From contig NZ_JAUOEL010000005.1 in assembly GCF_030540765.1 (NCBI RefSeq), positions 62,001-126,000 of the forward strand: a DNA stretch of 64,000 bases. The letters run 5' to 3'. A model generated the notes under the pieces. That model did no database searches, was not told the origin of the DNA, and saw only the letters and a list, made by a program, of their open reading frames with translations. Source of the stretch: Flavivirga jejuensis (GTDB lineage Bacteria > Bacteroidota > Bacteroidia > Flavobacteriales > Flavobacteriaceae). Shown one piece after another: positions 1 through 64,000 of this stretch (position 1 is the stretch's first letter; the number at the start of each line of letters is the position of its first letter). A program made the position numbers and the translations under genes.

Positions 1-402
1 TTTAGACAATTTTTCTGCAAAATCTTTATCGCCAGCTGTTTCTTCTTTATAATAACGTAAGTTTTCTAATAGTAAAACTTGTCCTGGTTCTAGACTTGCC
101 GCTGCTGCTTCAACTTCTGCGCCTACGCAATCTTTTACAAACTTTACTTCAACACCTAAAATATCTTCAACTTTTTTTGCAATATGACCTAATGAAAAGG
201 CATCTTGAAAACCTTTTGGTCGTCCTAAATGCGACATTAAAATACAGCTCCCACCGTCTTCTAAAATTTTAATAATAGTTGGTTTTGCAGATACAATTCT
301 TGTAGCGTCTGTTACTTCAAAATTTTCATTTAAAGGCACATTAAAATCTACACGAATTAATGCTTTTTTATTTTCAAAATTAAAATCGTTAAGCGTTTTC
401 AT
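1..402 (-). CDS. pgk: Phosphoglycerate kinase, N-terminal part (truncated by window edge)
   Basis: Phosphoglycerate kinase catalyses ATP formation from 1,3-bisphosphoglycerate in glycolysis, in the cytoplasm. The reverse-strand reading opens MKTLNDFNFENKKALIRVDF and continues with N-terminal PGK signatures: RVDFNVP, a conserved SHLGRPKG stretch and LLLENLRYYKEE. Only about 134 of the usual ~395 residues lie in the window; the rest runs off the left end. The start is the ATG at 400-402, and a TACATTTG promoter element lies about 130 bases upstream. The gene looks intact as far as it is visible. Gene identity is very secure. Confidence 0.97.
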   Translation of the reverse strand, partial: MKTLNDFNFENKKALIRVDFNVPLNENFEVTDATRIVSAKPTIIKILEDGGSCILMSHLGRPKGFQDAFSLGHIAKKVEDILGVEVKFVKDCVGAEVEAAAASLEPGQVLLLENLRYYKEETAGDKDFAEKLSK

Positions 403-532
403 TTGTTCGGTTTTATTATTTTTTAATTGTTAAATGTAACATCTATTTAATAGTTCTCTAAACTATAGAAATACGAACTATATATAAATGTTTTATTTAT
501 ATTCTTTTGTCTCTTTTTAACTAATTGGAACA

Positions 533-540
533 CAAATGTA
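533..540 (-). promoter_or_regulatory. Bacteroidetes -7 promoter element, probably for pgk
   Basis: On the minus strand this reads TACATTTG, an exact match to the Bacteroidetes TAnnTTTG -7 element. It lies about 130 bases upstream of the pgk start codon and points toward it. I see no clear TTTG -33 element at the right distance. Confidence 0.55.
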
Positions 541-622
541 ACTAATTAAAAACAGCTATAAAACCTGTTTTTTAACGAAAACGATATAGCTCACGAAGAT
601 TATTAATAAATCGATTATTACA

Positions 623-1678
623 CTACTTTTTTATTGAAAATCCAGAGTTAATCAGTTGAATAAGGGCTTTAATGTTTCCTGAAATAATTTTTTTTATGTT
701 ATTTTTCATCAGGGGTTTCATAAGGATACCAAAAGGTTTAAAATCTGCAAAAACCTCAATACGTAACCTGGTATATCCGTTTTCTGCTTCTTCTAAAACG
801 AAATAATTATTCATGCGTTTTGTAAATGGAACATTGGTTGTAGACTCACCATAAACTAATTGGTTTTTGTTTACCGTTTTTCTAACAGTGGTTTGTTCTA
901 CTTCCTCATTTTTATTGACTAAACATCTATGTTTTTGCCCAGCACGGTTCACTTTATTTTTATCGTACTCTAATTTATTAACGCCTTTAACCCAGAGTAA
1001 CCTATAATCAAAATTACTAATAACCTCATAAAGCTCTAAAGCTGGAAGTTTGACTAATTCTGTTTCATCATATAATTTATGTTTAGGAACATCATTTGGG
1101 ATGGGTTCAATTTCTGAGAGCCTCTCTTTTAAATGCGATAACGGATTGTATGAAAATGTAATATTTCCAAAATCGTATTCTGCAATTAGCTTATTCTCGT
1201 CATTTTTAGGCTGAACATTTTCAGTGAAAATAGCATATTCTTCTAAAGGCACATTATTTTTAAGTAAACGGTGAATTTGTATCACAGGACTTCCATAAGG
1301 TTTTTTAGAATCTTTAACTTTTATAAATTCTATTTCACCATAATGCACAACAAATTTGATTTTTAAATTATACGCAGAAGAACAGGCACCGCAATGACAA
1401 ATACGCTGATATTCATAGCGTTTAATATGTGCATGAAACGCTATATACATAGCTTCAATTTGCTTCTCGATAGCTAAAACATCAACCTGATCCTCAATCT
1501 TATACATAAACAACGCATCACCTTCAACTTCAGCTAACTCTAAATCCATGGTATTAGCATCAATCAATAATTCTAATAGTTCCGAAACGATATGTCTACT
1601 GTGACTAATATCTGTATGATGTACAAATTCTGTAAACCCCGAAATATCAGGAATAAAAAGAATAGCATTTTGAGTCAT
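623..1678 (-). CDS. DUF2652 family protein with cyclase-like N-terminus and SRPBCC-like C-terminus
   Basis: The protein has 351 residues and no signal peptide, so it is probably cytoplasmic. The opening (FIPDISGFTEF, then a stretch with VEGDALFMY near residue 55) is the DUF2652 signature, which resembles class III nucleotide cyclase folds. The segment CHCGACSSAYNLKIKFVVHYG follows (residues ~94-114). The last ~140 residues look like an SRPBCC/polyketide-cyclase domain of the sort that binds hydrophobic ligands. I do not see a full set of cyclase metal ligands, so cyclase activity should not be assumed. It is transcribed divergently from holB. Function is unknown; family assignment is fairly sure. 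Confidence 0.75.
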   Translation of the reverse strand: MTQNAILFIPDISGFTEFVHHTDISHSRHIVSELLELLIDANTMDLELAEVEGDALFMYKIEDQVDVLAIEKQIEAMYIAFHAHIKRYEYQRICHCGACSSAYNLKIKFVVHYGEIEFIKVKDSKKPYGSPVIQIHRLLKNNVPLEEYAIFTENVQPKNDENKLIAEYDFGNITFSYNPLSHLKERLSEIEPIPNDVPKHKLYDETELVKLPALELYEVISNFDYRLLWVKGVNKLEYDKNKVNRAGQKHRCLVNKNEEVEQTTVRKTVNKNQLVYGESTTNVPFTKRMNNYFVLEEAENGYTRLRIEVFADFKPFGILMKPLMKNNIKKIISGNIKALIQLINSGFSIKK

Positions 1679-1869
1679 TTTAATTGATCTGCGTTTGTTT
1701 TAATATATAAAAATAAGTCGATTTATTTTGTGTTTATTACAACTTAATGTTAAAAACCGAAAAGCATCTTGACAAGAATAAGAAATCATTTTTAGAAATA
1801 ACAAGATTATCCGCTTTACTTATCGTTTTTACGCTTTAACATCTAATAAAAAATGTGTAGGTTTGTTTC

Positions 1870-3024
1870 ATGCTTTTTGAAGATGTTTTAGGTCAGGATC
1901 ACATTAAAAATCATTTAACACAGAGTGTTGATAATGGTAGGATTCCACATGCACAATTATTTGTTGGAAATGAGGGTTGTGGCTCTTTACCAATGGCATT
2001 AGCATATGCTCAATACATTTTATGCTCGAATACTGGTGGAAAAAACACAACAGGAAATGACGCTTGCAACTTAAAGTTTAAAAATGTATCGCACCCCGAT
2101 CTGCATTTTGCGTTTCCAGTAACAACAAGCGATAAAGCAAAAAGCCACCCTGTTTCTAGTAATTATCTTGAAGAATGGCGCCAGTTGATAAAAGAACAAC
2201 CTTATGGAAACCTTTTTGATTGGTATAAATTACTTGGTGTTGATAATAAGCAAGGACAAATTGGCGTAGATGAAGCGCACGATATTGTAAAATCTTTAAC
2301 CTTAAAATCTTACGAAGGCGGCTATAAAGTCATGCTTATATGGATGGCAGAAAAGATGAATATTGCTTGTGCTAATAAACTTTTAAAGCTTATTGAAGAA
2401 CCGCCGAATAAAACCATTTTTATTCTTATTGCCGAAGATGAAGAACAAATAATTAATACGATACGGTCACGTTGCCAAATATTACATTTTCCGCCTTTAG
2501 CAGAAGATGTTATAAAAGAAGCTTTAGTTAAAAATTATAGCTTAGATCTACCTGTTGCTACCAAAATTGCGCATCAATCTAATGGAAATTATAATAAAGC
2601 CTGCGATTTGGTATATCAAGATTCTGAAGATTTACAATTTGAAGAATGGTTTATTTTCTGGATTCGAAGCGCTTTTAAAGCAAAAGGAAATAAAGCAGCC
2701 ATACACGATCTTATTTCCTGGAGCGAAGACATAGCCAAAACAGGACGAGAAACACAAAAACAATTCTTACATTTTTGCTTAGATTTTTTTAGACAGGCAT
2801 TACTACTAAATTATAATGCTACAGATTTAGTTTATTTAGAACCTAAAGCACCAAAATTTAAACTAGAAAATTTTGCGCCTTTTATACATGGCAACAATAT
2901 TTTAGAAATTAGCGACGAACTTCAAGACGCTATTTATCATATTGAACGTAATGGTAATTCTAAAATTATTTTAACCGATTTATCTATTAAGCTTACTCGG
3001 TTACTCCATAAGAAACCTTCATGA
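1870..3024 (+). CDS. holB: DNA polymerase III subunit delta' (clamp loader)
   Basis: This 384-residue protein is the delta' subunit of the clamp loader, which opens and loads the beta clamp at primer termini. The N-terminus (DVLGQDHIKNHL, then IPHAQLFVGNEGCGSLPMALAYAQ) is the AAA+ delta' pattern with a degenerate Walker A. Around residues 140-205 are the GVDEAHDIV, ANKLLKLIEEPP and SRCQILHFPPL motifs typical of the family. The zinc module seems reduced, with only two cysteines between residues 50 and 70. The C-terminal collar domain follows. The gene stands alone, and the start gives the family's normal N-terminus. Confidence 0.95.
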   Translation: MLFEDVLGQDHIKNHLTQSVDNGRIPHAQLFVGNEGCGSLPMALAYAQYILCSNTGGKNTTGNDACNLKFKNVSHPDLHFAFPVTTSDKAKSHPVSSNYLEEWRQLIKEQPYGNLFDWYKLLGVDNKQGQIGVDEAHDIVKSLTLKSYEGGYKVMLIWMAEKMNIACANKLLKLIEEPPNKTIFILIAEDEEQIINTIRSRCQILHFPPLAEDVIKEALVKNYSLDLPVATKIAHQSNGNYNKACDLVYQDSEDLQFEEWFIFWIRSAFKAKGNKAAIHDLISWSEDIAKTGRETQKQFLHFCLDFFRQALLLNYNATDLVYLEPKAPKFKLENFAPFIHGNNILEISDELQDAIYHIERNGNSKIILTDLSIKLTRLLHKKPS

Positions 3025-3667
3025 TAATAAACTAAACAGATTTTGAAATAAGCTTGTTAAAGTATTTACTGCCAATTACTTTTCAATATATCCTTTACAG
3101 ACAAGTTTTAATCCATTTGGGATAATTTTTATCATCGATCTTTGTCCGTTCAATTAACGCTATGAGCGGCTTAAATATTTGGGGTTATCTTAGAATACGT
3201 TAACATCACTTTTTCTTTAAACCTGTCACGTTTTATATACTTGTTTTGTCATACTATTGAAATTAAAATATCAATAGATGAAAACAATTCATATAACTAA
3301 AAATAAAATGGAAAAATACTATCAACTTTCTAATGAAGAATTGAATAAGCAATTTTCAGATTGCACTTTAAAACCAAAACTCTTTAGCCACAAGGTACAT
3401 TTGCGACTGACTGGCAAAGAAATAACCTTAAATAATACAGGAAATCTTAATTAATGTCGATAAGTTATCATGGTCAAAACACATAAAAAGCAAGAACACT
3501 TCATAAATTCTGATTATAAAATATGTTTATAATCTTTCAAGATATTTTATAAAATTAATTTAATCTAGTTGACATAGGGCTGTCATTCACCCTACTTAAT
3601 TTTGTTTCAAGCTAATTTAAAAGAAATAAAAACAATTTAAATAATTCTTTTTACCCCCTTAAATATT
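3025..3667. other. Intergenic stretch with one decayed coding fragment
   Basis: These 643 bases hold only the short coding remnant at 3308-3454. I found no tRNA, no strong terminator and no convincing promoter. The 3' part (TTTTACCCCCTTAAATATT just before 3668) matches the leader of the T9SS gene at 6101, so it is probably that gene's 5' untranslated region. Confidence 0.5.
3308..3454 (+). pseudogene. Remnant of a small flavobacterial hypothetical protein
   Basis: A 48-codon frame opens MEKYYQLSNEELNKQFSDCT and continues with LFSHKVHLRL. From memory this resembles the start of a small conserved flavobacterial protein (pattern LxxxxLF-H-A-HLRLAW), which is normally more than 100 residues long. 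After HLRL the reading becomes unrelated and soon stops, as expected after a frameshift or deletion. The family match is from memory and unverified; the frame could also be a chance short ORF. Confidence 0.4.
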
Positions 3668-5113
3668 ATGAAAAAAAACCTATTCTTAATTTTACTTATT
3701 CCTTTTTTTAGTTTAGGTCAGACACAAATAGGCTCTGACATCAATGGTGAAGTCGCTGATGATTTTTCAGGTCATAGTGTATCGCTTTCTGAAGATGGTT
3801 CTATACTCGCTATTGGAGCTCCTTTTAACGATAGCAATGGTAATAATTCAGGTCACGTGCGAATTTATAAATATGAATCTGGTGATTGGAAAATAATAGG
3901 TGATATTGATGGAGAAGCAGAAGGTGATCAATCAGGTTACAGCATATCTCTTTCAAAAGATGGTTCTACCGTTGCTATTGGAGCTATTGCTAATAAAGAA
4001 AATGGTATTTTTTCTGGGCATGTAAGGGTTTATAGAAATAATTCAGGCTCTTGGGAAAAGATAGGTAATGATATTGATGGGGAAGCAAGCCCTGATCAAT
4101 CCGGTAATAGCGTATCACTCTCTCAAGATGGCTCTGTTGTCGCTATTGGAGCCCATCATAATGGAGAGAATGGTTCTTTTTCAGGGCATGTTAAGGTTTA
4201 TGAATATAAGTTGGGCGATTGGCAAAAGATAGGAGATGATATTGATGGGGAAGCAACTAACGATCGATTTGGTCATAGCGTGTCTCTTTCTGCCAATGGT
4301 ACTACCGTTGCTATTGGAGCTAAAAATTTTGCTACTACCTTGCTTTTTGGTCAAGTGAGTGTTTATAGAAACAAATCGGGTATTTGGACAAAGTTAGGCA
4401 GTGACTTTACAGGTGAAGATCTGGCTGAAAGATTAGGTTGGAGTGTCTCACTTTCCTTTGATGGTAATATTTTAGCCATTGGAGCTACTGGAGGACTCGT
4501 AAAGATTTATGAGTATAATAGTACCACAGGCGATTGGGAAAAAATAGGTGATGATATTAATGAAGAAGCTGATGATGATGAATCAGGCTATAGTGTATCA
4601 CTTTCTTCTGACGGATCTATAGTTGCTATTGGGGCAATAAAAAATGATGGTAATGGTAGCGATTCAGGTCATGTACGTATTTATAAGAACAACTCGGGGT
4701 CTTGGAAAAAGATAGGTAGTGATATTGATGGAAAAGCCCCAGAAGATCAATCAGGATATAGCATATCTCTTTCTTCAGATGGTTCTATCCTTGCTATTGG
4801 AGCACCGTATAATAGTGACAATGAAAATCTTTCTGGCCATGTACGCGTTTACAATTTAAGCACTTTACTAGCCTCAGATTCTTTCGTCCTATCTCAATTT
4901 AACATGGCTCCAAATCCAGCTAAAAATGAAACAACCATTAAATTAAACAAGGGGCTAGCCTTAGAGAAAATCTCTATCTACAATAATTTAGGTAAGTTTA
5001 TAAAATCCACTAAAAAAGAAACCATTAATACATCAAACTTATCCACAGGCCTTTATTATGTAGAAGTTATAACTAATAAAGGGAAAGCCACTAAAAAATT
5101 AATAATTGAATAA
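3668..5113 (+). CDS. Secreted repeat protein with T9SS type A sorting domain
   Basis: The protein has 481 residues with a signal peptide (MKKNLFLILLIPFFSLGQTQ). About seven tandem repeats of roughly 50 residues follow. Each carries a core like DGEA-DQSG-SVSLS-DGS-VAIGA and then SGHVRVY, a beta-propeller or FG-GAP-like pattern. The last ~75 residues (FNMAPNPAKNETTIKL to LIIE) are a type IX secretion sorting domain, so the protein is likely exported to the surface or medium. Its short leader is nearly the same as that of the gene at 6101. Ligand and role are unknown; an adhesive or surface function is only a guess. Confidence 0.8.
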   Translation: MKKNLFLILLIPFFSLGQTQIGSDINGEVADDFSGHSVSLSEDGSILAIGAPFNDSNGNNSGHVRIYKYESGDWKIIGDIDGEAEGDQSGYSISLSKDGSTVAIGAIANKENGIFSGHVRVYRNNSGSWEKIGNDIDGEASPDQSGNSVSLSQDGSVVAIGAHHNGENGSFSGHVKVYEYKLGDWQKIGDDIDGEATNDRFGHSVSLSANGTTVAIGAKNFATTLLFGQVSVYRNKSGIWTKLGSDFTGEDLAERLGWSVSLSFDGNILAIGATGGLVKIYEYNSTTGDWEKIGDDINEEADDDESGYSVSLSSDGSIVAIGAIKNDGNGSDSGHVRIYKNNSGSWKKIGSDIDGKAPEDQSGYSISLSSDGSILAIGAPYNSDNENLSGHVRVYNLSTLLASDSFVLSQFNMAPNPAKNETTIKLNKGLALEKISIYNNLGKFIKSTKKETINTSNLSTGLYYVEVITNKGKATKKLIIE

Positions 5114-5165
5114 ATTATAAAAAAAGTAGAAAAATAAAGAGGGTTTTACGATTTACAATCGTTTT

Positions 5166-5173
5166 TATATTTG
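5166..5173 (+). promoter_or_regulatory. Possible -7 promoter element upstream of the Crp/Fnr gene
   Basis: The bases read TATATTTG, matching TAnnTTTG, about 210 bases before the Crp/Fnr-type gene at 5381. Just upstream is a small inverted repeat (ACGATT/AATCGT, 5149-5163). The long leader makes the assignment tentative. Confidence 0.35.
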
Positions 5174-5380
5174 TTAAACCTCATAAAATAATAACATAAA
5201 ACAAAACCTTCTTTTAATTTTTGCTTATCTGTTTTATAAGTCAAATCTCCCATAGTCATAAAAGAATTAATAAAACTAGCGGTAACAAGTTAGAGTAATC
5301 GTGTTTCACTCTTTTCAGATAGCACATAGTATCTATCTATTAGAGATAAACATAATACTTCATTAAATGATTATAGGTAA

Positions 5381-5947
5381 ATGAATAATTTTTTTATAGA
5401 CACTTTTAAAATTACAACAAACGAAGCTCAAATTCTTTCATCTTCATTTTATATAGAAGAATACTCAAAAGGCGATATTTTTTTAAAACATGGAGACATT
5501 TGTAATACCATTGGGTTTGTAAAAAAAGGACTCCTAAAAAGTATCACAATTGGTAAAGAAAAAGAACTCATTGATGATTTTATATTTGAAAATCAGTTTG
5601 TAGCAGACTACCGCAGTTATTTAACAAAAAAGAAATCCACTAAAGACATCATTTGTATTGAGAATTGTACAATCCATACAATCCATCGTGAAAAACTTGA
5701 AGAACTATCTAATAAATACTTATTCATTAGTAAAATAGAGAAAAAAGTCACTGAACATCTATATGTCTTAGCAGAGAAAAAATTTGATGACTTGAGACTT
5801 TTAAATGCTAAAGAAAGGTATTTAAAATTATTTAACTCAAATAGAAGGCTTTTATATAAAATTCCTCAATATGACATTGCTTCATGTTTAAGTATTAGCC
5901 CAGAAACTGTAAGTAGAATTAGAAAAAAACTTACTAAACGTTCTTGA
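5381..5947 (+). CDS. Crp/Fnr-family transcriptional regulator
   Basis: This 188-residue protein has a cupin-like cyclic-nucleotide-binding domain at about residues 20-105 (EYSKGDIFLKHGDICNTIGFVKKGLL). A long connecting helix follows, then a winged helix at ~140-185 (YDIASCLSISPETVSRIRKKL) with the usual Crp recognition-helix pattern. The cAMP-contacting arginine/serine pair of E. coli Crp is not evident, as is normal for these short Bacteroidetes members, so the ligand is unknown. It sits between two T9SS-sorted genes and may act on them; nothing in the sequence proves this. Confidence 0.88.
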   Translation: MNNFFIDTFKITTNEAQILSSSFYIEEYSKGDIFLKHGDICNTIGFVKKGLLKSITIGKEKELIDDFIFENQFVADYRSYLTKKKSTKDIICIENCTIHTIHREKLEELSNKYLFISKIEKKVTEHLYVLAEKKFDDLRLLNAKERYLKLFNSNRRLLYKIPQYDIASCLSISPETVSRIRKKLTKRS

Positions 5948-6100
5948 TTTATATCAACGAAAAACAAATTTAAATATCGGAGTTTTGTATGAAAAATAAA
6001 ATGATTTAATCTTTTAAAAAAGAATTCTGTTTAGCCCTAAGACCATTAAAATTTTAGTCAAAAAATTAGTTTAATTATCCATTTTAACCCCTTAAACATT

Positions 6101-7159
6101 ATGAAACAAATTTATTTTTTTACCATAGTTATATTTCTAAGCTGTTTTAAACTTATCGCACAAACTACAGAAGTAGTAGTAGCATTTAATAGCCCAACTG
6201 GAATGATACTTTATGGAAATGACTTGTACATTGCTGATATTGATGAAGGTAAAATTTCTAAAATAGACATTAATGCAACCACGCCAACACCAACAGATGT
6301 AATAATTGGATTAAGTCGCCCTTTTGACATGGTACTTAATGGAACCGACCTGTATATTTCTGAAATTACTGGAAATAAAATTTCTAAAATAGACATTAAT
6401 GCAACTACGCCAATTGCAGAAGACGTAGTAACAGGATTGGATGCTCCAGCTGGAATGGTACTTAATGGAGACGATTTATATGTTGCTGAAAATACTGGAC
6501 ACAAAATTTCTAAAATAGACATTAACGCAACTATACCAACAACAAAAGAGGTAGTAGCATCAGATGAATTGAATAGGCCTTTCGACATAGTACTCTATGG
6601 ACATGATTTGTATATTAGTGAATATTATGGCAATAGTATTTCAAAAATAGATATTACTGCAGCAATTCCAATAACACCAGTCCTTGCAGCTGGCGGATTC
6701 AACGAGCCTGTTGGAATGGTACTTAATGGAGATGATTTATATATTGCTGAATTAGATGGTAACAAAATCTCTAAAATAGACATTAATGTAGCTATACCAA
6801 CAGTAGAAGATGTAGTAACAGGATTAGATGGTCCAGTTGGAATGGTATTAAATGGAGATGACTTGTATATTTCTGAAATTTCTGGCAACAGAATTTCTAA
6901 GCTCAATTTAAGTACACTTTCAATAAATGAAAATATAGAAGTATCCAATATAAAGTTATATCCAAACCCTTCCCTAGATTTTATTCAAATTTCTGGATTA
7001 CCCAGAACAGAAAATTATACAATTTATAATATTTTAGGAACTAAAATAAGTAGTGGAATTATCTCTAATAATGAAAAAATTGATATTAAAAAATCACCCA
7101 ATGGATTGTATTTTCTAAAATTTGAAAACGGAAACACCTTTAAGTTTATTAAAAAATAA
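6101..7159 (+). CDS. Secreted beta-propeller-like protein with T9SS sorting domain (paralogue 1)
   Basis: The protein has 352 residues and a signal peptide ending near LIAQ. Six ~44-residue repeats follow, with the consensus VVTGLDxPxGMVLNGDDLYIAExxGNKISKIDI (shown with gaps), resembling NHL/SMP-30-type propeller blades. The C-terminal ~75 residues are a T9SS sorting domain (YPNPSLDFIQISG to FKFIKK). It is a paralogue of the next gene at 7367. Their last 202 bases are almost identical while the repeat regions differ. Repeats this regular also produce long antisense open frames, which I regard as shadows. Substrate or partner unknown. Confidence 0.8.
   Translation: MKQIYFFTIVIFLSCFKLIAQTTEVVVAFNSPTGMILYGNDLYIADIDEGKISKIDINATTPTPTDVIIGLSRPFDMVLNGTDLYISEITGNKISKIDINATTPIAEDVVTGLDAPAGMVLNGDDLYVAENTGHKISKIDINATIPTTKEVVASDELNRPFDIVLYGHDLYISEYYGNSISKIDITAAIPITPVLAAGGFNEPVGMVLNGDDLYIAELDGNKISKIDINVAIPTVEDVVTGLDGPVGMVLNGDDLYISEISGNRISKLNLSTLSINENIEVSNIKLYPNPSLDFIQISGLPRTENYTIYNILGTKISSGIISNNEKIDIKKSPNGLYFLKFENGNTFKFIKK
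6958..7159 (+). repeat. Near-identical 3' segment shared with 8191-8392
   Basis: The 202 bases here and those at 8191-8392 differ at only three positions by my count. They encode the T9SS sorting domains of the two adjacent paralogues. The upstream propeller repeats of the two genes are clearly more diverged, so this segment was probably homogenised by gene conversion or copied recently. Confidence 0.9.
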
Positions 7160-7288
7160 ACTATAAATTTTCAATCTATAGTTTTAAGTAAAAATGAATC
7201 TAAAATCAGGCTTATTTTACTACCAAACTAAATGATGATAACGAACATTTCAACCAAATATAATTCCTATCAATTAAAAAACTAAACG

Positions 7289-7324
7289 CTTCGAAATTTA
7301 CAACCAAGGCTGTAAATTTCGAAG
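7289..7324. repeat. Perfect 14-bp inverted repeat between the paralogues
   Basis: CTTCGAAATTTACA and its exact reverse complement are separated by 8 bases. No T-run follows on either side, so a classical Rho-independent terminator is unlikely. It may stabilise the 3' end of the upstream message or act as an operator in the leader of 7367. Confidence 0.6.
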
Positions 7325-7366
7325 ACTAATATAAAACAAAATAACCCCTTTAATATCTAAATAATT

Positions 7367-8392
7367 ATGAAACGAATTTATTTTACTCTAACAATTCTAT
7401 TTTTAAGCTGTATCAAACTTACTGCACAAACCGATGTAGTAACTGGATTAAATGGTCCTGCCGGAATCCTACTTGATGGAAACCAATTATATATTGCTGA
7501 ATTTCAGACAATGTCTAAAATAGACATTTTAGAAACTTCGCCAACAATTACAGATATAATTGTAGGATTGACAGGTATTTTTGAAATGGCATTAAGGGGA
7601 AATGACTTGTATTTTTCATTAGAAAGAGGCAGGATTTCTAAAATAGACGTAACCGAAACGAATCCTACAATTACAGATGTAATAACTGGATTGGATAGGC
7701 CTAATGGAATTTTACTTAATGGAAATGATCTGTATTTTTGTGAAAGTGATAAGATTTCTAAAACAGATATCACTACAGCTATACCAACAACTACAGATGT
7801 AGTTACGGGATTAGATCGCCCTACTGGAATGGCAATTAATGGAAACGATTTGTATATCGCTGAATACGGTGAAAACAAAATTTTTAAAATAGACATTACC
7901 GAAACAACACCAACAACTACAGATGTGATAACGGGATTGGATAGGCCTTATGGAATTTTACTTAATGGAAATGATTTATATATTGCCGAAGGCACCAAAA
8001 TTTCTAAAATAGACATCACCACAGCTATGCCAACAACTACAGATGTGGTTACTGGATTAGATAACCCCATTGGAATGGCAATTAATGGAAACGATTTGTA
8101 TATCGCTGAAAATGGTGAATCTAAAATTTCTAAATTCACTTTAGGCACGCTTTCAACAGGAGAGAATATAATATCCTCTAATATTAGACTATATCCAAAC
8201 CCTTCCCCAGATTTTATTCAAATTTCCGGATTACCCAGAACAGAAAATTATACAATTTATAATATTTTAGGAACTAAAATAAGTAGTGGAATTATCTCTA
8301 ATAATGAAAAAATTGATATTAAAAAATCACTCAATGGATTGTATTTTCTAAAATTTGAAAACGGAAACACCTTTAAGTTTATTAAAAAATAA
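7367..8392 (+). CDS. Secreted beta-propeller-like protein with T9SS sorting domain (paralogue 2)
   Basis: The protein has 341 residues with a signal peptide (MKRIYFTLTILFLSCIKLTAQ). Repeats of ~43 residues follow, with a core like DVVTGLDRPTGMAINGNDLYIAE (shown in part) ending in KISKIDIT. The C-terminal T9SS domain is nearly identical to that of the preceding gene. It arose by tandem duplication of 6101 or a shared ancestor. The cysteine in the signal segment (LSCIKL) is too early and too weak to call a lipoprotein, and T9SS cargo is expected to be released or surface-attached through the C-terminus. A terminator follows at 8435. Confidence 0.8.
   Translation: MKRIYFTLTILFLSCIKLTAQTDVVTGLNGPAGILLDGNQLYIAEFQTMSKIDILETSPTITDIIVGLTGIFEMALRGNDLYFSLERGRISKIDVTETNPTITDVITGLDRPNGILLNGNDLYFCESDKISKTDITTAIPTTTDVVTGLDRPTGMAINGNDLYIAEYGENKIFKIDITETTPTTTDVITGLDRPYGILLNGNDLYIAEGTKISKIDITTAMPTTTDVVTGLDNPIGMAINGNDLYIAENGESKISKFTLGTLSTGENIISSNIRLYPNPSPDFIQISGLPRTENYTIYNILGTKISSGIISNNEKIDIKKSLNGLYFLKFENGNTFKFIKK
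8191..8392 (+). repeat. Second copy of the near-identical 3' segment
   Basis: This is the partner of 6958-7159: equal length, three mismatches, and the same reading frame in both genes. Confidence 0.9.
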
Positions 8393-8434
8393 GGGGTATA
8401 GCGCTTACTAACAAGTAATAAAAATAACATTAAG

Positions 8435-8470
8435 AAAAGGTTTCTATGTAGATAGAAACCTTTTCTTTTT
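8435..8470 (+). terminator. Rho-independent terminator after the T9SS paralogues
   Basis: The 13-bp stem AAAAGGTTTCTAT / ATAGAAACCTTTT has a 4-base loop and is followed by CTTTTTT. It lies 43 bases after the stop codon at 8392. Confidence 0.9.
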
Positions 8471-8512
8471 TATAGCATAACATTAAAAAAATACGATTAA
8501 ATATTTTAAATG

Positions 8513-8520
8513 TAACTTTG
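8513..8520 (+). promoter_or_regulatory. -7 promoter element for rnr
   Basis: TAACTTTG matches the Bacteroidetes TAnnTTTG element and lies about 95 bases upstream of the rnr start, just after the preceding terminator. Confidence 0.55.
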
Positions 8521-8614
8521 CACAAAACTTAATACAAATAACTTCGCCTCTTATTAAGTTTAAAATAATTAATTCCTATATATCTTTAGGAAACGACTAT
8601 GAATTAAATTATAA

Positions 8615-10858
8615 ATGACAAGAAAGAAAAAAGGGAAATCAAAAAAAGGAATTTCCAACTTAACAAATACCATTCTAAGTATTTTAAAAAAAGATAGAAA
8701 CCAATCATTCAACTATAAACAAATTGCTGCTAAACTAGGTGTTAATGATGCCAGTAGCAGAAATAAAATTATAAAAACCTTAGCAAAACTTGCTGCTCAA
8801 CAAGAGATTATACAAGTAGAACGCGGAAAATTTAAAGCCGTTATTAATACAGAATATCATACAGGTATTTTAGATTTATCTGCCAAAGGGTCTGGTTATA
8901 TTATTTGTGATGCATTCGACGATGATGTTTTTATAGCATCTAATAACATTAATAAAGCATTAAATGGTGATGAAGTCGAATTCTATGTATATAAACGTAG
9001 AAAACGAGGAAAATTAGAAGGAGAAATAACCAATATTATAAAACGCGATAAAAGCGAATATGTTGGTGTTATACAATTACACAGTAATTATGCTTTTGTA
9101 ATTGCAGATAGTCCAAAAATGCATAAAGATATTTTTATTCCCATTAACAAGACCTTTAAAGCAGAAGACGGCGATAAAGTATTAGTAAAACTTGAAGATT
9201 GGCCAGAAAAAGCCGATTCACCTTATGGCAAAGTAATCCAAGTACTTGGTAAACCAGGAGACCATAATACAGAGATCCATTCTATTTTAGCCGAGTATGG
9301 TTTGCCTCATGAATTTCCACACGAAGTAGAAGATTTTGCAAATAAATTAGATACCTCTATTACAGCCGATGAAATCGCTAAACGTAGAGACATGCGTAAA
9401 GACTTAACCTTTACAATTGATCCTAAAGATGCTAAAGATTTTGATGACGCCTTGTCTTTTAAAGTCCTAAATAATGGCTTATGCGAAATAGGCATCCATA
9501 TTGCAGATGTATCCCATTATTTACAAGAAGGTACCGTTTTAGATGATGAAGCTTACGAACGTGCCACATCTGTTTATCTAGTAGACAGAGTAGTGCCCAT
9601 GCTTCCTGAAGTATTATCAAATAAAGCCTGTTCGTTACGTCCGCATGAAGAAAAATATACCTTTTCTGCTGTCTTTCAAATGAATGATAAATGCGAAATT
9701 AAAAACGAATGGTTTGGTCGTACAGTGACCTATAGTGATGCCCGATATGCTTATGAAGAAGCCCAGGCTATTATCGAAAATAACATGGGTCTTGCCATTC
9801 CTGCAAAAGCAGAAATCCACAACATTAGTGAAATTAATAATACCATACCAAAAGAAGTATCACTCACAGAAAAAGAATATCAAACACCAAAAGAAATAGC
9901 TTATGCCATTCTAAAAATGAATGAGTTAGCTAAAATTATGCGCAGAAAACGTATGAGTTCTGGTGCCATTTCTTTTGATAAAGTAGAAGTAAAATTCAAT
10001 TTAGATGAAGAAAGCAATCCAGTAGGCGTATTTTTTAAAACCAGTAAAGATGCTAATAAACTTATTGAAGAATTTATGCTTTTAGCAAACCGTAAAGTAT
10101 CCGAATTTATTGGTAAAAAAGATCCTAAAAAAACCTTTGTCTATCGGGTACACGACGAGCCAGATGATAGCAAATTAGCGAACCTACAAGGTGTTGTATC
10201 TAAATTTGGCTACAAACTTAATTTTAAAGATAGAAAAGCCACATCGGCATCACTTAATAATTTACTCAAAGAAGTTAATGGTAAAAAGGAGCAAAACCTT
10301 GTTGATACCTTAGCCATTAGAAGTATGAGTAAAGCCGAATATACCACACATAATATTGGCCATTACGGCTTAGCATTCGATTATTATAGCCATTTTACAT
10401 CACCTATTCGTCGATATCCAGATGTGATGGCACACCGTTTATTACAGCAGTATTTAGATGGAGGTAAATCTGCAAGTGAAGAGGCTTATGAAGATAAATG
10501 CAATCATTCTAGTGCTATGGAAAACCTCGCCACAAAAGCAGAACGAGATTCTATAAAATACATGCAGATTAAATTTATGCAAGACCATAAAGATGATGAG
10601 TTTGTAGGGGTTATTTCTGGTGTAACCGATTGGGGAATTTATGTTGAAATCATTTCTAATAAATGTGAAGGAATGGTAAGTGTTCGCGATATGAAAGACG
10701 ATCATTACGCATTCGACCAAGACCAATACGCCATGGTAGGCAGAAACACAAAAACAATGTATCAACTTGGTGACGAAGTTGTTGTAAAAGTTAAAAATAC
10801 AGATTTAGTTAAAAAACATCTTGATTTTAATTTAGTAGGCAAAAAAGAAATTGAATAG
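8615..10858 (+). CDS. rnr: Ribonuclease R (3'-5' exoribonuclease)
   Basis: RNase R degrades structured RNA processively from the 3' end in the cytoplasm. The 747 residues show, in order: a lysine-rich start and winged-helix segment (~10-75), two cold-shock-like OB domains (~80-220), the RNB catalytic domain (~250-610) and a C-terminal S1 domain (~645-740, VGVISGVTDWGIYVEI). The metal-binding aspartates are in DPKDAKDFDDALS at about 268-280. Later RNB signatures include HYGLAFDYYSHFTSPIRRYPD. Length and order are normal for the family. The gene is monocistronic, between a terminator and a broken gene. Confidence 0.96.
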   Translation: MTRKKKGKSKKGISNLTNTILSILKKDRNQSFNYKQIAAKLGVNDASSRNKIIKTLAKLAAQQEIIQVERGKFKAVINTEYHTGILDLSAKGSGYIICDAFDDDVFIASNNINKALNGDEVEFYVYKRRKRGKLEGEITNIIKRDKSEYVGVIQLHSNYAFVIADSPKMHKDIFIPINKTFKAEDGDKVLVKLEDWPEKADSPYGKVIQVLGKPGDHNTEIHSILAEYGLPHEFPHEVEDFANKLDTSITADEIAKRRDMRKDLTFTIDPKDAKDFDDALSFKVLNNGLCEIGIHIADVSHYLQEGTVLDDEAYERATSVYLVDRVVPMLPEVLSNKACSLRPHEEKYTFSAVFQMNDKCEIKNEWFGRTVTYSDARYAYEEAQAIIENNMGLAIPAKAEIHNISEINNTIPKEVSLTEKEYQTPKEIAYAILKMNELAKIMRRKRMSSGAISFDKVEVKFNLDEESNPVGVFFKTSKDANKLIEEFMLLANRKVSEFIGKKDPKKTFVYRVHDEPDDSKLANLQGVVSKFGYKLNFKDRKATSASLNNLLKEVNGKKEQNLVDTLAIRSMSKAEYTTHNIGHYGLAFDYYSHFTSPIRRYPDVMAHRLLQQYLDGGKSASEEAYEDKCNHSSAMENLATKAERDSIKYMQIKFMQDHKDDEFVGVISGVTDWGIYVEIISNKCEGMVSVRDMKDDHYAFDQDQYAMVGRNTKTMYQLGDEVVVKVKNTDLVKKHLDFNLVGKKEIE

Positions 10859-11003
10859 TAACATTAATTTTTTTGTAACAATTGCTAAAACCAATAAAAG
10901 GTATTAAACCTAGATCCCGCTAAAAATTGGGATTAGTTCAACTTACAATTTTGAATACGCTTTGCAGACTTCTCAAAATTGAGTTTCACTAATAAAATAA
11001 ATT

Positions 11004-11203
11004 ATGGTTTTAACAACAACGAGTTCGGTAGAAGGTCACACAATACAAGACTATTTAAAGAAGAAGCCTTTCAAAAACTTAAAGAAAATGCTATTAATTT
11101 AAAAGTCAACGCTGTCGTTGGGATTTGTATTGATGTAGAAACAAATCCAACTTCAGTTTTAATTATAGTATCTATTACAGGAACAGCAGTAAAAATTCTT
11201 TAA
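11004..11203 (+). pseudogene. YbjQ/DUF74-family gene broken by an internal deletion
   Basis: Two reading frames carry the two ends of one YbjQ-family (COG0393) protein. From the ATG at 11004 the frame reads MVLTTTSSVEGHTIQDYL, the usual N-terminus. From about 11055 another frame reads FKEEAFQKLKENA, then VNAVVGICIDVETN and ITGTAVKIL, the usual C-terminal half. The roughly 40 central residues that carry the glycine-rich GGRS region in intact members are absent, and the frame changes at the junction. An open frame starting at a TTG at 10979 exists, but its first ~25 residues are not family-like. The gene is almost certainly non-functional. Confidence 0.8.
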
Positions 11204-11268
11204 TTTTAAAAAAAGGAATAATTATTGATAACTTTACGTTTAAATCAAAAAACATAAAAAATTTAGCC

Positions 11269-11946
11269 ATGAAACGTTTAATAGTAGTATTAGCAATCCT
11301 AGTTTCCACAATAGCTGTAGCACAAAAACCAATTGAAAAATCAATTGGAGAATTTACACACTTAAAAGTGTATGATTTAATAGAAGTTGAACTTATTAAA
11401 TCTGATGAAAATAAAATTATTATTTCAGGAAAAAATAACAAAGATGTTCTTATAAACAATAAAAACGGAACACTAAAAATTAAACTGAAACTTGAAAAAG
11501 CTTTCGATGGCAATAAAACAAAAGCACAACTATACTATGAGTCTATAGATGTTATTGATGTTAACGAAGGTGCAAAAGTACATTCAAAAGATATTATCAA
11601 ACAATTTGAAATAGATTTAAATGCCCAAGAAGGTGGAAAAATAGACTTAAAACTAGATGTAAAATATGCAAATATTAGATCGGTAACAGGTTCTAATATT
11701 ACAACCTCGGGAACAGCCAAACATCAGGATATATCAATTTATACAGGAGGCCTTTACGAAGGAAAAGCACTTAAAACAGATATTACAGATGTTTCAATAC
11801 GAATCGCTGGAGAAGCACATGTTCACGCTAAAACTCTTGTTAATGCTAAAATAAGAGCTGGAGGAGATATCTTTATTTACGGCAAACCCGAACGTGTCGA
11901 TGAGAGTAAAGTATTAGGGGGTAGAATAAAACAGATGGACAAATAA
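11269..11946 (+). CDS. DUF2807 (GIN) domain secreted protein
   Basis: The protein has 225 residues with a signal peptide (MKRLIVVLAILVSTIAVAQK). It is a typical member of the DUF2807 putative autotransporter-adhesin head GIN family: IGEFTHLKVYDLIEVELIKS at ~25-45, then beta-helix-like repeats with GAKVHS, EGGKIDLKLD, GSNITTSG and GGDIFIYGKPE. Such proteins are periplasmic or surface beta-helices of unknown role, sometimes near anti-sigma systems, none of which is seen here. It has its own terminator immediately downstream. Confidence 0.88.
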   Translation: MKRLIVVLAILVSTIAVAQKPIEKSIGEFTHLKVYDLIEVELIKSDENKIIISGKNNKDVLINNKNGTLKIKLKLEKAFDGNKTKAQLYYESIDVIDVNEGAKVHSKDIIKQFEIDLNAQEGGKIDLKLDVKYANIRSVTGSNITTSGTAKHQDISIYTGGLYEGKALKTDITDVSIRIAGEAHVHAKTLVNAKIRAGGDIFIYGKPERVDESKVLGGRIKQMDK

Positions 11947-11976
11947 ACAGACTAGATTTATTTATTTTTTAAAACT

Positions 11977-12003
11977 AAACCCGCTCTTGTAGTGGGTTTT
12001 TTG
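11977..12003 (+). terminator. Rho-independent terminator after the DUF2807 gene
   Basis: The stem AAACCCGCT / AGTGGGTTT (one G-T pair) has a 5-base loop and runs into TTTTT. It lies 30 bases after the stop codon. Confidence 0.88.
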
Positions 12004-12024
12004 TTAATTAACAACTCGTGTTTT

Positions 12025-12048
12025 ACCCATACAAAAACCATACAACAT
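12025..12048 (+). promoter_or_regulatory. Box A-like motif upstream of the PUL regulator gene
   Basis: ACCCATACA followed by ACCATACAACAT resembles the box found before susC (14927) and before the glycosidase operon (29775). The resemblance is weaker here: it has an A-rich insertion and TAC in place of CAC. It lies ~52 bases before the regulator start and may allow autoregulation. This is inference from motif similarity only. Confidence 0.4.
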
Positions 12049-12099
12049 CTCTTACATATCTTATTTTTAGTATCTTAGTGCTACAACAACTAATGATTT

Positions 12100-14904
12100 T
12101 TGAAACAGTTTTATTTTTTACTCTTTAATATCTGTGTTTTGGCATGTAGTTTTATACATGCTCAAGAACGTCCTCCTATTGAAATTTTTTCACCAAAAGA
12201 TTATGGAGCCGAAACTCAAAACTGGTCCATTTCTCAATCCAAAGAAAATTATATTTATGTAGCTAATAATAAAGGGTTACTTGAGTTTAATGGTGCAAAT
12301 TGGCAATTATATATGTCGCCTAACGAAACCATTATAAGGTCGGTTAATGTTATAGATAATTTAATATATACTGGTAGTAACAGAGAGTTCGGGTATTGGC
12401 AAAGAAATAAATTGGGGCAACTGCATTATACATCACTATCTAAAAAACTAAAGGTCGATTTTTTAGAAGATGAAGAATTCTGGAACATTATAAGTATAGA
12501 TGATTATATTTTATTTCAATCCTTAAAGAGAATTTATATTTACAATAAAACAGATGCTTCCTACAGCATCATCGATTCTGATACTATTATCTATAAAATA
12601 TTCAAAGTTGATGAAACTATTTATTATCAGAAAACCAAAGACGGTATATACAAAATCGAGAATGGGGCATCAAAACTAGTTTCCAATAATGTAATTCTTA
12701 AAGAAAATAGACTGGTTAATATTTTTAGCATAAACAGTCATCTTTTAATAGAAACCGAAAATAACGGGTTTTATGTTTTAGACAATGGAATCCTTTCTAA
12801 ATGGGATATCCCCGCAAACAAAAAATTATCAGAAGTAAGTGTATTTCGTAGCATTCGGTTAAAAGACCATAGTTTTATTTTAGGTACGAGGTCTAATGGG
12901 ATTTTGCACTTAACCGCAGATGGCACCATAAATTATAACATAGACTCCGTGCATGGATTAAGTAATAATACGGTGCATGGTGTTTTTGAAGATGCTGAAA
13001 ATAATATCTGGTTGGCTTTAGAAAACGGCATTAATTGCGTGAATATGAAATCTTCTTTTAGTATTTATACAGATGAAGAAGGTAAAATAGGAACCATATA
13101 CACCTCTTCCGTTTTTAATGATAATTTGTATATAGGTACAAATCAAGGTTTGTTTTATAAGCCTCAGGGTAAAAAAGAAAAATTTAAACTTGTAGAAGGT
13201 ATACAAGAAGCTGTTTGGTGTTTAACTATAATAGATAATACATTATTTTGTGGTCATGATACAGGAACATCTATTATAAATAATCATACAGCAGAAAAAA
13301 TCAAAGGCACACAACAAGGTACCTGGAATATAAAACCCATAGATAAAACAGACCTATTATTACAAGGTAATTACGATGGCTTATACATTATTCAGAAAAT
13401 TAATAATACATGGGTATTTAGAAATAAAATAAAAGGGTTTAACCTCTCAAGTAAATTTTTTGAGATCTATGATGGTCAAATTTTTGTTAGTCATGAGTAC
13501 AAAGGTGTTTTTAAAATTGATGTGGATAATGATTTTACAAAAGTTTTAGAAATTAAAAAGGATCCAGATCTTGGTAAAGAATTAAACTCCAGTATTATTA
13601 AATATAATAATGATCTATTATACATTCATAAAAAAGGCGTCTTAAAATATAATACAAAAGTGAATAAGTTTTTAAAAGACACTGTTTTAAGCACCTTATT
13701 CACAGAAGAAGATTATACCTCGGGGAGACTTGAGTTTAATAAAGAGACCAATACCCTGTGGTGTTTTTCTTTAAAAGATTTAAATTACATCTCTCCTGGA
13801 AAATTAAGTAATATTCCAAAAGTTAGTAAAATACCTTATTCCAAGTCATTACCAAGAGGCTTAACAGGTTACGAAAACATATCGTATCTCAATAATAAAA
13901 AGTATTTAATAGGAACCTCAACAGGTTTTGTGGTTATAGATCTAGATAAAGGATCTAATAGAGCTTATGATATTTCAATTAATTTGATAACAAAACAGAG
14001 TATCATTTCAAGTCCAGAAATTGTAAACAAAAATACTAATGGAGGCTTTAAAAATAAAGATAACAATATAGAATTTACATACAGTGTTTCAGAATTTGAA
14101 AAATATCTCGATACAGAATATCAATATCAACTGGAAGGCATATATCCAAATTGGAGTAATTGGTCTGCCAGATCTAAAACACTATTCGAAAATTTGCCTT
14201 ATGGCGATTATGTCTTTAATGTTAGAGCTAGAGTAGGCAACACCATCACTAAAAATGTGGCGTCCTATAGCTTTAATATTGAAAGCCCTTGGTATCTTTC
14301 TAAAACAATGCTATTTGCTTATGTGTTTTTAGTTTTATTGTTTTCATTAATCATGCATAATATCTATAAACGTTATTACAGAAAACAAAGAGAAGCACTA
14401 TTACAAAAAACGACGCGAGAACTAGAATTAAAAGAATTAGAGAACAAACAACAGTTAATGCGTTTTAATAACGAAAAATTAAGACAAGATATTGATAACA
14501 AAAACCGCGAACTAGGTATTTCAACAATGAGTTTAATTAAAAAGAACGAATTTTTGAATAGCATAAAAAAAGAATTACAAAATATTGATGACATTAATAA
14601 TATAAAACATGTTATTAAGATAGTTGATAGGAATCTAAATAATACAGATGATTGGCATGTTTTTGAGGAAGCTTTTAATAATGCTGATAAAGATTTTCTT
14701 AAAAAAATAAAAATAGAACACCCAGCTCTTACTTCAAATGATTTGAGATTATGTGCTTATCTAAGGCTCAATCTATCATCAAAAGAAATTGCACCACTAC
14801 TTAACATATCTTCCAGAAGTGTGGAGGTTAAACGTTATAGACTTCGCAAAAAAATGGATTTGCCTCATGAATCCAGCCTAACAGACTATATTTTGGAAAT
14901 ATAG
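12100..14904 (+). CDS. Propeller/Y_Y_Y sensor with HTH output, probable PUL activator
   Basis: The 934-residue protein starts at a TTG giving a signal peptide (MKQFYFLLFNICVLACSFIHAQ); no in-frame ATG fits. Residues ~25-650 are two-component-regulator-type propeller repeats (e.g. GLSNNTVHGVFEDAENNIWLAL). A Y_Y_Y domain (~655-728), one membrane helix (~730-753), a coiled coil (~757-835) and a LuxR-like HTH (~880-930, LNLSSKEIAPLLNISSRSVEVKR, shown in part) follow. There is no histidine kinase or receiver, so the signal passes directly from a periplasmic propeller to a cytoplasmic HTH, as in related Bacteroidetes sensors. It is just upstream of susC in the same direction and is the obvious candidate regulator of the PUL. 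Confidence 0.9.
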   Translation: MKQFYFLLFNICVLACSFIHAQERPPIEIFSPKDYGAETQNWSISQSKENYIYVANNKGLLEFNGANWQLYMSPNETIIRSVNVIDNLIYTGSNREFGYWQRNKLGQLHYTSLSKKLKVDFLEDEEFWNIISIDDYILFQSLKRIYIYNKTDASYSIIDSDTIIYKIFKVDETIYYQKTKDGIYKIENGASKLVSNNVILKENRLVNIFSINSHLLIETENNGFYVLDNGILSKWDIPANKKLSEVSVFRSIRLKDHSFILGTRSNGILHLTADGTINYNIDSVHGLSNNTVHGVFEDAENNIWLALENGINCVNMKSSFSIYTDEEGKIGTIYTSSVFNDNLYIGTNQGLFYKPQGKKEKFKLVEGIQEAVWCLTIIDNTLFCGHDTGTSIINNHTAEKIKGTQQGTWNIKPIDKTDLLLQGNYDGLYIIQKINNTWVFRNKIKGFNLSSKFFEIYDGQIFVSHEYKGVFKIDVDNDFTKVLEIKKDPDLGKELNSSIIKYNNDLLYIHKKGVLKYNTKVNKFLKDTVLSTLFTEEDYTSGRLEFNKETNTLWCFSLKDLNYISPGKLSNIPKVSKIPYSKSLPRGLTGYENISYLNNKKYLIGTSTGFVVIDLDKGSNRAYDISINLITKQSIISSPEIVNKNTNGGFKNKDNNIEFTYSVSEFEKYLDTEYQYQLEGIYPNWSNWSARSKTLFENLPYGDYVFNVRARVGNTITKNVASYSFNIESPWYLSKTMLFAYVFLVLLFSLIMHNIYKRYYRKQREALLQKTTRELELKELENKQQLMRFNNEKLRQDIDNKNRELGISTMSLIKKNEFLNSIKKELQNIDDINNIKHVIKIVDRNLNNTDDWHVFEEAFNNADKDFLKKIKIEHPALTSNDLRLCAYLRLNLSSKEIAPLLNISSRSVEVKRYRLRKKMDLPHESSLTDYILEI

Positions 14905-14926
14905 TATCAAAACACTTGCTTTTATT

Positions 14927-14948
14927 ACCCATACATTACCACAACATT
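14927..14948 (+). promoter_or_regulatory. Conserved box A upstream of susC
   Basis: The 22 bases contain ATTACCACAACATT and match 20 of 22 with 29775-29796, upstream of the glycosidase operon. A partial tandem version (two copies of ATGACCACAAC) lies at 50643-50666 before the last PUL gene. The position, ~185-270 bases before the first gene in two cases, suits an activator site. Confidence 0.55.
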
Positions 14949-15033
14949 GATGTTTTTTCGTACTTTTAAAATATCACAAAACAAAGAATTCACGAATAAA
15001 AACCCACGTCAATTAAGAGTTTATCAATAAAGT

Positions 15034-15075
15034 GTCATTTTTTTTATCATGTATGTTTTTTGTTGAGGTATAAAA
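15034..15075 (+). promoter_or_regulatory. Conserved box B / promoter region of susC
   Basis: The segment contains TCATTTTTTTTATCATGTATG, then TTTTTTGTTGAGGTATA. Related segments lie at 29901-29936 and 50800-50849, upstream of the other two PUL transcription units, with a TTTTTG-TwGmGGT core. This probably covers the promoter and an adjacent activator half-site. Confidence 0.55.
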
Positions 15076-15133
15076 TAAGAATACAATAAATACTATAACT
15101 AGCTTTACTAAAACTCAAAAAACTAAACTAAAA

Positions 15134-18100
15134 ATGAGACGAACTCTCTTCAAAATTTTAACCTTATTCTTTTTTACGTACTCTGGTGCGCAAAATATAG
15201 ACATAAGTGGAAATGTTCAAGACAATACTGGATTCCCTATACCAGGAGTTAATGTACTTGTTAAAAACACAGCAAAAGGCGCAGTAACAGATTTTGATGG
15301 TAATTTTACAATTACCAATATCGAAATAGGTACTACGCTATCATTTAGTTACATCGGTTATATAACAAAAGAATTTGTTATTACCGATAATTCTAAATTA
15401 ACGATCCAATTGGAAGAAGACCTTGCCCAACTAGACGAAGTCGTCGTAATTGGTTATGGTACACAAACCAAAAAAGAAATTACAGGCGCCGTTTCTGTTT
15501 TAGGTGCAGAAACCATTGAAGCGCTTAAACCAACACGAATTGAACAAGCACTACAAGGGCAAGTGGCTGGGGTTAATATAACCTCCCAGTCTGGTTCGCC
15601 TGGTGGTGGTGCAACCATTAGTATTAGGGGCGTTTCTACAAATGGCGATAGCAGACCATTAATTTTAGTTGATGGCAATGTTATTGAAGACTTAAGTGTT
15701 ATAAACCCCAGTGATATTGAAAGCATGAACATCCTTAAGGATGCAACCGCAGGTATTTATGGTGTAAGAGCAGCCAATGGGGTTATTCTAATAACCACCA
15801 AAAAAGGACGCCAAAATATGCCTTTAACAGTAGAATATAACGCCTATGGAGGTTTTCAACAAACAACACGTAAAATACCAGTACTTAATGCTACAGAATA
15901 CGCTGTAGTAATAAATGAAGCATTTGCATCTGGTGGTGGTCAACCTCCTTTTGGAGACTTAGCCATTTTAGGGCAAGGAACAGATTGGCAAGATGAGGTT
16001 TTTGAAAACGCAGCCATACAAAACCATAGTATTTTGCTAAAAGGCGGAGGTGAAAAATCATCCTATTCTTATAGCGGTTCATTCTTAACACAAGATGGAA
16101 TTGTTGGTGGTAATAAATCAAACTTTACACGTTTTACAAACGCTGCTACTTATAATTTAGATTTTCTTGAGAACTTTAAACTCACTTCGGGTTTAACTTT
16201 AATGAGAACGAATAAAAGAAACCTTCTTGAAAATGACTTAGGGTCTGTTTTATTTAATGCCTTAAATATGGATCCTACCAAAAGAGTTCGAGATGAAACG
16301 GGCGCCTTTACAATTGCAGAAGGCTTAGGTAATGAAGTCATAAACCCCATAGCACAAATGGCAAATACCTATGATAGAGGTAAAGTTATGAAGCTAAGTG
16401 GTAATGCGGGATTATCTTATAACTTCTTAGAACACTTTACGGTACAATCTAATATTCAATTTAATTATTCAGAAGTTACATCAAAAATATTTAGACCTAC
16501 GGTTAATTATGGAAGCGGAAAAGTATTTAATAAAGATAGAAGCGAAATTTCTGAAAGATTAGATTATTTTAGAGATTACACCTTTGATGCTTTTATTAAG
16601 TATGAAAATAAGTTTAACGACATTCATAATGTCAATGTTTTATTAGGAACATCCGTATTTAAAACTACAGGAGAATATACTGGATTTGATGGGTTTGACA
16701 TTACAGATAATAATATTATAAACGCATCCATTGAACAAGCATCTGATGTTAGAAACATTAATGCAGGGAATATGGGAAGAAATGACACGTTCGATTCTAG
16801 ACTATTGTCCTACTTCGCTAGAGTTCAATACGACTATAAAGGAAAATATTTAGTATCAGCAGTCGTTAGACGTGATGGTTCAACCAAATTTGCACCAAAA
16901 AATAGATTTGGCTTTTTCCCTTCTGGATCTATTGGTTGGGTAGCTTCAGATGAAGATTTTTTATCAGACAGTAACGTTTTCGATTTGCTTAAGTTTAGAG
17001 CCTCTTATGGGGTTTTAGGGAACGATAGAATTCCAGATTACAAATATATTTCACTAAACGATGGTCAGGCCGCCTATACATTTAATAATAATGATTCGGA
17101 GGCCATTGGTTTATCTATAGGTGGTCTTGCTAATCCAGAAATTAAATGGGAAAAGCAAAAAACTCTGGATATTGGATTAGATGCTCGGATTTTAAATAAC
17201 AAGGTAGATATTACAGTAGATTATTTTAATAAAAGAACAGAAGACTTATTAGTACAACCTCAAGTATCAGGTATATTAGGAGCATCCGCACCAGGATCGG
17301 CATCACCATTTGTTAACGCAGGAATTGTTGAGAACACAGGACTGGAGTTTGCCATTGGTTATTCAGATAATTTTAATGATAATTTTAAATTTAGTATCAG
17401 GTATAACGTTACTACTTTAGATAACGAGGTTATTTCAGTAAGTAACGATGGTGGCTTTGTTGAAGGGGGTGATTTTGGTGTTGGACAAGAATTTCCGCCA
17501 TCAAGAATGGAAGCAGGATTCCCAATAGGTTTTTTCTACGGTTTACAAACAGATGGCATCATCCAAAATCAAGACGAATTTAATAATGCCACACCAACCG
17601 CAACAAATCCACCACAAATAGGTGACTTACGATTTGTTGATCAAAATGGAGATAATATAATAGATAGCGATGATAGAATAAACCTCGGAGATCCCATACC
17701 AGACGCCACCATGGGTATAAACATCTCTTTAGATTATAAAAACTTCGATTTTGCAACTTATGCGTTTGCCTCTATTGGCAACGACATTGTTCGTAATTAT
17801 GAAAGAAATCAAAATTTAGTTAACAAACCAACATATTTCTTAGATCGTTGGAATGGTGAAGGCACAACAAACACAACACCTAGAGTAACTACGGCTGCTA
17901 CATCAAACACCTTATTTTCAGATTATTTTGTAGAAGACGGGTCTTTTGTTCGATTACAGAATGTACAACTCGGTTATAGCTTCTCAAACAAAGCTCTTGA
18001 GGATTCTAAAATAAGTAAGTTACGACTATATATCTCCGCAAGTAATTTGGTGACTCTAACCGAATATAGAGGTTACGATCCAGCAGCGTCTTCAGGAGAT

Positions 18101-18178
18101 CCAATTGGTGGCGGTATAGATCAGGGTTTTTATCCTAGCGCAAGCACATTCTTATTAGGACTTAATTTAAAATTTTAA
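15134..18178 (+). CDS. SusC/RagA-family TonB-dependent outer-membrane receptor
   Basis: This is a 1014-residue TonB-dependent transporter that imports oligosaccharides through the outer membrane together with SusD. It has a signal peptide to about residue 20, a carboxypeptidase-like regulatory domain (~22-105, IDISGNVQDNTGFPIPGVNV) and the SusC signature LDEVVVIGYGTQTKKEITGA at ~100. The plug domain (~110-230) carries SIRGVSTNGDSRPLILVDG and DATAGIYGVRAANGV, and a 22-strand-type barrel runs to the terminal aromatic residue (GLNLKF). susD follows after 9 bases, so they share an operon. The neighbouring enzymes suggest beta-glucan oligosaccharides as substrate. Confidence 0.97.
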   Translation: MRRTLFKILTLFFFTYSGAQNIDISGNVQDNTGFPIPGVNVLVKNTAKGAVTDFDGNFTITNIEIGTTLSFSYIGYITKEFVITDNSKLTIQLEEDLAQLDEVVVIGYGTQTKKEITGAVSVLGAETIEALKPTRIEQALQGQVAGVNITSQSGSPGGGATISIRGVSTNGDSRPLILVDGNVIEDLSVINPSDIESMNILKDATAGIYGVRAANGVILITTKKGRQNMPLTVEYNAYGGFQQTTRKIPVLNATEYAVVINEAFASGGGQPPFGDLAILGQGTDWQDEVFENAAIQNHSILLKGGGEKSSYSYSGSFLTQDGIVGGNKSNFTRFTNAATYNLDFLENFKLTSGLTLMRTNKRNLLENDLGSVLFNALNMDPTKRVRDETGAFTIAEGLGNEVINPIAQMANTYDRGKVMKLSGNAGLSYNFLEHFTVQSNIQFNYSEVTSKIFRPTVNYGSGKVFNKDRSEISERLDYFRDYTFDAFIKYENKFNDIHNVNVLLGTSVFKTTGEYTGFDGFDITDNNIINASIEQASDVRNINAGNMGRNDTFDSRLLSYFARVQYDYKGKYLVSAVVRRDGSTKFAPKNRFGFFPSGSIGWVASDEDFLSDSNVFDLLKFRASYGVLGNDRIPDYKYISLNDGQAAYTFNNNDSEAIGLSIGGLANPEIKWEKQKTLDIGLDARILNNKVDITVDYFNKRTEDLLVQPQVSGILGASAPGSASPFVNAGIVENTGLEFAIGYSDNFNDNFKFSIRYNVTTLDNEVISVSNDGGFVEGGDFGVGQEFPPSRMEAGFPIGFFYGLQTDGIIQNQDEFNNATPTATNPPQIGDLRFVDQNGDNIIDSDDRINLGDPIPDATMGINISLDYKNFDFATYAFASIGNDIVRNYERNQNLVNKPTYFLDRWNGEGTTNTTPRVTTAATSNTLFSDYFVEDGSFVRLQNVQLGYSFSNKALEDSKISKLRLYISASNLVTLTEYRGYDPAASSGDPIGGGIDQGFYPSASTFLLGLNLKF

Positions 18179-18187
18179 ACTGGTATT

Positions 18188-19657
18188 ATGAAAAAATTTA
18201 TAATAAAAAATATCTTAATCGTTCTCGTTTTGGCAACGTCATGTAGCGACGATTTTGTAGATGTGCCATCTCCAGACGAAATATCTGATGAATTCTTTAA
18301 CTCAGAACAAGATTACCAAGACGCATTAATTGGAGCTTACGATCTATTGCAATCAACCTATTTAAATGTCATGCTTGGTGAAATAGCATCAGATAATACG
18401 CTGGCAGGAGGAGAAAGCGCAACAGACGTTCCTGGAATTCAGGAAATAGATGATATGATACATACACCTGTAAATGCTCAATTAAGAGACATTTGGACCT
18501 GGATGTATGGAGGCGTTAGCAGAGCTAACTACATTCTGGAATTTCAAGATAAAACAGATTTTCCTAATAAAAATAACGTACTAGCTCAAACAAAGTTTTT
18601 AAGAGCTTATTATTATTTTGAACTAGTAAAGTGGTTTGGTGACATCCCATTAATTATAGATAAAAGAGTTCAATTTGGTGAAGAATTAGAAATTGACAAA
18701 TCACCCAAAGCTGATGTTTATGCTTTAATAGAAGACGATTTAACATTTGCAGTATCAAATTTACCCAATACTCAAGCACAAAAAGGCAGAGCAACTAAAG
18801 CTGCAGCACAAGCTTTATTAGGTAAGGTTTATTTGTATCAAGATAAATTTTCAGATTCGGCTACTGTTTTAGAAAACCTTATTAATAGTGCACCATCTAT
18901 CCCTTTAGATTTACTTCCTACAGAAACAGCTAATACCATGTTTGAAAACGATAATGAAAATAACATAGAGTCCGTTTTCGAAATACAATATACCGATGAA
19001 GAAGGAGCAAGTTTTGACTGTTTACAATGCAGTGGAGGTAATGTGGCTGTCGGTTTTAATGGCATAAGAAACTATGATGGTACCTTATTTGAATCTGGAT
19101 TTAGTTTCAATGTACCAACGCAAGAAGCAGTAGATGCTTTTGAAGATGGTGATATTCGTTTAGAATACTCCATATTAGACATTAATGCCTGGGCTACAGA
19201 AACAGGAGCTACTTTTAAAGAAGGCTTTGAACATACAGGATATTATAACAGAAAATATATAGCACGTCAAGGAGATTTAAATACGGGAGATGCCAATTTA
19301 ACTAACCCAAATAATTATAGAGCCATTCGTTTTGCTGATGTACTATTATTGGCTGCAGAAGCCTTAAACAGGGGCGACATAAGTGACGATCGAGCAAAAA
19401 TTTATCTAAACAGAGTAAGAACAAGAGCTATGTTAGCAGATGTTACCACATCTGGTACAAACCTAACAAACGATATATATAACGAACGTCGGGTAGAGTT
19501 AGTTGGTGAAGGTCACCGTTTTTTCGATTTAGTAAGAACAGGTAGAGCAGCAACCGAAATAGATGGGTTTGTTACAGGAAAACATGAAGTCTTTCCAATC
19601 CCCTCAATTGAAATTCAATTAGCAGGTAACAGATGGGAACAAAACTCCAACTACTAA
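18188..19657 (+). CDS. SusD/RagB-family glycan-binding outer-membrane lipoprotein
   Basis: The 489-residue partner of the SusC above forms the lid that captures oligosaccharides at the cell surface. The signal peptide ends in the lipobox LATSC, with cysteine at residue 19. The N-terminal SusD-like region contains TPR-type helices, and KTKFLRAYYYF-type motifs appear near residue 135 (LAQTKFLRAYYYFELVKWFGDIPL, shown in part). The C-terminal RagB domain ends with NYRAIRFADVLLLAAEALNR, ERRVELVGEGHRFFDLVR and HEVFPIPSIEI. It lies 9 bases after susC and 14 bases before the next lipoprotein gene. Assignment is secure; the glycan specificity is inferred from context. Confidence 0.96.
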   Translation: MKKFIIKNILIVLVLATSCSDDFVDVPSPDEISDEFFNSEQDYQDALIGAYDLLQSTYLNVMLGEIASDNTLAGGESATDVPGIQEIDDMIHTPVNAQLRDIWTWMYGGVSRANYILEFQDKTDFPNKNNVLAQTKFLRAYYYFELVKWFGDIPLIIDKRVQFGEELEIDKSPKADVYALIEDDLTFAVSNLPNTQAQKGRATKAAAQALLGKVYLYQDKFSDSATVLENLINSAPSIPLDLLPTETANTMFENDNENNIESVFEIQYTDEEGASFDCLQCSGGNVAVGFNGIRNYDGTLFESGFSFNVPTQEAVDAFEDGDIRLEYSILDINAWATETGATFKEGFEHTGYYNRKYIARQGDLNTGDANLTNPNNYRAIRFADVLLLAAEALNRGDISDDRAKIYLNRVRTRAMLADVTTSGTNLTNDIYNERRVELVGEGHRFFDLVRTGRAATEIDGFVTGKHEVFPIPSIEIQLAGNRWEQNSNY

Positions 19658-19671
19658 AAAAATCATAAATT

Positions 19672-21690
19672 ATGAAAACATTAAAATATATATTTAGTCT
19701 CGGTTTACTTTTACTGGTCTTTGCTGGTTGTACCGATGATGACCGTAGTTTAGATTATTTAAACGAAATCACAGCCCCGGCAGATGTTACAGTAACATTG
19801 AATTTATCACAAGATAATTCAGGTTTGGTAACCATTACACCAAACGCAACAAATGCGTCATCCTATCATGTTAATTACGGAGATGGAACAGAAGAATTAG
19901 CCGAAGTAGATCAAGGAGAAAGTGCAGAACATATATATGCAGAAGGCACATATACCATTACCGTTGAAGCTATTGGTCTTACAGGTTTAAAAACAGAAAC
20001 AACACAACAATTGATAGTCTCATTTAGAGCTCCAGAAAACTTGGTTGTTACCGCAGAAATAGACGCTTCTAATCCTTTTAAATTAAATGTTTCTGCAACT
20101 GCAGATTTTGCAGCAGCATTTAATGTCTTTTTTGATACATCTATAATAGACGAAGAACCAACACCTTTAATGTTAGACGGAACGGTAAGTTTTGAGTATC
20201 CAGCCGTTGGAGATTATACCATTAGAGTTGTAGCTTTAAGTGGCGGGGCAGAAACTGCTGAAATCAATCAGGTTATAACAGTGTCCTCACCTACAGACTT
20301 TCCTATCGATTTTGAATTTATAGATACAGGCGCTTTATTAGGTTTCGATGGTGGCGTGATAACAGTTGAAGAGAACCCTCAAATAGATGAAAATAACAAT
20401 TCTGCTACAGTTGCTAAAATTGTAAAAAATGCTGGACAAGTTTGGGGCGGAAATCAAATTAAAATGTCCGCACCTATCGATTTTACTGCAAAAAAACTAG
20501 TCACTATGGATGTTTGGTCACCTAGATCTGGCGGAAAACTATTGTTTAAAGTTGAAGATCCTGTAGATCCTCAAAATATCTTCTTCGAGACTGAAGTGAC
20601 ATTGGTTGGAAATAGTGATTGGGAAAAAGTGACTTTCGATTTAAGTGCTATTGACACCGCAGAAGCGTATCAAAATATCGTTTTAATCTTTGACCTCGGA
20701 ACAGAAGGCGCAGGAGGTTCAGATTGGACATTCTATATCGATAATATCAAACAAGCAGCTCCCGTTACAGGAGAAAGTGCCACACCTATTACTTTTGAAA
20801 CGCCTTATACATTAAGATCATTTGATGGGGGTGATATTTCTATAATCACCAATCCCGACCAAGATCCTAATAACGGCAATATCTCTAGTACGGCGGCTAA
20901 ATTAGTGAAAGACGCTGGACAAACTTGGGGCGGTTCTGTAATTTCTGTTGAACAACCATTCTCTTTTGTAAACTCAACTACCGTAACGGCTAAAGTATGG
21001 TCACCTAGAGTAGGGCTAAATTTATTGATGAAATTTGAAGACGATAACGCAACACCTTCAGCTGAAATAACAGCAACTAGTACCGTTGCAAATCAATGGG
21101 AAGAATTAACTTTTGACTTTCCAGGTATTGATACCAACCTAGATTTTACAAATATTGTACTAATCATGGACAACGGAACGGAGGGAGATGGTTCTGATAA
21201 TTTCACAATTTATGTTGATGATATTTCATCGAGGTCCTTTTTAAATTTTGAGCCCCAACAAGCTTTAAGAAGTTTTGATGGTGGCGATATTTCCATAATA
21301 ACGAATCCCGATCAAGATCCTAATAATGGCAATACCTCAAGTATGGTAGCAAAATTAGTAAAAGATGCAGGACAAACTTGGGGCGGTTCTGTAATTACGC
21401 CAACCCAACCATTGTCATTCGTAAATTCAACTACAGTAACAACAAAAGTATGGTCACCCAGAGTTGGATTAAATTTATTGTTAAAATTTGAAGACGATAA
21501 CGCAACACCTTCAGCTGAAATAACAGCAACTAGTAGCATTGCAAATCAATGGGAAGAACTGACTTTTGATTTTTCTGGAATTGACCTAAATATTGAGTTC
21601 ACAAATATTGTCCTAATTATGGATAATGGAACAGAAGGAGATGGATCGGATAATTATACGATTTACGTAGACGATATTGACATAAATTAA
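19672..21690 (+). CDS. PKD-domain surface lipoprotein with three glycan-binding-like modules (SusE position)
   Basis: The 672-residue protein has a lipoprotein signal (LLLLVFAGC). Residues ~35-115 form a PKD-like domain (YHVNYGDGTEELAEV, with GTYTITVEA), and a second Ig-like domain lies at ~120-210. Three modules of ~145 residues follow (~214-360, ~373-520, ~525-672). Each has a core like FDGGDISIITNPDQDPNNG, then KDAGQTWGGSVI and a terminal YVDDI, a jelly-roll pattern common in carbohydrate-binding modules. Modules two and three are nearly identical. The position after SusD suggests a surface glycan-binding protein (SusE-like). Binding has to be inferred; no catalytic motif is seen. Confidence 0.85.
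   Translation: MKTLKYIFSLGLLLLVFAGCTDDDRSLDYLNEITAPADVTVTLNLSQDNSGLVTITPNATNASSYHVNYGDGTEELAEVDQGESAEHIYAEGTYTITVEAIGLTGLKTETTQQLIVSFRAPENLVVTAEIDASNPFKLNVSATADFAAAFNVFFDTSIIDEEPTPLMLDGTVSFEYPAVGDYTIRVVALSGGAETAEINQVITVSSPTDFPIDFEFIDTGALLGFDGGVITVEENPQIDENNNSATVAKIVKNAGQVWGGNQIKMSAPIDFTAKKLVTMDVWSPRSGGKLLFKVEDPVDPQNIFFETEVTLVGNSDWEKVTFDLSAIDTAEAYQNIVLIFDLGTEGAGGSDWTFYIDNIKQAAPVTGESATPITFETPYTLRSFDGGDISIITNPDQDPNNGNISSTAAKLVKDAGQTWGGSVISVEQPFSFVNSTTVTAKVWSPRVGLNLLMKFEDDNATPSAEITATSTVANQWEELTFDFPGIDTNLDFTNIVLIMDNGTEGDGSDNFTIYVDDISSRSFLNFEPQQALRSFDGGDISIITNPDQDPNNGNTSSMVAKLVKDAGQTWGGSVITPTQPLSFVNSTTVTTKVWSPRVGLNLLLKFEDDNATPSAEITATSSIANQWEELTFDFSGIDLNIEFTNIVLIMDNGTEGDGSDNYTIYVDDIDIN
20791..21231 (+). 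repeat. Module repeat copy 1 (glycan-binding-like domain)
   Basis: About 440 bases encoding module two of the SusE-position lipoprotein. Long stretches are identical to 21245-21687, including runs covering DDNATPSAEITATS. A third, clearly older copy lies at about 20311-20750. Confidence 0.85.
21245..21687 (+). repeat. Module repeat copy 2 (glycan-binding-like domain)
   Basis: Direct partner of 20791-21231. High identity at DNA level, not only protein level, points to recent duplication or ongoing homogenisation. Confidence 0.85.
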
Positions 21691-21717
21691 AGTCACCTAA
21701 ATTTTAAAACTAGAATT

Positions 21718-22656
21718 ATGAAAAATATAAAATTATTAATAACAATTTTCAGTTTAGTTGGAGTTCTTTTTGGATGTCAAGAAGACGATTATGAAGTGGG
21801 AGACATCATAGCACCTACTAATATTGAAATCACATCTGTGATTGTAGGAGCCGATGCAAGCAATCCTAACGGTGATGGAAGTGGCATGGTAGAATTCATA
21901 ACCACCGCAGATAACGCCATTTCATACCAATATCTTATTAATGGAGAAAGAATTGCTGCTCCCGAAGGCAAACAAAGCTTTGTCTTTGCAGAGCTCGGGG
22001 TTAATACCTATACAGTAACAGCAATAGCCTTTGGTATTGGTGGTGTTTCCTCAACCAAGTCCATTAACATAGACGTAGTAAGTAACTTTGAAGACCAAGA
22101 AGCAAAAGACCTATTAAGTGGAGGCGTAGGATTAAGCAAAACATGGTATTGGGCAGCCGATAAGATTGGTAATATTGGTTTAGGGCCAAATGAAACTCAG
22201 CCAGGTGGCGAACACACCTATTCGCAATGGTTTACATCTACAGCATGGCATGCAGACAAATTATGTATGTATGATGCTGAATTTGTATTTACACAACCTA
22301 CAGAAGGAAATTTGTTATATGAGCAAACCGTAGGATCTGCCTATACACCAGGAGATTTTGCTGCCTCAATTGGAGTGGCTGGAGATTCTTGCCACGGCGA
22401 AGATGTAGCACCATCTTTATTTGGTGTTAAAAACGTAACGATGATACCAGCTTCTTCTACGGCAACAGTTGCTGGAGATTATAGAGGTACTACCATAAGT
22501 ATTTCTAACAATGGTTTTATGAGTTGGTATGTGGGTGTTAGCAAACTTGAAATTATAAAAGTAACAGCCTCTACATTATTTGTTAGAATGACAGATAGCG
22601 CTAATCCAGGGAATGCATGGTATTGTAAATATCAAACGGAAAAACCCGTACAGTAG
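21718..22656 (+). CDS. SusF-position surface lipoprotein
   Basis: This 312-residue protein has a lipoprotein signal (SLVGVLFGC) and an acidic start (QEDDYEVGD). An Ig/PKD-like domain spans ~30-115, ending VNTYTVTAIAFGIGGVSSTKSI. The rest (~125-312) is rich in tryptophan and glycine (KTWYWAADKIGNIGLGPNE, SQWFTSTAWHADKLCMYDAEF), matching C-terminal parts of lipoproteins encoded after SusD in many flavobacterial laminarin-type loci. It is the last gene of the susCD operon. It is probably a surface glycan-binding protein; no enzyme motif is visible. Confidence 0.8.
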   Translation: MKNIKLLITIFSLVGVLFGCQEDDYEVGDIIAPTNIEITSVIVGADASNPNGDGSGMVEFITTADNAISYQYLINGERIAAPEGKQSFVFAELGVNTYTVTAIAFGIGGVSSTKSINIDVVSNFEDQEAKDLLSGGVGLSKTWYWAADKIGNIGLGPNETQPGGEHTYSQWFTSTAWHADKLCMYDAEFVFTQPTEGNLLYEQTVGSAYTPGDFAASIGVAGDSCHGEDVAPSLFGVKNVTMIPASSTATVAGDYRGTTISISNNGFMSWYVGVSKLEIIKVTASTLFVRMTDSANPGNAWYCKYQTEKPVQ

Positions 22657-22694
22657 AAGGTTTGTAGTATGCATAATTAAGAAGGTATTAAAAA

Positions 22695-22775
22695 TGTCAT
22701 TCTGAATGCAATGAAGAGTCTCTAAAAGTTTTAATTTTTAGATGAATAAGATTCTTCGCTGCATTCAGAATGACA
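22695..22775. repeat. REP-like palindromic repeat
   Basis: An imperfect 27-bp inverted repeat begins TGTCATTCTGAATGCA and ends with its near-exact complement, with AAGATTCTTCGCTG inside the right arm. It lies just after the stop of the susCD operon. Related GTCATTC/AGAATCT palindromes occur inside the element at 53349-53751. It could form a terminator-like hairpin, but there is no T-run directly after it. Confidence 0.7.
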
Positions 22776-22899
22776 TCAACATTTTAACAAAATGTTTTTC
22801 GTCTTATTAGTAGTTCTATAAGTATAGGATCTTTTTAAATCGTTGATTTTTAGCCATTACAAGTGAGCTGAGGTTCTTCGCTTTACTCTGATAACAAAG

Positions 22900-22968
22900 T
22901 TCATCACTTTTTAGACCTTCTTTTTTTGTGTATAAATTAAAAGACATTTTAAAAGGCTTTAATCGTCT
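22900..22968. repeat. Dispersed repeat, copy 1
   Basis: The first 28 bases (starting TTCATCACTTTTTAGACC) are identical to 29217-29244. Both copies end in GGCTTTAATCGTCT after a variable middle, with 12 extra bases in this copy. The reverse strand gives a protein-like reading (KKEGLKSDEL) in both copies. I treat it as a non-coding or decayed repeat because neither copy has a credible gene structure. Confidence 0.7.
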
Positions 22969-23046
22969 CATACACAAACTACCAAACCTCCTAAAATCTA
23001 AACCAATCATATATTAAAGACACCCCAAACTCGATACTAATTTTAA

Positions 23047-23337
23047 AAGAACCACTTAATTGATACTTGGTATAAATCAATGTCTTTAAATAAAAGATCT
23101 AAAGTAGTAGGTCTGCATACTGTTACAATTTCAAAGTTTTTCAGAAAATACTTTTCTTGTACATTAGGAGAATATCAACGTAAACTAAAGATTGATTATA
23201 GTCTCGAATTAATAAAAAACTCAAAAATGTCGCTTACTGAAATTCCACATTATTGCGGGTTTACAGATCAAAGCCATTTTACCAGAATCTTCAATGAAAT
23301 GACTGGATTTCTACCAAAGCATTTTAGGAAATTATAA
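23047..23337 (+). pseudogene. AraC-family regulator, C-terminal fragment only
   Basis: The frame encodes an AraC-type DNA-binding domain: VGLHTVTISKFFRKYFSCTL, then GEYQRKLKIDYSLELI, then YCGFTDQSHFTRIFNEMTGF and PKHFRKL to the natural end. The first ATG is at 23080, giving 85 residues, but the frame stays open and family-like upstream to a stop at 23044. The ligand-binding or N-terminal part of a normal ~190-300-residue protein is missing, so this is a 5'-truncated remnant. It has no visible promoter and sits among repeats. A small functional HTH protein is possible but unlikely. Confidence 0.7.
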
Positions 23338-23410
23338 AAACAGGCTAATTTCATTCTATTTTTATACTAATCATTATTTTATTTTTGACACAAATCATTA
23401 ATCAAAATCA

Positions 23411-23626
23411 ATGAAAAAATATGTTTTTATTCTTACCCCTTTCATTCTTTTTTTAGTTGTGAAAAATCAGTAAAAGAAAAGAGGTTAAAAGATTCAAATT
23501 ATTTAATTCAAAAGTCAATACAAGAACTTACTAATTTATAAAGAAGGAGAAACGTATTCTGGTCATTGTGAAATTCTTAATAAAGAGATAGGTAACAAGG
23601 CTAATTACAGGCACTTTGCTCGTTAG
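23411..23626 (+). pseudogene. Small lipoprotein gene with frameshifts (YwqK/MORN-like end)
   Basis: From the ATG at 23411 the frame reads MKKYVFILTPFILF and then stops early. One extra T in the T-run at ~23450 would give FFSCEKSVKEKRLKDSNYL, a proper lipobox. That frame stops at TTATAA near 23542, and the next frame continues YKEGETYSGHCEILNKEI, resembling the MORN-like start of YwqK-type proteins. So at least two frameshifts separate three pieces of one small lipoprotein gene. A TATTTTTG -7-type element lies at 23380-23387. The YwqK-like link is a family resemblance seen by eye only. Confidence 0.6.
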
Positions 23627-23661
23627 AGCAGTTTTAGTAAATAAATTAAAATGAAAATAAT

Positions 23662-25170
23662 ATGAGAAATTATGTAAGTAAACTATATTTTTTGATTTGG
23701 GTGATTATGATTTTAAATCATGCCGTTTATGCTCAATCGAAATCTATTACTAAAGATGAATATTTAAATAACTTGAATAACAAGATTCCTGCATGGTTAG
23801 ATGAGTTCGTCGTTCCTGGAGCTGCAATTGCGATAATTGATAATGGCGAGGTAATCCTTCAAAAGGGTTATGGATATGCTGATGTAAAAAACAATATTAA
23901 AGTTAATGATCAAACAGGTTTCAATATTGGCTCCATCTCAAAGACTGTAGCTGCATGGGGCATTATGAAATTAGTTGAAGAAGGCAAAGTTGAATTGGAT
24001 AGCCCCGTAGAAAAATATCTAACTAGATGGCATTTTCCGAAATCGGAATATAGCATCAATAAAGTAACAATCAGAAGACTACTTAGTCATACATCTGGAC
24101 TATCACTGCCTGGGTATCCTGGTTGGTCTCCCAGCGACACTTTGCCAACAATTGAAGAATCCTTATCAGGAAAAAATAATGGCCCAGGTGATGTCAGGTT
24201 AATTATGGAACCTGGAACAAAGTGGAAATATTCAGGTGGTGGATTTACTATTCTGCAATTAGTTATTGAAGAAGTAACTGGATTAAAATTTGCTGATTTC
24301 ATGCAGGCTGAGATTCTAAATCCACTAGGTATGGTAAATAGTAGCTACATAATCAATGAAAAGATATTAGATAAATCATCATTAGAACATAATAACTATG
24401 GAGCAGTAATTCCTTTTGAATTATTCACGGCAAAGGCCGCTGCTGGTCTACATACGACAATTGAAGATTTTGCGATTTTTGCTCAAGCAAGCCTTAATGT
24501 TTCTAATACCTCAGGAACTCAGCAATCAATTCTCAAGCAAAGTACGATTGAACTAATGACATCCCCTGTACCAGCATCTGATGGTAAATATGGTTTAGGA
24601 TATCATGTTGATTCTATTCCCAATACTTCCGCAGTATTAGTAGGACATGGAGGAGCCAATACTGGTTGGCATGCCTTTCTACAGGTAAATCAAAAAACAG
24701 GCGACGGGTTTGCCATGATTACCAACGGAGGTTCGGGACATAATGTATATCGCCAAGCATATTGCGATTGGATTAACTGGAAATTGGATGTATCACTAGG
24801 AGATAGATGTAAAAAGATTATTACCCCACTATTAATCAGGACTCTCATTAATGAGGGAATTGCTTCTACAATTGCCAAATATAAAAAGGTGAAAACAACT
24901 GAAACTAATGACTATCTTTTCTTTGAAGGTTCACTTAATAGATTTGGCTATGAATTACTTCGATCGGATAAAGTAAAGGAAGCAATTGAAATATTTAAGT
25001 TAAATGTTGAAGAATACCCAGAATCTGGAAATGTTTATGACAGCTTGGGAGAAGCATATATGGTAGATGGAAATTCCGAATTGGCAATTAAAAATTACGA
25101 AAAATCTATTGAATTAGACTCTGATAATGTGAACGGAATAGAGATGTTAAAGAAATTGAAGAACAAATAA
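23662..25170 (+). CDS. Secreted serine hydrolase (beta-lactamase class C family) with C-terminal TPR
   Basis: The protein has 502 residues and a signal peptide (to about AVYAQ, residue 25). The class C beta-lactamase/esterase/DD-peptidase fold is shown by S91-x-x-K94 (SISK), Y190-S-G (YSGG) and H329-G-G (HGGANTGW), the third motif. Residues ~385-500 carry a linker and a TPR-like pair (GNVYDSLGEAYMVDGNSELA), common in Bacteroidetes members of this family. It is periplasmic or membrane-associated. The substrate cannot be told from sequence; beta-lactam resistance should not be assumed. It is single, followed by a terminator at 25273. Confidence 0.9.
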   Translation: MRNYVSKLYFLIWVIMILNHAVYAQSKSITKDEYLNNLNNKIPAWLDEFVVPGAAIAIIDNGEVILQKGYGYADVKNNIKVNDQTGFNIGSISKTVAAWGIMKLVEEGKVELDSPVEKYLTRWHFPKSEYSINKVTIRRLLSHTSGLSLPGYPGWSPSDTLPTIEESLSGKNNGPGDVRLIMEPGTKWKYSGGGFTILQLVIEEVTGLKFADFMQAEILNPLGMVNSSYIINEKILDKSSLEHNNYGAVIPFELFTAKAAAGLHTTIEDFAIFAQASLNVSNTSGTQQSILKQSTIELMTSPVPASDGKYGLGYHVDSIPNTSAVLVGHGGANTGWHAFLQVNQKTGDGFAMITNGGSGHNVYRQAYCDWINWKLDVSLGDRCKKIITPLLIRTLINEGIASTIAKYKKVKTTETNDYLFFEGSLNRFGYELLRSDKVKEAIEIFKLNVEEYPESGNVYDSLGEAYMVDGNSELAIKNYEKSIELDSDNVNGIEMLKKLKNK

Positions 25171-25247
25171 ATTTAGATCAAGGTTTACAAAAACGAACAC
25201 ACAACACTATGTGAAAAATCATTAAAAACACTTTTTACATTTACTGT

Positions 25248-25268
25248 CCGTTAGTGCGGAAATGTTTT
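25248..25268. repeat. 21-base direct repeat flanking the toxin-antitoxin segment, copy 1
   Basis: CCGTTAGTGCGGAAATGTTT(T) here matches 28634-28654 with two T/C differences. The two copies, in the same orientation, bracket the toxin-antitoxin pair and the unknown genes at 27622 and 28340. Confidence 0.6.
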
Positions 25269-25272
25269 AATT

Positions 25273-25309
25273 AAAGCTTAACAAGGAATATCCTTGTTGA
25301 GCTTTTTTC
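25273..25309 (+). terminator. Rho-independent terminator after the serine hydrolase
   Basis: A 15-bp stem (AAAGCTTAACAAGGA with its complement, one G-T pair) has a 3-base loop and is followed by TTTTTT. It lies about 100 bases after the stop codon at 25170. Confidence 0.85.
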
Positions 25310-25487
25310 ATTGTATTGTTTTCTTTTGAGTACTTTTTGTTTGTGCATTGCATTGGAGTTAACATATGATTTTGTAATCAAAAAGACTACAGAAATATAC
25401 ACCAAAATTGCTTTAAATCATTTTAAGTTAATTAAAAACCTACTAGATTTGTAGATAAACACCTAGAAAATTATTGTAATAATTTGA

Positions 25488-25527
25488 ACAGAAAATCGGA
25501 ATAATTCCGATTTTCTGTCTATTTTTT
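25488..25527. terminator. Perfect palindromic hairpin followed by a T-run
   Basis: ACAGAAAATCGGAAT is followed at once by its reverse complement, then CTATTTTTT. It is a strong intrinsic terminator on the plus strand, although no plus-strand gene lies just upstream. On the minus strand it would follow the small decayed frame at 25519-25614, so it may be that remnant's original terminator. Confidence 0.65.
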
Positions 25528-25614
25528 CACATGAATTGCTCGTCTATGACGAATAACGGTAGTTACTTTAGAGCTAAATATTACAATTGAAAGATCTCTA
25601 GTTTCATTCTGCAT
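25519..25614 (-). pseudogene. C-terminal coding remnant, also present near 29320-29380
   Basis: A 31-residue minus-strand frame reads MQNETRDLSIVIFSSKVTTV, then IRHRRAIHVKK. The frame extends upstream to a stop near 25660 without another ATG. The part FSSKVTxVIxHRRAIHV is repeated at about 29320-29380, also on the minus strand, with DNA identity over ~50 bases. I do not recognise the parent protein. It could be a real micro-ORF, but two decayed copies in different contexts argue for remnants of a repeated gene. Confidence 0.4.
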
Positions 25615-25767
25615 GAGGTATAAAACACGATCATTAAGTTTGAAAATTTATACAGAAAATTCGCATTAAAACTATTATATTTGAAAGAGATATAAACACA
25701 ATTGCGTTTAGACTAATACTATATAGTTGTCATAAGTTGAAAAAAATCACGTAATGAATTAAAATTT

Positions 25768-25775
25768 TACCTTTG
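25768..25775 (+). promoter_or_regulatory. -7 promoter element of the toxin-antitoxin operon
   Basis: TACCTTTG matches TAnnTTTG and lies only 22 bases before the start codon at 25797, giving a very short leader. A plain -33 TTTG at 19-23 bases is not evident. Confidence 0.55.
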
Positions 25776-25796
25776 TATAAAAATTAGAAAAAAGTA

Positions 25797-26969
25797 ATGG
25801 TTGATAAAGCATTTATAACATCCGAGATTTTAAAGTGGGCTAGAGAGTCTGCTAGAATCTCTGTGGAAGATGCTGCCAAAAAAGTTTCGGTATCGCCTGA
25901 AAGGTATTTGATTTGGGAGGATGGAAATGATTTCCCGACCATTCGACAAGCACAAATGTTGGCAAAAAGTTTTAGAAGACCATTTTCACTTTTCTTTTTA
26001 CCAGAAATTCCAAAAGACTTTCAACCACTTCAGGATTATAGAAGAAGTGATTCACAAAAATTAGATACAGCTTCATTATTTATTATTCGAGATGTTCAAG
26101 AAAAACAGAATTGGATAAGTGAATTATTCGAAGAAATTGGAGAGGACAAACTTCCCTTTGTTGGTAAATATTCTATAAATGATAATCCAGAAGTTGTTGC
26201 AAAAGATATATTAACCACTTTAAAGATTAATCCAAGTAGTTATCAAAAAACACCTATTAACGAATGGATTGACAAATCCGAAACAGCAGGAATATTTATA
26301 TCTAGAACAAGCTACTTACATTCAAGATTAGTTTTAGATAGAGATTTAATACAAGGATTTGCCATTGCCGACAAGTTTGCTCCTTTTGTTTTTGTGAATT
26401 CAAAAAATTGGAATGCACCACAACTTTTTACACTAGTTCACGAATTAGCACATATTTGGATAGCTAAATCAGGAATATCAAATGAAATAGATATTGACTT
26501 TAGCGACAAGCCTAAATCAAAATTTCATCCAGTAGAATTATTCTGTAACCAAGTTGCAGCTAATGCATTAATGCCAACGGAAATAATTACTCAATTTGGA
26601 ACAGATACATTTGACTCAAACAATTTGATTATCAAACAAGCAAATGAACTTGGAGTAAGTTCTTTTGCCTTATTAGTAAGAGCTTTAAACTTAAATTTAA
26701 TTAATCAACCTAAATACAAGGCACTTAAACAAGAATCTCAAGATGAATTTGAGAAATTTTTGGAAAGAGAAAAGATTAAAAAGGAAAAACAAAAAGAAAG
26801 AAAAGGTGGTCCAGACGCTTACCTTCTTCGATTAAATAAAAACAGTAAGCTATTTACAAGAATTGTAATGGATTCTTTTAATAATGGTTCACTTTCACCA
26901 TCAATTGCAAGTAACCTTCTTAACACGCAGATAAATAAATTCCAAAAATTTGAAAAACTGCTTGCCTAA
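25797..26969 (+). CDS. XRE/ImmA-IrrE metallopeptidase family protein (antitoxin-like partner)
   Basis: The 390-residue protein starts with an XRE-type HTH (~10-65, ISVEDAAKKVSVSPERYLIW). An ImmA/IrrE domain follows, with the zinc motif H215-E-L-A-H219 (FTLVHELAHIWIA) and a downstream glutamate-containing helix (EIDIDFSD ... VELFCNQVAANALMP). The lysine-rich tail runs from ~320 to 390. Together with the DUF4411 gene that starts in its own stop codon (TAATG overlap), it forms a known type of toxin-antitoxin pair, in which this protein should bind DNA and control or neutralise the partner. A promoter element sits 22 bases upstream. No signal peptide: cytoplasmic. Confidence 0.9.
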   Translation: MVDKAFITSEILKWARESARISVEDAAKKVSVSPERYLIWEDGNDFPTIRQAQMLAKSFRRPFSLFFLPEIPKDFQPLQDYRRSDSQKLDTASLFIIRDVQEKQNWISELFEEIGEDKLPFVGKYSINDNPEVVAKDILTTLKINPSSYQKTPINEWIDKSETAGIFISRTSYLHSRLVLDRDLIQGFAIADKFAPFVFVNSKNWNAPQLFTLVHELAHIWIAKSGISNEIDIDFSDKPKSKFHPVELFCNQVAANALMPTEIITQFGTDTFDSNNLIIKQANELGVSSFALLVRALNLNLINQPKYKALKQESQDEFEKFLEREKIKKEKQKERKGGPDAYLLRLNKNSKLFTRIVMDSFNNGSLSPSIASNLLNTQINKFQKFEKLLA

Positions 26970-27478
26970 TGTTCGAAGATGAAAAAGTAATTTATTGTAT
27001 TGATGCTAACATTCTTATTCAAGCTTGGCAAAAATATTACTCACCAGAAATTTGTCCATCATATTGGGACGTTTTAAATAATTTAGGGAAAAGAGGCGTA
27101 ATTTTTATTCCCGAATTGGTTTATGAAGAAATTGAGAAAGGAGAAGACAACCTATTTGAATGGCTGAAAAACAGCGATATTCCGATTAAAAAAATTGATG
27201 GTGAAGTAGCAAACTGTCTTAAAGAAATATATACATCAAATCCAAACCATAAATATTTAGTTTCAAGCAACGGAATTCACTCAAAAGCTGATCCTTGGGT
27301 AATTGCACACGCAATGAAAGAAAATGCAATTGTGGTAACAAAGGAAACAAAAGACTATTTCAAAAAACAAACCAAAATTAAAATCCCTCACGTTTGTGAT
27401 AATATGAATGTTAGTTGGATTGACGATTTCGAATTTATAAGGAATTTGAATATAAAATTCACTTGTAAATCGGAATAA
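26969..27478 (+). CDS. DUF4411 PIN-like putative toxin
   Basis: This 169-residue protein has PIN-like ribonuclease features: YCIDANILIQAW with D12 at the end of the first strand, acidic residues near E53-E57 (YEEIEKGED) and SKADPWVIAHAM with D108. IVVTKET and a C-terminal strand complete the fold. DUF4411 proteins pair with XRE/ImmA proteins as here; the ATG overlaps the upstream stop by one base, so translation is coupled. The likely activity is RNA cleavage in the cytoplasm, by family inference. Length is normal and nothing is broken. Confidence 0.85.
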   Translation: MFEDEKVIYCIDANILIQAWQKYYSPEICPSYWDVLNNLGKRGVIFIPELVYEEIEKGEDNLFEWLKNSDIPIKKIDGEVANCLKEIYTSNPNHKYLVSSNGIHSKADPWVIAHAMKENAIVVTKETKDYFKKQTKIKIPHVCDNMNVSWIDDFEFIRNLNIKFTCKSE

Positions 27479-27529
27479 AGCCAGTAAGCTAAAACGTATA
27501 TAATTTATTGCAGTTCTAGCCTACTTATG

Positions 27530-27547
27530 AAAATCCTCGCGGATTTT
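27530..27547 (+). terminator. Short hairpin after the toxin-antitoxin operon
   Basis: AAAATCC-TCGC-GGATTTT is a 7-bp stem with a 4-base loop followed by ATTTGGTTTT. It is a weak to moderate terminator 52 bases after the stop of the toxin gene. A further small palindrome (AAACTA-G-TAGTTT) lies at 27565-27577. Confidence 0.5.
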
Positions 27548-27621
27548 ATTTGGTTTTATTTGCTAAACTAGTAGTTTAACCACGTAACCAATTATAAACA
27601 CATTGGCAACAATTTCAGAAA

Positions 27622-28113
27622 ATGACGAAAAACCAAATCCAGACATTTGCAAAAAACTATTCTGACAAAGATTTTGACAGAATAAAATTTGACTGGAATG
27701 GAAAACACGAAGGCGACTTTGAAGATAAAAATTATGATTTCCGAATGAAACTTTGTGAAACGATAAAAAATGACTTCTCTTACTCTTCCGAAAAGTTAAT
27801 ACTTGACTTGTATCTCGAATTATCAAAATGTGCAAAAGAAACATTCGGAGTATATAACAGCTTTCATTTATTCGCCAATGAATTATTAGAAAGAACTGGA
27901 ATTAAATACTTTGATGAATATATTGAAGGAGCTTCAAAAAGTATGGATACTGGACTTTCAAGTGGACGTTTAGACTTGAGTAATGAAAGGGTTTCTGAAA
28001 TATTAAGTCATATAAAATCTAAAATGGCAAATTCTGAAAATGAATCTGAAATTAGAGGTTATGATTATATGCTAAAACGATTTGAATGGTTATCTGAAAA
28101 CAATGAAAAATAG
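27622..28113 (+). CDS. Hypothetical cytoplasmic protein, cassette-type context
   Basis: The 163-residue protein has no signal peptide or membrane segment. It is acidic and mainly helical, with DFDRIKFDWNGKHEGDFED at ~17-35 and FHLFANELLERTGIKYFDEY near 80-100. I do not recognise the family. It is preceded by TTGGCAACAATTTCAGAA, which resembles flanks often seen before isolated genes in Bacteroidetes genomes (recalled, unverified). It has no operon partner. Its position after a toxin-antitoxin pair and among repeats suggests accessory, laterally acquired DNA. An immunity-type role is possible but unsupported. Confidence 0.65.
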   Translation: MTKNQIQTFAKNYSDKDFDRIKFDWNGKHEGDFEDKNYDFRMKLCETIKNDFSYSSEKLILDLYLELSKCAKETFGVYNSFHLFANELLERTGIKYFDEYIEGASKSMDTGLSSGRLDLSNERVSEILSHIKSKMANSENESEIRGYDYMLKRFEWLSENNEK

Positions 28114-28339
28114 AGAACTCCATACAAGTTTACACCAAAAAGAGAAAGACAGAAAACCCAAAAAAAAAAATTAGGGTATTTTCCAATGAAGTATTTATTT
28201 CATATCTCTTAACAATATACGCTCTTATGGTTGGTCATCCAACAAAATAAATCTTCTATTAGAAAGAACTAATATACACCTCGTTAATATTTACTGTATT
28301 GGCTTAATCCTAACTAAACATCTAAAAATGGGTATATAA

Positions 28340-28558
28340 TTATTTAGAATTTACAATTCCTAAAAGGCTTAATCCATTTCTTAGCTCTTCTTCTACTTCC
28401 TTTATATCAATTACAGATCCCATAGAAGCCATATCTAATACATGGTATTTCATAGATTTTTTAAGAGCGTCCTCTAACAACTCAATAGCTCCGCTATCAG
28501 GGTTTTCTTTTTTAATGATTTTTAAAGCTGAAATTATTGATGATATATTGCTTTGCAT
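28340..28558 (-). CDS. Small hypothetical protein (72 residues)
   Basis: A minus-strand frame from ATG at 28558 encodes MQSNISSIISALKIIKKENP, then an amphipathic, strongly helical acidic/basic pattern (GAIELLEDALKKSMKYHVLD, later KEVEEELRNGLSLLG). There is no signal peptide or cysteine. Composition looks protein-like and the AT-rich upstream region contains TATATTTA, a near match to the -7 element. No homologous family is recognised. It could be a small regulatory or antitoxin-like protein, but nothing shows that. Confidence 0.5.
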   Translation of the reverse strand: MQSNISSIISALKIIKKENPDSGAIELLEDALKKSMKYHVLDMASMGSVIDIKEVEEELRNGLSLLGIVNSK

Positions 28559-28633
28559 GAAGTAAATTTTTTATAAATATAATAATTTAAAGTTTTATCA
28601 TTTAATTATTGTCTTTAGGATTCCAACCTAACC

Positions 28634-28654
28634 CCGCTAGCGCGGAAATGTTTT
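28634..28654. repeat. 21-base direct repeat flanking the toxin-antitoxin segment, copy 2
   Basis: CCGCTAGCGCGGAAATGTTT(T) differs from 25248-25268 at two positions. Here the first part also forms a short palindrome (CCGCTAGCGCGG). Confidence 0.6.
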
Positions 28655-28673
28655 CCGTGCCCGTAAGAAACTC

Positions 28674-28713
28674 AAAAAAGATTGCCAAAAAGATTAATTG
28701 ACAATCTTTTTTT
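28674..28713 (-). terminator. Intrinsic terminator of the minus-strand gene at 28720
   Basis: AAAAAAGATTG and CAATCTTTTTT form an ~11-bp stem around a 17-base loop. On the minus strand it lies just after the stop codon of the 96-residue frame (28720-29010) and ends in a T-run. Its A- and T-rich arms could work in both directions. Confidence 0.75.
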
Positions 28714-28719
28714 CAAAAA

Positions 28720-29010
28720 CTAATCTTGTCGGACAATATCACCCAACTTATCCATTAGTAGTTTGACATTAAATAAAATGGATTTTTCTTCATCCTCAAT
28801 AAACAAATGAGAATGGTAAAGTGCTGTGTTATGAACCCATTCTAAAGACTTGATGAGTTCTAAAGTGTCGTAAAAACTAATAAACTCCAACAGTTCTACC
28901 TGAGCGGTATATAAAAGCTTTTTGACTTTTTTCGATACGTTTCGTGCATCATCCGATGTATTGACCGACTTACATTTCGAACATACATTTTGACCATTTG
29001 AGTTTAGCAT
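28720..29010 (-). CDS. Small hypothetical protein downstream of a structured RNA
   Basis: The frame encodes 96 residues starting MLNSNGQNVCSKCKSVNTSD. A C-x-x-C pair (residues 10-13) at the N-terminus suggests half of a zinc knuckle. The rest is helical (KKVKKLLYTAQVELLEFISF and later LMDKLGDIV). No family recognised. The start codon lies 20 bases after the U-run of the structured RNA at 29030-29172, and an intrinsic terminator follows the stop, so RNA element, ORF and terminator form one compact unit. The RNA may be its leader, or an independent neighbour. Confidence 0.55.
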   Translation of the reverse strand: MLNSNGQNVCSKCKSVNTSDDARNVSKKVKKLLYTAQVELLEFISFYDTLELIKSLEWVHNTALYHSHLFIEDEEKSILFNVKLLMDKLGDIVRQD

Positions 29011-29029
29011 AATAATGGATTAAATGATT

Positions 29030-29172
29030 AATAAAAAGAGGACAGGTCACTGCTAAACTCATCAAAGCGATGCTTCGAAAGATCCCGAGACTTACACCCG
29101 TATGCCTGTCCAAAATTTTAATTTTAAATCGATGAAATAGTAATTGCATCATGACAATTTGATAAGTTTAGC
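29030..29172 (-). ncRNA. Structured pseudoknot RNA, copy 1
   Basis: On the minus strand, P1a (GCTAAACTTATCA, 29172-29160) pairs with P1b (29064-29052) over 13 bp with one wobble. P2a (GGACAGG, 29111-29105) pairs with P2b (CCTGTCC, 29046-29040). The order P1a-P2a-P1b-P2b is an H-type pseudoknot, and TCTTTTT follows P2b. P1a begins about 5 bases after a consensus promoter, so it would lie at the RNA 5' end. The 72-base core (29111-29040) aligns without gaps to copy 2, with compensatory changes in P2 and in a small hairpin (CTT-TCG-AAG). I cannot match it to a named RNA family. Confidence 0.75.
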
Positions 29173-29176
29173 ACTA

Positions 29177-29208
29177 CAAATGTAAGAAAAGAAACAACAC
29201 TCAACAAA
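29177..29208 (-). promoter_or_regulatory. Consensus promoter of structured RNA copy 1
   Basis: On the minus strand this reads TTTG, 20 bases, then TACATTTG: the Bacteroidetes -33/-7 pair at normal spacing. The predicted start coincides with the first base of P1a. Confidence 0.75.
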
Positions 29209-29216
29209 ATGTATAA

Positions 29217-29273
29217 TTCATCACTTTTTAGACCTTCTTTTTTTCTGCATAAATCAAAAGGCTTTAATCGTCT
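29217..29273. repeat. Dispersed repeat, copy 2
   Basis: Partner of 22900-22968: the first 28 bases are identical, the middle is 12 bases shorter, and the end GGCTTTAATCGTCT is shared. It lies between the two structured-RNA copies. Confidence 0.7.
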
Positions 29274-29317
29274 ATACCTTCAGCTCAATGTTATTAAGTC
29301 AAAGAGATTTATTCCAT

Positions 29318-29375
29318 TTTGTCACATGGATTGCTCGTCTGTGACTAATAACGATAGTTACTTTAGAGCTAAATA
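29318..29375 (-). repeat. Second copy of the 25524-25580 remnant
   Basis: The ~55 bases match 25524-25580 with few differences (shared TTGCTCGTCT, AGTTACTTTAGAGCTAAATA). On the minus strand both read SSKVTxVIxHRRAIHV. Here the frame runs on to WNKSL and stops. It is immediately downstream of structured RNA copy 2 in transcription order, where copy 1 has its small ORF. Confidence 0.7.
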
Positions 29376-29382
29376 AGATTAA

Positions 29383-29521
29383 TAAAAAGAGGAAAGGTCA
29401 CCGCAAACACATTCCAAGCGATGCCCAGACTGGTCTCGGGACTTGCACCCGTATGCCTTTCCAATATTTTCTGTTTAAGACTAATTTGTAGATTAGACCT
29501 CTGAATTTAAAATGTGTTTGC
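29383..29521 (-). ncRNA. Structured pseudoknot RNA, copy 2
   Basis: The same architecture as copy 1, about 350 bases upstream of it and on the same strand. P1a (GCAAACACATT, 29521-29511) pairs perfectly with P1b (29413-29403). P2a (GGAAAGG, 29462-29456) pairs with P2b (CCTTTCC, 29397-29391), followed by TCTTTTT. Relative to copy 1, P1 is almost wholly rewritten yet still pairs, P2 has a C-G to A-T exchange, and the small hairpin changes to CCA-GTC-TGG. The shared loops (GCATACGGGTG, CATCGCTT, GGTGA/AGTGA) are conserved, which implies selection on structure. It has its own promoter. Confidence 0.75.
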
Positions 29522-29525
29522 ATTA

Positions 29526-29559
29526 CAAATGTACCATTTAAAATAGTAAACAGAGCAAA
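29526..29559 (-). promoter_or_regulatory. Consensus promoter of structured RNA copy 2
   Basis: On the minus strand: TTTG, 22 bases, TACATTTG. The start site again falls on the first bases of P1a. Confidence 0.7.
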
Positions 29560-29774
29560 CCTAATTAGTGTGAATTCGTGAAACCTATCAACCGTCAGGT
29601 TAGTTCATGTCAAAATTTTCAACCCTATTTAAAACCAATAAAACCACTACTAACTACCCTCAACAAATGAAGTAGATCTAACATTAAAGGTTACTAAAAA
29701 TCAAGACTTTTCAATGTTTATGGCGCTTTATACTTCTATACGCAAAAATTAAATCTACAACATCTCCTTTTTTA

Positions 29775-29796
29775 ACCTATACAATACCACAACATT
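29775..29796 (+). promoter_or_regulatory. Conserved box A upstream of the glycosidase operon
   Basis: Contains CAATACCACAACATT and matches 20 of 22 bases with the box before susC. It lies ~255 bases before the start codon at 30050. Confidence 0.55.
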
Positions 29797-29900
29797 ACGT
29801 TTAAAAACGAAATTTTAAAGCTCCCAATACCGCTGTCAATTTACCAAACAAACCCTATAAATATTGTCGTTCTCGCAATAGAATGCTATGAATTTTAAGG

Positions 29901-29936
29901 ATGTATGATTTTTGTAGCGGTGTTTTTTACCAATTC
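29901..29936 (+). promoter_or_regulatory. Conserved box B / promoter region of the glycosidase operon
   Basis: TGTATGATTTTTGTAGCGGT is followed by a T-run and TACCAATT. It is almost the same as 50816-50849 and related to 15047-15075. Box A lies about 105 bases upstream, as at susC. Confidence 0.6.
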
Positions 29937-30049
29937 AACAACCAAACAGACTAAATTTATAATTCTCTAAAATGTCTTGGTTAAAATAATCCCGAAGCTT
30001 TAATCCTTAACCTTTTTTATAGAAAACTAACGTAAAAACGAATAATACT

Positions 30050-33000
30050 ATGAAAAACACTTTTCTAAGATTAGCACTTTTTTTATTTACAATAACGATA
30101 TGGTCTCAAGCCAATAAAGTATCCGTTGTAAGTAATGAAGAGGGCATGAAATTAGTTGTCAATGGAGAAGACTTCATGATTAATGGTATGAACTGGGATT
30201 ACATTCCTATTGGCACCAATACTGTGAATGCTAATTTCTGGAAAAAGTCCGATGATATCATCAAAGCAGGACTTGACACAGAAATGTCACTTTTAAAGAA
30301 CATGAATGTTAATGTTATACGCCAATATACAGGCGTTCCAGCAAAATGGATTCAATATATATATGAGAACTATGGTATTTACACCATGCTTAATCATTCT
30401 TTCGGGCGTTACGGTTTAACGCTTGATGGTGTGTGGACACCCGTAACTATCTATTCTGAACCTCGGACTCAAGCGTTTTTAATAGCCGAAATGGAGCAAT
30501 TAGTAAAAGACTATAAAGACACGCCAGGCCTATTACTATACTTACTTGGTAATGAAAATAACTACGGTTTATTTTGGGCAGGCGCAGAAACAGAAGATTT
30601 TCCTGATGAAGAAGAGAAAAAAAGAGAAGTAGGTGAAAAACGTGGCAGACCCATGTATAAACTCATGAACGATGTTGCTAAAAAAATGAAGGCTATGGAT
30701 GCATCCCACCCAGTAGCTATATGCAATGGCGATGTATTGTTCATCGATATTATTGCAGAAGAATGTAAAGACATTGACATATACGGAGTCAACTCATATC
30801 GAGGCCCTTCTTTTACCGACATGTTTAAGGTGGTTAAAGAAAAACTGAATAAACCTATTATGTTTACCGAGTTTGGCGCAGATGCATTCAATGCCATTGA
30901 AAATAAAGAAGATCAGAAATCTCAAGCCTATTATATGGTTGAAAACTGGAAAGAGATTTATGAAAATGCCGCTGGTTTAGAAAAAGAAGATAACTCTATA
31001 GGAGGGTTTACATTTCAATTTAGTGATGGTTGGTGGAAATTCGGTTTCGACAAAAGAGAAAATGCAGATGTACATGATAATAATGCCTCATGGGCTAACG
31101 GCGGATATGCTAGAGATTTAGCGCCTGGTGAAAATAATATGAACGAAGAATGGTTTGGTATCTGTGCCAAAGGACCAACCAGCGCAAGAGGATTGTACGA
31201 TTTATACCCACGGGCTGCCTATTACGCCCTAAAAGAAGCACACCAACTGAATCCATACCAAGAAGGTGTCACAGCAAAATTTGTAAAAGACCATTTTAAT
31301 AATATTCAATTAATGGATGCTGTTTTAAAAGCCAGAGGAGACAAAGCGGCTTTAAAAGGAAGTAGTTCAGATAAAATTAGACTAAGCAATTTAAGAGCAG
31401 AATTTACAACATACAATACAGGTGGTAATTTAATTACAACTCCAAGTGAAGCCAATCCAAATGAAACAGTATATCCAAATGAATTAGGTTTCGACCACAT
31501 GCAATCCTATTTTATTGGAGTTGAAGGAAATCCAACCTCTAATATGCGTGCCAACGTAAATTTCAATATTCTTGGCAATGTCGCCGAAAATCCTATTGAT
31601 GAAATTTTTTATGAAAACACAGGGCGTCCACTTTCAGTAAATACAGATGAAGGTAATGTAGATATTACAGACCCTAATCGCGTAAAAGTTTACAACGCCG
31701 AATTTGAATGGAAAGCTAAAGAGTTTGATTTAAGAGGTTTTTATAGAACAGGACATTACCATTGGGCTTACGAAGGTGATTTCTTCGGTCTATACCCGCA
31801 AGCTAATTATGGTCCAAATCTAGATATTTATAATGGAGAGATTCTTGGTTTTGAAGTTGATGGTAAAAAAGGCTTAAAAGGTTTAAAAGCCGCTTTTGGA
31901 CCTCAACTTTGGTGGGGCGCTAACCCTGCAATATTATTAAAATACAGTACAAAACTAGCTCATTTTGATGTTACAGGTGTATATCATGAAGATATAGACG
32001 ATGTTGGCGAAGCCGTAACTTCAATTGCAGTGCCGCTTCCAAAAACACGTAGAGTAACCCTTCATGCCAAAAAAAAATTTGGAGCATTTGAGATAGAAGC
32101 TGGTGGTATTTGGGGTGGACACCCTTTAAATGGACGAAAGTTTCAAGTTTCCGAAGGCGAACCAGGAAATTATATTATTTATAATGATGAAATCAATGAA
32201 AAAGATAATTGGGGCGCAAAAGCTAAAATAACCTTTCAAAAAGGACTATTTAATTGGTATGCTCAAGGAGCTACCATGGGGTTAGTTGCTAACGGAGGAG
32301 CCGATCAAACACAAACATTTACAGGCTGGAAACTTAAAGACACAGGAAGCGGAAATCAAAATAACGTTCTTACAGGGTTTACATATACCATAGGAAACTT
32401 TCAAATTGCACCAAACTTCTTATGGCAAAAACCAATTGTTGATGCCATGCCAAATGATGTTGGAGCACCAGGAAGACTTAGAAACATTCAAGACGATCCC
32501 TTTGCTGTAAGAGCAAATAGAGAAACAACAGCTGGAGAGATTTTATTTACCTACGATCCAACTCCAGGAACTTGGATGTACGAATGGGATAACGATAGAG
32601 CTGAAGACGCAAAATTTGCTTTTAATTTCGGTTTTGTTTTTCGTCATCATCCAACAGCTCAAGATGCTGCCATCGGGTTTTTAGCAGACCGTACCTCTTT
32701 TGCCTTTCCTAATGCCGCTCCCGCACAAGATTTATGGGAAGCACATACACGTATGGTATCTAAAGTAAGTCCAGATTTAGGACTTATCGCAAATTTTTAT
32801 GCTGGAAACGCACAATCCAATGGTAGTGACGAAAGACTGATTAAACGTGTTGGTGGTGATATTAGATTAATATACAATAAACTTAAACTAATACACTCCT
32901 TTAAAATTAATGACTGGGGGCCTTTCGATTATCATCGTGATTTTAACTTAACCTATCCCGTACAGCTCATGTTAGATGTATCAACATCTATAGGGAAGCC

Positions 33001-33196
33001 AGATTGGTTTGTTTTACCCAATACTAAAATTGGAATTCGTGGTACATGGCGTTCACTCAATGAGTTTTCTCCACGCTACTTACCAAATCAAACAACATCC
33101 GAATTTGCAACAGCACCTACAATAAGTCCTGTTGGTTTCGGTAACGGAAATGAGTGGGAAATTAGAACATACGTACACATTAATATTGGAAAATAA
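30050..33196 (+). CDS. Clan GH-A glycosidase fused to a C-terminal outer-membrane barrel-like domain
   Basis: The 1048-residue protein has a signal peptide (to about SQ, residue 20). Residues ~30-420 form a TIM-barrel glycosidase of GH2-like clan GH-A type: acid/base E169 in LLGNENNYG and nucleophile candidate E274 in PIMFTEFGADAF. Residues ~430-1048 contain no known catalytic motif. They show alternating amphipathic strands with aromatic ends, plus short turns and long loops (e.g. KFAFNFGFVFRHH, RVTLHAKKKFGAFEIEAGG), and end in HINIGK, like an outer-membrane barrel. If so, the enzyme is tethered by its own barrel. It is the first gene of an operon with glycan-binding lipoproteins and GH16. 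Substrate is inferred as beta-glucan. Confidence 0.75.
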   Translation: MKNTFLRLALFLFTITIWSQANKVSVVSNEEGMKLVVNGEDFMINGMNWDYIPIGTNTVNANFWKKSDDIIKAGLDTEMSLLKNMNVNVIRQYTGVPAKWIQYIYENYGIYTMLNHSFGRYGLTLDGVWTPVTIYSEPRTQAFLIAEMEQLVKDYKDTPGLLLYLLGNENNYGLFWAGAETEDFPDEEEKKREVGEKRGRPMYKLMNDVAKKMKAMDASHPVAICNGDVLFIDIIAEECKDIDIYGVNSYRGPSFTDMFKVVKEKLNKPIMFTEFGADAFNAIENKEDQKSQAYYMVENWKEIYENAAGLEKEDNSIGGFTFQFSDGWWKFGFDKRENADVHDNNASWANGGYARDLAPGENNMNEEWFGICAKGPTSARGLYDLYPRAAYYALKEAHQLNPYQEGVTAKFVKDHFNNIQLMDAVLKARGDKAALKGSSSDKIRLSNLRAEFTTYNTGGNLITTPSEANPNETVYPNELGFDHMQSYFIGVEGNPTSNMRANVNFNILGNVAENPIDEIFYENTGRPLSVNTDEGNVDITDPNRVKVYNAEFEWKAKEFDLRGFYRTGHYHWAYEGDFFGLYPQANYGPNLDIYNGEILGFEVDGKKGLKGLKAAFGPQLWWGANPAILLKYSTKLAHFDVTGVYHEDIDDVGEAVTSIAVPLPKTRRVTLHAKKKFGAFEIEAGGIWGGHPLNGRKFQVSEGEPGNYIIYNDEINEKDNWGAKAKITFQKGLFNWYAQGATMGLVANGGADQTQTFTGWKLKDTGSGNQNNVLTGFTYTIGNFQIAPNFLWQKPIVDAMPNDVGAPGRLRNIQDDPFAVRANRETTAGEILFTYDPTPGTWMYEWDNDRAEDAKFAFNFGFVFRHHPTAQDAAIGFLADRTSFAFPNAAPAQDLWEAHTRMVSKVSPDLGLIANFYAGNAQSNGSDERLIKRVGGDIRLIYNKLKLIHSFKINDWGPFDYHRDFNLTYPVQLMLDVSTSIGKPDWFVLPNTKIGIRGTWRSLNEFSPRYLPNQTTSEFATAPTISPVGFGNGNEWEIRTYVHINIGK

Positions 33197-33203
33197 AGAT
33201 ATT

Positions 33204-34613
33204 ATGAAAAATAGAACATTTATATATTCAAAGCTTACAACTATTTTCACATTAGCTATAATTATTACCACTATAAGTTGTGAAAGAGATTTATCAAACG
33301 AAGCTGAGTTTGCGACATTCCCTGCAGATGGAAGTGTTTTTCTTGATGCCTTTTCTTCTGGATTAAATTACTTTCCTTTTGTAGATGCGGGCGCCGATCC
33401 CTTTGCCTTTACTGTTGTATCAGATGATGTATTTTCAGGATCTGGAGCCATGCGATTCGATGTGCCTTCATTTGGTAATGGTTTTGTAGGAGCTACATTT
33501 AATACAACATCTAATAGAGACCTTTCGGGTTTTGATGCACTTACCTTTTATGCAAAAGCATCCCAATCGGCAAGTATAAACTCAATAGGCTTTGGTATTT
33601 CTGGTGATACAGAAAATAAATACATTGTTGAACTTAATGGCTTAGAAATAGACACCAACTGGGACAAATATACAATACCCATCCCTGATGCATCCAAATT
33701 ATTTAATGAAACTGGCTTATTTTGGTTAGCTGAAGGCGCGTCTTTTGCAGAAGACGAAGGTGGGTATGTATTATGGTTTGACGAAATTAAATTTGAAAAA
33801 CTAGGTACGGTATCACAACCAAGACCAAAGATTTTTAATGGAGAAAGTCTTTCGGAACAAAGTTTTACAGGTTCAAGTATTACAATAACGGGGCTAACAC
33901 AAACTTTTAATTTAGGTTCAGGTGACAACCAAACGGTAGCTATAGCACCATCTTATTTCGATTTTTCATCTTCAGATATTGAGGTTGCTAGAGTAAGCGA
34001 ACGCGGCGAAATTTCTATTATAGGAGACGGTACTGCAGAAATAACAGCAACCTTAGGTGGCGTATTAGCAGAAGGATCTTTGTCAATAACATCCAGTGGC
34101 GGTTTGGAATCTGCTCCAACTCCAACTTTTTCGCAAGCTAATGTAAAATCTATATTTAGCGATGCTTATGTAAATGATACAGAAAGCAACTTCACACCAG
34201 GTTTTGGCGGGTCTACAACAGAAACATCAACGCCTACATCTAACGGTGATTCATTCTTATCTTATACTAATAACAATTTTACTGGAATTCTTTTTGAGAA
34301 TACTATAGATGCCTCTGGATTAACATTCTTACATGTTGATGTATATGTACAAGAAGCTGGCATAAATGTAGGACTTCAGATTAGAGATATTGGTGCCAAC
34401 CAAGTAATAGAAACAGATACAAATACAGGATTTCCAATAGCAGATGATAAAGATTTTAGATTTGATTTAACAGATTTAACTGCTGGTCAATGGACCTCAT
34501 TTGAAATTCCTCTAGCAGGCGATATCGCTAGTCAAAAAAATAATTTAGGAGCTCTTATAATAACGGGCGGTCCTAACTTTATATTGGATAATATATATTT
34601 CTACACACCGTAA
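33204..34613 (+). CDS. Glycan-binding-like lipoprotein with Ig-like (BIG2) domain
   Basis: I place the start at ATG 33204 (8 bases after the preceding stop), giving 469 residues. The longer frame from 33132 overlaps the upstream gene and would bury the signal peptide. MKNRTFIYSKLTTIFTLAII leads to a lipobox ending TISC. Residues ~30-200 form a jelly-roll module (FSGSGAMRFDVPSFGNGFVG ... YVLWFDEIKFE), ~205-290 a bacterial Ig-like domain (SEISIIGDGTAEITATLGG-type), and ~300-469 a second jelly-roll (ANVKSIFSDAYVND ... NFILDNIYFYTP). No catalytic residues are recognised. It is probably a surface glycan-binding protein of the operon. Confidence 0.8.
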   Translation: MKNRTFIYSKLTTIFTLAIIITTISCERDLSNEAEFATFPADGSVFLDAFSSGLNYFPFVDAGADPFAFTVVSDDVFSGSGAMRFDVPSFGNGFVGATFNTTSNRDLSGFDALTFYAKASQSASINSIGFGISGDTENKYIVELNGLEIDTNWDKYTIPIPDASKLFNETGLFWLAEGASFAEDEGGYVLWFDEIKFEKLGTVSQPRPKIFNGESLSEQSFTGSSITITGLTQTFNLGSGDNQTVAIAPSYFDFSSSDIEVARVSERGEISIIGDGTAEITATLGGVLAEGSLSITSSGGLESAPTPTFSQANVKSIFSDAYVNDTESNFTPGFGGSTTETSTPTSNGDSFLSYTNNNFTGILFENTIDASGLTFLHVDVYVQEAGINVGLQIRDIGANQVIETDTNTGFPIADDKDFRFDLTDLTAGQWTSFEIPLAGDIASQKNNLGALIITGGPNFILDNIYFYTP

Positions 34614-34649
34614 AATAGTCTCATATCCTAAATATCAAATAATAAAATT

Positions 34650-35501
34650 ATGGACATAAAACACATATATACTAAAACAATGAAATCAATCATTCTAAAA
34701 GGCATTGTAATCATACTATTTGGTTTCCTTTCTAGCTGTGCTACAGACGATACACAAATCGTTGCTAGGTTCACAGAATTAGTAATGGCAGACGAGTTTG
34801 ACACAGAAGGCGCTCCTAATTCAGCCATTTGGGGTTACGATATAGGTACAGGTGATAATGGTTGGGGTAATAATGAATTGCAATATTACACAGACCGTTC
34901 AGAAAATGTAACTGTACAAAATGGGGTATTGATAATAACAGCAAAAGAAGAAGCATTTAATGGGGCTTCGTATACCTCAGCAAGATTATTAACTAAAGGA
35001 AAGTTTGAACAAACCTATGGTCGCTTTGAAGCCCGTATGAGGCTGCCTTATGGAAAAGGGCTTTGGCCAGCATTTTGGCTGTTAGGTGATGATTCTAATG
35101 GTACAGAAGTTTGGCCACAAATTGGAGAAATTGACATCATGGAATATGTTGGAGATGAACCAACTATAATGTTTGGTACCGTTCATGGTCCTGGGTATTC
35201 AGGTGGTGAATCTATTGGTAAGCCTTATCAATTAGAGAACGATAGGTTTGATACTGGATTTCACGTTTTTGGTGTCGAATGGGGTCCAAATTACATCAAT
35301 TACTACGTTGACGATGTATTATATAATCAAATAACACCAGATGATGTTCCAGGAGAATGGGTGTTTAATCGTGGGCCTTTCTATATCATATTAAATCTAG
35401 CAGTTGGTGGTGCATTACCAGGTTCTCCAAATGAAGAGACCGTATTTCCTCAAACCTTGCTGGTAGATTATGTAAGAGTTTATAAAAACAGTAACAACTA
35501 A
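34650..35501 (+). CDS. GH16 endo-beta-1,3-glucanase (laminarinase) lipoprotein
   Basis: This 283-residue enzyme cleaves internal beta-1,3 bonds in laminarin-type glucans. The GH16 signature E160-I-D-I-M-E165 gives nucleophile and acid/base. The flanking pattern is typical of bacterial laminarinases: NELQYYTDRSENVTVQNGVL, GRFEARMRLPYGKGLWPAFW, and FHVFGVEWGPNYINYYVDD. The signal has a lipobox LSSC (C30), so it is membrane-anchored, probably on the outer face. A second ATG at 34680 gives a more usual signal length and may be the real start. Length is that of a bare catalytic domain; no binding module is attached. Confidence 0.95.
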   Translation: MDIKHIYTKTMKSIILKGIVIILFGFLSSCATDDTQIVARFTELVMADEFDTEGAPNSAIWGYDIGTGDNGWGNNELQYYTDRSENVTVQNGVLIITAKEEAFNGASYTSARLLTKGKFEQTYGRFEARMRLPYGKGLWPAFWLLGDDSNGTEVWPQIGEIDIMEYVGDEPTIMFGTVHGPGYSGGESIGKPYQLENDRFDTGFHVFGVEWGPNYINYYVDDVLYNQITPDDVPGEWVFNRGPFYIILNLAVGGALPGSPNEETVFPQTLLVDYVRVYKNSNN

Positions 35502-35512
35502 CAAAAAAGACA

Positions 35513-37828
35513 ATGAAAAAATTAATCAGAACATTTAAACAGATCTCGATTTTAATCTTGGCGATAACCTTTATAGGTTGCGAAGATGATGACACGGTTT
35601 TACCAAAAGTTGTTGCAGGATTTACGTATACTATTAATGCAGATACAGGCACAGTAACTTTTATTAATATTTCAACACAAGCAACCGATTATAGCTGGGA
35701 TTTTGGAGACGAAACTAGCGCGACTCTTATTGACCCTGTTAAGACGTATGTAAACGGAACGTACACCATCGTTTTAACAGCATCAAACGTTGCAGGAGCT
35801 TCCGATGTGTTTGAGGATGAGATCACCATTTTAATTCCTGAAATAGCCACATTACCCATTACGTTTGATGGCGAAAACACGAAGTATGAGCCTACAGCTT
35901 TTGGCGGTGCCTCTTTTGAAGTAGTTGATAATCCTGCTCCTGGAGGAACAAATAATGTCGCATCTAAAGTAGGCGCCATAACAAATAGTGGAGCGTCATT
36001 TGAAGGTATCTTTTTTGAATTAGGAACTGCTATAGATTTAGCTACAGATAAAACTATTAAAATGAATTTCTGGGCAGATGAGGCAGTAGATGTTTTATTG
36101 AAACTTGAAGAAGGTTCTTCATCTACACCAGATATTATTGTTAGCCATGGCGGTAGTGGATGGGAAGCACTTTCATTTAATTTTAGTGCTACAGCTAAAT
36201 ACTCAAAATTAGTGCTCTTTGTTGATGGACCAGGAACAACTACAGGTACTTTTTATATGGATGATGTTATGCAAATTGAAACGCCAGCACCACCATGTAC
36301 ACCAGAAACAGAGCAATCTCTTGATGTAGCAGACTTTAATGTAACTTTTCAAGCAGAAGACACCACCTCAAGTATTGTAGATGATGGTGCCACTATGGTA
36401 AGAGTACTAAACCCTGATACCGATAATGCAATAAACACATCATGTCAAGTAGGGCAAATTACTAGAGATGCAAATCTTGAATTTGCAAACAATCAATTTT
36501 CATTTGCTTCAAACTTCGATTTTAATGCTAATGCTGGATTCAAAATAAAAGTGTGGTCTCCAGATGCTGGTACTAATGTTACAATAAAACTTGAAGGAGC
36601 GGGTGTGGGACCTGTAGAATCAACGGTTCCTACAACTACTGCTGGTGCATGGGAAGAATTAACTTTTGATTTTGCATCCGGCGAAAGTGATAAATATAAT
36701 AAGATCGTACTATTCATGAATTTAGGCACATTTACTACAGGTGTGTTTTATGTTGATGATTTTATGCTTTATGGTACTGGCTCTGGTGGCGGTGGAGACT
36801 GTGTTCCAGAAACCGCTCAATCTCTTGACGTAGCAGATTTTAACATAACTTTTCAAGCAGATGATACCACGTCTACCATTGTAGATGATGGCGCCACTAT
36901 GGTAAGAGTACTAAACCCCGATTTTGACAACCCTGTAAACACCTCATGTCAAGTAGGGCAAATTACTAGAAATGCAAGTCTTGAATTTGCAAACAATCAA
37001 TTTTCATTTGCTTCAAACTTCGATTTTAATGCTAATGCTGGGTTCAAAATAAAAGTATGGTCTCCAGATGCTGGTACTAATGTTACAGTAAAACTTGAAG
37101 GAGCGGGTGTGGGACCTGTAGAATCGACGGTTCCTACAACCACTGCTGGTGAGTGGGAAGAATTGACTTTTGATTTTGCAGCTGGCGAAAGTGATAAATA
37201 TAATAAGATTGTATTATTTATGAATTTAAGCACATTCACTACTGGTGTGTTTTATATTGATGATTTTAGACTTTACGCTGGCTCTGGTGGCGGTGGCGGA
37301 GGTACTGGTGGTGGCTGTAGCGCTACAGCTATAGCAGCAACAGCATTTCCTGTGGATTTTGAAAGTTGCGAATCTTTCTTAGGCACATTTACAGATTCTG
37401 GTAGCATTAAAACAGAGTTAACAGACAACCCTGCAAAAACAGGAATAAATACTTCAGATTTTGTATTAAAAGTAGTTAAAGCATCAGGAACAAATAGATG
37501 GGCAGGTTTTCAAAACCCATTCCCAAATAATTTTGATGCGACAAAAACACTTAAGGTTAAAATTTACTCTACTAAGGCAAATGTGGTTATGAGGTTTGAA
37601 ATAAATAGCGACCCTCAAGATTCTGGTTCAGGGAATCCTGGTCCTCAGTTTGCGACAATTACAAATGCCAATACTTGGACAGAAGTTGAAATTATATTCA
37701 CAGGAATTCCTCCAAGTAATACAGGAGTTAATCAGATAGTTATTAAGCCAGATAACCCAGATGGGACAGACGGTGAGACAACAAGTTCTGAAGGGATCTA
37801 TTATTTTGATGATATAAGACTAGAATAA
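35513..37828 (+). CDS. PKD-domain lipoprotein with four glycan-binding-like modules
   Basis: The 771-residue protein has a lipobox (TFIGC) and one PKD domain (~30-115, YSWDFGDETSATLIDP). Four jelly-roll-like modules follow: ~118-260, ~270-420, ~438-588 and ~605-771. Modules two and three share nearly the same DNA. Serine/glycine linkers (GSGGGGD) separate them. Each module has the FNxTFQAxDTT ... KVWSPDAGTNVT ... FYVDDF frame seen also in the SusE-position lipoprotein. There is no catalytic motif. It is probably a long surface glycan-capture protein. It is the last gene before a strong terminator. Confidence 0.82.
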   Translation: MKKLIRTFKQISILILAITFIGCEDDDTVLPKVVAGFTYTINADTGTVTFINISTQATDYSWDFGDETSATLIDPVKTYVNGTYTIVLTASNVAGASDVFEDEITILIPEIATLPITFDGENTKYEPTAFGGASFEVVDNPAPGGTNNVASKVGAITNSGASFEGIFFELGTAIDLATDKTIKMNFWADEAVDVLLKLEEGSSSTPDIIVSHGGSGWEALSFNFSATAKYSKLVLFVDGPGTTTGTFYMDDVMQIETPAPPCTPETEQSLDVADFNVTFQAEDTTSSIVDDGATMVRVLNPDTDNAINTSCQVGQITRDANLEFANNQFSFASNFDFNANAGFKIKVWSPDAGTNVTIKLEGAGVGPVESTVPTTTAGAWEELTFDFASGESDKYNKIVLFMNLGTFTTGVFYVDDFMLYGTGSGGGGDCVPETAQSLDVADFNITFQADDTTSTIVDDGATMVRVLNPDFDNPVNTSCQVGQITRNASLEFANNQFSFASNFDFNANAGFKIKVWSPDAGTNVTVKLEGAGVGPVESTVPTTTAGEWEELTFDFAAGESDKYNKIVLFMNLSTFTTGVFYIDDFRLYAGSGGGGGGTGGGCSATAIAATAFPVDFESCESFLGTFTDSGSIKTELTDNPAKTGINTSDFVLKVVKASGTNRWAGFQNPFPNNFDATKTLKVKIYSTKANVVMRFEINSDPQDSGSGNPGPQFATITNANTWTEVEIIFTGIPPSNTGVNQIVIKPDNPDGTDGETTSSEGIYYFDDIRLE
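36323..36774 (+). repeat. Module repeat copy 1 in the PKD lipoprotein
   Basis: A ~452-base unit almost identical to 36827-37278. Both encode a full glycan-binding-like module plus its linker. Confidence 0.88.
36827..37278 (+). repeat. Module repeat copy 2 in the PKD lipoprotein
   Basis: Equal in length to 36323-36774, with long identical runs (for example across NQFSFASNFDFNANAGF), indicating recent duplication. Confidence 0.88.
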
Positions 37829-37833
37829 AATTA

Positions 37834-37876
37834 AAAAAAGGCTAGCTCAAATTTGATCTACTAGCTAGCCTTTTTT
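37834..37876 (+). terminator. Strong intrinsic terminator inside the PUL
   Basis: GGCTAGCT / AGCTAGCC is extended by an A-run pairing with the T-run, giving a ~14-bp stem. It lies between the binding/GH16 operon and the phosphorylase gene, 37 bases before the next start. Downstream genes must be expressed by read-through or from a promoter I cannot see. Confidence 0.9.
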
Positions 37877-37913
37877 ATTAAATATAAATGCAATTAAACT
37901 CTTAAAAAGCTAA

Positions 37914-40900
37914 ATGAATAGTACAGTTTTTATAGACGAGCCTAAAGTTTCAAATACGATGAATAAAATAAAAGGAGAATTAATCACTTTTAATAATGAA
38001 GCTTACTACAAGATTTCCAACAGTGACAAAATGCGCCCATTTTTTATGAGCATTGTTAGTGATTCCAATCACTGGATGTTTATATCAAGTAATGGTGGTA
38101 TTTCTGCTGGAAGAAAAAATTCTGAATCTTCATTATTTCCATATTATACAGACGATAAAATAACAGAATCGGCAGATATTACAGGAAGTAAAACCATATT
38201 TCAGATTCATATGGGTGGAGAAACTCATATATGGGAACCATTTTCAATCCGTCAAATGGGCGTTTATGAAACATCAAGAAATTTATATAAAAACAGTTTT
38301 GGAAATAAAATAATTTTTGAAGAAATAAACCTTGATTTGGGATTAACTTTCAGATACCAATGGAACTCTAGTAATCAATTTGGTTTTGTAAAAAAGTCAA
38401 CATTGATAAACAATTCCGATTCTAAAACTCACATTACTTTATTAGACGGATTACAAAATATCTTGCCCGCAGGTGTTACTTCCGATCTACAAAACAGTAG
38501 AAGTAATTTAGTTGACGCTTACAAAAAAAATGAATTATTACCCGATGTTGGTATAGGTGTTTTTACATTGAGTGCTGTAATAGTTGACAAAGCAGAACCT
38601 AGTGAAGCATTAAAATCTAATACCGTTTGGTCTGTTGGTTTTGAAAACCCCATTCATTTAATGTCGTCATTGCAACTTAATAGCTTTAGAAAAAAGAACG
38701 CTTTAATACAAGAAGTTGATGTAAAAGCAGAAAAAGGCGCTTATTTTATTTCTTCCAATATAGACTTAGCATCAAAATCGGAGAAAAATTGGCTATTTGT
38801 TACTAACGTAAACCAATCTATTTCAGATGTTAATCAAATTTCAGAAATCATTAAAAATGAAAAAGATATCTCTGGTCTTATTCAAAAAGATATTGATGCT
38901 GGAACCGAAAATTTAATTCAATTAACAGCAGCGGCAGATGGCTTGCAGTTAACAGCAGATCCTTTAATAAACACAAGGCATTTTTCAAACACGCTATTCA
39001 ATATTATGCGTGGTGGTATTTTTGATGATAATTACAATATTGAAAAGGCAGATTTTGTAAAATATCTGGCAAATGCGAATAAACCATTTTTCAATAAAAA
39101 AGAAAAACAGTTAAATAATTTGCCTGAATTATTTACACTTAACTATTTAAAAAACCTAGCAGAACAAGATGTCGATAACACTTTTAAACGACTTAGTTTT
39201 GAATACTTACCCTTAAAATTTAGTAGAAGACACGGAGATCCCAGTCGACCTTGGAATAAGTTTTCAATAAATACCCATAGTGAAATTGATGGCTCTAAAA
39301 TCTTAGATTATGAAGGAAATTGGCGAGATATTTTTCAAAATTGGGAAGCCTTAGCGCACTCATATCCAGAATTTATAGAGAATATGATTCATAAGTTTTT
39401 AAATGCTACAACATTTGAAGGCTACAATCCATATCGTGTTACAAAAGACGGTTTCGATTGGGAAATTATTGAAGAAAACGACCCGTGGTCCTATATTGGA
39501 TATTGGGGAGATCATCAGATTATTTACCTATTAAAATTTCTGGAATTTATAGAAGATTACTACCCAAACAAACTTGAAGAACGTTTTGATCAAAACATTT
39601 TTGTTTATGCCAATGTTCCTTATAAAATAAAAAGCTATCAAGAAACACTTATTAACCCTAAGGACACTATTGATTTTGACCATAAACTAGATGCGAAAAT
39701 TAATGAAACAAAACAAAAAATAGGAGCAGATGGCGCTTTATTAAGAGATAAAAACGATGCTATTTATAAAGTCAATTTAATTGAAAAATTAATCGCAACC
39801 GTATTAGCCAAAGTATCAAACTTTATTCCAGAAGGTGGTATTTGGTTAAACACGCAAAGACCAGAATGGAATGATGCCAACAATGCCCTAGTTGGTAATG
39901 GTGTATCTATGGTAACACTATACTATTTAAACCGTTTTTTAAATTTCTTCGAAAAGATTGTTGACAAATCAAAAACAAGTCAAGTTAATATCTCAAAAGA
40001 ACTAAAAGCATGCTTTAACGAAGTTGTTTCAACACTTGAAAAAAATAAATACATCCTTTCTGGAAAAGTATCTGATAAAAACAGAAAAACAGTTTTAGAC
40101 GGTCTGGGATTAGCAGGAAGCAAGTATAGAGCAACCGTTTATAATAATGGCTTTACAGGTAACAAGTCTGCTATAACAAAAACAGAACTTCTAGATTTTA
40201 TAAAAACAACAAAAGCCTATCTACAACATACCATTGATGCTAATAAGCGTTCGGACCATATGTTCCACGCATATAATTTGATGACTGTTAAAAATGAGAA
40301 GGAAGTATCCATATCCTATTTACCAGAAATGCTGGAAGGACAAGTAGCCGCTTTAAGCTCAGGATATCTATCACCAAAAGAAGCTTTAACATTATTAGAT
40401 GGTTTAAAAAAGAGCACACTCTTTAGAAGCGATCAGTACAGCTATATTTTATATCCAGATAAAGAATTACCTCGATTTGATAAGAAAAACAATATTGCGG
40501 CTGAAAAAGTGGAACAGTCCAATTTACTAAAGCAATTAGTAAAAAATGGAAACACCTCTATTATAGAAAAAGATGTTTTAGGAGGCTATCATTTTAACAG
40601 TAATTTCAACAATTCAAAAAGTTTAAAAGATGCTCTGGCAGCCTTACCTAAAGACACTTACCAGTTTTTAATAAAAAAAGACACCGAATTATTACTAGAT
40701 ATTTTTGAAGATATCTTCGATCATAAATCTTTTACAGGGCGTTCAGGAACATTTTTTGGTTACGAAGGCCTGGGGTCTATTTATTGGCATATGGTTTCCA
40801 AATTATTACTAGCCGTTCAAGAAAATTGTTTGCTAGCTATAAACACCAATCAAAGCCAAAAACTTATAGGAAATCTATTAGACCATTATTACGAAATAAA

Positions 40901-41372
40901 TGCAGGTATCGGTACCCATAAATCGCCCGAACTATACGGTGCTTTTCCAACAGACCCTTATTCACATACACCAGCTACCAAAGGCGCTCAGCAACCAGGC
41001 ATGACGGGTCAGGTTAAAGAAGATGTTTTAAGCAGGTTTGGAGAACTAGGTGTTTTTGTAAACAATGGCCGTATCACATTTAATCCCCGTTTATTACGTA
41101 AGGAAGAATTTCTAAAAAATCGAGAAATTTTCACCTATATAGATGTTAAAAACATGGAATGGGAGATGCTATTAGAAGTAGACTCTCTTTGCTTTACGTA
41201 CTGTCAAGTGCCAATTATATATCAGCTTTCAGATAAAAATAGCTTACAAGTCATTTATAGTAATAATAGACGATTGAACTTTGATGATTTAAGTCTTATC
41301 TCAGAAATATCAAAATCAATTTTTCAAAGAAAAGGCGAAGTCATTCAAATAAATGTATTGCTAAAAAAGTAA
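37914..41372 (+). CDS. GH94/GH149/GH161-like glycoside phosphorylase, probably beta-1,3-glucan-active
   Basis: The 1152-residue protein has no signal peptide, so it is cytoplasmic. The fold resembles the large inverting phosphorylases. An N-terminal beta-sandwich (~15-330) contains HIWEPFSIRQMGVYETSRNL. An (alpha/alpha)6-type catalytic region (~370-1060) contains WSYIGYWGDHQIIYLLKFLE (~525-545) and RPEWNDANNALVGNG (R649-, E651, D654), comparable to the DWND catalytic segment of GH94 but with Glu replacing the first Asp. The size is that of GH149/GH161 (~1100-1200), not GH94 (~800). Beside GH17, GH30 and a sugar transporter it would release glucose 1-phosphate from imported beta-1,3-glucans. 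Family choice (GH161 preferred) is from memory; activity is inferred. Confidence 0.65.
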   Translation: MNSTVFIDEPKVSNTMNKIKGELITFNNEAYYKISNSDKMRPFFMSIVSDSNHWMFISSNGGISAGRKNSESSLFPYYTDDKITESADITGSKTIFQIHMGGETHIWEPFSIRQMGVYETSRNLYKNSFGNKIIFEEINLDLGLTFRYQWNSSNQFGFVKKSTLINNSDSKTHITLLDGLQNILPAGVTSDLQNSRSNLVDAYKKNELLPDVGIGVFTLSAVIVDKAEPSEALKSNTVWSVGFENPIHLMSSLQLNSFRKKNALIQEVDVKAEKGAYFISSNIDLASKSEKNWLFVTNVNQSISDVNQISEIIKNEKDISGLIQKDIDAGTENLIQLTAAADGLQLTADPLINTRHFSNTLFNIMRGGIFDDNYNIEKADFVKYLANANKPFFNKKEKQLNNLPELFTLNYLKNLAEQDVDNTFKRLSFEYLPLKFSRRHGDPSRPWNKFSINTHSEIDGSKILDYEGNWRDIFQNWEALAHSYPEFIENMIHKFLNATTFEGYNPYRVTKDGFDWEIIEENDPWSYIGYWGDHQIIYLLKFLEFIEDYYPNKLEERFDQNIFVYANVPYKIKSYQETLINPKDTIDFDHKLDAKINETKQKIGADGALLRDKNDAIYKVNLIEKLIATVLAKVSNFIPEGGIWLNTQRPEWNDANNALVGNGVSMVTLYYLNRFLNFFEKIVDKSKTSQVNISKELKACFNEVVSTLEKNKYILSGKVSDKNRKTVLDGLGLAGSKYRATVYNNGFTGNKSAITKTELLDFIKTTKAYLQHTIDANKRSDHMFHAYNLMTVKNEKEVSISYLPEMLEGQVAALSSGYLSPKEALTLLDGLKKSTLFRSDQYSYILYPDKELPRFDKKNNIAAEKVEQSNLLKQLVKNGNTSIIEKDVLGGYHFNSNFNNSKSLKDALAALPKDTYQFLIKKDTELLLDIFEDIFDHKSFTGRSGTFFGYEGLGSIYWHMVSKLLLAVQENCLLAINTNQSQKLIGNLLDHYYEINAGIGTHKSPELYGAFPTDPYSHTPATKGAQQPGMTGQVKEDVLSRFGELGVFVNNGRITFNPRLLRKEEFLKNREIFTYIDVKNMEWEMLLEVDSLCFTYCQVPIIYQLSDKNSLQVIYSNNRRLNFDDLSLISEISKSIFQRKGEVIQINVLLKK

Positions 41373-41382
41373 AAGCAAACAG

Positions 41383-42672
41383 ATGAAAACTAACTTTAAA
41401 ATAACCCTATTACTAACCATTTTAATTGCAACAATAGGATGTGCAAATAAGTCTAAAAAAGTAACAGAAAAAGTGATTAAAGAAAAACATATAACTGCGG
41501 CAGAAATCTTAGGTAATCCCAAATACTTAGCTATTTCCTATGGAGGTTATAGGCAAGTGTCCAGAGAGATACAGCCAACCATTATAGAGCTAAAAGAAGA
41601 CATGAAAATTTTAGCAGCAATGGGCATTAAAATATTACGAACCTATAATGTACAACTGCAACAAGCTCCCAATATATTAAAAGCTATAAGAGCATTAAAA
41701 AGCGAAGATCCCACTTTTGAGATGTATATAATGTTAGGCGCTTGGATAGATTGCCAAAATGCTTGGACAGATAAAGCACCAAATCATGACATAGAAAGTG
41801 AGGCCAATGCAGCCGAAATTGATAGAGCCGTCGCTTTAGCAAAAGCATACCCAGACATCGTTAAAATTATAGCGGTTGGCAATGAAGCCATGGTAAATTG
41901 GGCAACAAGTTATTTTGTGCGTCCGAATGTGATATTAAAATGGGTGACTCACTTGCAGGAATTAAAAACATCTGGCGAACTTCCAAAAACATTATGGATA
42001 ACCAGTTCAGATGATTTTTCTTCTTGGGGCGGCGGAGACCCTAGTTACCATACAGAAGATTTAGAAAAACTAATCCATGCTGTAGATTATGTTTCTATGC
42101 ACACCTATCCTATGCATAACTCTCACTATAATCCTGCCTTTTGGTTTGTTCCAGAAAATGAAAACAACCTGACTGAACAAGAAAAGATTGAATCAGCGAT
42201 GCAACGTGCCTTAAACTTTTCAAAAACACAATACGATAGTGTGTCAAACTATATAAAGAGTTTAGGTATCAAGAAACCCATACACATAGGCGAAACAGGT
42301 TGGTCAACAGTGTCTAATGGTCATTATGGTATAAAAGGATCGAGAGCGACAGACGAATATAAATCTGGTCGTTACCATGAATTGATGAGAGACTGGACTA
42401 ATAAAGCGAATATTTCTTGCTTTTATTTTGAAGCTTTTGACGAGCAATGGAAAGATGCAGCTAACAAATTAGGGTCGGAAAACCACTTTGGTTTAATCAC
42501 CTTAAAAGGGCAAGCAAAATACGCACTTTGGGATTTGGTAGATCAGGGTGTATTCGACGGATTAACAAGAGATGGAAACCCAATAAAGAAAACATATAAT
42601 GGAGACAAAGCAGCTTTAATGCAAGACGTTTTAGTGCCTCCAAATCCTGTGGAATTTAATGTATCCCATTAA
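41383..42672 (+). CDS. GH17 beta-1,3-glucanase-type lipoprotein
   Basis: The 429-residue protein has a lipobox (ATIGC, C20). It is a GH17 TIM barrel with acid/base E168 (IIAVGNEAMV) and nucleophile E304 (HIGETGWSTV). The regions between are typical: KILAAMGIKILRTYN, AVDYVSMHTYP, and a later FYFEAFDEQWKDA. It should act on beta-1,3-glucan oligosaccharides in the periplasm or at the outer membrane. It follows the phosphorylase by 10 bases and precedes GH30 by 12, so it is operonic. Exact product (endo, exo or transglycosylating) cannot be told. A cytoplasmic paralogue lies at 45871. Confidence 0.93.
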   Translation: MKTNFKITLLLTILIATIGCANKSKKVTEKVIKEKHITAAEILGNPKYLAISYGGYRQVSREIQPTIIELKEDMKILAAMGIKILRTYNVQLQQAPNILKAIRALKSEDPTFEMYIMLGAWIDCQNAWTDKAPNHDIESEANAAEIDRAVALAKAYPDIVKIIAVGNEAMVNWATSYFVRPNVILKWVTHLQELKTSGELPKTLWITSSDDFSSWGGGDPSYHTEDLEKLIHAVDYVSMHTYPMHNSHYNPAFWFVPENENNLTEQEKIESAMQRALNFSKTQYDSVSNYIKSLGIKKPIHIGETGWSTVSNGHYGIKGSRATDEYKSGRYHELMRDWTNKANISCFYFEAFDEQWKDAANKLGSENHFGLITLKGQAKYALWDLVDQGVFDGLTRDGNPIKKTYNGDKAALMQDVLVPPNPVEFNVSH

Positions 42673-42684
42673 AATTTATAATAA

Positions 42685-44181
42685 ATGACTATGAAACTTT
42701 TAAAATATTATTTCTACTGTCTAGTATTTACAATGATGAGTTGCGAAAAAACAGATAACAAATTACAAGTCCAAATTTTTGAAACCTCAGCAAAAGGAAA
42801 TCAACTGACCAAAATCACAGAGTTTCCTGCTACAGACACAAAGGTGACTATAAAGTTAATTCCAGAACAAACCTTTCAAACCATTTCTGGTTTTGGAGGT
42901 GCTTTTACAGAGTCTTCAGCTTACTTACTAAACAAACTAAGTAAGAAAAACAGAGATACCATCTTACGTGCATACTTCGCCAAAGACGGCGCTAGATATT
43001 CTTTAACCAGAACACACATGAATTCATGTGACTTCTCACTAACCAACTATTCATATTCCCCCGTAGAAGGCGATAAAAATTTAGAACATTTTACTATTGA
43101 AGAAGATATGGATGACCTCATTCCCATGATAAAAGAGGCCTTAGCGATCTCTGAAGATGGGTTTAAAATATTTGCATCACCCTGGACAGCAGCCCCGTGG
43201 ATGAAAGATAATAACAAATGGGTTGGAGGCAAACTACTTCCAGAATATTACGATACCTGGGCATTGTTCTTCTCTAAATACTTAGATGCCTACAAAGCAG
43301 AAGGTATAGATATTTGGGGTTTTACCGTGGAGAACGAACCTCATGGAAATGGCAACAACTGGGAAAGCATGCATTTTACACCGCAAGAAATGACCAATTT
43401 CGTACAACATCATTTAGGTCCGAAATTAGAAGCTGATGGAAAAGGTGATAAAATAATTTTAGGATACGACCAAAATAGAGCAGGCTTAAAAGAGTGGGTA
43501 AATGCCATGTACAAAGACGAAGCTTCTTCAAAATATTTTCATGGTACGGCGATACATTGGTATGAAAGCACCTATGATTATTTCCCTGAAGCCTTGCAAT
43601 ATGCACACAATAAAGCACCTGATAAATATCTAATAGAAACCGAAGGTTGTGTAGATTCTGAAGTACCAAAATGGCAAGATGATACTTGGTACTGGAGCAA
43701 AGAAGCCACCGATTGGGGTTGGGATTGGGCATCTGAAGAAGAAAAATATTTACATCCAAAATATGCACCAGTAAACCGATATGCCAGAGATATTATTGGT
43801 TGTTTAAACAACTGGGTTGATGGTTGGGTAGACTGGAATATGGTTTTAGATAGACAAGGCGGTCCCAATTGGTTTGAGAATTGGTGTGTAGCGCCTGTAA
43901 TTGTTGATCCTGATGCTGATGAAGTTTATTTCACTCCCATTTATTATGTCATGGCACACTTCAGTAAATACATAAGACCAGATGCAAAAATAATTGGAGT
44001 AGATAACTCTAATGAAAAACTCATGGTAACTGCCGCTACAAACCCCGATGGAAGTATTGCAGTTGTCATTTTTAATGAAACAGAACACCCAAAAAGTGTT
44101 AACCTCTCAATGCATGAAAAAACTGTAGAATTTTCAATAGATGTAAAGGCTATTCAAACTATTATGATTCCTAAAATATAA
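42685..44181 (+). CDS. GH30 glycoside hydrolase lipoprotein (beta-1,6-glucanase/beta-glucosidase type)
   Basis: The 498-residue protein has a lipobox (FTMMSC, C20). The GH30 barrel carries acid/base E218 in FTVENEPHG and nucleophile E320 in LIETEGC. A C-terminal side beta-domain runs from ~430 to 498 (KLMVTAATNPDGSIAVVIFN). Other GH30 marks are FQTISGFGGAFTESSAYLL and FASPWTAAPWMKDN. In laminarin loci GH30 enzymes remove beta-1,6 side branches, which fits here. It is probably periplasmic or outer-membrane bound. The start at 42685 has a second ATG two codons on; either is possible. Confidence 0.95.
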   Translation: MTMKLLKYYFYCLVFTMMSCEKTDNKLQVQIFETSAKGNQLTKITEFPATDTKVTIKLIPEQTFQTISGFGGAFTESSAYLLNKLSKKNRDTILRAYFAKDGARYSLTRTHMNSCDFSLTNYSYSPVEGDKNLEHFTIEEDMDDLIPMIKEALAISEDGFKIFASPWTAAPWMKDNNKWVGGKLLPEYYDTWALFFSKYLDAYKAEGIDIWGFTVENEPHGNGNNWESMHFTPQEMTNFVQHHLGPKLEADGKGDKIILGYDQNRAGLKEWVNAMYKDEASSKYFHGTAIHWYESTYDYFPEALQYAHNKAPDKYLIETEGCVDSEVPKWQDDTWYWSKEATDWGWDWASEEEKYLHPKYAPVNRYARDIIGCLNNWVDGWVDWNMVLDRQGGPNWFENWCVAPVIVDPDADEVYFTPIYYVMAHFSKYIRPDAKIIGVDNSNEKLMVTAATNPDGSIAVVIFNETEHPKSVNLSMHEKTVEFSIDVKAIQTIMIPKI

Positions 44182-44210
44182 AATAAGTCTAACTATTAAA
44201 CCAATAATAT

Positions 44211-45851
44211 ATGTCTAATATAAAAACAGCAGCAAAAGACAAAGTTCCCTTTTTACAAAAATCAGCTTTCGGTTCAGGGCATTTGGTACTTAATTTATTA
44301 CCAGGAGCTTTAGCCGTTTTTATGTTCTTTTTGGTAACTGCTTTTGGAATGGATCCATGGTTAGCAGGTTTATTAGGTGGTTTACCTAGAATATTTGACG
44401 CTATCACAGATCCCATAATGGGTTTTATTTCTGATAATACCAAGTCAAAATGGGGACGTAGAAGACCTTATATTTTTATTGGAGCTATTTTAAGTGGGAT
44501 CCTGTTTGCGCTTTTATTCCAAATGAGCGAAGATAATTCGGTTATGTTCAACTTTTGGTATTTTCTTCTTATGTCTTTATTGTTTCTCATTGGAAACACC
44601 ATGTATGCTACACCATTGGTAGGTTTAGGATACGAAATGACTTCTGATTATAATGAGCGAACACGCTTAATGGCATTTGCTAATATTATTGGTCAAATTG
44701 CTTGGATGCTAGTGCCTTGGTTTTGGGTAATTATTGCCGATCCTACCGTCTTTCCTTTAAGTGAAGAAACCATAAGAATTATTGGAGAAATGGGGCTTAC
44801 AGGAGATGAATTACAAAAAATAACAGACGAAAAACTACAAGCAACAGGAGTTCGTAAATTATCATTAATGGTTGGTTTAGTATGTGCTGTACTCGGAGTT
44901 TTACCAGCTTTATTCTGTAAAGGGATTGATTCTGTAAAAATGGAAAACAGAAAAAAAATAAGCCTTAATACTCTATCATCTAGTTTTAAAGAATTATTTC
45001 AAGGGATTAAGGAAGTATCCAAGAACAAACCCTTCATGAAGTTATGCGGAGCTACATTCCTTGTATTTAATGGATTCCAAATGGTGGCTTCATTCAGTTT
45101 TTTTATAATTGTCTTTTATATTTATAATGGCAACTATGGTGATGCTGGTACCTGGCCAGCTTGGTTTGCTTCGCTTACAGCAGTAATAACCGCTTTTATG
45201 GTTATTCCTATCATTTCAAAAATAGCTAACAAATGGGGAAAGCGGAAGGCTTTTATTATTTCTACGGTCATTTCTATTATTGGTTACATACTTAAGTGGT
45301 GGGGCTTTGATAATTCATTAAACGATAAATTCAATAAAACGAATTTTGGTGAAGGATTAAACAGTTTTGTGGGTTCTATATTTGATGCAATCAATCCTTT
45401 TCTGGACAGCATTGGCATGTCCTGGTTTAGTATGGACACAAGCCTGGGTGGGCCTTGGCTAATGTTCTTACCTATTCCATTTATGGCTTTTGGTTTAGGA
45501 GGTTTATTTACTTTAATGATGAGTATGACTGCAGATGTTTGTGATCTAGATGAACTAGAAAATGGCATGCCAAGAAAAGAAGGAACTTTTGGAGCGATTT
45601 ACTGGTGGATGGTAAAACTGGGACAGGCAATTGCTTTAGTACTAGGTGGAGCCATTTTAACCTTAGTTGGTTTCGATGAAGGTGCTGTGGCGCAAACAAC
45701 TGAAACAATGACAAAATTACGAATAGCAGATATTGTTATACCAGCTGTTACTGCTGGAATAGCCATTGGGATTATGTATAAATATAATTTGAATGAAACA
45801 AGAGCAAGAGAGATAAAAGTAGAATTAGTAAAACGTAGAGGAGAACTTTAG
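44211..45851 (+). CDS. MFS (GPH-type) sugar:cation symporter
   Basis: This 546-residue inner-membrane protein with ~12 helices resembles the glycoside-pentoside-hexuronide family. Signatures are DPWLAGLLGGLPRIFDAITDP, GFISDNTKSKWGRRRPYIFIG and YNERTRLMAFANIIGQI. The C-terminal half contains MSMTADVCDLDELENGMPRKEGTFGAIYWW (in parts). A longer cytosolic/periplasmic insert lies around 190-260 and another near 375-410. It lies between the GH30 gene and the cytoplasmic GH17 gene and should import the oligosaccharides produced in the periplasm. Substrate is inferred. Confidence 0.92.
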   Translation: MSNIKTAAKDKVPFLQKSAFGSGHLVLNLLPGALAVFMFFLVTAFGMDPWLAGLLGGLPRIFDAITDPIMGFISDNTKSKWGRRRPYIFIGAILSGILFALLFQMSEDNSVMFNFWYFLLMSLLFLIGNTMYATPLVGLGYEMTSDYNERTRLMAFANIIGQIAWMLVPWFWVIIADPTVFPLSEETIRIIGEMGLTGDELQKITDEKLQATGVRKLSLMVGLVCAVLGVLPALFCKGIDSVKMENRKKISLNTLSSSFKELFQGIKEVSKNKPFMKLCGATFLVFNGFQMVASFSFFIIVFYIYNGNYGDAGTWPAWFASLTAVITAFMVIPIISKIANKWGKRKAFIISTVISIIGYILKWWGFDNSLNDKFNKTNFGEGLNSFVGSIFDAINPFLDSIGMSWFSMDTSLGGPWLMFLPIPFMAFGLGGLFTLMMSMTADVCDLDELENGMPRKEGTFGAIYWWMVKLGQAIALVLGGAILTLVGFDEGAVAQTTETMTKLRIADIVIPAVTAGIAIGIMYKYNLNETRAREIKVELVKRRGEL

Positions 45852-45870
45852 AAAATTAATAGAATATAAT

Positions 45871-46755
45871 ATGTCGTACAGAGCAGATAAAATAAGGTCG
45901 TTAGCAGGGTTAAATCTTGATGACAAAACTCAGAAAGGGTTACATAATCTATTTAAAAGAGTATTAAAAAATGGGATGCATGGGCTTTGTTTTAGTCCTT
46001 ATGAAGAAGGTCAAAAGCCAGGTGATCAAATGACTGAAAAGCAAATTAGACGTCGTATGAAAATCATAAAACCGTATACAAAATGGATTCGTTCTTTTTC
46101 TTGTACAGATGGCAATGAGGCGATATCGCGTATTGCAAAAGAATACGGGATTAAAACACTTGTTGGCGCTTGGTTGGGCGATGATGCTGAAATCAATAAA
46201 AAAGAGATCGCTGGGCTTATAGAACTGGCAAAAGAAGGCTATGTAGATATTGCTGCAGTTGGTAACGAAGTGATGTATAGAGGTGATTTAACCGAAGATG
46301 AGCTTTTAGTTTTTATGCATGAAGTTAAAGCTGCGATTCCAAATGTGCCAATGGGATATGTAGACGCTTATTATGAGTTTAGACACAGACCAAGAATTAC
46401 AGAAGCTTGTGATGTTATTTTGGCTAATTGCTATCCATATTGGGAGGGCTGTAGTCAAGAATATGCTCTGGTTTATATGAGAGATATGTATAACCAGGCT
46501 AAAAGTGCCGGAAACGGAAAAAAAGTGATTATAACCGAAACAGGATGGCCTTCTTTTGGAGAAGGACTGCAAGGTGCGATTCCATCAGAAGAAAATGCCG
46601 TAAAATATTTTATAAACTCACAAATATGGTCTAATGATGATGCTATTGAAATGTTTTATTTTTCATCTTTTGATGAATCATGGAAAGTAGGAGACGAAGG
46701 AGATGTAGGAGCCTATTGGGGATTGTGGGATAACAACGAAAAATTGAAGTTTTAA
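45871..46755 (+). CDS. GH17-like protein without signal peptide (cytoplasmic)
   Basis: The 294-residue GH17 barrel has acid/base E133 (AAVGNEVMY) and nucleophile E223 (IITETGWPSF). The C-terminal FYFSSFDESWK is typical of the family. No export signal is visible: MSYRADKIRSLAGLNLDDKT is polar, so it should act on imported oligosaccharides next to the phosphorylase. Its start follows the transporter by 19 bases. Whether it hydrolyses, or transglycosylates beta-1,3-glucan chains, cannot be told. It is the last gene before a MITE-like repeat. Confidence 0.92.
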   Translation: MSYRADKIRSLAGLNLDDKTQKGLHNLFKRVLKNGMHGLCFSPYEEGQKPGDQMTEKQIRRRMKIIKPYTKWIRSFSCTDGNEAISRIAKEYGIKTLVGAWLGDDAEINKKEIAGLIELAKEGYVDIAAVGNEVMYRGDLTEDELLVFMHEVKAAIPNVPMGYVDAYYEFRHRPRITEACDVILANCYPYWEGCSQEYALVYMRDMYNQAKSAGNGKKVIITETGWPSFGEGLQGAIPSEENAVKYFINSQIWSNDDAIEMFYFSSFDESWKVGDEGDVGAYWGLWDNNEKLKF

Positions 46756-46766
46756 GCAAATCATTG

Positions 46767-46922
46767 AGAAACTGTTTAAGTTTAGTTTTTGGAATTAGTT
46801 TGGGAAGATTAGGTTCTCAATCAAGGTAAAATAAATGCGAATAGCATCGCTACTTAAAGAAATTTTGCTACAGAATGAGGACTTAAGACAATAAACTATA
46901 GGATAAAATTTAAACAGTTTCT
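46767..46922. mobile_element. MITE-like element with 13-bp perfect terminal inverted repeats
   Basis: AGAAACTGTTTAA opens the 156-base segment and its exact complement closes it; similarity extends for ~20 bases. Inside is a micro-frame MRIASLLKEILLQNEDLRQ followed by a stop, which may be a shred of a transposase (unverified). No target-site duplication is evident. It separates the PUL enzyme operon from the gene at 46989. It could also serve as a weak terminator. Confidence 0.5.
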
Positions 46923-46988
46923 AAGTAAAAGTCTTTTTTATAATCATAATTTTCTTACATTAAACTAAACTTCTAATTAAGAAAGGTC

Positions 46989-49900
46989 ATGAACAAAATT
47001 AAACCCAACTATGCTGCAATATTGATATTAATTGTAATCATGTCTTGCCAAAAATCAAAACGTCCGCTATGTACAGAAACATTAGTTGGAGGATTTGAAT
47101 TACTTTCTTCAGATAAAACAGGCATTGATTTTAATAATGCCATTAAAGAAACCGAAAGTTTTAATCACTTCTATTATGCTCAAATATATAATGGTGCGGG
47201 AGTCGCTATAGGCGATATAAATAATGATGGTTTATCAGATATATTCTTTTGTGGCAACCAAGTGAGCGATAGACTTTATCTAAACAAAGGCCATTTTCAA
47301 TTTGAAAATATTACTAAGAAATCAAGAGCCGCCAAAGTTTCAGGATGGTCATGGGGCGTCACCATGGCAGATGTAAATTCAGATGGCTATCTTGATATTT
47401 ATGTTAGTAGAAATGGAGAATTTATGAATCCTGAGCAGCGTAAAAACCTACTTTACATAAATAATCAAGACCTTACGTTTACAGAATCGGCTATGGCTTA
47501 TGGGCTTGCAGATGCTGGATATTCTACCCAAGCTGTTTTTTTTGATATGGATAATGATGGTGATTTGGATATGTATCAAGTCAACCAACCAGCAGACCAA
47601 AAGTTGTTTATACGTTATACAATTACTAAAGACAGTTATAAATTCTTTACACATAAATTATATAGAAATGATAACGGAAGATATCATAACATCTCTCAAC
47701 AAGCAGGTATTTCAGGTGTTTTAGCATATGGATTAAGTGTAAATGCTGCCGATTTTAACAATGATGGATGGATCGATTTATATGTTGCTAATGATTATGA
47801 TGAACCAGACTTTATGTATTACAATAATGGAGACGGCACGTTTCGAAATGTGATTAACGATAATTTAAAACATATTTCCAGATTCAGTATGGGTTCCGAC
47901 GCTGGCGATATAAATAATGATGGCTTGATAGATATTATCACACTAGAAATGGCTGCCGAGGATCATTTTCGATCAAAAACCAACATGGGTTCCATGTCGA
48001 CCGAAAATTTCAATCAACTAGTTCACTTAGGAAAGCATCATCAATACATGTCAAACACACTACAAGTCAATACAGGTGTCGGCAGTTTTTCTGATGTTGC
48101 CAATATGGCTGGGATTGCTAAAACCGATTGGAGCTGGGGCGGGTTGTTTGTAGATTTAGATAATGATGGTTTAAAAGATATTATAATATCTAATGGCGTT
48201 AAAAAAGATGTTAGAAATAATGATTATTTAACTATTGTAAACAATCTTGATCCAGATATATCGACACAAGAATTTTTCAATATAAGTAAAAACACACCTT
48301 CCCAACCGCTTTCTAATTATGCTTATAATAATAAGGGTAATCTTCAGTTTGAGAAGGTCACAAAAAATTGGGGTTTTGAAACACCAAGTTTTTCAAGTGG
48401 AATCGCTTATGGCGATTTGGATAATGATGGCGATTTAGACGTTGTTACAAATAATATGGACGCTTTAGCATTCGTTTATGAAAACAAAGCAACTGGCAAT
48501 TTCTTAAAAATTGATCTAAAAGGTTCTGATAAAAACACATTTGGTTATGGGGTTAAGGCAACTATTCATCATAACGGTAACATGCAGGTTTTAGAAAATT
48601 CAGTAACGCGAGGTTATTTATCTTCAGTAGAACCAGGTTTATTTTTTGGATTGGGTAAAGATGTTGAAGTTGATAAAGTAGAAGTGCTCTGGCCAGATGG
48701 GAAAATAAATGTATTTGAAAATATAAAGGCAAATACAACACTTACTGTTAAATATTCAAAAGCAAAAATCGCGACAAAACAAGTTGAAGAAAAACAACCA
48801 TTATTAGCTCAAATAGAACCTGCCGATATTGGCATTTCTTACAGTCATAAAGAAAATGAATTTGATGATTTTGAAGTTGAGATTTTACTACCCCATAAAC
48901 TATCTCAAAACGGTCCCTTCTCTGCTATTGGAGATGTTAACGGCGATGGATTAGAAGATTTATTTATTGGTGGAGCAGCAGGACAAGGCGGCATACTCTA
49001 TCTTCAAAATACCAATGGAAAATTCAATAAAAGCACCTCGCAACCTTGGGAAAATGATAAAGGTTCAGAAGATTTAGGAGCACTATTTTTAGATGTGGAC
49101 GGGGATAATGATCAAGATTTATTTGTTGCTAGTGGCGGTAATGAATTTAAGCAGGGAGATGCCTTATTAAAAGATAGATTATATATAAATAATGGGCAAG
49201 GAACATTTGTAAAAAGCAATCATGGGTTGCCTTCTATTTTTGAAAGTTCTCAATGCGTGAAAGCATCTGATATTGATGCAGATGGCGATTTAGATCTATT
49301 TATTGGCACCCGACTTATTGCCAGACAATACCCTTTTCCAGCAAGCAGCTATTTGCTTATTAACGATAATGGTGTCTTTAAAAAAGCACCGCATAAAACC
49401 GCTCCAGACCTTGAAAATATTGGATTAGTTACCGATGCTGTTTTTACAGATATTGATAACGATAATGACGCCGATTTGATGTTAGTTGGAGAATGGATGG
49501 AGATTATAGTTTTAGAAAATAAAGAAGGCACATTTATAAATAGCTCGGAAAAATATGGACTTAAAAACGCCAGAGGTCTATGGTGGTCTATAACGGCTAG
49601 TGATCTGGATAATGATGGTGATGACGATTATATTATAGGAAACCTTGGAAAGAATAATAAATTTAAAGCAACCAAAGAACACCCTTTTAAGGTATACGCC
49701 AACGATTTTGATAACAATGGAACAAACGACATTGTGTTAGCAAAATTTTACAAAAACGATTATGTACCTGTAAGAGGGAGAGAATGTACAAGCCAACAAA
49801 TGCCTTATGTCGCAGATAAATTCAAAGATTTTAATAGTTTCGCATCTTCCAAATTATTAGACATTCTACCAGAAGATAAAGTAGACGGTGCCGTTATATA

Positions 49901-50282
49901 TGAAATCCATAATTTTGAAAGCATTATTTTAATAAATGAAGGTGGTAAGCTTATAAGAAAACCGATGCCGTACGAAACACAAGTTTCCCCTATTAAATCT
50001 TCTATAGTACTCGATATAAATAAAGATGGACATCAAGATATTATTACAGTTGGTAATCATTACGGTGTAGAAGTTGAAACTACACGTTATGATGCGGGTA
50101 TTGGCGCGGTGCTTTTAGGAGACGGTAATAACAATTTTCAATTTATGCCGCCTTCTCAAAGTGGGCTCTATGCACCCCATGATAGTAGGTCTATAAAACA
50201 CCTGAAACAGGAGAATAACCAAAACACCATAGTCATTACAAATAATAATTCTTTCCCATCCTTTTTTAGTTATAAAAAGTAA
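46989..50282 (+). CDS. FG-GAP/VCBS repeat lipoprotein with ASPIC/UnbV domain
   Basis: The 1097-residue protein has a lipoprotein signal (ILIVIMSC). Many FG-GAP/VCBS repeats with the calcium-loop pattern DxNxDGxxDI occur from ~70 to 500 and again from ~640 to 1080 (e.g. GVAIGDINNDGLSDIFFCG, DMDNDGDLDMYQVN). An ASPIC/UnbV domain lies between at ~525-590 (VEVLWPDGKINVFENIKAN). Such CRTAC1-like lipoproteins are abundant in flavobacterial PULs and are likely surface-exposed. Their function is unknown; ligand binding is a reasonable guess. No enzyme motif is visible. Confidence 0.9.
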   Translation: MNKIKPNYAAILILIVIMSCQKSKRPLCTETLVGGFELLSSDKTGIDFNNAIKETESFNHFYYAQIYNGAGVAIGDINNDGLSDIFFCGNQVSDRLYLNKGHFQFENITKKSRAAKVSGWSWGVTMADVNSDGYLDIYVSRNGEFMNPEQRKNLLYINNQDLTFTESAMAYGLADAGYSTQAVFFDMDNDGDLDMYQVNQPADQKLFIRYTITKDSYKFFTHKLYRNDNGRYHNISQQAGISGVLAYGLSVNAADFNNDGWIDLYVANDYDEPDFMYYNNGDGTFRNVINDNLKHISRFSMGSDAGDINNDGLIDIITLEMAAEDHFRSKTNMGSMSTENFNQLVHLGKHHQYMSNTLQVNTGVGSFSDVANMAGIAKTDWSWGGLFVDLDNDGLKDIIISNGVKKDVRNNDYLTIVNNLDPDISTQEFFNISKNTPSQPLSNYAYNNKGNLQFEKVTKNWGFETPSFSSGIAYGDLDNDGDLDVVTNNMDALAFVYENKATGNFLKIDLKGSDKNTFGYGVKATIHHNGNMQVLENSVTRGYLSSVEPGLFFGLGKDVEVDKVEVLWPDGKINVFENIKANTTLTVKYSKAKIATKQVEEKQPLLAQIEPADIGISYSHKENEFDDFEVEILLPHKLSQNGPFSAIGDVNGDGLEDLFIGGAAGQGGILYLQNTNGKFNKSTSQPWENDKGSEDLGALFLDVDGDNDQDLFVASGGNEFKQGDALLKDRLYINNGQGTFVKSNHGLPSIFESSQCVKASDIDADGDLDLFIGTRLIARQYPFPASSYLLINDNGVFKKAPHKTAPDLENIGLVTDAVFTDIDNDNDADLMLVGEWMEIIVLENKEGTFINSSEKYGLKNARGLWWSITASDLDNDGDDDYIIGNLGKNNKFKATKEHPFKVYANDFDNNGTNDIVLAKFYKNDYVPVRGRECTSQQMPYVADKFKDFNSFASSKLLDILPEDKVDGAVIYEIHNFESIILINEGGKLIRKPMPYETQVSPIKSSIVLDINKDGHQDIITVGNHYGVEVETTRYDAGIGAVLLGDGNNNFQFMPPSQSGLYAPHDSRSIKHLKQENNQNTIVITNNNSFPSFFSYKK

Positions 50283-50977
50283 AGTGCTGTTTTAAAAAAA
50301 CATACGGTAATAAAGAATTTCTTAAATCCAACTATCCTCGAGCCCTAGCCATAGAGATATTACCCTGACTTTATTTTGACTTGAAAAGGTCAAAAAACCA
50401 AAATTCTGTATTTAGATTTCTGTTTTCACGAATAACAATTTCAACGGAAACCCGAGGTAAAGCCTGGGGAAATTCTTTTCGATCAAGAAAAATCTAGTGA
50501 TAAAAAGTTTCAGACCAATGTCCAAAATTATGCTATAAAGCACTGATAATATGGTCCAACATTCATCAGTATTTCTATAACCTTGATGCTTTTAGTAACA
50601 ATAAATGCATACAAGGGTAAAAATTAAGGCAGCAGTTAATAAAATGACCACAACATGACCACAACACAGGCTGCTAATTACTTTATATACAAGTAATTAA
50701 TTATAAATAGATTCTAAAGAGAAGTAGCTAAAAACACGCCATTTACCGCATTAACAGAGACTTAGCTCACCATCTGTATTACGAATAATTTAAAAATATG
50801 TCATTTTTATTGATTTGTATGCTTTTTGTAGCGGTATACTTTACCAATTTATTAAAAAACAGCACGTACATTTAATAATATCTAAAACCACCTTTGTTAG
50901 ATTGTGCATTATAGTTTGCAAGGCGTGAATTTTAGTTTAAAAAAACAATTAATACTAACTCATTCTAAAAACAAATT
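50283..50977. promoter_or_regulatory. Long leader/intergenic region with PUL boxes
   Basis: These 695 bases contain no gene that I can support. At 50643-50666 are two adjacent copies of ATGACCACAAC, related to box A. At 50800-50849 lies a box B region (TCATTTTTATTGATTTGTATG, then CTTTTTGTAGCGGTATA) very like 29901-29936. A small TTGAC/GTCAA hairpin is at about 50378-50396. The start codon is ~130 bases after box B. Confidence 0.55.
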
Positions 50978-52432
50978 ATGATGAAAAAAATTACATTATT
51001 ACTAATCTTATTAACAGCATCTCTAGGATACGCACAGTCGTCTCCAATAAATTTTGAGAGCGATGTTACTACTGGTGTTAACTGGATAGATGCTGGTGTC
51101 GATGTCGCCATAGAAGATGATGCAACCCCAACAGCACCAGCTAATGGAAAAGTTGGAAGACTACTTACTAAAGCAGGTGGCCAACCTTGGCAGGAAGCCC
51201 ATCTTACGATGACGACATCTGCTATTGATTTAACAACTGCTACAGGTGGTGCTAAAACTGTTTCTGTTGATGTTTATTCTACTACGGGTAATGATTTTTT
51301 GCTTAAAGTAATAGACGGAATAAGTGGCGCTGGCGCTTCAGAAGTTCCAGCCGCTCATAATGGAACTGGTTGGGAAACATTAGAATTTAATTTTAATAAT
51401 GCCACTGTTGGAGGTGTTCCTAATGGAGAATATAAAACATTTGCATTTTTCCCGCTTTATGATATTTCTGGAGGTTTACCTGGAGGTTTTATTGGTATGG
51501 AAAATAATTCTCCCGTTACAACAACCTTTATCGATAATGTAACTTTTGTTGAAGGTACTTCATTACCTATTGAATCTTGTGATGATGGGATTAAGAATCA
51601 GGATGAAGATGATATAGATTGTGGCGGAGTCTGTTCTGCATGTACAGAACCAGCAGTACCACCAACAACCGCACCAAATGCACCCCCAGCAAGATTAGCA
51701 GCAGATGTTATTTCTATCTATGGAGATGCTTATGGTACTCCTATAGGTGTCGCTAATGTGCCATGGGATGATTCGGATTTTACTGTAGAAAATATTGCTT
51801 CAAATGACGTTCTAAAAATAGACTTTGGTAATTTTTTAGGGATGTCTTTAGGTGCTTCTGTTGACGCTTCTGCAATGACACATTTCCATATGGATTTTTG
51901 GATCTCCGATGCTTTTGTAGCAGGACAAGTATTTAACCCTAAGTGGTCAAATCATGCAGGTGGCGGTGTTGAAACGGATGCTTTTGAATTAACAGTAGCA
52001 ATCGGACCGACTGATGTACAAACATGGGTTTCAATAGATGTTCCATTAACAAATTTTGCCAATGTGAAAGGTTCTGGTGTAACAGCCAGAGCCGAGTTAT
52101 TAGAATTTTTATTAACGGTTTCGGGAACATTAGATGTTGGTTATTTAGATAATATCTATCTCCATAAAAACACCTCTTTAAGTGCAGAAGAAAATGACAT
52201 AGCTCGTTTTAAAACATACCCCAACCCAACACAAGATAGTTGGACGGTTGAAACTAAAAATGAAAGCATCTCATCAATTAGAGTATTCGATATTTTAGGA
52301 AAAAATGTGTTATCAGTAACTCCTAATAAAAGCAAAGCAACCGTAGATGGATCTAGTTTAAAATCTGGACTATATTTTGCTCAAATAAAAACTGCAAATG
52401 GGATTAGCAGTTTAAAACTAGTTAAGAAATAG
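50978..52432 (+). CDS. T9SS-sorted glycan-binding-like protein
   Basis: The 484-residue protein has a signal peptide (MMKKITLLLILLTASLGYAQ). The first module (~22-195) shares the frame of the PUL lipoprotein modules (NGKVGRLLTKAGGQPWQEA, VSVDVYSTTGNDFLLKV). A cysteine-rich linker (CDDGIKNQDEDDIDCGG, ~200-225) and a second jelly-roll module (~240-390, ending VGYLDNIYLHKN) follow. The C-terminal ~75 residues are a T9SS sorting domain (RFKTYPNPTQDSWTVE to LKLVKK). With box A/B upstream it belongs to the regulon. Probable role: extracellular or surface glycan capture. No catalytic residues seen. Confidence 0.85.
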   Translation: MMKKITLLLILLTASLGYAQSSPINFESDVTTGVNWIDAGVDVAIEDDATPTAPANGKVGRLLTKAGGQPWQEAHLTMTTSAIDLTTATGGAKTVSVDVYSTTGNDFLLKVIDGISGAGASEVPAAHNGTGWETLEFNFNNATVGGVPNGEYKTFAFFPLYDISGGLPGGFIGMENNSPVTTTFIDNVTFVEGTSLPIESCDDGIKNQDEDDIDCGGVCSACTEPAVPPTTAPNAPPARLAADVISIYGDAYGTPIGVANVPWDDSDFTVENIASNDVLKIDFGNFLGMSLGASVDASAMTHFHMDFWISDAFVAGQVFNPKWSNHAGGGVETDAFELTVAIGPTDVQTWVSIDVPLTNFANVKGSGVTARAELLEFLLTVSGTLDVGYLDNIYLHKNTSLSAEENDIARFKTYPNPTQDSWTVETKNESISSIRVFDILGKNVLSVTPNKSKATVDGSSLKSGLYFAQIKTANGISSLKLVKK

Positions 52433-52461
52433 TTAGAGTGTTTATTAACTTAGTTTGTTTT

Positions 52462-52496
52462 AAAGCGTGTGATTTTATTATCACACGCTTTTTACA
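52462..52496 (+). terminator. Intrinsic terminator at the end of the PUL
   Basis: AAAGCGTGTGAT / ATCACACGCTTT is a perfect 12-bp stem with a 6-base loop followed by TT. It lies 30 bases after the stop codon. Confidence 0.88.
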
Positions 52497-52563
52497 TTTG
52501 TAGCTACCAAGCTTATATTTGTTTTAAAATATTTCTTTACTTTGTGAAAACCTTCACTTAGTT

Positions 52564-53259
52564 ATGTTTGATGATATCTTAACCGCCATTCCATTCGGAA
52601 TAATACTAGCCTTCACAATTGGTCCAGTATTTTTTGTGCTTTTAGAAACAAGTGCCACAAAAGGTTTTAGGAGTGCTTTAATATTCGATCTAGGGGTTGT
52701 ATTTGCAGATATTATTTTTATCGTGGTAGCCTTTTATAGTACCAATAACCTAAGAGGGAAAATTAGTAACGACCCTAGTTTTTTTATATTTGGTGGGGTA
52801 TTGTTATTTGTTTATGGTATTATCTCTTTTATAAAAACGTCAAAGTCTTTTAGAGCTATTGTTAAAGAATATCACAAAGTTGAAATTCAAAAAGATTACG
52901 GGAAACTTTTTATAAAAGGCTTTTTACTTAATTTTATAAATATTGGTGTTCTAATTGGTTGGTTAGGTTTTATGGTGTTAGGAGATTCGTTAACGACATC
53001 AGAAAATGGTGAAATTGTTTTTATAGCTACCATGGTAGCTTCTTATTTTATTACAGATCTCATTAAAATTTTGATCGCTAAAAGATTAAAAGCGAAATTA
53101 ACACCTCGCCTTATTTTTAAAACTAAAAAAGTGATTGCCATTGTTATTTTAGGTTTTGGAATCTTATTATTTCTTCAAGGGGTATCCCCAGAGGCCTACA
53201 AAAAGAACAAAGAAAAATTAGAAAAAATAAGACCTATAAAAGACAAGCTTTCGGAATAA
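52564..53259 (+). CDS. LysE-family transporter
   Basis: The 231-residue inner-membrane protein has about six hydrophobic segments and the LysE-type start (IPFGIILAFTIGPVFFVLLET, shown in part). A central loop KSFRAIVKEYHKVEIQKDYG separates the two halves. LysE/RhtB proteins export amino acids or related small molecules; which one cannot be told. The C-terminus is lysine-rich (KKNKEKLEKIRPIKDK). It is a single gene, downstream of a terminator and unrelated to the PUL by function. Confidence 0.88.
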   Translation: MFDDILTAIPFGIILAFTIGPVFFVLLETSATKGFRSALIFDLGVVFADIIFIVVAFYSTNNLRGKISNDPSFFIFGGVLLFVYGIISFIKTSKSFRAIVKEYHKVEIQKDYGKLFIKGFLLNFINIGVLIGWLGFMVLGDSLTTSENGEIVFIATMVASYFITDLIKILIAKRLKAKLTPRLIFKTKKVIAIVILGFGILLFLQGVSPEAYKKNKEKLEKIRPIKDKLSE

Positions 53260-53266
53260 TCTGGAA

Positions 53267-53300
53267 GTTTTTTGAAGCGTCGAATAGATTCGAAAAGCAA
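53267..53300. repeat. Decayed copy of the tRNA-Cys 3' end
   Basis: GTTTTTTGAAGCGTCGA, three changed bases, then GATTCGAA. This matches 55521-55554 (terminator arm plus the 3' acceptor/T-arm of tRNA-Cys) at about 26 of 34 positions, and most differences are transitions. It has the same orientation as the tRNA end, which is the geometry of an integration direct repeat. Confidence 0.6.
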
Positions 53301-53348
53301 ACTTGGATATAACACGAATCAAGTGTAAATCTAATCTTGGAAAAAATT

Positions 53349-53751
53349 AAAAAGAGGCTGTCTAAAAAGTGTCACCCTATGTTTGTAAAATATTGGTGTC
53401 ATTCAAAACATTCCGATAATTGTCGGAGTTGAAGAATCTTAAAAATAAAACATTAAAATTTAAGAGATTCTTCAGTCGTAAGCTTCGCTTATATCTTCAA
53501 ACAAAATATATTTTGTTTTCGATAGCCTACCATTGACGGATTTCATAAATGATTAATTTACAATCGTTTGTCATTCAGGGCACAGCGAAGAATCTTTATA
53601 ATTAATCTCTAAAGATTCTTCAGTCGTACCTCCTTCTGAATGACACTAACTTTTTGCAAACATAGGATGACACCCAATTACGTCATTTCATACGCTAGTT
53701 AAAATTTTTAACACAGGTCTCTGAATGACACTTTTTAGACAGCCTCTTTTT
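53349..53751. mobile_element. MITE-like element with 26-bp perfect terminal inverted repeats
   Basis: The ends (core GAGGCTGTCTAAAAAGTG) are exact reverse complements over 26 bases, and the next ~20 bases inward are imperfectly inverted too (CACCCTATGTTTG against CAAACATAGGATG). Inside are two REP-like palindromes with GTCATTC and AGATTCTTC motifs. No transposase frame fits in 403 bases and I see no clear target duplication. The ends resemble insertion-sequence termini seen in Bacteroidetes (recalled, family not assigned). It lies between convergent genes and may also terminate both. Confidence 0.75.
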
Positions 53752-53792
53752 ATGATAAAGTATAAACCTTAATCATATACATCTTAACTATA

Positions 53793-55226
53793 TTAATTTG
53801 CTTCTACAAATCTCCAACGAGTGGCATCCCCAGTCCAGGAAGAAGGAACTTGATTAATTCTTATATCCGATTCATTACTATGAGTACTTAAATCATTACC
53901 ATTTATAGAGCGCATCTTTTTTCCTGATGAGCGATTCACCACGTATGAATATGTATTGTCGATGTCATCAATTCTCCATTGCACAAATGCCGCAGTTCCA
54001 GAAAAAGAGTTTACTCCATATATATTTGAGTAACTATTATTATTAGTTGGTCGAAAATACATTTTAGACCCTCTATTTCTAAATCTAACGTATCCATTAT
54101 CTGTCGGAACAATCTCCCATTGAGTAAAATTTCCAGAATAACTTGAAGGAGCTTGTACTATTAATGTGCCGCTTGTTCCATTACTATATGGCTTAATTCT
54201 ATCACCACTTTGTTTATTTTCTATAAAATAATATTGAGTAAATGTATCTTTAAACTCTTGACCATCAGCATTTAGATCTCCAGTAGTTAAGCTAATTGTT
54301 TTCCAGCTATCGTATATAACTATTCCGTCTACACCTGCATCTATAGCTGCAACTATTCTAGTGGATAGATTTGGAAATTTTTGGTGGCTATTGGTCTCAG
54401 AATCCCAAACAGGTAAAGATCCTGCTTCAGCAATATAATTAGGCCATAAGGAGTGCTCAAAACCTAAGTTGTGTGTAGTAGCTACCGATATATAATTCTT
54501 CATCGTTGTTTGTTGAAGTGATAATAGTCCCGATTGGATTCCCCAATCACATGAACCAACTAAATCTGCACCATTTAATTGCCCAGATAATTCTGAATAT
54601 ATATTATTCATTTGTCCTGAGTACCAAATATTTCCAGGGCGTCCATCTTCATTAAAAGGACTTATCCAATCACATTCGTATTGTTGTGCAAATGCTTTAA
54701 TACGAGCTACTAGGGCATTTTTAGATGCTGTATTCTTAACAGATGTAATTGTACCGTTAAGTATCCCATTAGCTATTCTTGCTCCACCGCCACCTTGTGC
54801 AGGGTTTGCAAAAATTTTGAATCCTCTTGATTTCGCTTCATTATAAAAATAATTATACATCGTTTCATTTGGGTTAACACCATCTGCAAAAATAGCGATA
54901 CGAATTCCATTAACTCCCATTTCTTCAAAACCGTCTAATGCATTGTCAATTTTAGATGTGGTATTATATGCATTCGTAATTTGTGCTTGTTTTACATCTC
55001 CAAGTACATATTCTAAGTTCCCAACATAATGATGACCAGATGAAGAGGAAGCAGTAAGACTGCTACTACTGCTAACTGTAAGATTTAATACGTTTTCAAC
55101 AGACTCTTCGCTTTCAACTAACTCTTCATTATCTATTTCATTATCTGTTAGAGTTGAACAAGAATAAGTTAGAAGTGCTAAAATAACTAATAGATGAATA
55201 CTTCGTTTTTGCTTAATTTTTAACAT
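53793..55226 (-). CDS. Lipoprotein glycosidase-like TIM barrel with ricin-type beta-trefoil
   Basis: The 477-residue protein has a lipobox (LLTYSC, C23) and a serine-rich linker to ~65. Residues ~67-320 form a clan GH-A-like barrel: probable acid/base E193 in WISPFNEDGRPG and probable nucleophile E277 in PVWDSETNSH. Residues ~330-477 form a ricin-like beta-trefoil with three W-containing repeats (FTQWEIV, FVQWRID, ATRWRFV), as in CBM13-like modules. I cannot name the GH family. It is alone between tRNA-Cys and a decayed tRNA end, apart from the main PUL, and is probably laterally acquired. It is probably a surface-bound polysaccharide hydrolase; substrate unknown. Confidence 0.75.
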   Translation of the reverse strand: MLKIKQKRSIHLLVILALLTYSCSTLTDNEIDNEELVESEESVENVLNLTVSSSSSLTASSSSGHHYVGNLEYVLGDVKQAQITNAYNTTSKIDNALDGFEEMGVNGIRIAIFADGVNPNETMYNYFYNEAKSRGFKIFANPAQGGGGARIANGILNGTITSVKNTASKNALVARIKAFAQQYECDWISPFNEDGRPGNIWYSGQMNNIYSELSGQLNGADLVGSCDWGIQSGLLSLQQTTMKNYISVATTHNLGFEHSLWPNYIAEAGSLPVWDSETNSHQKFPNLSTRIVAAIDAGVDGIVIYDSWKTISLTTGDLNADGQEFKDTFTQYYFIENKQSGDRIKPYSNGTSGTLIVQAPSSYSGNFTQWEIVPTDNGYVRFRNRGSKMYFRPTNNNSYSNIYGVNSFSGTAAFVQWRIDDIDNTYSYVVNRSSGKKMRSINGNDLSTHSNESDIRINQVPSSWTGDATRWRFVEAN

Positions 55227-55493
55227 AATTTTTTAGTTTAAAGATTATTAATTTAGTTTGTAGATAAATGCTTGTAAACTTATACATGAAAGTTTTGTAC
55301 ACTTATGCTTTCAGAAGTACCGAAAAAAAAAGAAGAAAATAAAGAAAATCCAATCAGAATTGTTTGATTTTCAACATAGTTACACCAACATTGAGACAAT
55401 ACATTTCTTAATCTGAATTCAACATTAAGGATTTAATAAAAAAAGGGGTTGATTTTTACCAATATCTAATTAATTTTCTATAAAAATTACCAT

Positions 55494-55527
55494 AAAAAAA
55501 CCTTCAAGAAAAACTTGAAGGTTTTTT
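55494..55527 (-). terminator. Bidirectional intrinsic terminator after tRNA-Cys
   Basis: AAAAAAACCTTCAAG / CTTGAAGGTTTTTT is a stem of about 14 bp with a 5-base loop. On the minus strand it follows the tRNA by 2 bases and ends in a T-run. Confidence 0.9.
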
Positions 55528-55528
55528 G

Positions 55529-55599
55529 AGGCGTCGAGCGGATTCGAACCGCTGTAGAAGGTTTTGCAGACCTCTGCCTAGCCACTCGGCCACGACGCC
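55529..55599 (-). tRNA. tRNA-Cys (anticodon GCA)
   Basis: A 71-base cloverleaf on the minus strand. The acceptor stem is GGCGTCG/CGACGCC with discriminator U, the normal cysteine identity base. The anticodon loop reads CTGCAAA (GCA). The T-arm is GCGGTTCGAATCCGC. CCA is not encoded. A promoter lies ~15 bases upstream. Confidence 0.97.
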
Positions 55600-55614
55600 A
55601 TTTTCATTATGCTA

Positions 55615-55622
55615 CAAATGTA
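55615..55622 (-). promoter_or_regulatory. -7 promoter element of tRNA-Cys
   Basis: The minus strand reads TACATTTG, ending 15 bases before the first base of the tRNA. Confidence 0.65.
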
Positions 55623-55652
55623 AAAAAAAATATAACTTATTCTTACTTTAAA

Positions 55653-56015
55653 TTACTTTTTACGCTTATCGGTCATTTTTATCGTTACCTTTTCAACATC
55701 TCCACCAATTGGCGGGTTTAATTTACTTACCCAAACTGTTGCTTTTTTTACCAACTTATCTTCATTAAAGATTCTATTAAGTATTCGTTTTGCTACGGTT
55801 TCAAGTAAATGAGAAGGGATTTCCATTTCTTCTTTAATAATCTTATTTAAAAACACATAATCTACCGTATGAGATAACTTGTCTGTTTTCGCCGAGGTTT
55901 GTAAATCTGCTTTAACCTCTAAATCAACACGATAATCACTACCTATTTTAGTTTCCTCTTTAAGGCAACCATGATAGGCAAATACTCTAATATTTTCAAC
56001 TTTTATAATACCCAT
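55653..56015 (-). CDS. folB: Dihydroneopterin aldolase
   Basis: This 120-residue enzyme of folate synthesis converts dihydroneopterin to hydroxymethyl-dihydropterin and glycolaldehyde. It shows the FolB pattern: GIIKVENIRVFAYHGCLKEE (active-site His/Gly-Cys region, ~13-16), SDYRVDLEVKADL, then HTVDYVFLNKIIKEEM and VWVSKLNPPIGGDVEKVTI with the catalytic lysine. Length is normal. Its ATG directly abuts the stop codon of the broken Zn-ribbon gene upstream, indicating an old operon. Confidence 0.95.
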   Translation of the reverse strand: MGIIKVENIRVFAYHGCLKEETKIGSDYRVDLEVKADLQTSAKTDKLSHTVDYVFLNKIIKEEMEIPSHLLETVAKRILNRIFNEDKLVKKATVWVSKLNPPIGGDVEKVTIKMTDKRKK

Positions 56016-56258
56016 TTAATTTGTAAAGAAATCAAAAACGTTACTTAATCCGTTAGTTTTAGTTTTGTAAAATTCTGCATACGTACAGCGTTCGCACATT
56101 ACAGAAATGAATTTCTGATTTTGTATATCAAAAATCTTAAAAAATGTTCCACCTGTCGCTCTGTTCTCATTTGTCCTACATTTATAAGTATTACTATGAT
56201 AAGCCTTTGTAATTAACCGTTTGTTAAGCTTCTTAATTACAGAAGTAGTTTCATTTTT
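56016..56258 (-). pseudogene. DUF2082-type Zn-ribbon nucleic-acid-binding protein, broken
   Basis: The open minus-strand frame (about 80 codons) has no ATG. It reads ...HSNTYKCRTNENRATGGTFF, then KIFDIQNQKFISVMCERCTY and a GLSNVFDFFTN end, matching the DUF2082 family. The second C-x-x-C is present (CERC), but the first (normally CxKCGNT) is replaced by KAYHSNT. An ATG at 56252-56254 lies in another frame and would join after a one-base shift. Loss of the first zinc pair plus a start-region frameshift makes this a probable pseudogene. It abuts folB. Confidence 0.65.
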
Positions 56259-56344
56259 TCAATTGATTGATCAAAAAACAAACTCGTTTATATTAATCAT
56301 TCGGGAATGTTTTTAGTATTGAGCTAAAATAACTCGAATTTCCG

Positions 56345-56352
56345 TAATTTTG
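56345..56352 (+). promoter_or_regulatory. -7 promoter element of glnS
   Basis: TAATTTTG matches TAnnTTTG, 29 bases before the glnS start codon. A TTG lies ~23 bases upstream of it as a weak -33 candidate. Confidence 0.55.
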
Positions 56353-56381
56353 GAGCTTATTTAGTTGAAAAAATCAGAAAA

Positions 56382-58388
56382 ATGTCTGAAGAAAGAAAGT
56401 CACTCAATTTTATTGAGCAAATTATAGAAGAAGATTTATCTAATGGCATGTCGAAAAGCGAATTGCGTTTTAGGTTTCCCCCAGAACCAAACGGTTATTT
56501 ACATATTGGACATACCAAAGCCATTGGTATAAGCTTCGGCTTAGGAGAAAAATATAACGCACCTGTTAACCTGCGTTTTGATGATACAAATCCCGCAAAA
56601 GAAGAGCAAGAATATGTAGACGCTATTAAAGAAGACGTTGCTTGGTTAGGTTATAAATGGGATAAAGAATTATTTTCTTCAGATTACTTTCAACAACTAT
56701 ATGATTGGGCCATTATTCTTATAAAAGAAGGAAAAGCTTATATAGATTCGCAATCTAGTGAAGCCATGGCAGAACAAAAAGGAACACCAACACAACCAGG
56801 CGTAGATGGTCCTTTTAGAAATAGGAGTATTGCTGAAAATTTAGATTTATTTGAACGCATGAAAAATGGGGAGTTCGAAGAAGGTTCACACATACTTCGT
56901 GCTAAAATAGATATGCAGCACCCCAACATGTTAATGCGAGATCCAATAATCTATCGTATTCTAAAAAAACACCATCATAGAACAGCAAACGATTGGTGTA
57001 TTTATCCTATGTATGATTGGACGCATGGGGAAAGTGATTATATAGAGCAAATATCGCATTCGTTATGTTCATTGGAGTTTAAACCTCACAGAGAACTTTA
57101 CGATTGGTTTTTAGATCAGGTTATAGATACAACTCTTATAAGACCTAAGCAACGTGAATTTGCGCGTTTAAACTTAAGTTACACTATTATGAGTAAGCGT
57201 AAATTGCTTCAATTAGTTAATGATGGTGTGGTAAATGGATGGGATGACCCTCGTATGCCAACAATTTCAGGTTTACGTCGTCGCGGTTATACACCGAGTG
57301 CTATTAGAAAATTTGTAGAAACCGTTGGTGTTGCAAAACGAGATAATATCATTGATGTGTCGCTTTTAGAATTCTGTATTCGTGAAGATTTGAATAAAAC
57401 GGCGCCACGCGTAATGGCTGTTTTAGACCCTGTAAAATTAGTGATTACAAACTACCCTGAGGGTAAAGAAGAATGGTTAGAGGCGGAGAATAATCAAGAG
57501 GATGCAAGTGCAGGCTTTAGAAAAGTACCTTTTTCTCGTGAGTTATATATTGAAAAAGAAGATTTCAAAGAAGAAGCTGGTAATAAATTTTTTAGACTGA
57601 AATTAGGAGGTGAGGTGCGTCTTAAAAACGCTTACATCATTAAAGCCGAAAGTGTTAAAAAAGATGTTGATGGGAATATTACTGAGATTCAGTGTACTTA
57701 TTCTGAGGACACTTCTAAAAAAGTAAAAGGCACATTACATTGGGTGTCTATTAAGCATGCTATAAAGGCGGAGGTTAGAGAATATGATCGTTTGTTTATG
57801 GACGAGGCTCCTGATAGTCATCAAGACAAAAGTTTTATGGATTTTATAAATCCGAATTCTTTAAAAGTTATTGAGGCCTTTGCTGAGCCAAGCTTAAAAG
57901 ATTCAAAAAAAGGAGATCAGTTTCAATTTCAACGTTTGGGCTATTTTAATGTAGATAATGATTCTACTGCAGAAAAAATCATATTTAATAAAACTGTTGG
58001 GCTACGTGATTCTTGGGCTAAGCAAAAACCTGTTCAGAATAATTCCAATCAAAAGCAACAAAAGAATAACCATTCGCAACCTAAGCGAAAAGCCATTGAT
58101 GTTATTCAGCAACTAGGGAAAAAGTACACTAATTTACCAGAAATAAAGCAGCAAAAAGTAAAAGCTGAGATTCGGGAACTAGCTAAAAATGTAACTTACG
58201 AAGAACTACAACCACTATTCAATACTGCTGTTAAAAAAGTAGGTACCAGAATTGCGGTTGTGCTCTCTTTAGGTGTGTTATTAGAAAACGGACAAATAAA
58301 AAATGACGATATTAGTGCCTTTATATCTAAAGCTTTAGAAGACAAAAACGATATTTTAGTCCAAGAAGCTTCTGTGATCAATCCCTAA
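56382..58388 (+). CDS. glnS: Glutaminyl-tRNA synthetase with C-terminal extension
   Basis: This 668-residue class I synthetase charges tRNA-Gln. The start RFPPEPNGYLHIGHTKA carries HIGH at 41-44, and MSKRK (270-274) is the KMSKS-like loop. The catalytic domain and two-part anticodon-binding beta-barrel end near residue 555. About 110 extra residues follow: a Q/N/K-rich linker (~560-585), then a helical domain (KVKAEIRELAKNVTYEELQP to the end). The E. coli enzyme is about 554 residues, so this extension is extra. It weakly recalls YqeY/GatB-type tRNA-binding tails, but I cannot confirm that. Single gene with its own promoter. Confidence 0.95.
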   Translation: MSEERKSLNFIEQIIEEDLSNGMSKSELRFRFPPEPNGYLHIGHTKAIGISFGLGEKYNAPVNLRFDDTNPAKEEQEYVDAIKEDVAWLGYKWDKELFSSDYFQQLYDWAIILIKEGKAYIDSQSSEAMAEQKGTPTQPGVDGPFRNRSIAENLDLFERMKNGEFEEGSHILRAKIDMQHPNMLMRDPIIYRILKKHHHRTANDWCIYPMYDWTHGESDYIEQISHSLCSLEFKPHRELYDWFLDQVIDTTLIRPKQREFARLNLSYTIMSKRKLLQLVNDGVVNGWDDPRMPTISGLRRRGYTPSAIRKFVETVGVAKRDNIIDVSLLEFCIREDLNKTAPRVMAVLDPVKLVITNYPEGKEEWLEAENNQEDASAGFRKVPFSRELYIEKEDFKEEAGNKFFRLKLGGEVRLKNAYIIKAESVKKDVDGNITEIQCTYSEDTSKKVKGTLHWVSIKHAIKAEVREYDRLFMDEAPDSHQDKSFMDFINPNSLKVIEAFAEPSLKDSKKGDQFQFQRLGYFNVDNDSTAEKIIFNKTVGLRDSWAKQKPVQNNSNQKQQKNNHSQPKRKAIDVIQQLGKKYTNLPEIKQQKVKAEIRELAKNVTYEELQPLFNTAVKKVGTRIAVVLSLGVLLENGQIKNDDISAFISKALEDKNDILVQEASVINP

Positions 58389-58399
58389 ACTGAAAGCCT

Positions 58400-60895
58400 A
58401 TGAATTATCTTTTACTATTTGTAATACTAATTATATTAATTGTTTTACTTAATAAGATAAATTCCAGTTTTCACAAATTAAATGAAAATAATAAGAGGCT
58501 AAATGAGAATATTAAAATACTAAACAATAAGATCAACGGTCTTACTAATGGCAGTATTTCAGCTAAAAAAGAAACAGAGTCTCCAGTAACCATGCCTCCT
58601 CCAATAATTAAGGAGGCTTTACCTATTCCAGAAGTCAAAAAACCGCCTCTTGAAACGCCTATTTCAAAACCAGTTATTGATGAAGAAAAATCAAAACCTT
58701 TACCAGAGCCTATAAAAGCAGACGCTATTAAAACATTTACCGTTCAAAAAGAAGAACGTATTGAAGATGTTATTAAAAAAGCCAAAGCCTTAAAACCACC
58801 AAAAAAATCAGTTTGGGAACAATTCAAAGAGAAAAATCCCGATTTAGAAAAGTTTATTGGTGAAAATCTAATTAATAAACTAGGGGTTTTAATACTCGTT
58901 TTAGGTATTAGTTACTTCGTAAAATATGCCATAGATAAAGATTGGATAAATGAGCCAGCAAGAGTAGGAATAGGTGTTTTATGCGGTTCTTTAGTCATGC
59001 TTATTGCTAATAAATTACGTAAAAAATATGCGGCTTTTAGCTCGGTTTTAGTAGCGGGAGCCATTGCCATTTTTTACTTTACTATTGCCATTGCCTTTCA
59101 TGAATACCAGCTTTTTAATCAACAAATAGCTTTTGCTATTATGGTTATTATTACGCTGTTTAGCTGTTTAGTATCCTTATCATACAATAGAATAGAACTT
59201 GCTGTATTGTCACTTATTGGCGGATTTGCTGTTCCTTTTATGGTGAGTACAGGTTCTGGAAATTATGTGGTGCTCTTTACATACATCATCATTTTAAATA
59301 TTGGAATAACCATATTAGCATTCTATAAAAAATGGCATTTGGTAAATACACTGGCTTTTATATTTACGGTGCTTTTATTTGGTGCTTGGTTTGTAAAAGA
59401 TACTAACAGCGAAACCCCTCATTATATGGGAGCGCTACTTTTTGCGTTTGCATTTTACGTCATATTTACACTCGCAAACATTATAAATAATGTAAAAACC
59501 AAAGCGATTTTTAGTAAAACACAACTAACTCTTTTAGCAGTAAACACATTTTTCTTTTTTGCTGTGGGCATGGTGGTATTAAATAATTACCATCCTGAAC
59601 TTAAAGGACTATTTACAGCGGGATTAGCCATCCTTAATTTGTTTTTTGCCTGGTTCTTATATAAGACATTTAAATTGGATAAGATTGCTGTTTATATGTT
59701 AATAGGTTTAACATTAACCTTTATAACTTTAGCTGTTCCTTTACAATTTGAAGGTAATTATATTACACTATTCTGGGCAGCAGAAGCTGTTTTATTAATG
59801 TGGTTAGCCAAAAAATCGAGTATTAGTAGCTATCGTTTTGTATCAGTGATTGTACATGTTTTATCAATTTTTAGTCTTGTTATAGATTGGACTCAAAAAT
59901 ATAATGACGAAGCTATTTTAAATATTGTAGCAAATCCCATTTTTATAACGGGTGCTTTTGTAGTTACATCTCTTTTTCTGGTTTATTTTTTACTTAAAAA
60001 AGAAACTGTCCGTTTACCCTTTTGGAAATTAGTAATGGATACGGGTAAATATCGTAAATGCATATTAATTGCTGGCATATTACTTTTATATATCGTTGGG
60101 TTTATAGAAACCTTTTTTCAAGCCATTTACCATATAGAAAACTGGAGTTCTGCTTTGTCGCTCCCAGCACTTTACCATTTACTTTTTACTGCTGTTGTTG
60201 CTTTTATTTTCTTTAGAAGAAAAACCGTTCTCTATACTCAGGTAGCAAATATAATTGCTTGTGGAAATATTATTCTTTTTGCCATGTTCTTTTTAGGTTT
60301 CGTTTTCGAAGAGCATAGTGACTTTATTGCTGCTATCAGCAACTACCAAACAGCTTTTTATTTGCATTATATCATGTTTGCTTTAACCTTATTTTTTGGT
60401 TTTATTATCTATCAATCAAATAAGAAGAGGCCTGTTTTTAATATATTCAATAAGAAAATAGTTATTTGGATCGCTGCTTTCTTATTAATCTTTATAGCTA
60501 GTAGTGAAGTTCTATTACACGGATTAAAATTACTAACAGACCCTATAGACCTTCAAGACACACAAAACGCATTGCCTTATGAAGATATAGCTTTGGCAAA
60601 GCGAAAAATAATTAAGACTTCTTTTCCTGTTTTATGGGGGATTCTAGCTTTTATGTTTTTAGTTTTTGGTATTAAAAAACAAATAAAAAGCGTACGAATA
60701 ATTGCTTTGGTATTGCTAGGAATCACTATTATTAAATTGTTCGTTTACGATATTAATAACATATCTGAAACAGGTAAAATTATATCATTTATTCTATTAG
60801 GTGTTTTAATTTTAATCATCTCATTCGTCTATCAAAAAATTAAATTTTTGGTTATTGATGATACTAAAGAACAGATAAATAATGAAACAGATTAG
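58400..60895 (+). CDS. DUF2339 multi-pass membrane protein
   Basis: The 831-residue protein has an N-terminal membrane helix, then a coiled/proline-rich cytoplasmic part (~20-150). About 20 or more hydrophobic segments follow from ~155 to the end. The start of the membrane part (FIGENLINKLGVLILVLGISYFVKYAIDKDW, in parts) is the DUF2339 signature. Function unknown; the family is widespread in Bacteroidetes. The stop overlaps the start of the DUF3999 gene by 14 bases, a usual pairing that implies joint function in the envelope. It follows glnS by 11 bases. Confidence 0.9.
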   Translation: MNYLLLFVILIILIVLLNKINSSFHKLNENNKRLNENIKILNNKINGLTNGSISAKKETESPVTMPPPIIKEALPIPEVKKPPLETPISKPVIDEEKSKPLPEPIKADAIKTFTVQKEERIEDVIKKAKALKPPKKSVWEQFKEKNPDLEKFIGENLINKLGVLILVLGISYFVKYAIDKDWINEPARVGIGVLCGSLVMLIANKLRKKYAAFSSVLVAGAIAIFYFTIAIAFHEYQLFNQQIAFAIMVIITLFSCLVSLSYNRIELAVLSLIGGFAVPFMVSTGSGNYVVLFTYIIILNIGITILAFYKKWHLVNTLAFIFTVLLFGAWFVKDTNSETPHYMGALLFAFAFYVIFTLANIINNVKTKAIFSKTQLTLLAVNTFFFFAVGMVVLNNYHPELKGLFTAGLAILNLFFAWFLYKTFKLDKIAVYMLIGLTLTFITLAVPLQFEGNYITLFWAAEAVLLMWLAKKSSISSYRFVSVIVHVLSIFSLVIDWTQKYNDEAILNIVANPIFITGAFVVTSLFLVYFLLKKETVRLPFWKLVMDTGKYRKCILIAGILLLYIVGFIETFFQAIYHIENWSSALSLPALYHLLFTAVVAFIFFRRKTVLYTQVANIIACGNIILFAMFFLGFVFEEHSDFIAAISNYQTAFYLHYIMFALTLFFGFIIYQSNKKRPVFNIFNKKIVIWIAAFLLIFIASSEVLLHGLKLLTDPIDLQDTQNALPYEDIALAKRKIIKTSFPVLWGILAFMFLVFGIKKQIKSVRIIALVLLGITIIKLFVYDINNISETGKIISFILLGVLILIISFVYQKIKFLVIDDTKEQINNETD

Positions 60896-62105
60896 ATTTT
60901 TATTACCCCTTTTATTTGCTAATCTTGCGATTGCTCAATATAATACAACAGGGGAATTAACAGAAGCTAATATAAACGGCTTACATGAAATTCGTTTACC
61001 AAACGAAATCCGCTCTTTTTCTAATAAAGATCTTAGCGATTTTAGAATCTTTGATAGTAAAGGAAAAGAAGTCCCTTATTTTATTCGCAAGAAAGGGAAA
61101 TTGTTAAGAACAAATGAATATGCTACGTTTAAGATTGTTTCAAAAACGGTACTTAAAGACACTAGTTCTTCTATTATTTTCGAGAATCCGTTTAAAACTA
61201 TTAAACAATTTGTTTTATCTGTAGCTAATTATTCAGGGTCTAAAACATTTAAACTTTCTGGAAGCAATAATCGAGAGGAATGGTTTGGCATATTAAATAA
61301 TGGGGCGTTATCTAATTTGCATGATGCAAAGGGTATAAGTGTAGACAAAACGATTACATTTCCGCAGTGTGCATATCGTTATTTAAAAATCGTGTTTAAT
61401 GATAAAAACAGCTTGCCTATAAATGTTTTAAAAATTGGAAGTATTTCTAATAATGCGATCCATAGAGCATTACAAATAGTAACACCTCAAACCAAAACTA
61501 CCTCAGAATTAATCCAAGAGAAAAAAACACAGATTCATGTTACTTTCAAGAACAAAGAAGTTATAAACCAGATTCAATTTAAAGTAATTGCGCCAGAGTT
61601 TTTTAATAGAAATGTTATTATATATACAAAATCCTCAAGAGTTGTAAAACATAAAACAGAGGTCTACAATAAGGAATTAGCTCGCTTTCGATTAAACTCA
61701 GAAACCGAAATGATCTTTAATATTCCTGAGATTATTGAAGACAGTATTTATATTGAAATTGAAAACAAAGACAGTAATAATTTAACGTTTAGTGATATTC
61801 GTTTTTTTCAAAAGCCACTATACATTATAACAACATTAAATAAGAACGAACATTATAGTATTAAAACAGGAAGTAAGACTGCCAAAGCTCCTGAGTATGA
61901 TCTTTCTTTTTTTAGAAATAATATTTCTGAAGATCTACCAAGCGTAGAAATAAAAGAAATCGTAAAACAAAAAACACCTCAAGACCTTGTTAAGAAAGAA
62001 TCTTTATGGCAAAAGCCATGGTTTATGTGGAGCTGTATTATTATTACAGGATTAGTTATTTTATTTTTTATATCAAATTTGGTTAAAGATTTAAAAAAAG
62101 AATAA
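60882..62105 (+). CDS. DUF3999 family envelope protein
   Basis: The 407-residue protein has a signal peptide (MKQIRFLLPLLFANLAIAQ). Its large periplasmic part has beta-sandwich (F5/8-type C-like) segments, such as NGLHEIRLPNEIRSFSNKDL and FKLSGSNNREEWFGIL at ~120-140. One C-terminal membrane helix (~382-402, WFMWSCIIITGLVILFFISN) precedes a short lysine-rich tail. It matches DUF3999, which is commonly encoded next to DUF2339 as here. Start overlaps the upstream gene by 14 bases, so translation is coupled. Function unknown. Confidence 0.85.
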   Translation: MKQIRFLLPLLFANLAIAQYNTTGELTEANINGLHEIRLPNEIRSFSNKDLSDFRIFDSKGKEVPYFIRKKGKLLRTNEYATFKIVSKTVLKDTSSSIIFENPFKTIKQFVLSVANYSGSKTFKLSGSNNREEWFGILNNGALSNLHDAKGISVDKTITFPQCAYRYLKIVFNDKNSLPINVLKIGSISNNAIHRALQIVTPQTKTTSELIQEKKTQIHVTFKNKEVINQIQFKVIAPEFFNRNVIIYTKSSRVVKHKTEVYNKELARFRLNSETEMIFNIPEIIEDSIYIEIENKDSNNLTFSDIRFFQKPLYIITTLNKNEHYSIKTGSKTAKAPEYDLSFFRNNISEDLPSVEIKEIVKQKTPQDLVKKESLWQKPWFMWSCIIITGLVILFFISNLVKDLKKE

Positions 62106-62189
62106 GTGCTTAAGTTCTTACATTCAGCAATTTAAAAGCTATCACTTTGTTTTTTTGTATATTTATCTTCTAACTATAACTAAAGAATT

Positions 62190-62675
62190 ATGGATTTATT
62201 AAACTTCCCAGCAATTATTGTTGCTGCAGTTTCGGCATTAGTTGTCGGATTTATTTGGTACAACCCAAAAGTTTTTGGAAATGCTTGGATGCAAGCAGCT
62301 GGTATGACAGACGAGCAAGTTAAAGGTGGAAACATGGCTAAAATTTTTGGTTTAGCATTATTGTTTGCTTTCTTATTAGCTACAGCACTTCCTGGCATTG
62401 TTATTCATCAAATGGGTGTTTATAGTTTAGTTGGAGGTGATCCATCTATTGCTTTACCTTCTTATGAAGCTTTAATGAATGATTATGGTGATGCTTTTAG
62501 AACGTTTAAACATGGTGCTTTACATGGCTCACTAGCAGGTGTTTTTATAGCACTTCCTATTATAGGTACAAACGCTTTATTTGAACGTAAAGGGGCCAAA
62601 TATATTTTTATTAATAGTGGCTATTGGATTGTGACTTTAACTGTAATGGGCGCTATTATTTGCGGCTGGAAATAA
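62190..62675 (+). CDS. DUF1761 family small membrane protein
   Basis: The 161-residue protein has four hydrophobic segments. The DUF1761 start is clear: LLNFPAIIVAAVSALVVGFI, then WYNPKVFGNAWMQAAGMTDE. A middle GALHGSLAGVFIALPIIGTN and a terminal FINSGYWIVTLTVMGAIICG complete the family pattern. Inner membrane; function unknown. It is a single gene with a terminator directly after it. Confidence 0.9.
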   Translation: MDLLNFPAIIVAAVSALVVGFIWYNPKVFGNAWMQAAGMTDEQVKGGNMAKIFGLALLFAFLLATALPGIVIHQMGVYSLVGGDPSIALPSYEALMNDYGDAFRTFKHGALHGSLAGVFIALPIIGTNALFERKGAKYIFINSGYWIVTLTVMGAIICGWK

Positions 62676-62701
62676 TCATTTTGTAAAGTTTTAACATATT
62701 T

Positions 62702-62736
62702 AAAGACTGAAAACTGTAATTTTCAGTCTTTTTATT
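62702..62736 (+). terminator. Intrinsic terminator after the DUF1761 gene
   Basis: AAAGACTGAAAA / TTTTCAGTCTTT is a perfect 12-bp stem with a 6-base loop, then TT. The next start codon lies only 7 bases after it. Confidence 0.88.
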
Positions 62737-62742
62737 TTCCTA

Positions 62743-63903
62743 TTGAACAAAACATCTCATATTTATTATTCTGCTAACAAGCTTCCTAAAGGTTGGGATG
62801 CTTTAGTAAACCACGATATTTTTTTACAAGTAGACTATTTAAAAGCTTTGGAAGAAGCTTCTCCAGATAATATTCAACATTTTTATATTGGTGTTTACAA
62901 TAACAATCTTTTAGTCGGTATTGCTATCATACAGCGCGTACAATTGTACTTAAAAGATATGTTTAGAAAAACACAAGTCTCTTGCTTAAAAGAATTTTTT
63001 CAAGACATTGTTTCAAAAATATTAAAAGGAAACATTCTCGTTGTTGGAAACTTGACGCATACAGGGCAACACGGCGTGTTTTTTAACAAGGAGAACATCT
63101 CTCAATCTGCATACTTAGAATGTGTTTTTAATGCCTTAGAGACCATTAAAAAAGACATAAAGGAAAAGCAAAACAAGAAAATTCGAGCTATTATGTTTAA
63201 GGATTATTTTCTTGATGATACTATTCACGCTGAAACATCTTTTTTTAATTCACATAAATTACACAAAGTTTCTGTACAGCCAAATATGATTATGAAAATA
63301 CGACCAGAGTGGCAGGTTATTGATGATTATATGGCTAGTATGACCAAGAAATATCGAACACGGTATAAGCGAGCAAAAAAGAAACTAGGGGTTATTACAT
63401 GCCATGAATTAGATTTGGAAACAATTAAAAGTAATTCTAACAAACTACATAACCTTTATTTGAATGTTTCTAACAATGCTAAGTTTAATACTTTCTTGTT
63501 ACCAGAAAATCATTTTTATAGCTTAAAATTATATTTAAAAGAAAATTTTAAAGTTTTTGGATATTATTTAAACAACAGACTCGTCGGGTTTTTTACTTTA
63601 ATCGTAAACAACAAAAATCTAGAAACTTATTTTTTAGGTTATGATAACGAACATCAGCATTCAAATCAATTGTATTTGAATATGTTATATGACATGGTTA
63701 AGTACGGCATTGATAATCCATTGCCTTATATTGTTTATGCAAGAACAGCTATGGAGATTAAAAGCTCTGTAGGCGCTAAACCCGAAGCTATGGCAGTATA
63801 TATAAAACATACCAATGGGTTTATTAATGCTATTTTAAAACAGGTATTTGGTTTAATGAACCCTAAACAAGATTGGGAAGAACGCCATCCTTTTAAAGAA
63901 TAA
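62743..63903 (+). CDS. GNAT/FemAB-like acyltransferase-fold protein
   Basis: The 386-residue cytoplasmic protein starts at TTG (MNKTSHIYYSANKLPKGWDA); no in-frame ATG lies near. The first half has a FemAB/BioF2-like pattern (FLQVDYLKALEEASPDNIQH, VGIAIIQRVQLYLKD). The second half has a basic helix (MTKKYRTRYKRAKKKLG), then the acetyltransferase-like strand pattern (NNRLVGFFTLIVNNKNLETY, FLGYDNEHQHSNQLYLNML). Such proteins transfer acyl or aminoacyl groups, but the donor and acceptor cannot be told here. It starts 7 bases after a strong terminator, so it needs read-through or an internal promoter that I do not see. Confidence 0.7.
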   Translation: MNKTSHIYYSANKLPKGWDALVNHDIFLQVDYLKALEEASPDNIQHFYIGVYNNNLLVGIAIIQRVQLYLKDMFRKTQVSCLKEFFQDIVSKILKGNILVVGNLTHTGQHGVFFNKENISQSAYLECVFNALETIKKDIKEKQNKKIRAIMFKDYFLDDTIHAETSFFNSHKLHKVSVQPNMIMKIRPEWQVIDDYMASMTKKYRTRYKRAKKKLGVITCHELDLETIKSNSNKLHNLYLNVSNNAKFNTFLLPENHFYSLKLYLKENFKVFGYYLNNRLVGFFTLIVNNKNLETYFLGYDNEHQHSNQLYLNMLYDMVKYGIDNPLPYIVYARTAMEIKSSVGAKPEAMAVYIKHTNGFINAILKQVFGLMNPKQDWEERHPFKE

Positions 63904-64000
63904 AACATAGGCGCATTAAGTATTTAAATATTCTTCCGACTTATATAGTGTCTGGTTAGAACACAGCACTATAGTATAAAATATACGCTTATGAAACAAT
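63904..64000 (+). other. Intergenic end of window with a possible gene start
   Basis: An imperfect inverted repeat (TATAGTG ... CACTATA, about 63945-63975) precedes TATAAAATATACG and an ATG at 63991 (ATGAAACAAT). The ATG may begin a new gene, but only three codons are visible. Confidence 0.3.

Follow-up and report, generated by a model that had tools for sequence, protein, structure and literature searches.

The question raised by this stretch of the Flavivirga jejuensis genome (the window, 64,000 nucleotides) is what two structured RNAs lying in tandem on its minus strand are for, and what they act upon. A sequence-only reading had described them as a promoter-led pair of common architecture, and both RNA genes are indeed where it placed them, copy A at 29521-29384 and copy B at 29172-29033. 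Each RNA has a length of about 138 nt in which interleaved P1/P2 pairing is accompanied by two hairpins, and the order shared by both is P1a at the predicted +1, an A/U-rich linker, P2a, a T-loop-like hairpin (CGGG-UGYAAGU-CYCG), the hairpin H2 (RRGC-AUC-GCUU), P1b, RGUGA, P2b and a U-run. The view that each has its own promoter holds in that P1a lies 12 nt downstream of the start of a promoter-like TACATTTG box in both (P1a beginning at 29521 and 29172), and in 82 of 106 relatives a TAnnTT box starts exactly 12 nt ahead of P1a. What had been overlooked is a third copy of the P1a sequence, P1c, at the start of an ORF 3' of the RNA, together with that ORF and with its absence behind copy A; the pair is not just free-standing, the unit being promoter, RNA, ORF and terminator. 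The parts, all on the minus strand, are as follows.

29522..29533, minus: copy A promoter-like −7 element TACATTTG plus 4 nt (sequence coordinates)
29384..29521, minus: copy A RNA, P1a to U-run, an orphan without an ORF bearing a matching P1c (97% identity to locus L013 over 160 bp)
29511..29521, minus: copy A P1a, putative decoy of the target sequence, at the predicted +1 (sequence coordinates)
29403..29413, minus: copy A P1b, predicted antisense arm (13-copy alignment and coordinates)
29173..29184, minus: copy B promoter-like −7 element TACATTTG plus 4 nt (sequence coordinates)
29160..29172, minus: copy B P1a, putative decoy, predicted +1 at 29172 (alignment and coordinates)
29105..29111, minus: copy B P2a, GGACAGG (13- and 44-copy alignments)
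29086..29100, minus: copy B hairpin CGGG-UGUAAGU-CUCG, which we take to be T-loop-like (13- and 44-copy alignments)
29081..29084, minus: copy B segment b', GAUC, partner GGUC in the ORF with one G.U (complementarity scans and coordinates)
29065..29075, minus: copy B H2 hairpin, AAGC-AUC-GCUU (13-copy alignment)
29052..29064, minus: copy B P1b, predicted antisense arm with P1a or P1c as alternative partners (helix counts and coordinates)
29033..29046, minus: copy B P2b, CCUGUCC, then the U-run (13- and 44-copy alignments)
28999..29008, minus: copy B P1c, GCTAAACTCA, its first base the G of the AUG (29010-29008), fully Watson-Crick complementary to P1b (sequence)
28992..28995, minus: copy B b site, GGTC, candidate second antisense target (complementarity test and coordinates)
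28720..29010, minus: downstream ORF of 96 aa with CxxC near the N-terminus, a three-helix C-terminus in the structure model and no family match
28674..28709, minus: intrinsic-terminator-like hairpin 3' of the ORF, at the 3' edge of the conserved cassette (by eye; homology ends here)

That the fold is maintained by selection, as had been argued from the two copies, is borne out in an alignment of 13 copies which includes both of those in the window (20 pairs, 260 pair cells): 99.2% of the pair cells are kept against a shuffled mean of 90.9, a level equalled in 0 of 500 shuffles, and cells changed on both sides number 23 (shuffled mean 6.7), with 4 pairs showing a both-sided change, a figure matched by 220 of the 500 shuffles. 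Sliding the partners by 1-3 columns cuts pairing to 43-57%, and the interleaved order of an H-type pseudoknot is upheld. Among 44 non-redundant copies pairing stands at 97% in P2 and 95.5% in the T-stem; cells changed on both sides number 86 in P2 (mean of shuffles 23.8, maximum 33) and 20 in the T-stem (shuffled maximum 10), and U makes up 82-86% at offsets 2-4 past P2b. Compensatory changes in P2, the T-stem, P1a:P1b and P1c:P1b exceed all 200 shuffles of the 44 non-redundant members, and because P1a and P1c were chosen as best helices in that shuffle test a stricter control with swapped P1b sequences was made, given below. Between the two window copies themselves P1 is nearly rewritten yet paired in both, and P2 carries the exchange described earlier (GGAAAGG/CCTTTCC vs GGACAGG/CCTGTCC), but the covariation claimed for the small hairpin does not hold up, H2 differing between copies A and B only by a one-sided change of A-U to G-U. 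Minimum free energy folding of the single copies gives modest z-scores of -2.21 and -0.78.

The RNA had been left without a named class, and this agrees with Rfam 15, which over window positions 26000-33000 (E ≤ 5) gave no match overlapping the RNA and none to RF01695; likewise neither a match over the RNA nor RF01695 came from 11 related loci (E ≤ 2) or 4 phage loci (E ≤ 5). The Rfam matches listed lie outside the RNA and all score below gathering except one tRNA. With no Rfam 15 match over the RNA, membership of a known Rfam class was rejected. The placing of P1a inside a small coding ORF was also rejected, reading frames among the relatives being, by eye, not conserved.

Homologues with paired P1 and P2, which the sequence-only reading had expected of a functional RNA, were sought by covariance model and by pattern and found in Bacteroidota genomes and phages. 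There is a third copy elsewhere in the same genome, and with the own genome counted the RNA is present in 4 of 12 genomes of the genus, while the covariance model of the 13 copies has matches in 4 of 397 family genomes and 11 of 395 class genomes. At class level the weakest two model hits are L045, which fits the scheme by eye, and L046, which does not; L046 was dropped, as were the doubtful protein hits L022-L024. The core search pattern (GGCANANNGGUGNAAGUCC, 20-50 nt, GUGAC) fixed the hairpin loop, the first pair of P2 and the two inner pairs of the T-stem and left the rest of P2, P1a, P1b and P1c free, and it found 24 viral contigs and at least 119 stretches of genome contigs; constancy of the loop UGNAAGU among members found in this way is not evidence, because the pattern fixed the loop. 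A relaxed viral pattern gave 46 stretches, 22 of them new loci, which comprise 18 distinct rows with 0 members and 4 identical copies of these.

Membership was defined by a P2 of at least 6 bp with a P1c helix of at least 7 bp, and was scored in 158 distinct matches, identical copies being removed. Among the matches listed 123 of the 158 are members (24 viral, 99 genomic) and 35 are non-members, the two groups being well separated with few rows between. Of the non-members, L151 and L161 resemble copies without P1c and L153 a copy with a poor P2, and these three were excluded from the counts; L105, L107, L130, L140 and L188 are identical copies of members with no row of their own. The record titles of the genomic members, among the matches listed, are of Bacteroidota (Dyadobacter, Fulvivirga, Muricauda/Allomuricauda/Flagellimonas, Pedobacter, Larkinella, Flavivirga, Aquimarina and others), the exceptions being L150 in a MAG labelled Dojkabacteria and, in one labelled Alphaproteobacteria, L188, which is identical to member L157; both labels may be binning errors. 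Blastn of window positions 29003-29200 against phage and plasmid records gave no match. In Fulvivirga, L138 (888 and 1643, plus-strand offsets) and L168 (1116 and 1675) are closely spaced cassettes whose neighbours differ in P1 type.

P1b apparently has a second partner, at a start codon. In copy B the three related sequences are P1a GCUAAACUUAUCA, P1b UGAUGAGUUUAGC and, in the ORF, AUGCUAAACUCAAAUGG. The search for P1c made no reference to AUG, and in 111 of the 123 members among the matches listed the AUG falls in exact register, the last C of P1b pairing with the G of AUG; 117 of 123 have an A or G 3' of P1b, a base able to pair with the U. Of 44 non-redundant copies 95% have a maximal P1c:P1b helix of at least 9 bp, compared with 4.5% of the 512 swapped controls, and for P1a:P1b the figures are 91% (n=44) and 5.9% (n=512), each control helix being maximised over the same windows with the P1b of another member. 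From this excess it follows that P1b has two mutually exclusive partners, one of them over the start codon. The 67 P1 triples hold 38 distinct P1b 9-mers. The complementarity of P1b and P1c extends to 16 bp, the script maximum, in the Dyadobacter loci L082, L085, L116, L126, L129 and L167.

The two partners of P1b are alike but not the same. Of 67 unique triples, 33 have a G.U within the first nine positions of P1a:P1b alone, 1 of P1c:P1b alone, 4 of both helices and 29 of neither, an asymmetry with p 4e-9 when kinship is ignored, many triples being related, and of 15 vs 1 among 31 (p 5e-4) in the non-redundant set. Where P1a and P1c differ, 35 of 51 differences are a U in P1a for a C in P1c opposite G, and the wobbles concentrate at the inner end of P1, in positions 9 and 12. 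By sequence, then, the lock formed by P1a and P1b appears to be tuned, P1a being a slightly weakened copy of the target of P1b. Mean helix length is 12.3 bp for P1a:P1b and 10.0 for P1c:P1b. As 14-nt duplexes the two have similar energies (-16.7 and -14.8 kcal/mol), P1a being the stronger in 49 of 67; over ten bases, with the U of AUG added to the P1c strand, P1c is stronger in 36 of 67 and equal in 17 of 67. In the transcript context with forced states the lock is lower in 24 of 31 and the target state in 7 of 31, with 11 within 3 kcal/mol. Unforced folds that include P1a give the lock in 8, the target state in 10 and neither in 17 (n=35), where the lock may be undercounted because its register was not adjusted, and without P1a the target state appears in 20 of 35. 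These modelled energies, from which P2 and tertiary contacts are left out, do not say which of the two states prevails.

A scan for further conserved complementarity gave one clear excess cell (7 vs 1.0). The bases directly 3' of the T-stem, b', match the ORF directly 3' of P1c, b, and the pairs of b' with b come in several types: GACC:GGUC (many genomic copies), GUCC:GGAC, GCUC:GAGC, GACU:AGUC, GGCU:AGCC, GCAC:GUGC and CGUC:GACG. Scored in any register, the real pairs average 11.35 and swapped pairs 9.87 (sd 0.35, maximum 11.21 of 200). In a fixed register 21 of the 36 non-redundant copies match, nine different 4-mers being represented, and 15 do not, against a swapped mean of 3.4 and maximum of 10 of 2000, a test which is not independent because the register was picked on the same copies; outside the GACC class 16 of 30 match (swapped maximum 9). 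The b':b and P1b:P1c helices are antiparallel-compatible with H2 between them, and the unconstrained fold of copy B from P1a into the ORF is a three-way junction made up of H2, b':b and P1b:P1c, the last 11 bp long and extending to the U of AUG; in this fold 29084-29081 pair with 28992-28995 and 29061-29051 with 28999-29009. GGTC stands in frame near the start in 52 of 64 members with a GACC b' and is followed mostly by Gln or Pro codons, and the b site may explain an NGQ/NGP-like motif retained in the proteins. A third complementarity, of GGCANAC with ORF positions +18..+48, was tried and rejected, the best helix there averaging 3.7 (n=31) and elsewhere in the ORF 4.0 (n=155).

As to which genes would be addressed, the first downstream gene of at least 130 aa is an antirepressor in 14 of the 24 phage loci. 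Only this first gene was tested, in 21 of the 24 (L052, L061 and L068 have no such ORF in the stretch), and in 7 of the 21 it is no antirepressor. The domains are Rha (L054, L056, L065, L071), AntA (L063, L069), KilA-N (L062, L073), Bro-N (L053, L059, L066, L067, L074) and P22_AR_N (L070). Upstream, 0 of 10 tested proteins (33 listed) carry an antirepressor domain. In the phage loci the antirepressors follow the RNA directly or past one or two small ORFs; in L054, L056, L062, L063 and L071 the order is RNA, small ORF, antirepressor, with 4-nt overlaps or 2-5 nt gaps, and because the small ORF overlaps or almost touches the antirepressor blocking the first ORF could have a polar effect. Relatives found by the covariance model precede a Rha protein (L044) and an Ant-like protein (L041, with a Pfam ORF6N match that stays under the cut-off and a PHROGs anti-repressor hit at E 4e-7). 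SymE lies downstream in L045, found by the model, and L101, found by the pattern, and not in the window. In phage contig IMGVR_UViG_3300027891_000600 there are two copies, L058 and L072, with different P1, both of which precede similar proteins of 112-114 aa, the P1c of L058 beginning a few bases later (AUGUUACCAACAG). Viral contig L052 encodes a CAP12/Pycsar-type TIR effector (PF10137; 6411-7925, plus strand) immediately upstream of the RNA, and a defence link is possible there.

The window copies are without an antirepressor. The common chromosomal product, as in the window, is a family of proteins of 80-125 aa, of which 67 distinct sequences match its motif. The 96-aa protein (28720-29010) is modelled at a mean pLDDT of 75.3 with three C-terminal helices; the model has no PDB or viral match at E ≤ 0.001, and the sequence has no PDB match below E 1 and no NCBIfam or PHROGs hit. 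An alignment of the chromosomal small proteins with phage small proteins (hhalign probability 50%, E 1.6e-4) is suggestive only of a relationship. The 72-aa ORF after the cassette (window 28340-28558, minus) gave neither a Pfam hit over the cut-off nor one in NCBIfam.

The fold, the three-way complementarity, the AUG register, the second segment and the gene linkage, as read in the compared sequences, fit best with a leader RNA carrying antisense segments against the gene transcribed with it, functionally like the C4 RNA and self-locked, which would silence the ORF and a closely following antirepressor, and we consider this the probable explanation. P1b is complementary to the start codon with codons 2-4 (P1c), and b' to the few codons that follow (b). 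In a fresh transcript the P1a:P1b and P2 pseudoknot would lock P1b and leave the AUG open; P1b would then swap P1a for P1c, with help from b':b and from the weakness of P1a:P1b at its inner end, either within its own mRNA, in cis, or on a second copy, in trans, as in C4, the latter if the RNA ends at the U-run after P2. Pairing of P1b with P1c would bury the AUG and the codons after it, leaving the ORF untranslated and the closely following antirepressor silent. In a lysogen, RNA from the promoter of the unit might in this manner keep the antirepressor off, and a phage that enters with a different P1c would escape; the window's chromosomal copies would be small cassettes of this module that lack the antirepressor. 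We infer the direction of regulation, the partner exchange, the action in trans and the role in lysogeny or immunity from base pairing and from the precedent of C4. The RNA's relatives precede lysogeny-control genes in many Bacteroidota phages, and the RNA therefore resembles an undescribed phage immunity switch. The wider proposal, of a Bacteroidota-wide undescribed class of self-locked antisense RNAs, bistable pseudoknots with a tuned target-mimic cage, serving in temperate phages as an antirepressor (immunity) switch and in chromosomes as RNA and small-protein cassettes of about 550 bp, seems to us evenly poised.

A ligand-sensing translational riboswitch, in which the pseudoknot and T-loop-like hairpin form the aptamer, P1b:P1c sequesters the start codon, and a metabolite or host signal turns the gene on by stabilising P1a:P1b, would account for the compact conserved core, the pseudoknot and the two mutually exclusive helices of similar energy, and the last of these, one covering the start codon, is also what the RNA has in common with known pseudoknot-aptamer translational riboswitches. 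It differs from them in that no metabolic linkage is seen, the targets being antirepressors, SymE and family-less small proteins with no metabolic or transport genes among those tested, many of which belong to no known family, and in that the second complementarity, b' with codons inside the coding region, is one that an expression platform does not need. P1 is moreover very variable, and the true extent of the core is uncertain because the search pattern fixed part of it; we regard a riboswitch as unlikely. Less plausible by a good way, and to our minds improbable, is an autoregulated leader whose translation is controlled by the small downstream protein, or a host protein, binding the hairpin or pseudoknot: the CxxC of the 96-aa protein, a sub-threshold Pfam zinc-ribbon match in a relative (E 0.083) and the family's presence behind many genomic copies would suit it, but the same RNA precedes unrelated proteins (Bro-N, Rha, ORF6N/Ant-like, SymE and others), and a single binding partner is unfitting unless it belongs to the host.

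Promoter, RNA, ORF and terminator make up about 550 bp, and copy B aligns with L002, L013, L016 and L017 over approximately 28666-29220 and no further, L015 and L014 aligning over shorter parts; homology to L002, L013, L015, L016 and L017 stops at 28665-28674, and the genes around the cassette differ between loci. At 28666-29220 the unit ends near the same places in four other loci, and there is no obvious recombinase. Copy A is the RNA alone, and its closest relative, L013 from another species of the genus, retains the ORF with a matching P1c. Two results weigh against action in trans. A search of the own genome for a trans target of copy A gave 14 hits against 13 for a reversed control, none of them clear. 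Sharing of P1b within genomes, which incompatibility through pairing in trans should make rare, is not avoided, an 8-mer being common to 4 of 49 pairs where permutation expects 2.8 (genome G663 represented by 3 of its 4 copies, other genomes by their copies in the collection). Elsewhere in the window (25797-27478, plus) an XRE/ImmA-IrrE-like protein of 390 aa is directly followed by a PIN-like protein of 169 aa, a pair near the RNA cassettes which by eye looks toxin-antitoxin-like. That the RNA is a free regulator or part of a mobile cassette, its complementarity to the ORF start left by sequence copying (gene conversion or insertion) and not by regulation, would agree with unit ends at similar places amid different surroundings and with copy A lacking an ORF, but copying would equalise P1a and P1c, the differences of which are directed, with U in P1a where P1c has C facing a G, and b' likewise covaries with b, which makes this highly improbable.

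The proposed self-locked antisense leader can be set beside known systems. In open-licence PubMed Central, by title or start of abstract, no description of the RNA was found; to our knowledge a self-lock by target mimicry is new, and lysogeny control in Bacteroidota phages is poorly known, where this RNA offers a concrete, searchable switch upstream of antirepressors. The target specificity may be readable from about nine bases, and superinfection immunity groups could therefore be predictable and open to test. SymR of the SymE/SymR type I toxin-antitoxin system is an antisense gene on the other strand; SymE homologues occur downstream in L101 and L045, and unlike SymR the Bacteroidota RNA is a same-strand leader. 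The sar gene is likewise encoded opposite its target. The sar RNA of phage P22, of 68/69 nt, exerts antisense control of antirepressor translation (PMC12197685). Both RNAs would be antisense to antirepressor translation, the Bacteroidota one lying on the same strand and ahead of its target. Co-transcription is found too with c4, which lies upstream of icd and ant. Processing by RNase P and an action in trans that sets immunity specificity are further marks of C4. The C4 RNA of P1/P7 is an antisense RNA from a larger transcript with two short antisense segments, the target being the antirepressor operon with its small ORF icd and ant, and has a variable antisense part on a constant scaffold, with scattered chromosomal copies as in Acinetobacter (PMC5320573, PMC12197685, PMC8201110); PMC2864571 records it for Proteobacteria and phages. 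Like C4 (RF01695), the Bacteroidota RNA has two antisense segments against the target's translation start region (P1b:P1c in 95%, b':b in 21 of 36), and in 14 of 24 phage loci, not at the window copies, an antirepressor operon follows it on the same strand. Unlike C4 it is a pseudoknot of about 138 nt and not three stem-loops of 77 nt, it has no RF01695 match, its target is the AUG with codons 2-8, it carries a decoy of the target at its 5' end, and it belongs to Bacteroidota and not Proteobacteria. It is not filed as C4 because the covariance model and architecture of C4 do not fit it, although by function C4 is its nearest known RNA; if the reading is right, the strategy of C4, an antisense RNA made together with its target, would here be carried out on an unrelated scaffold with a target-mimic lock.
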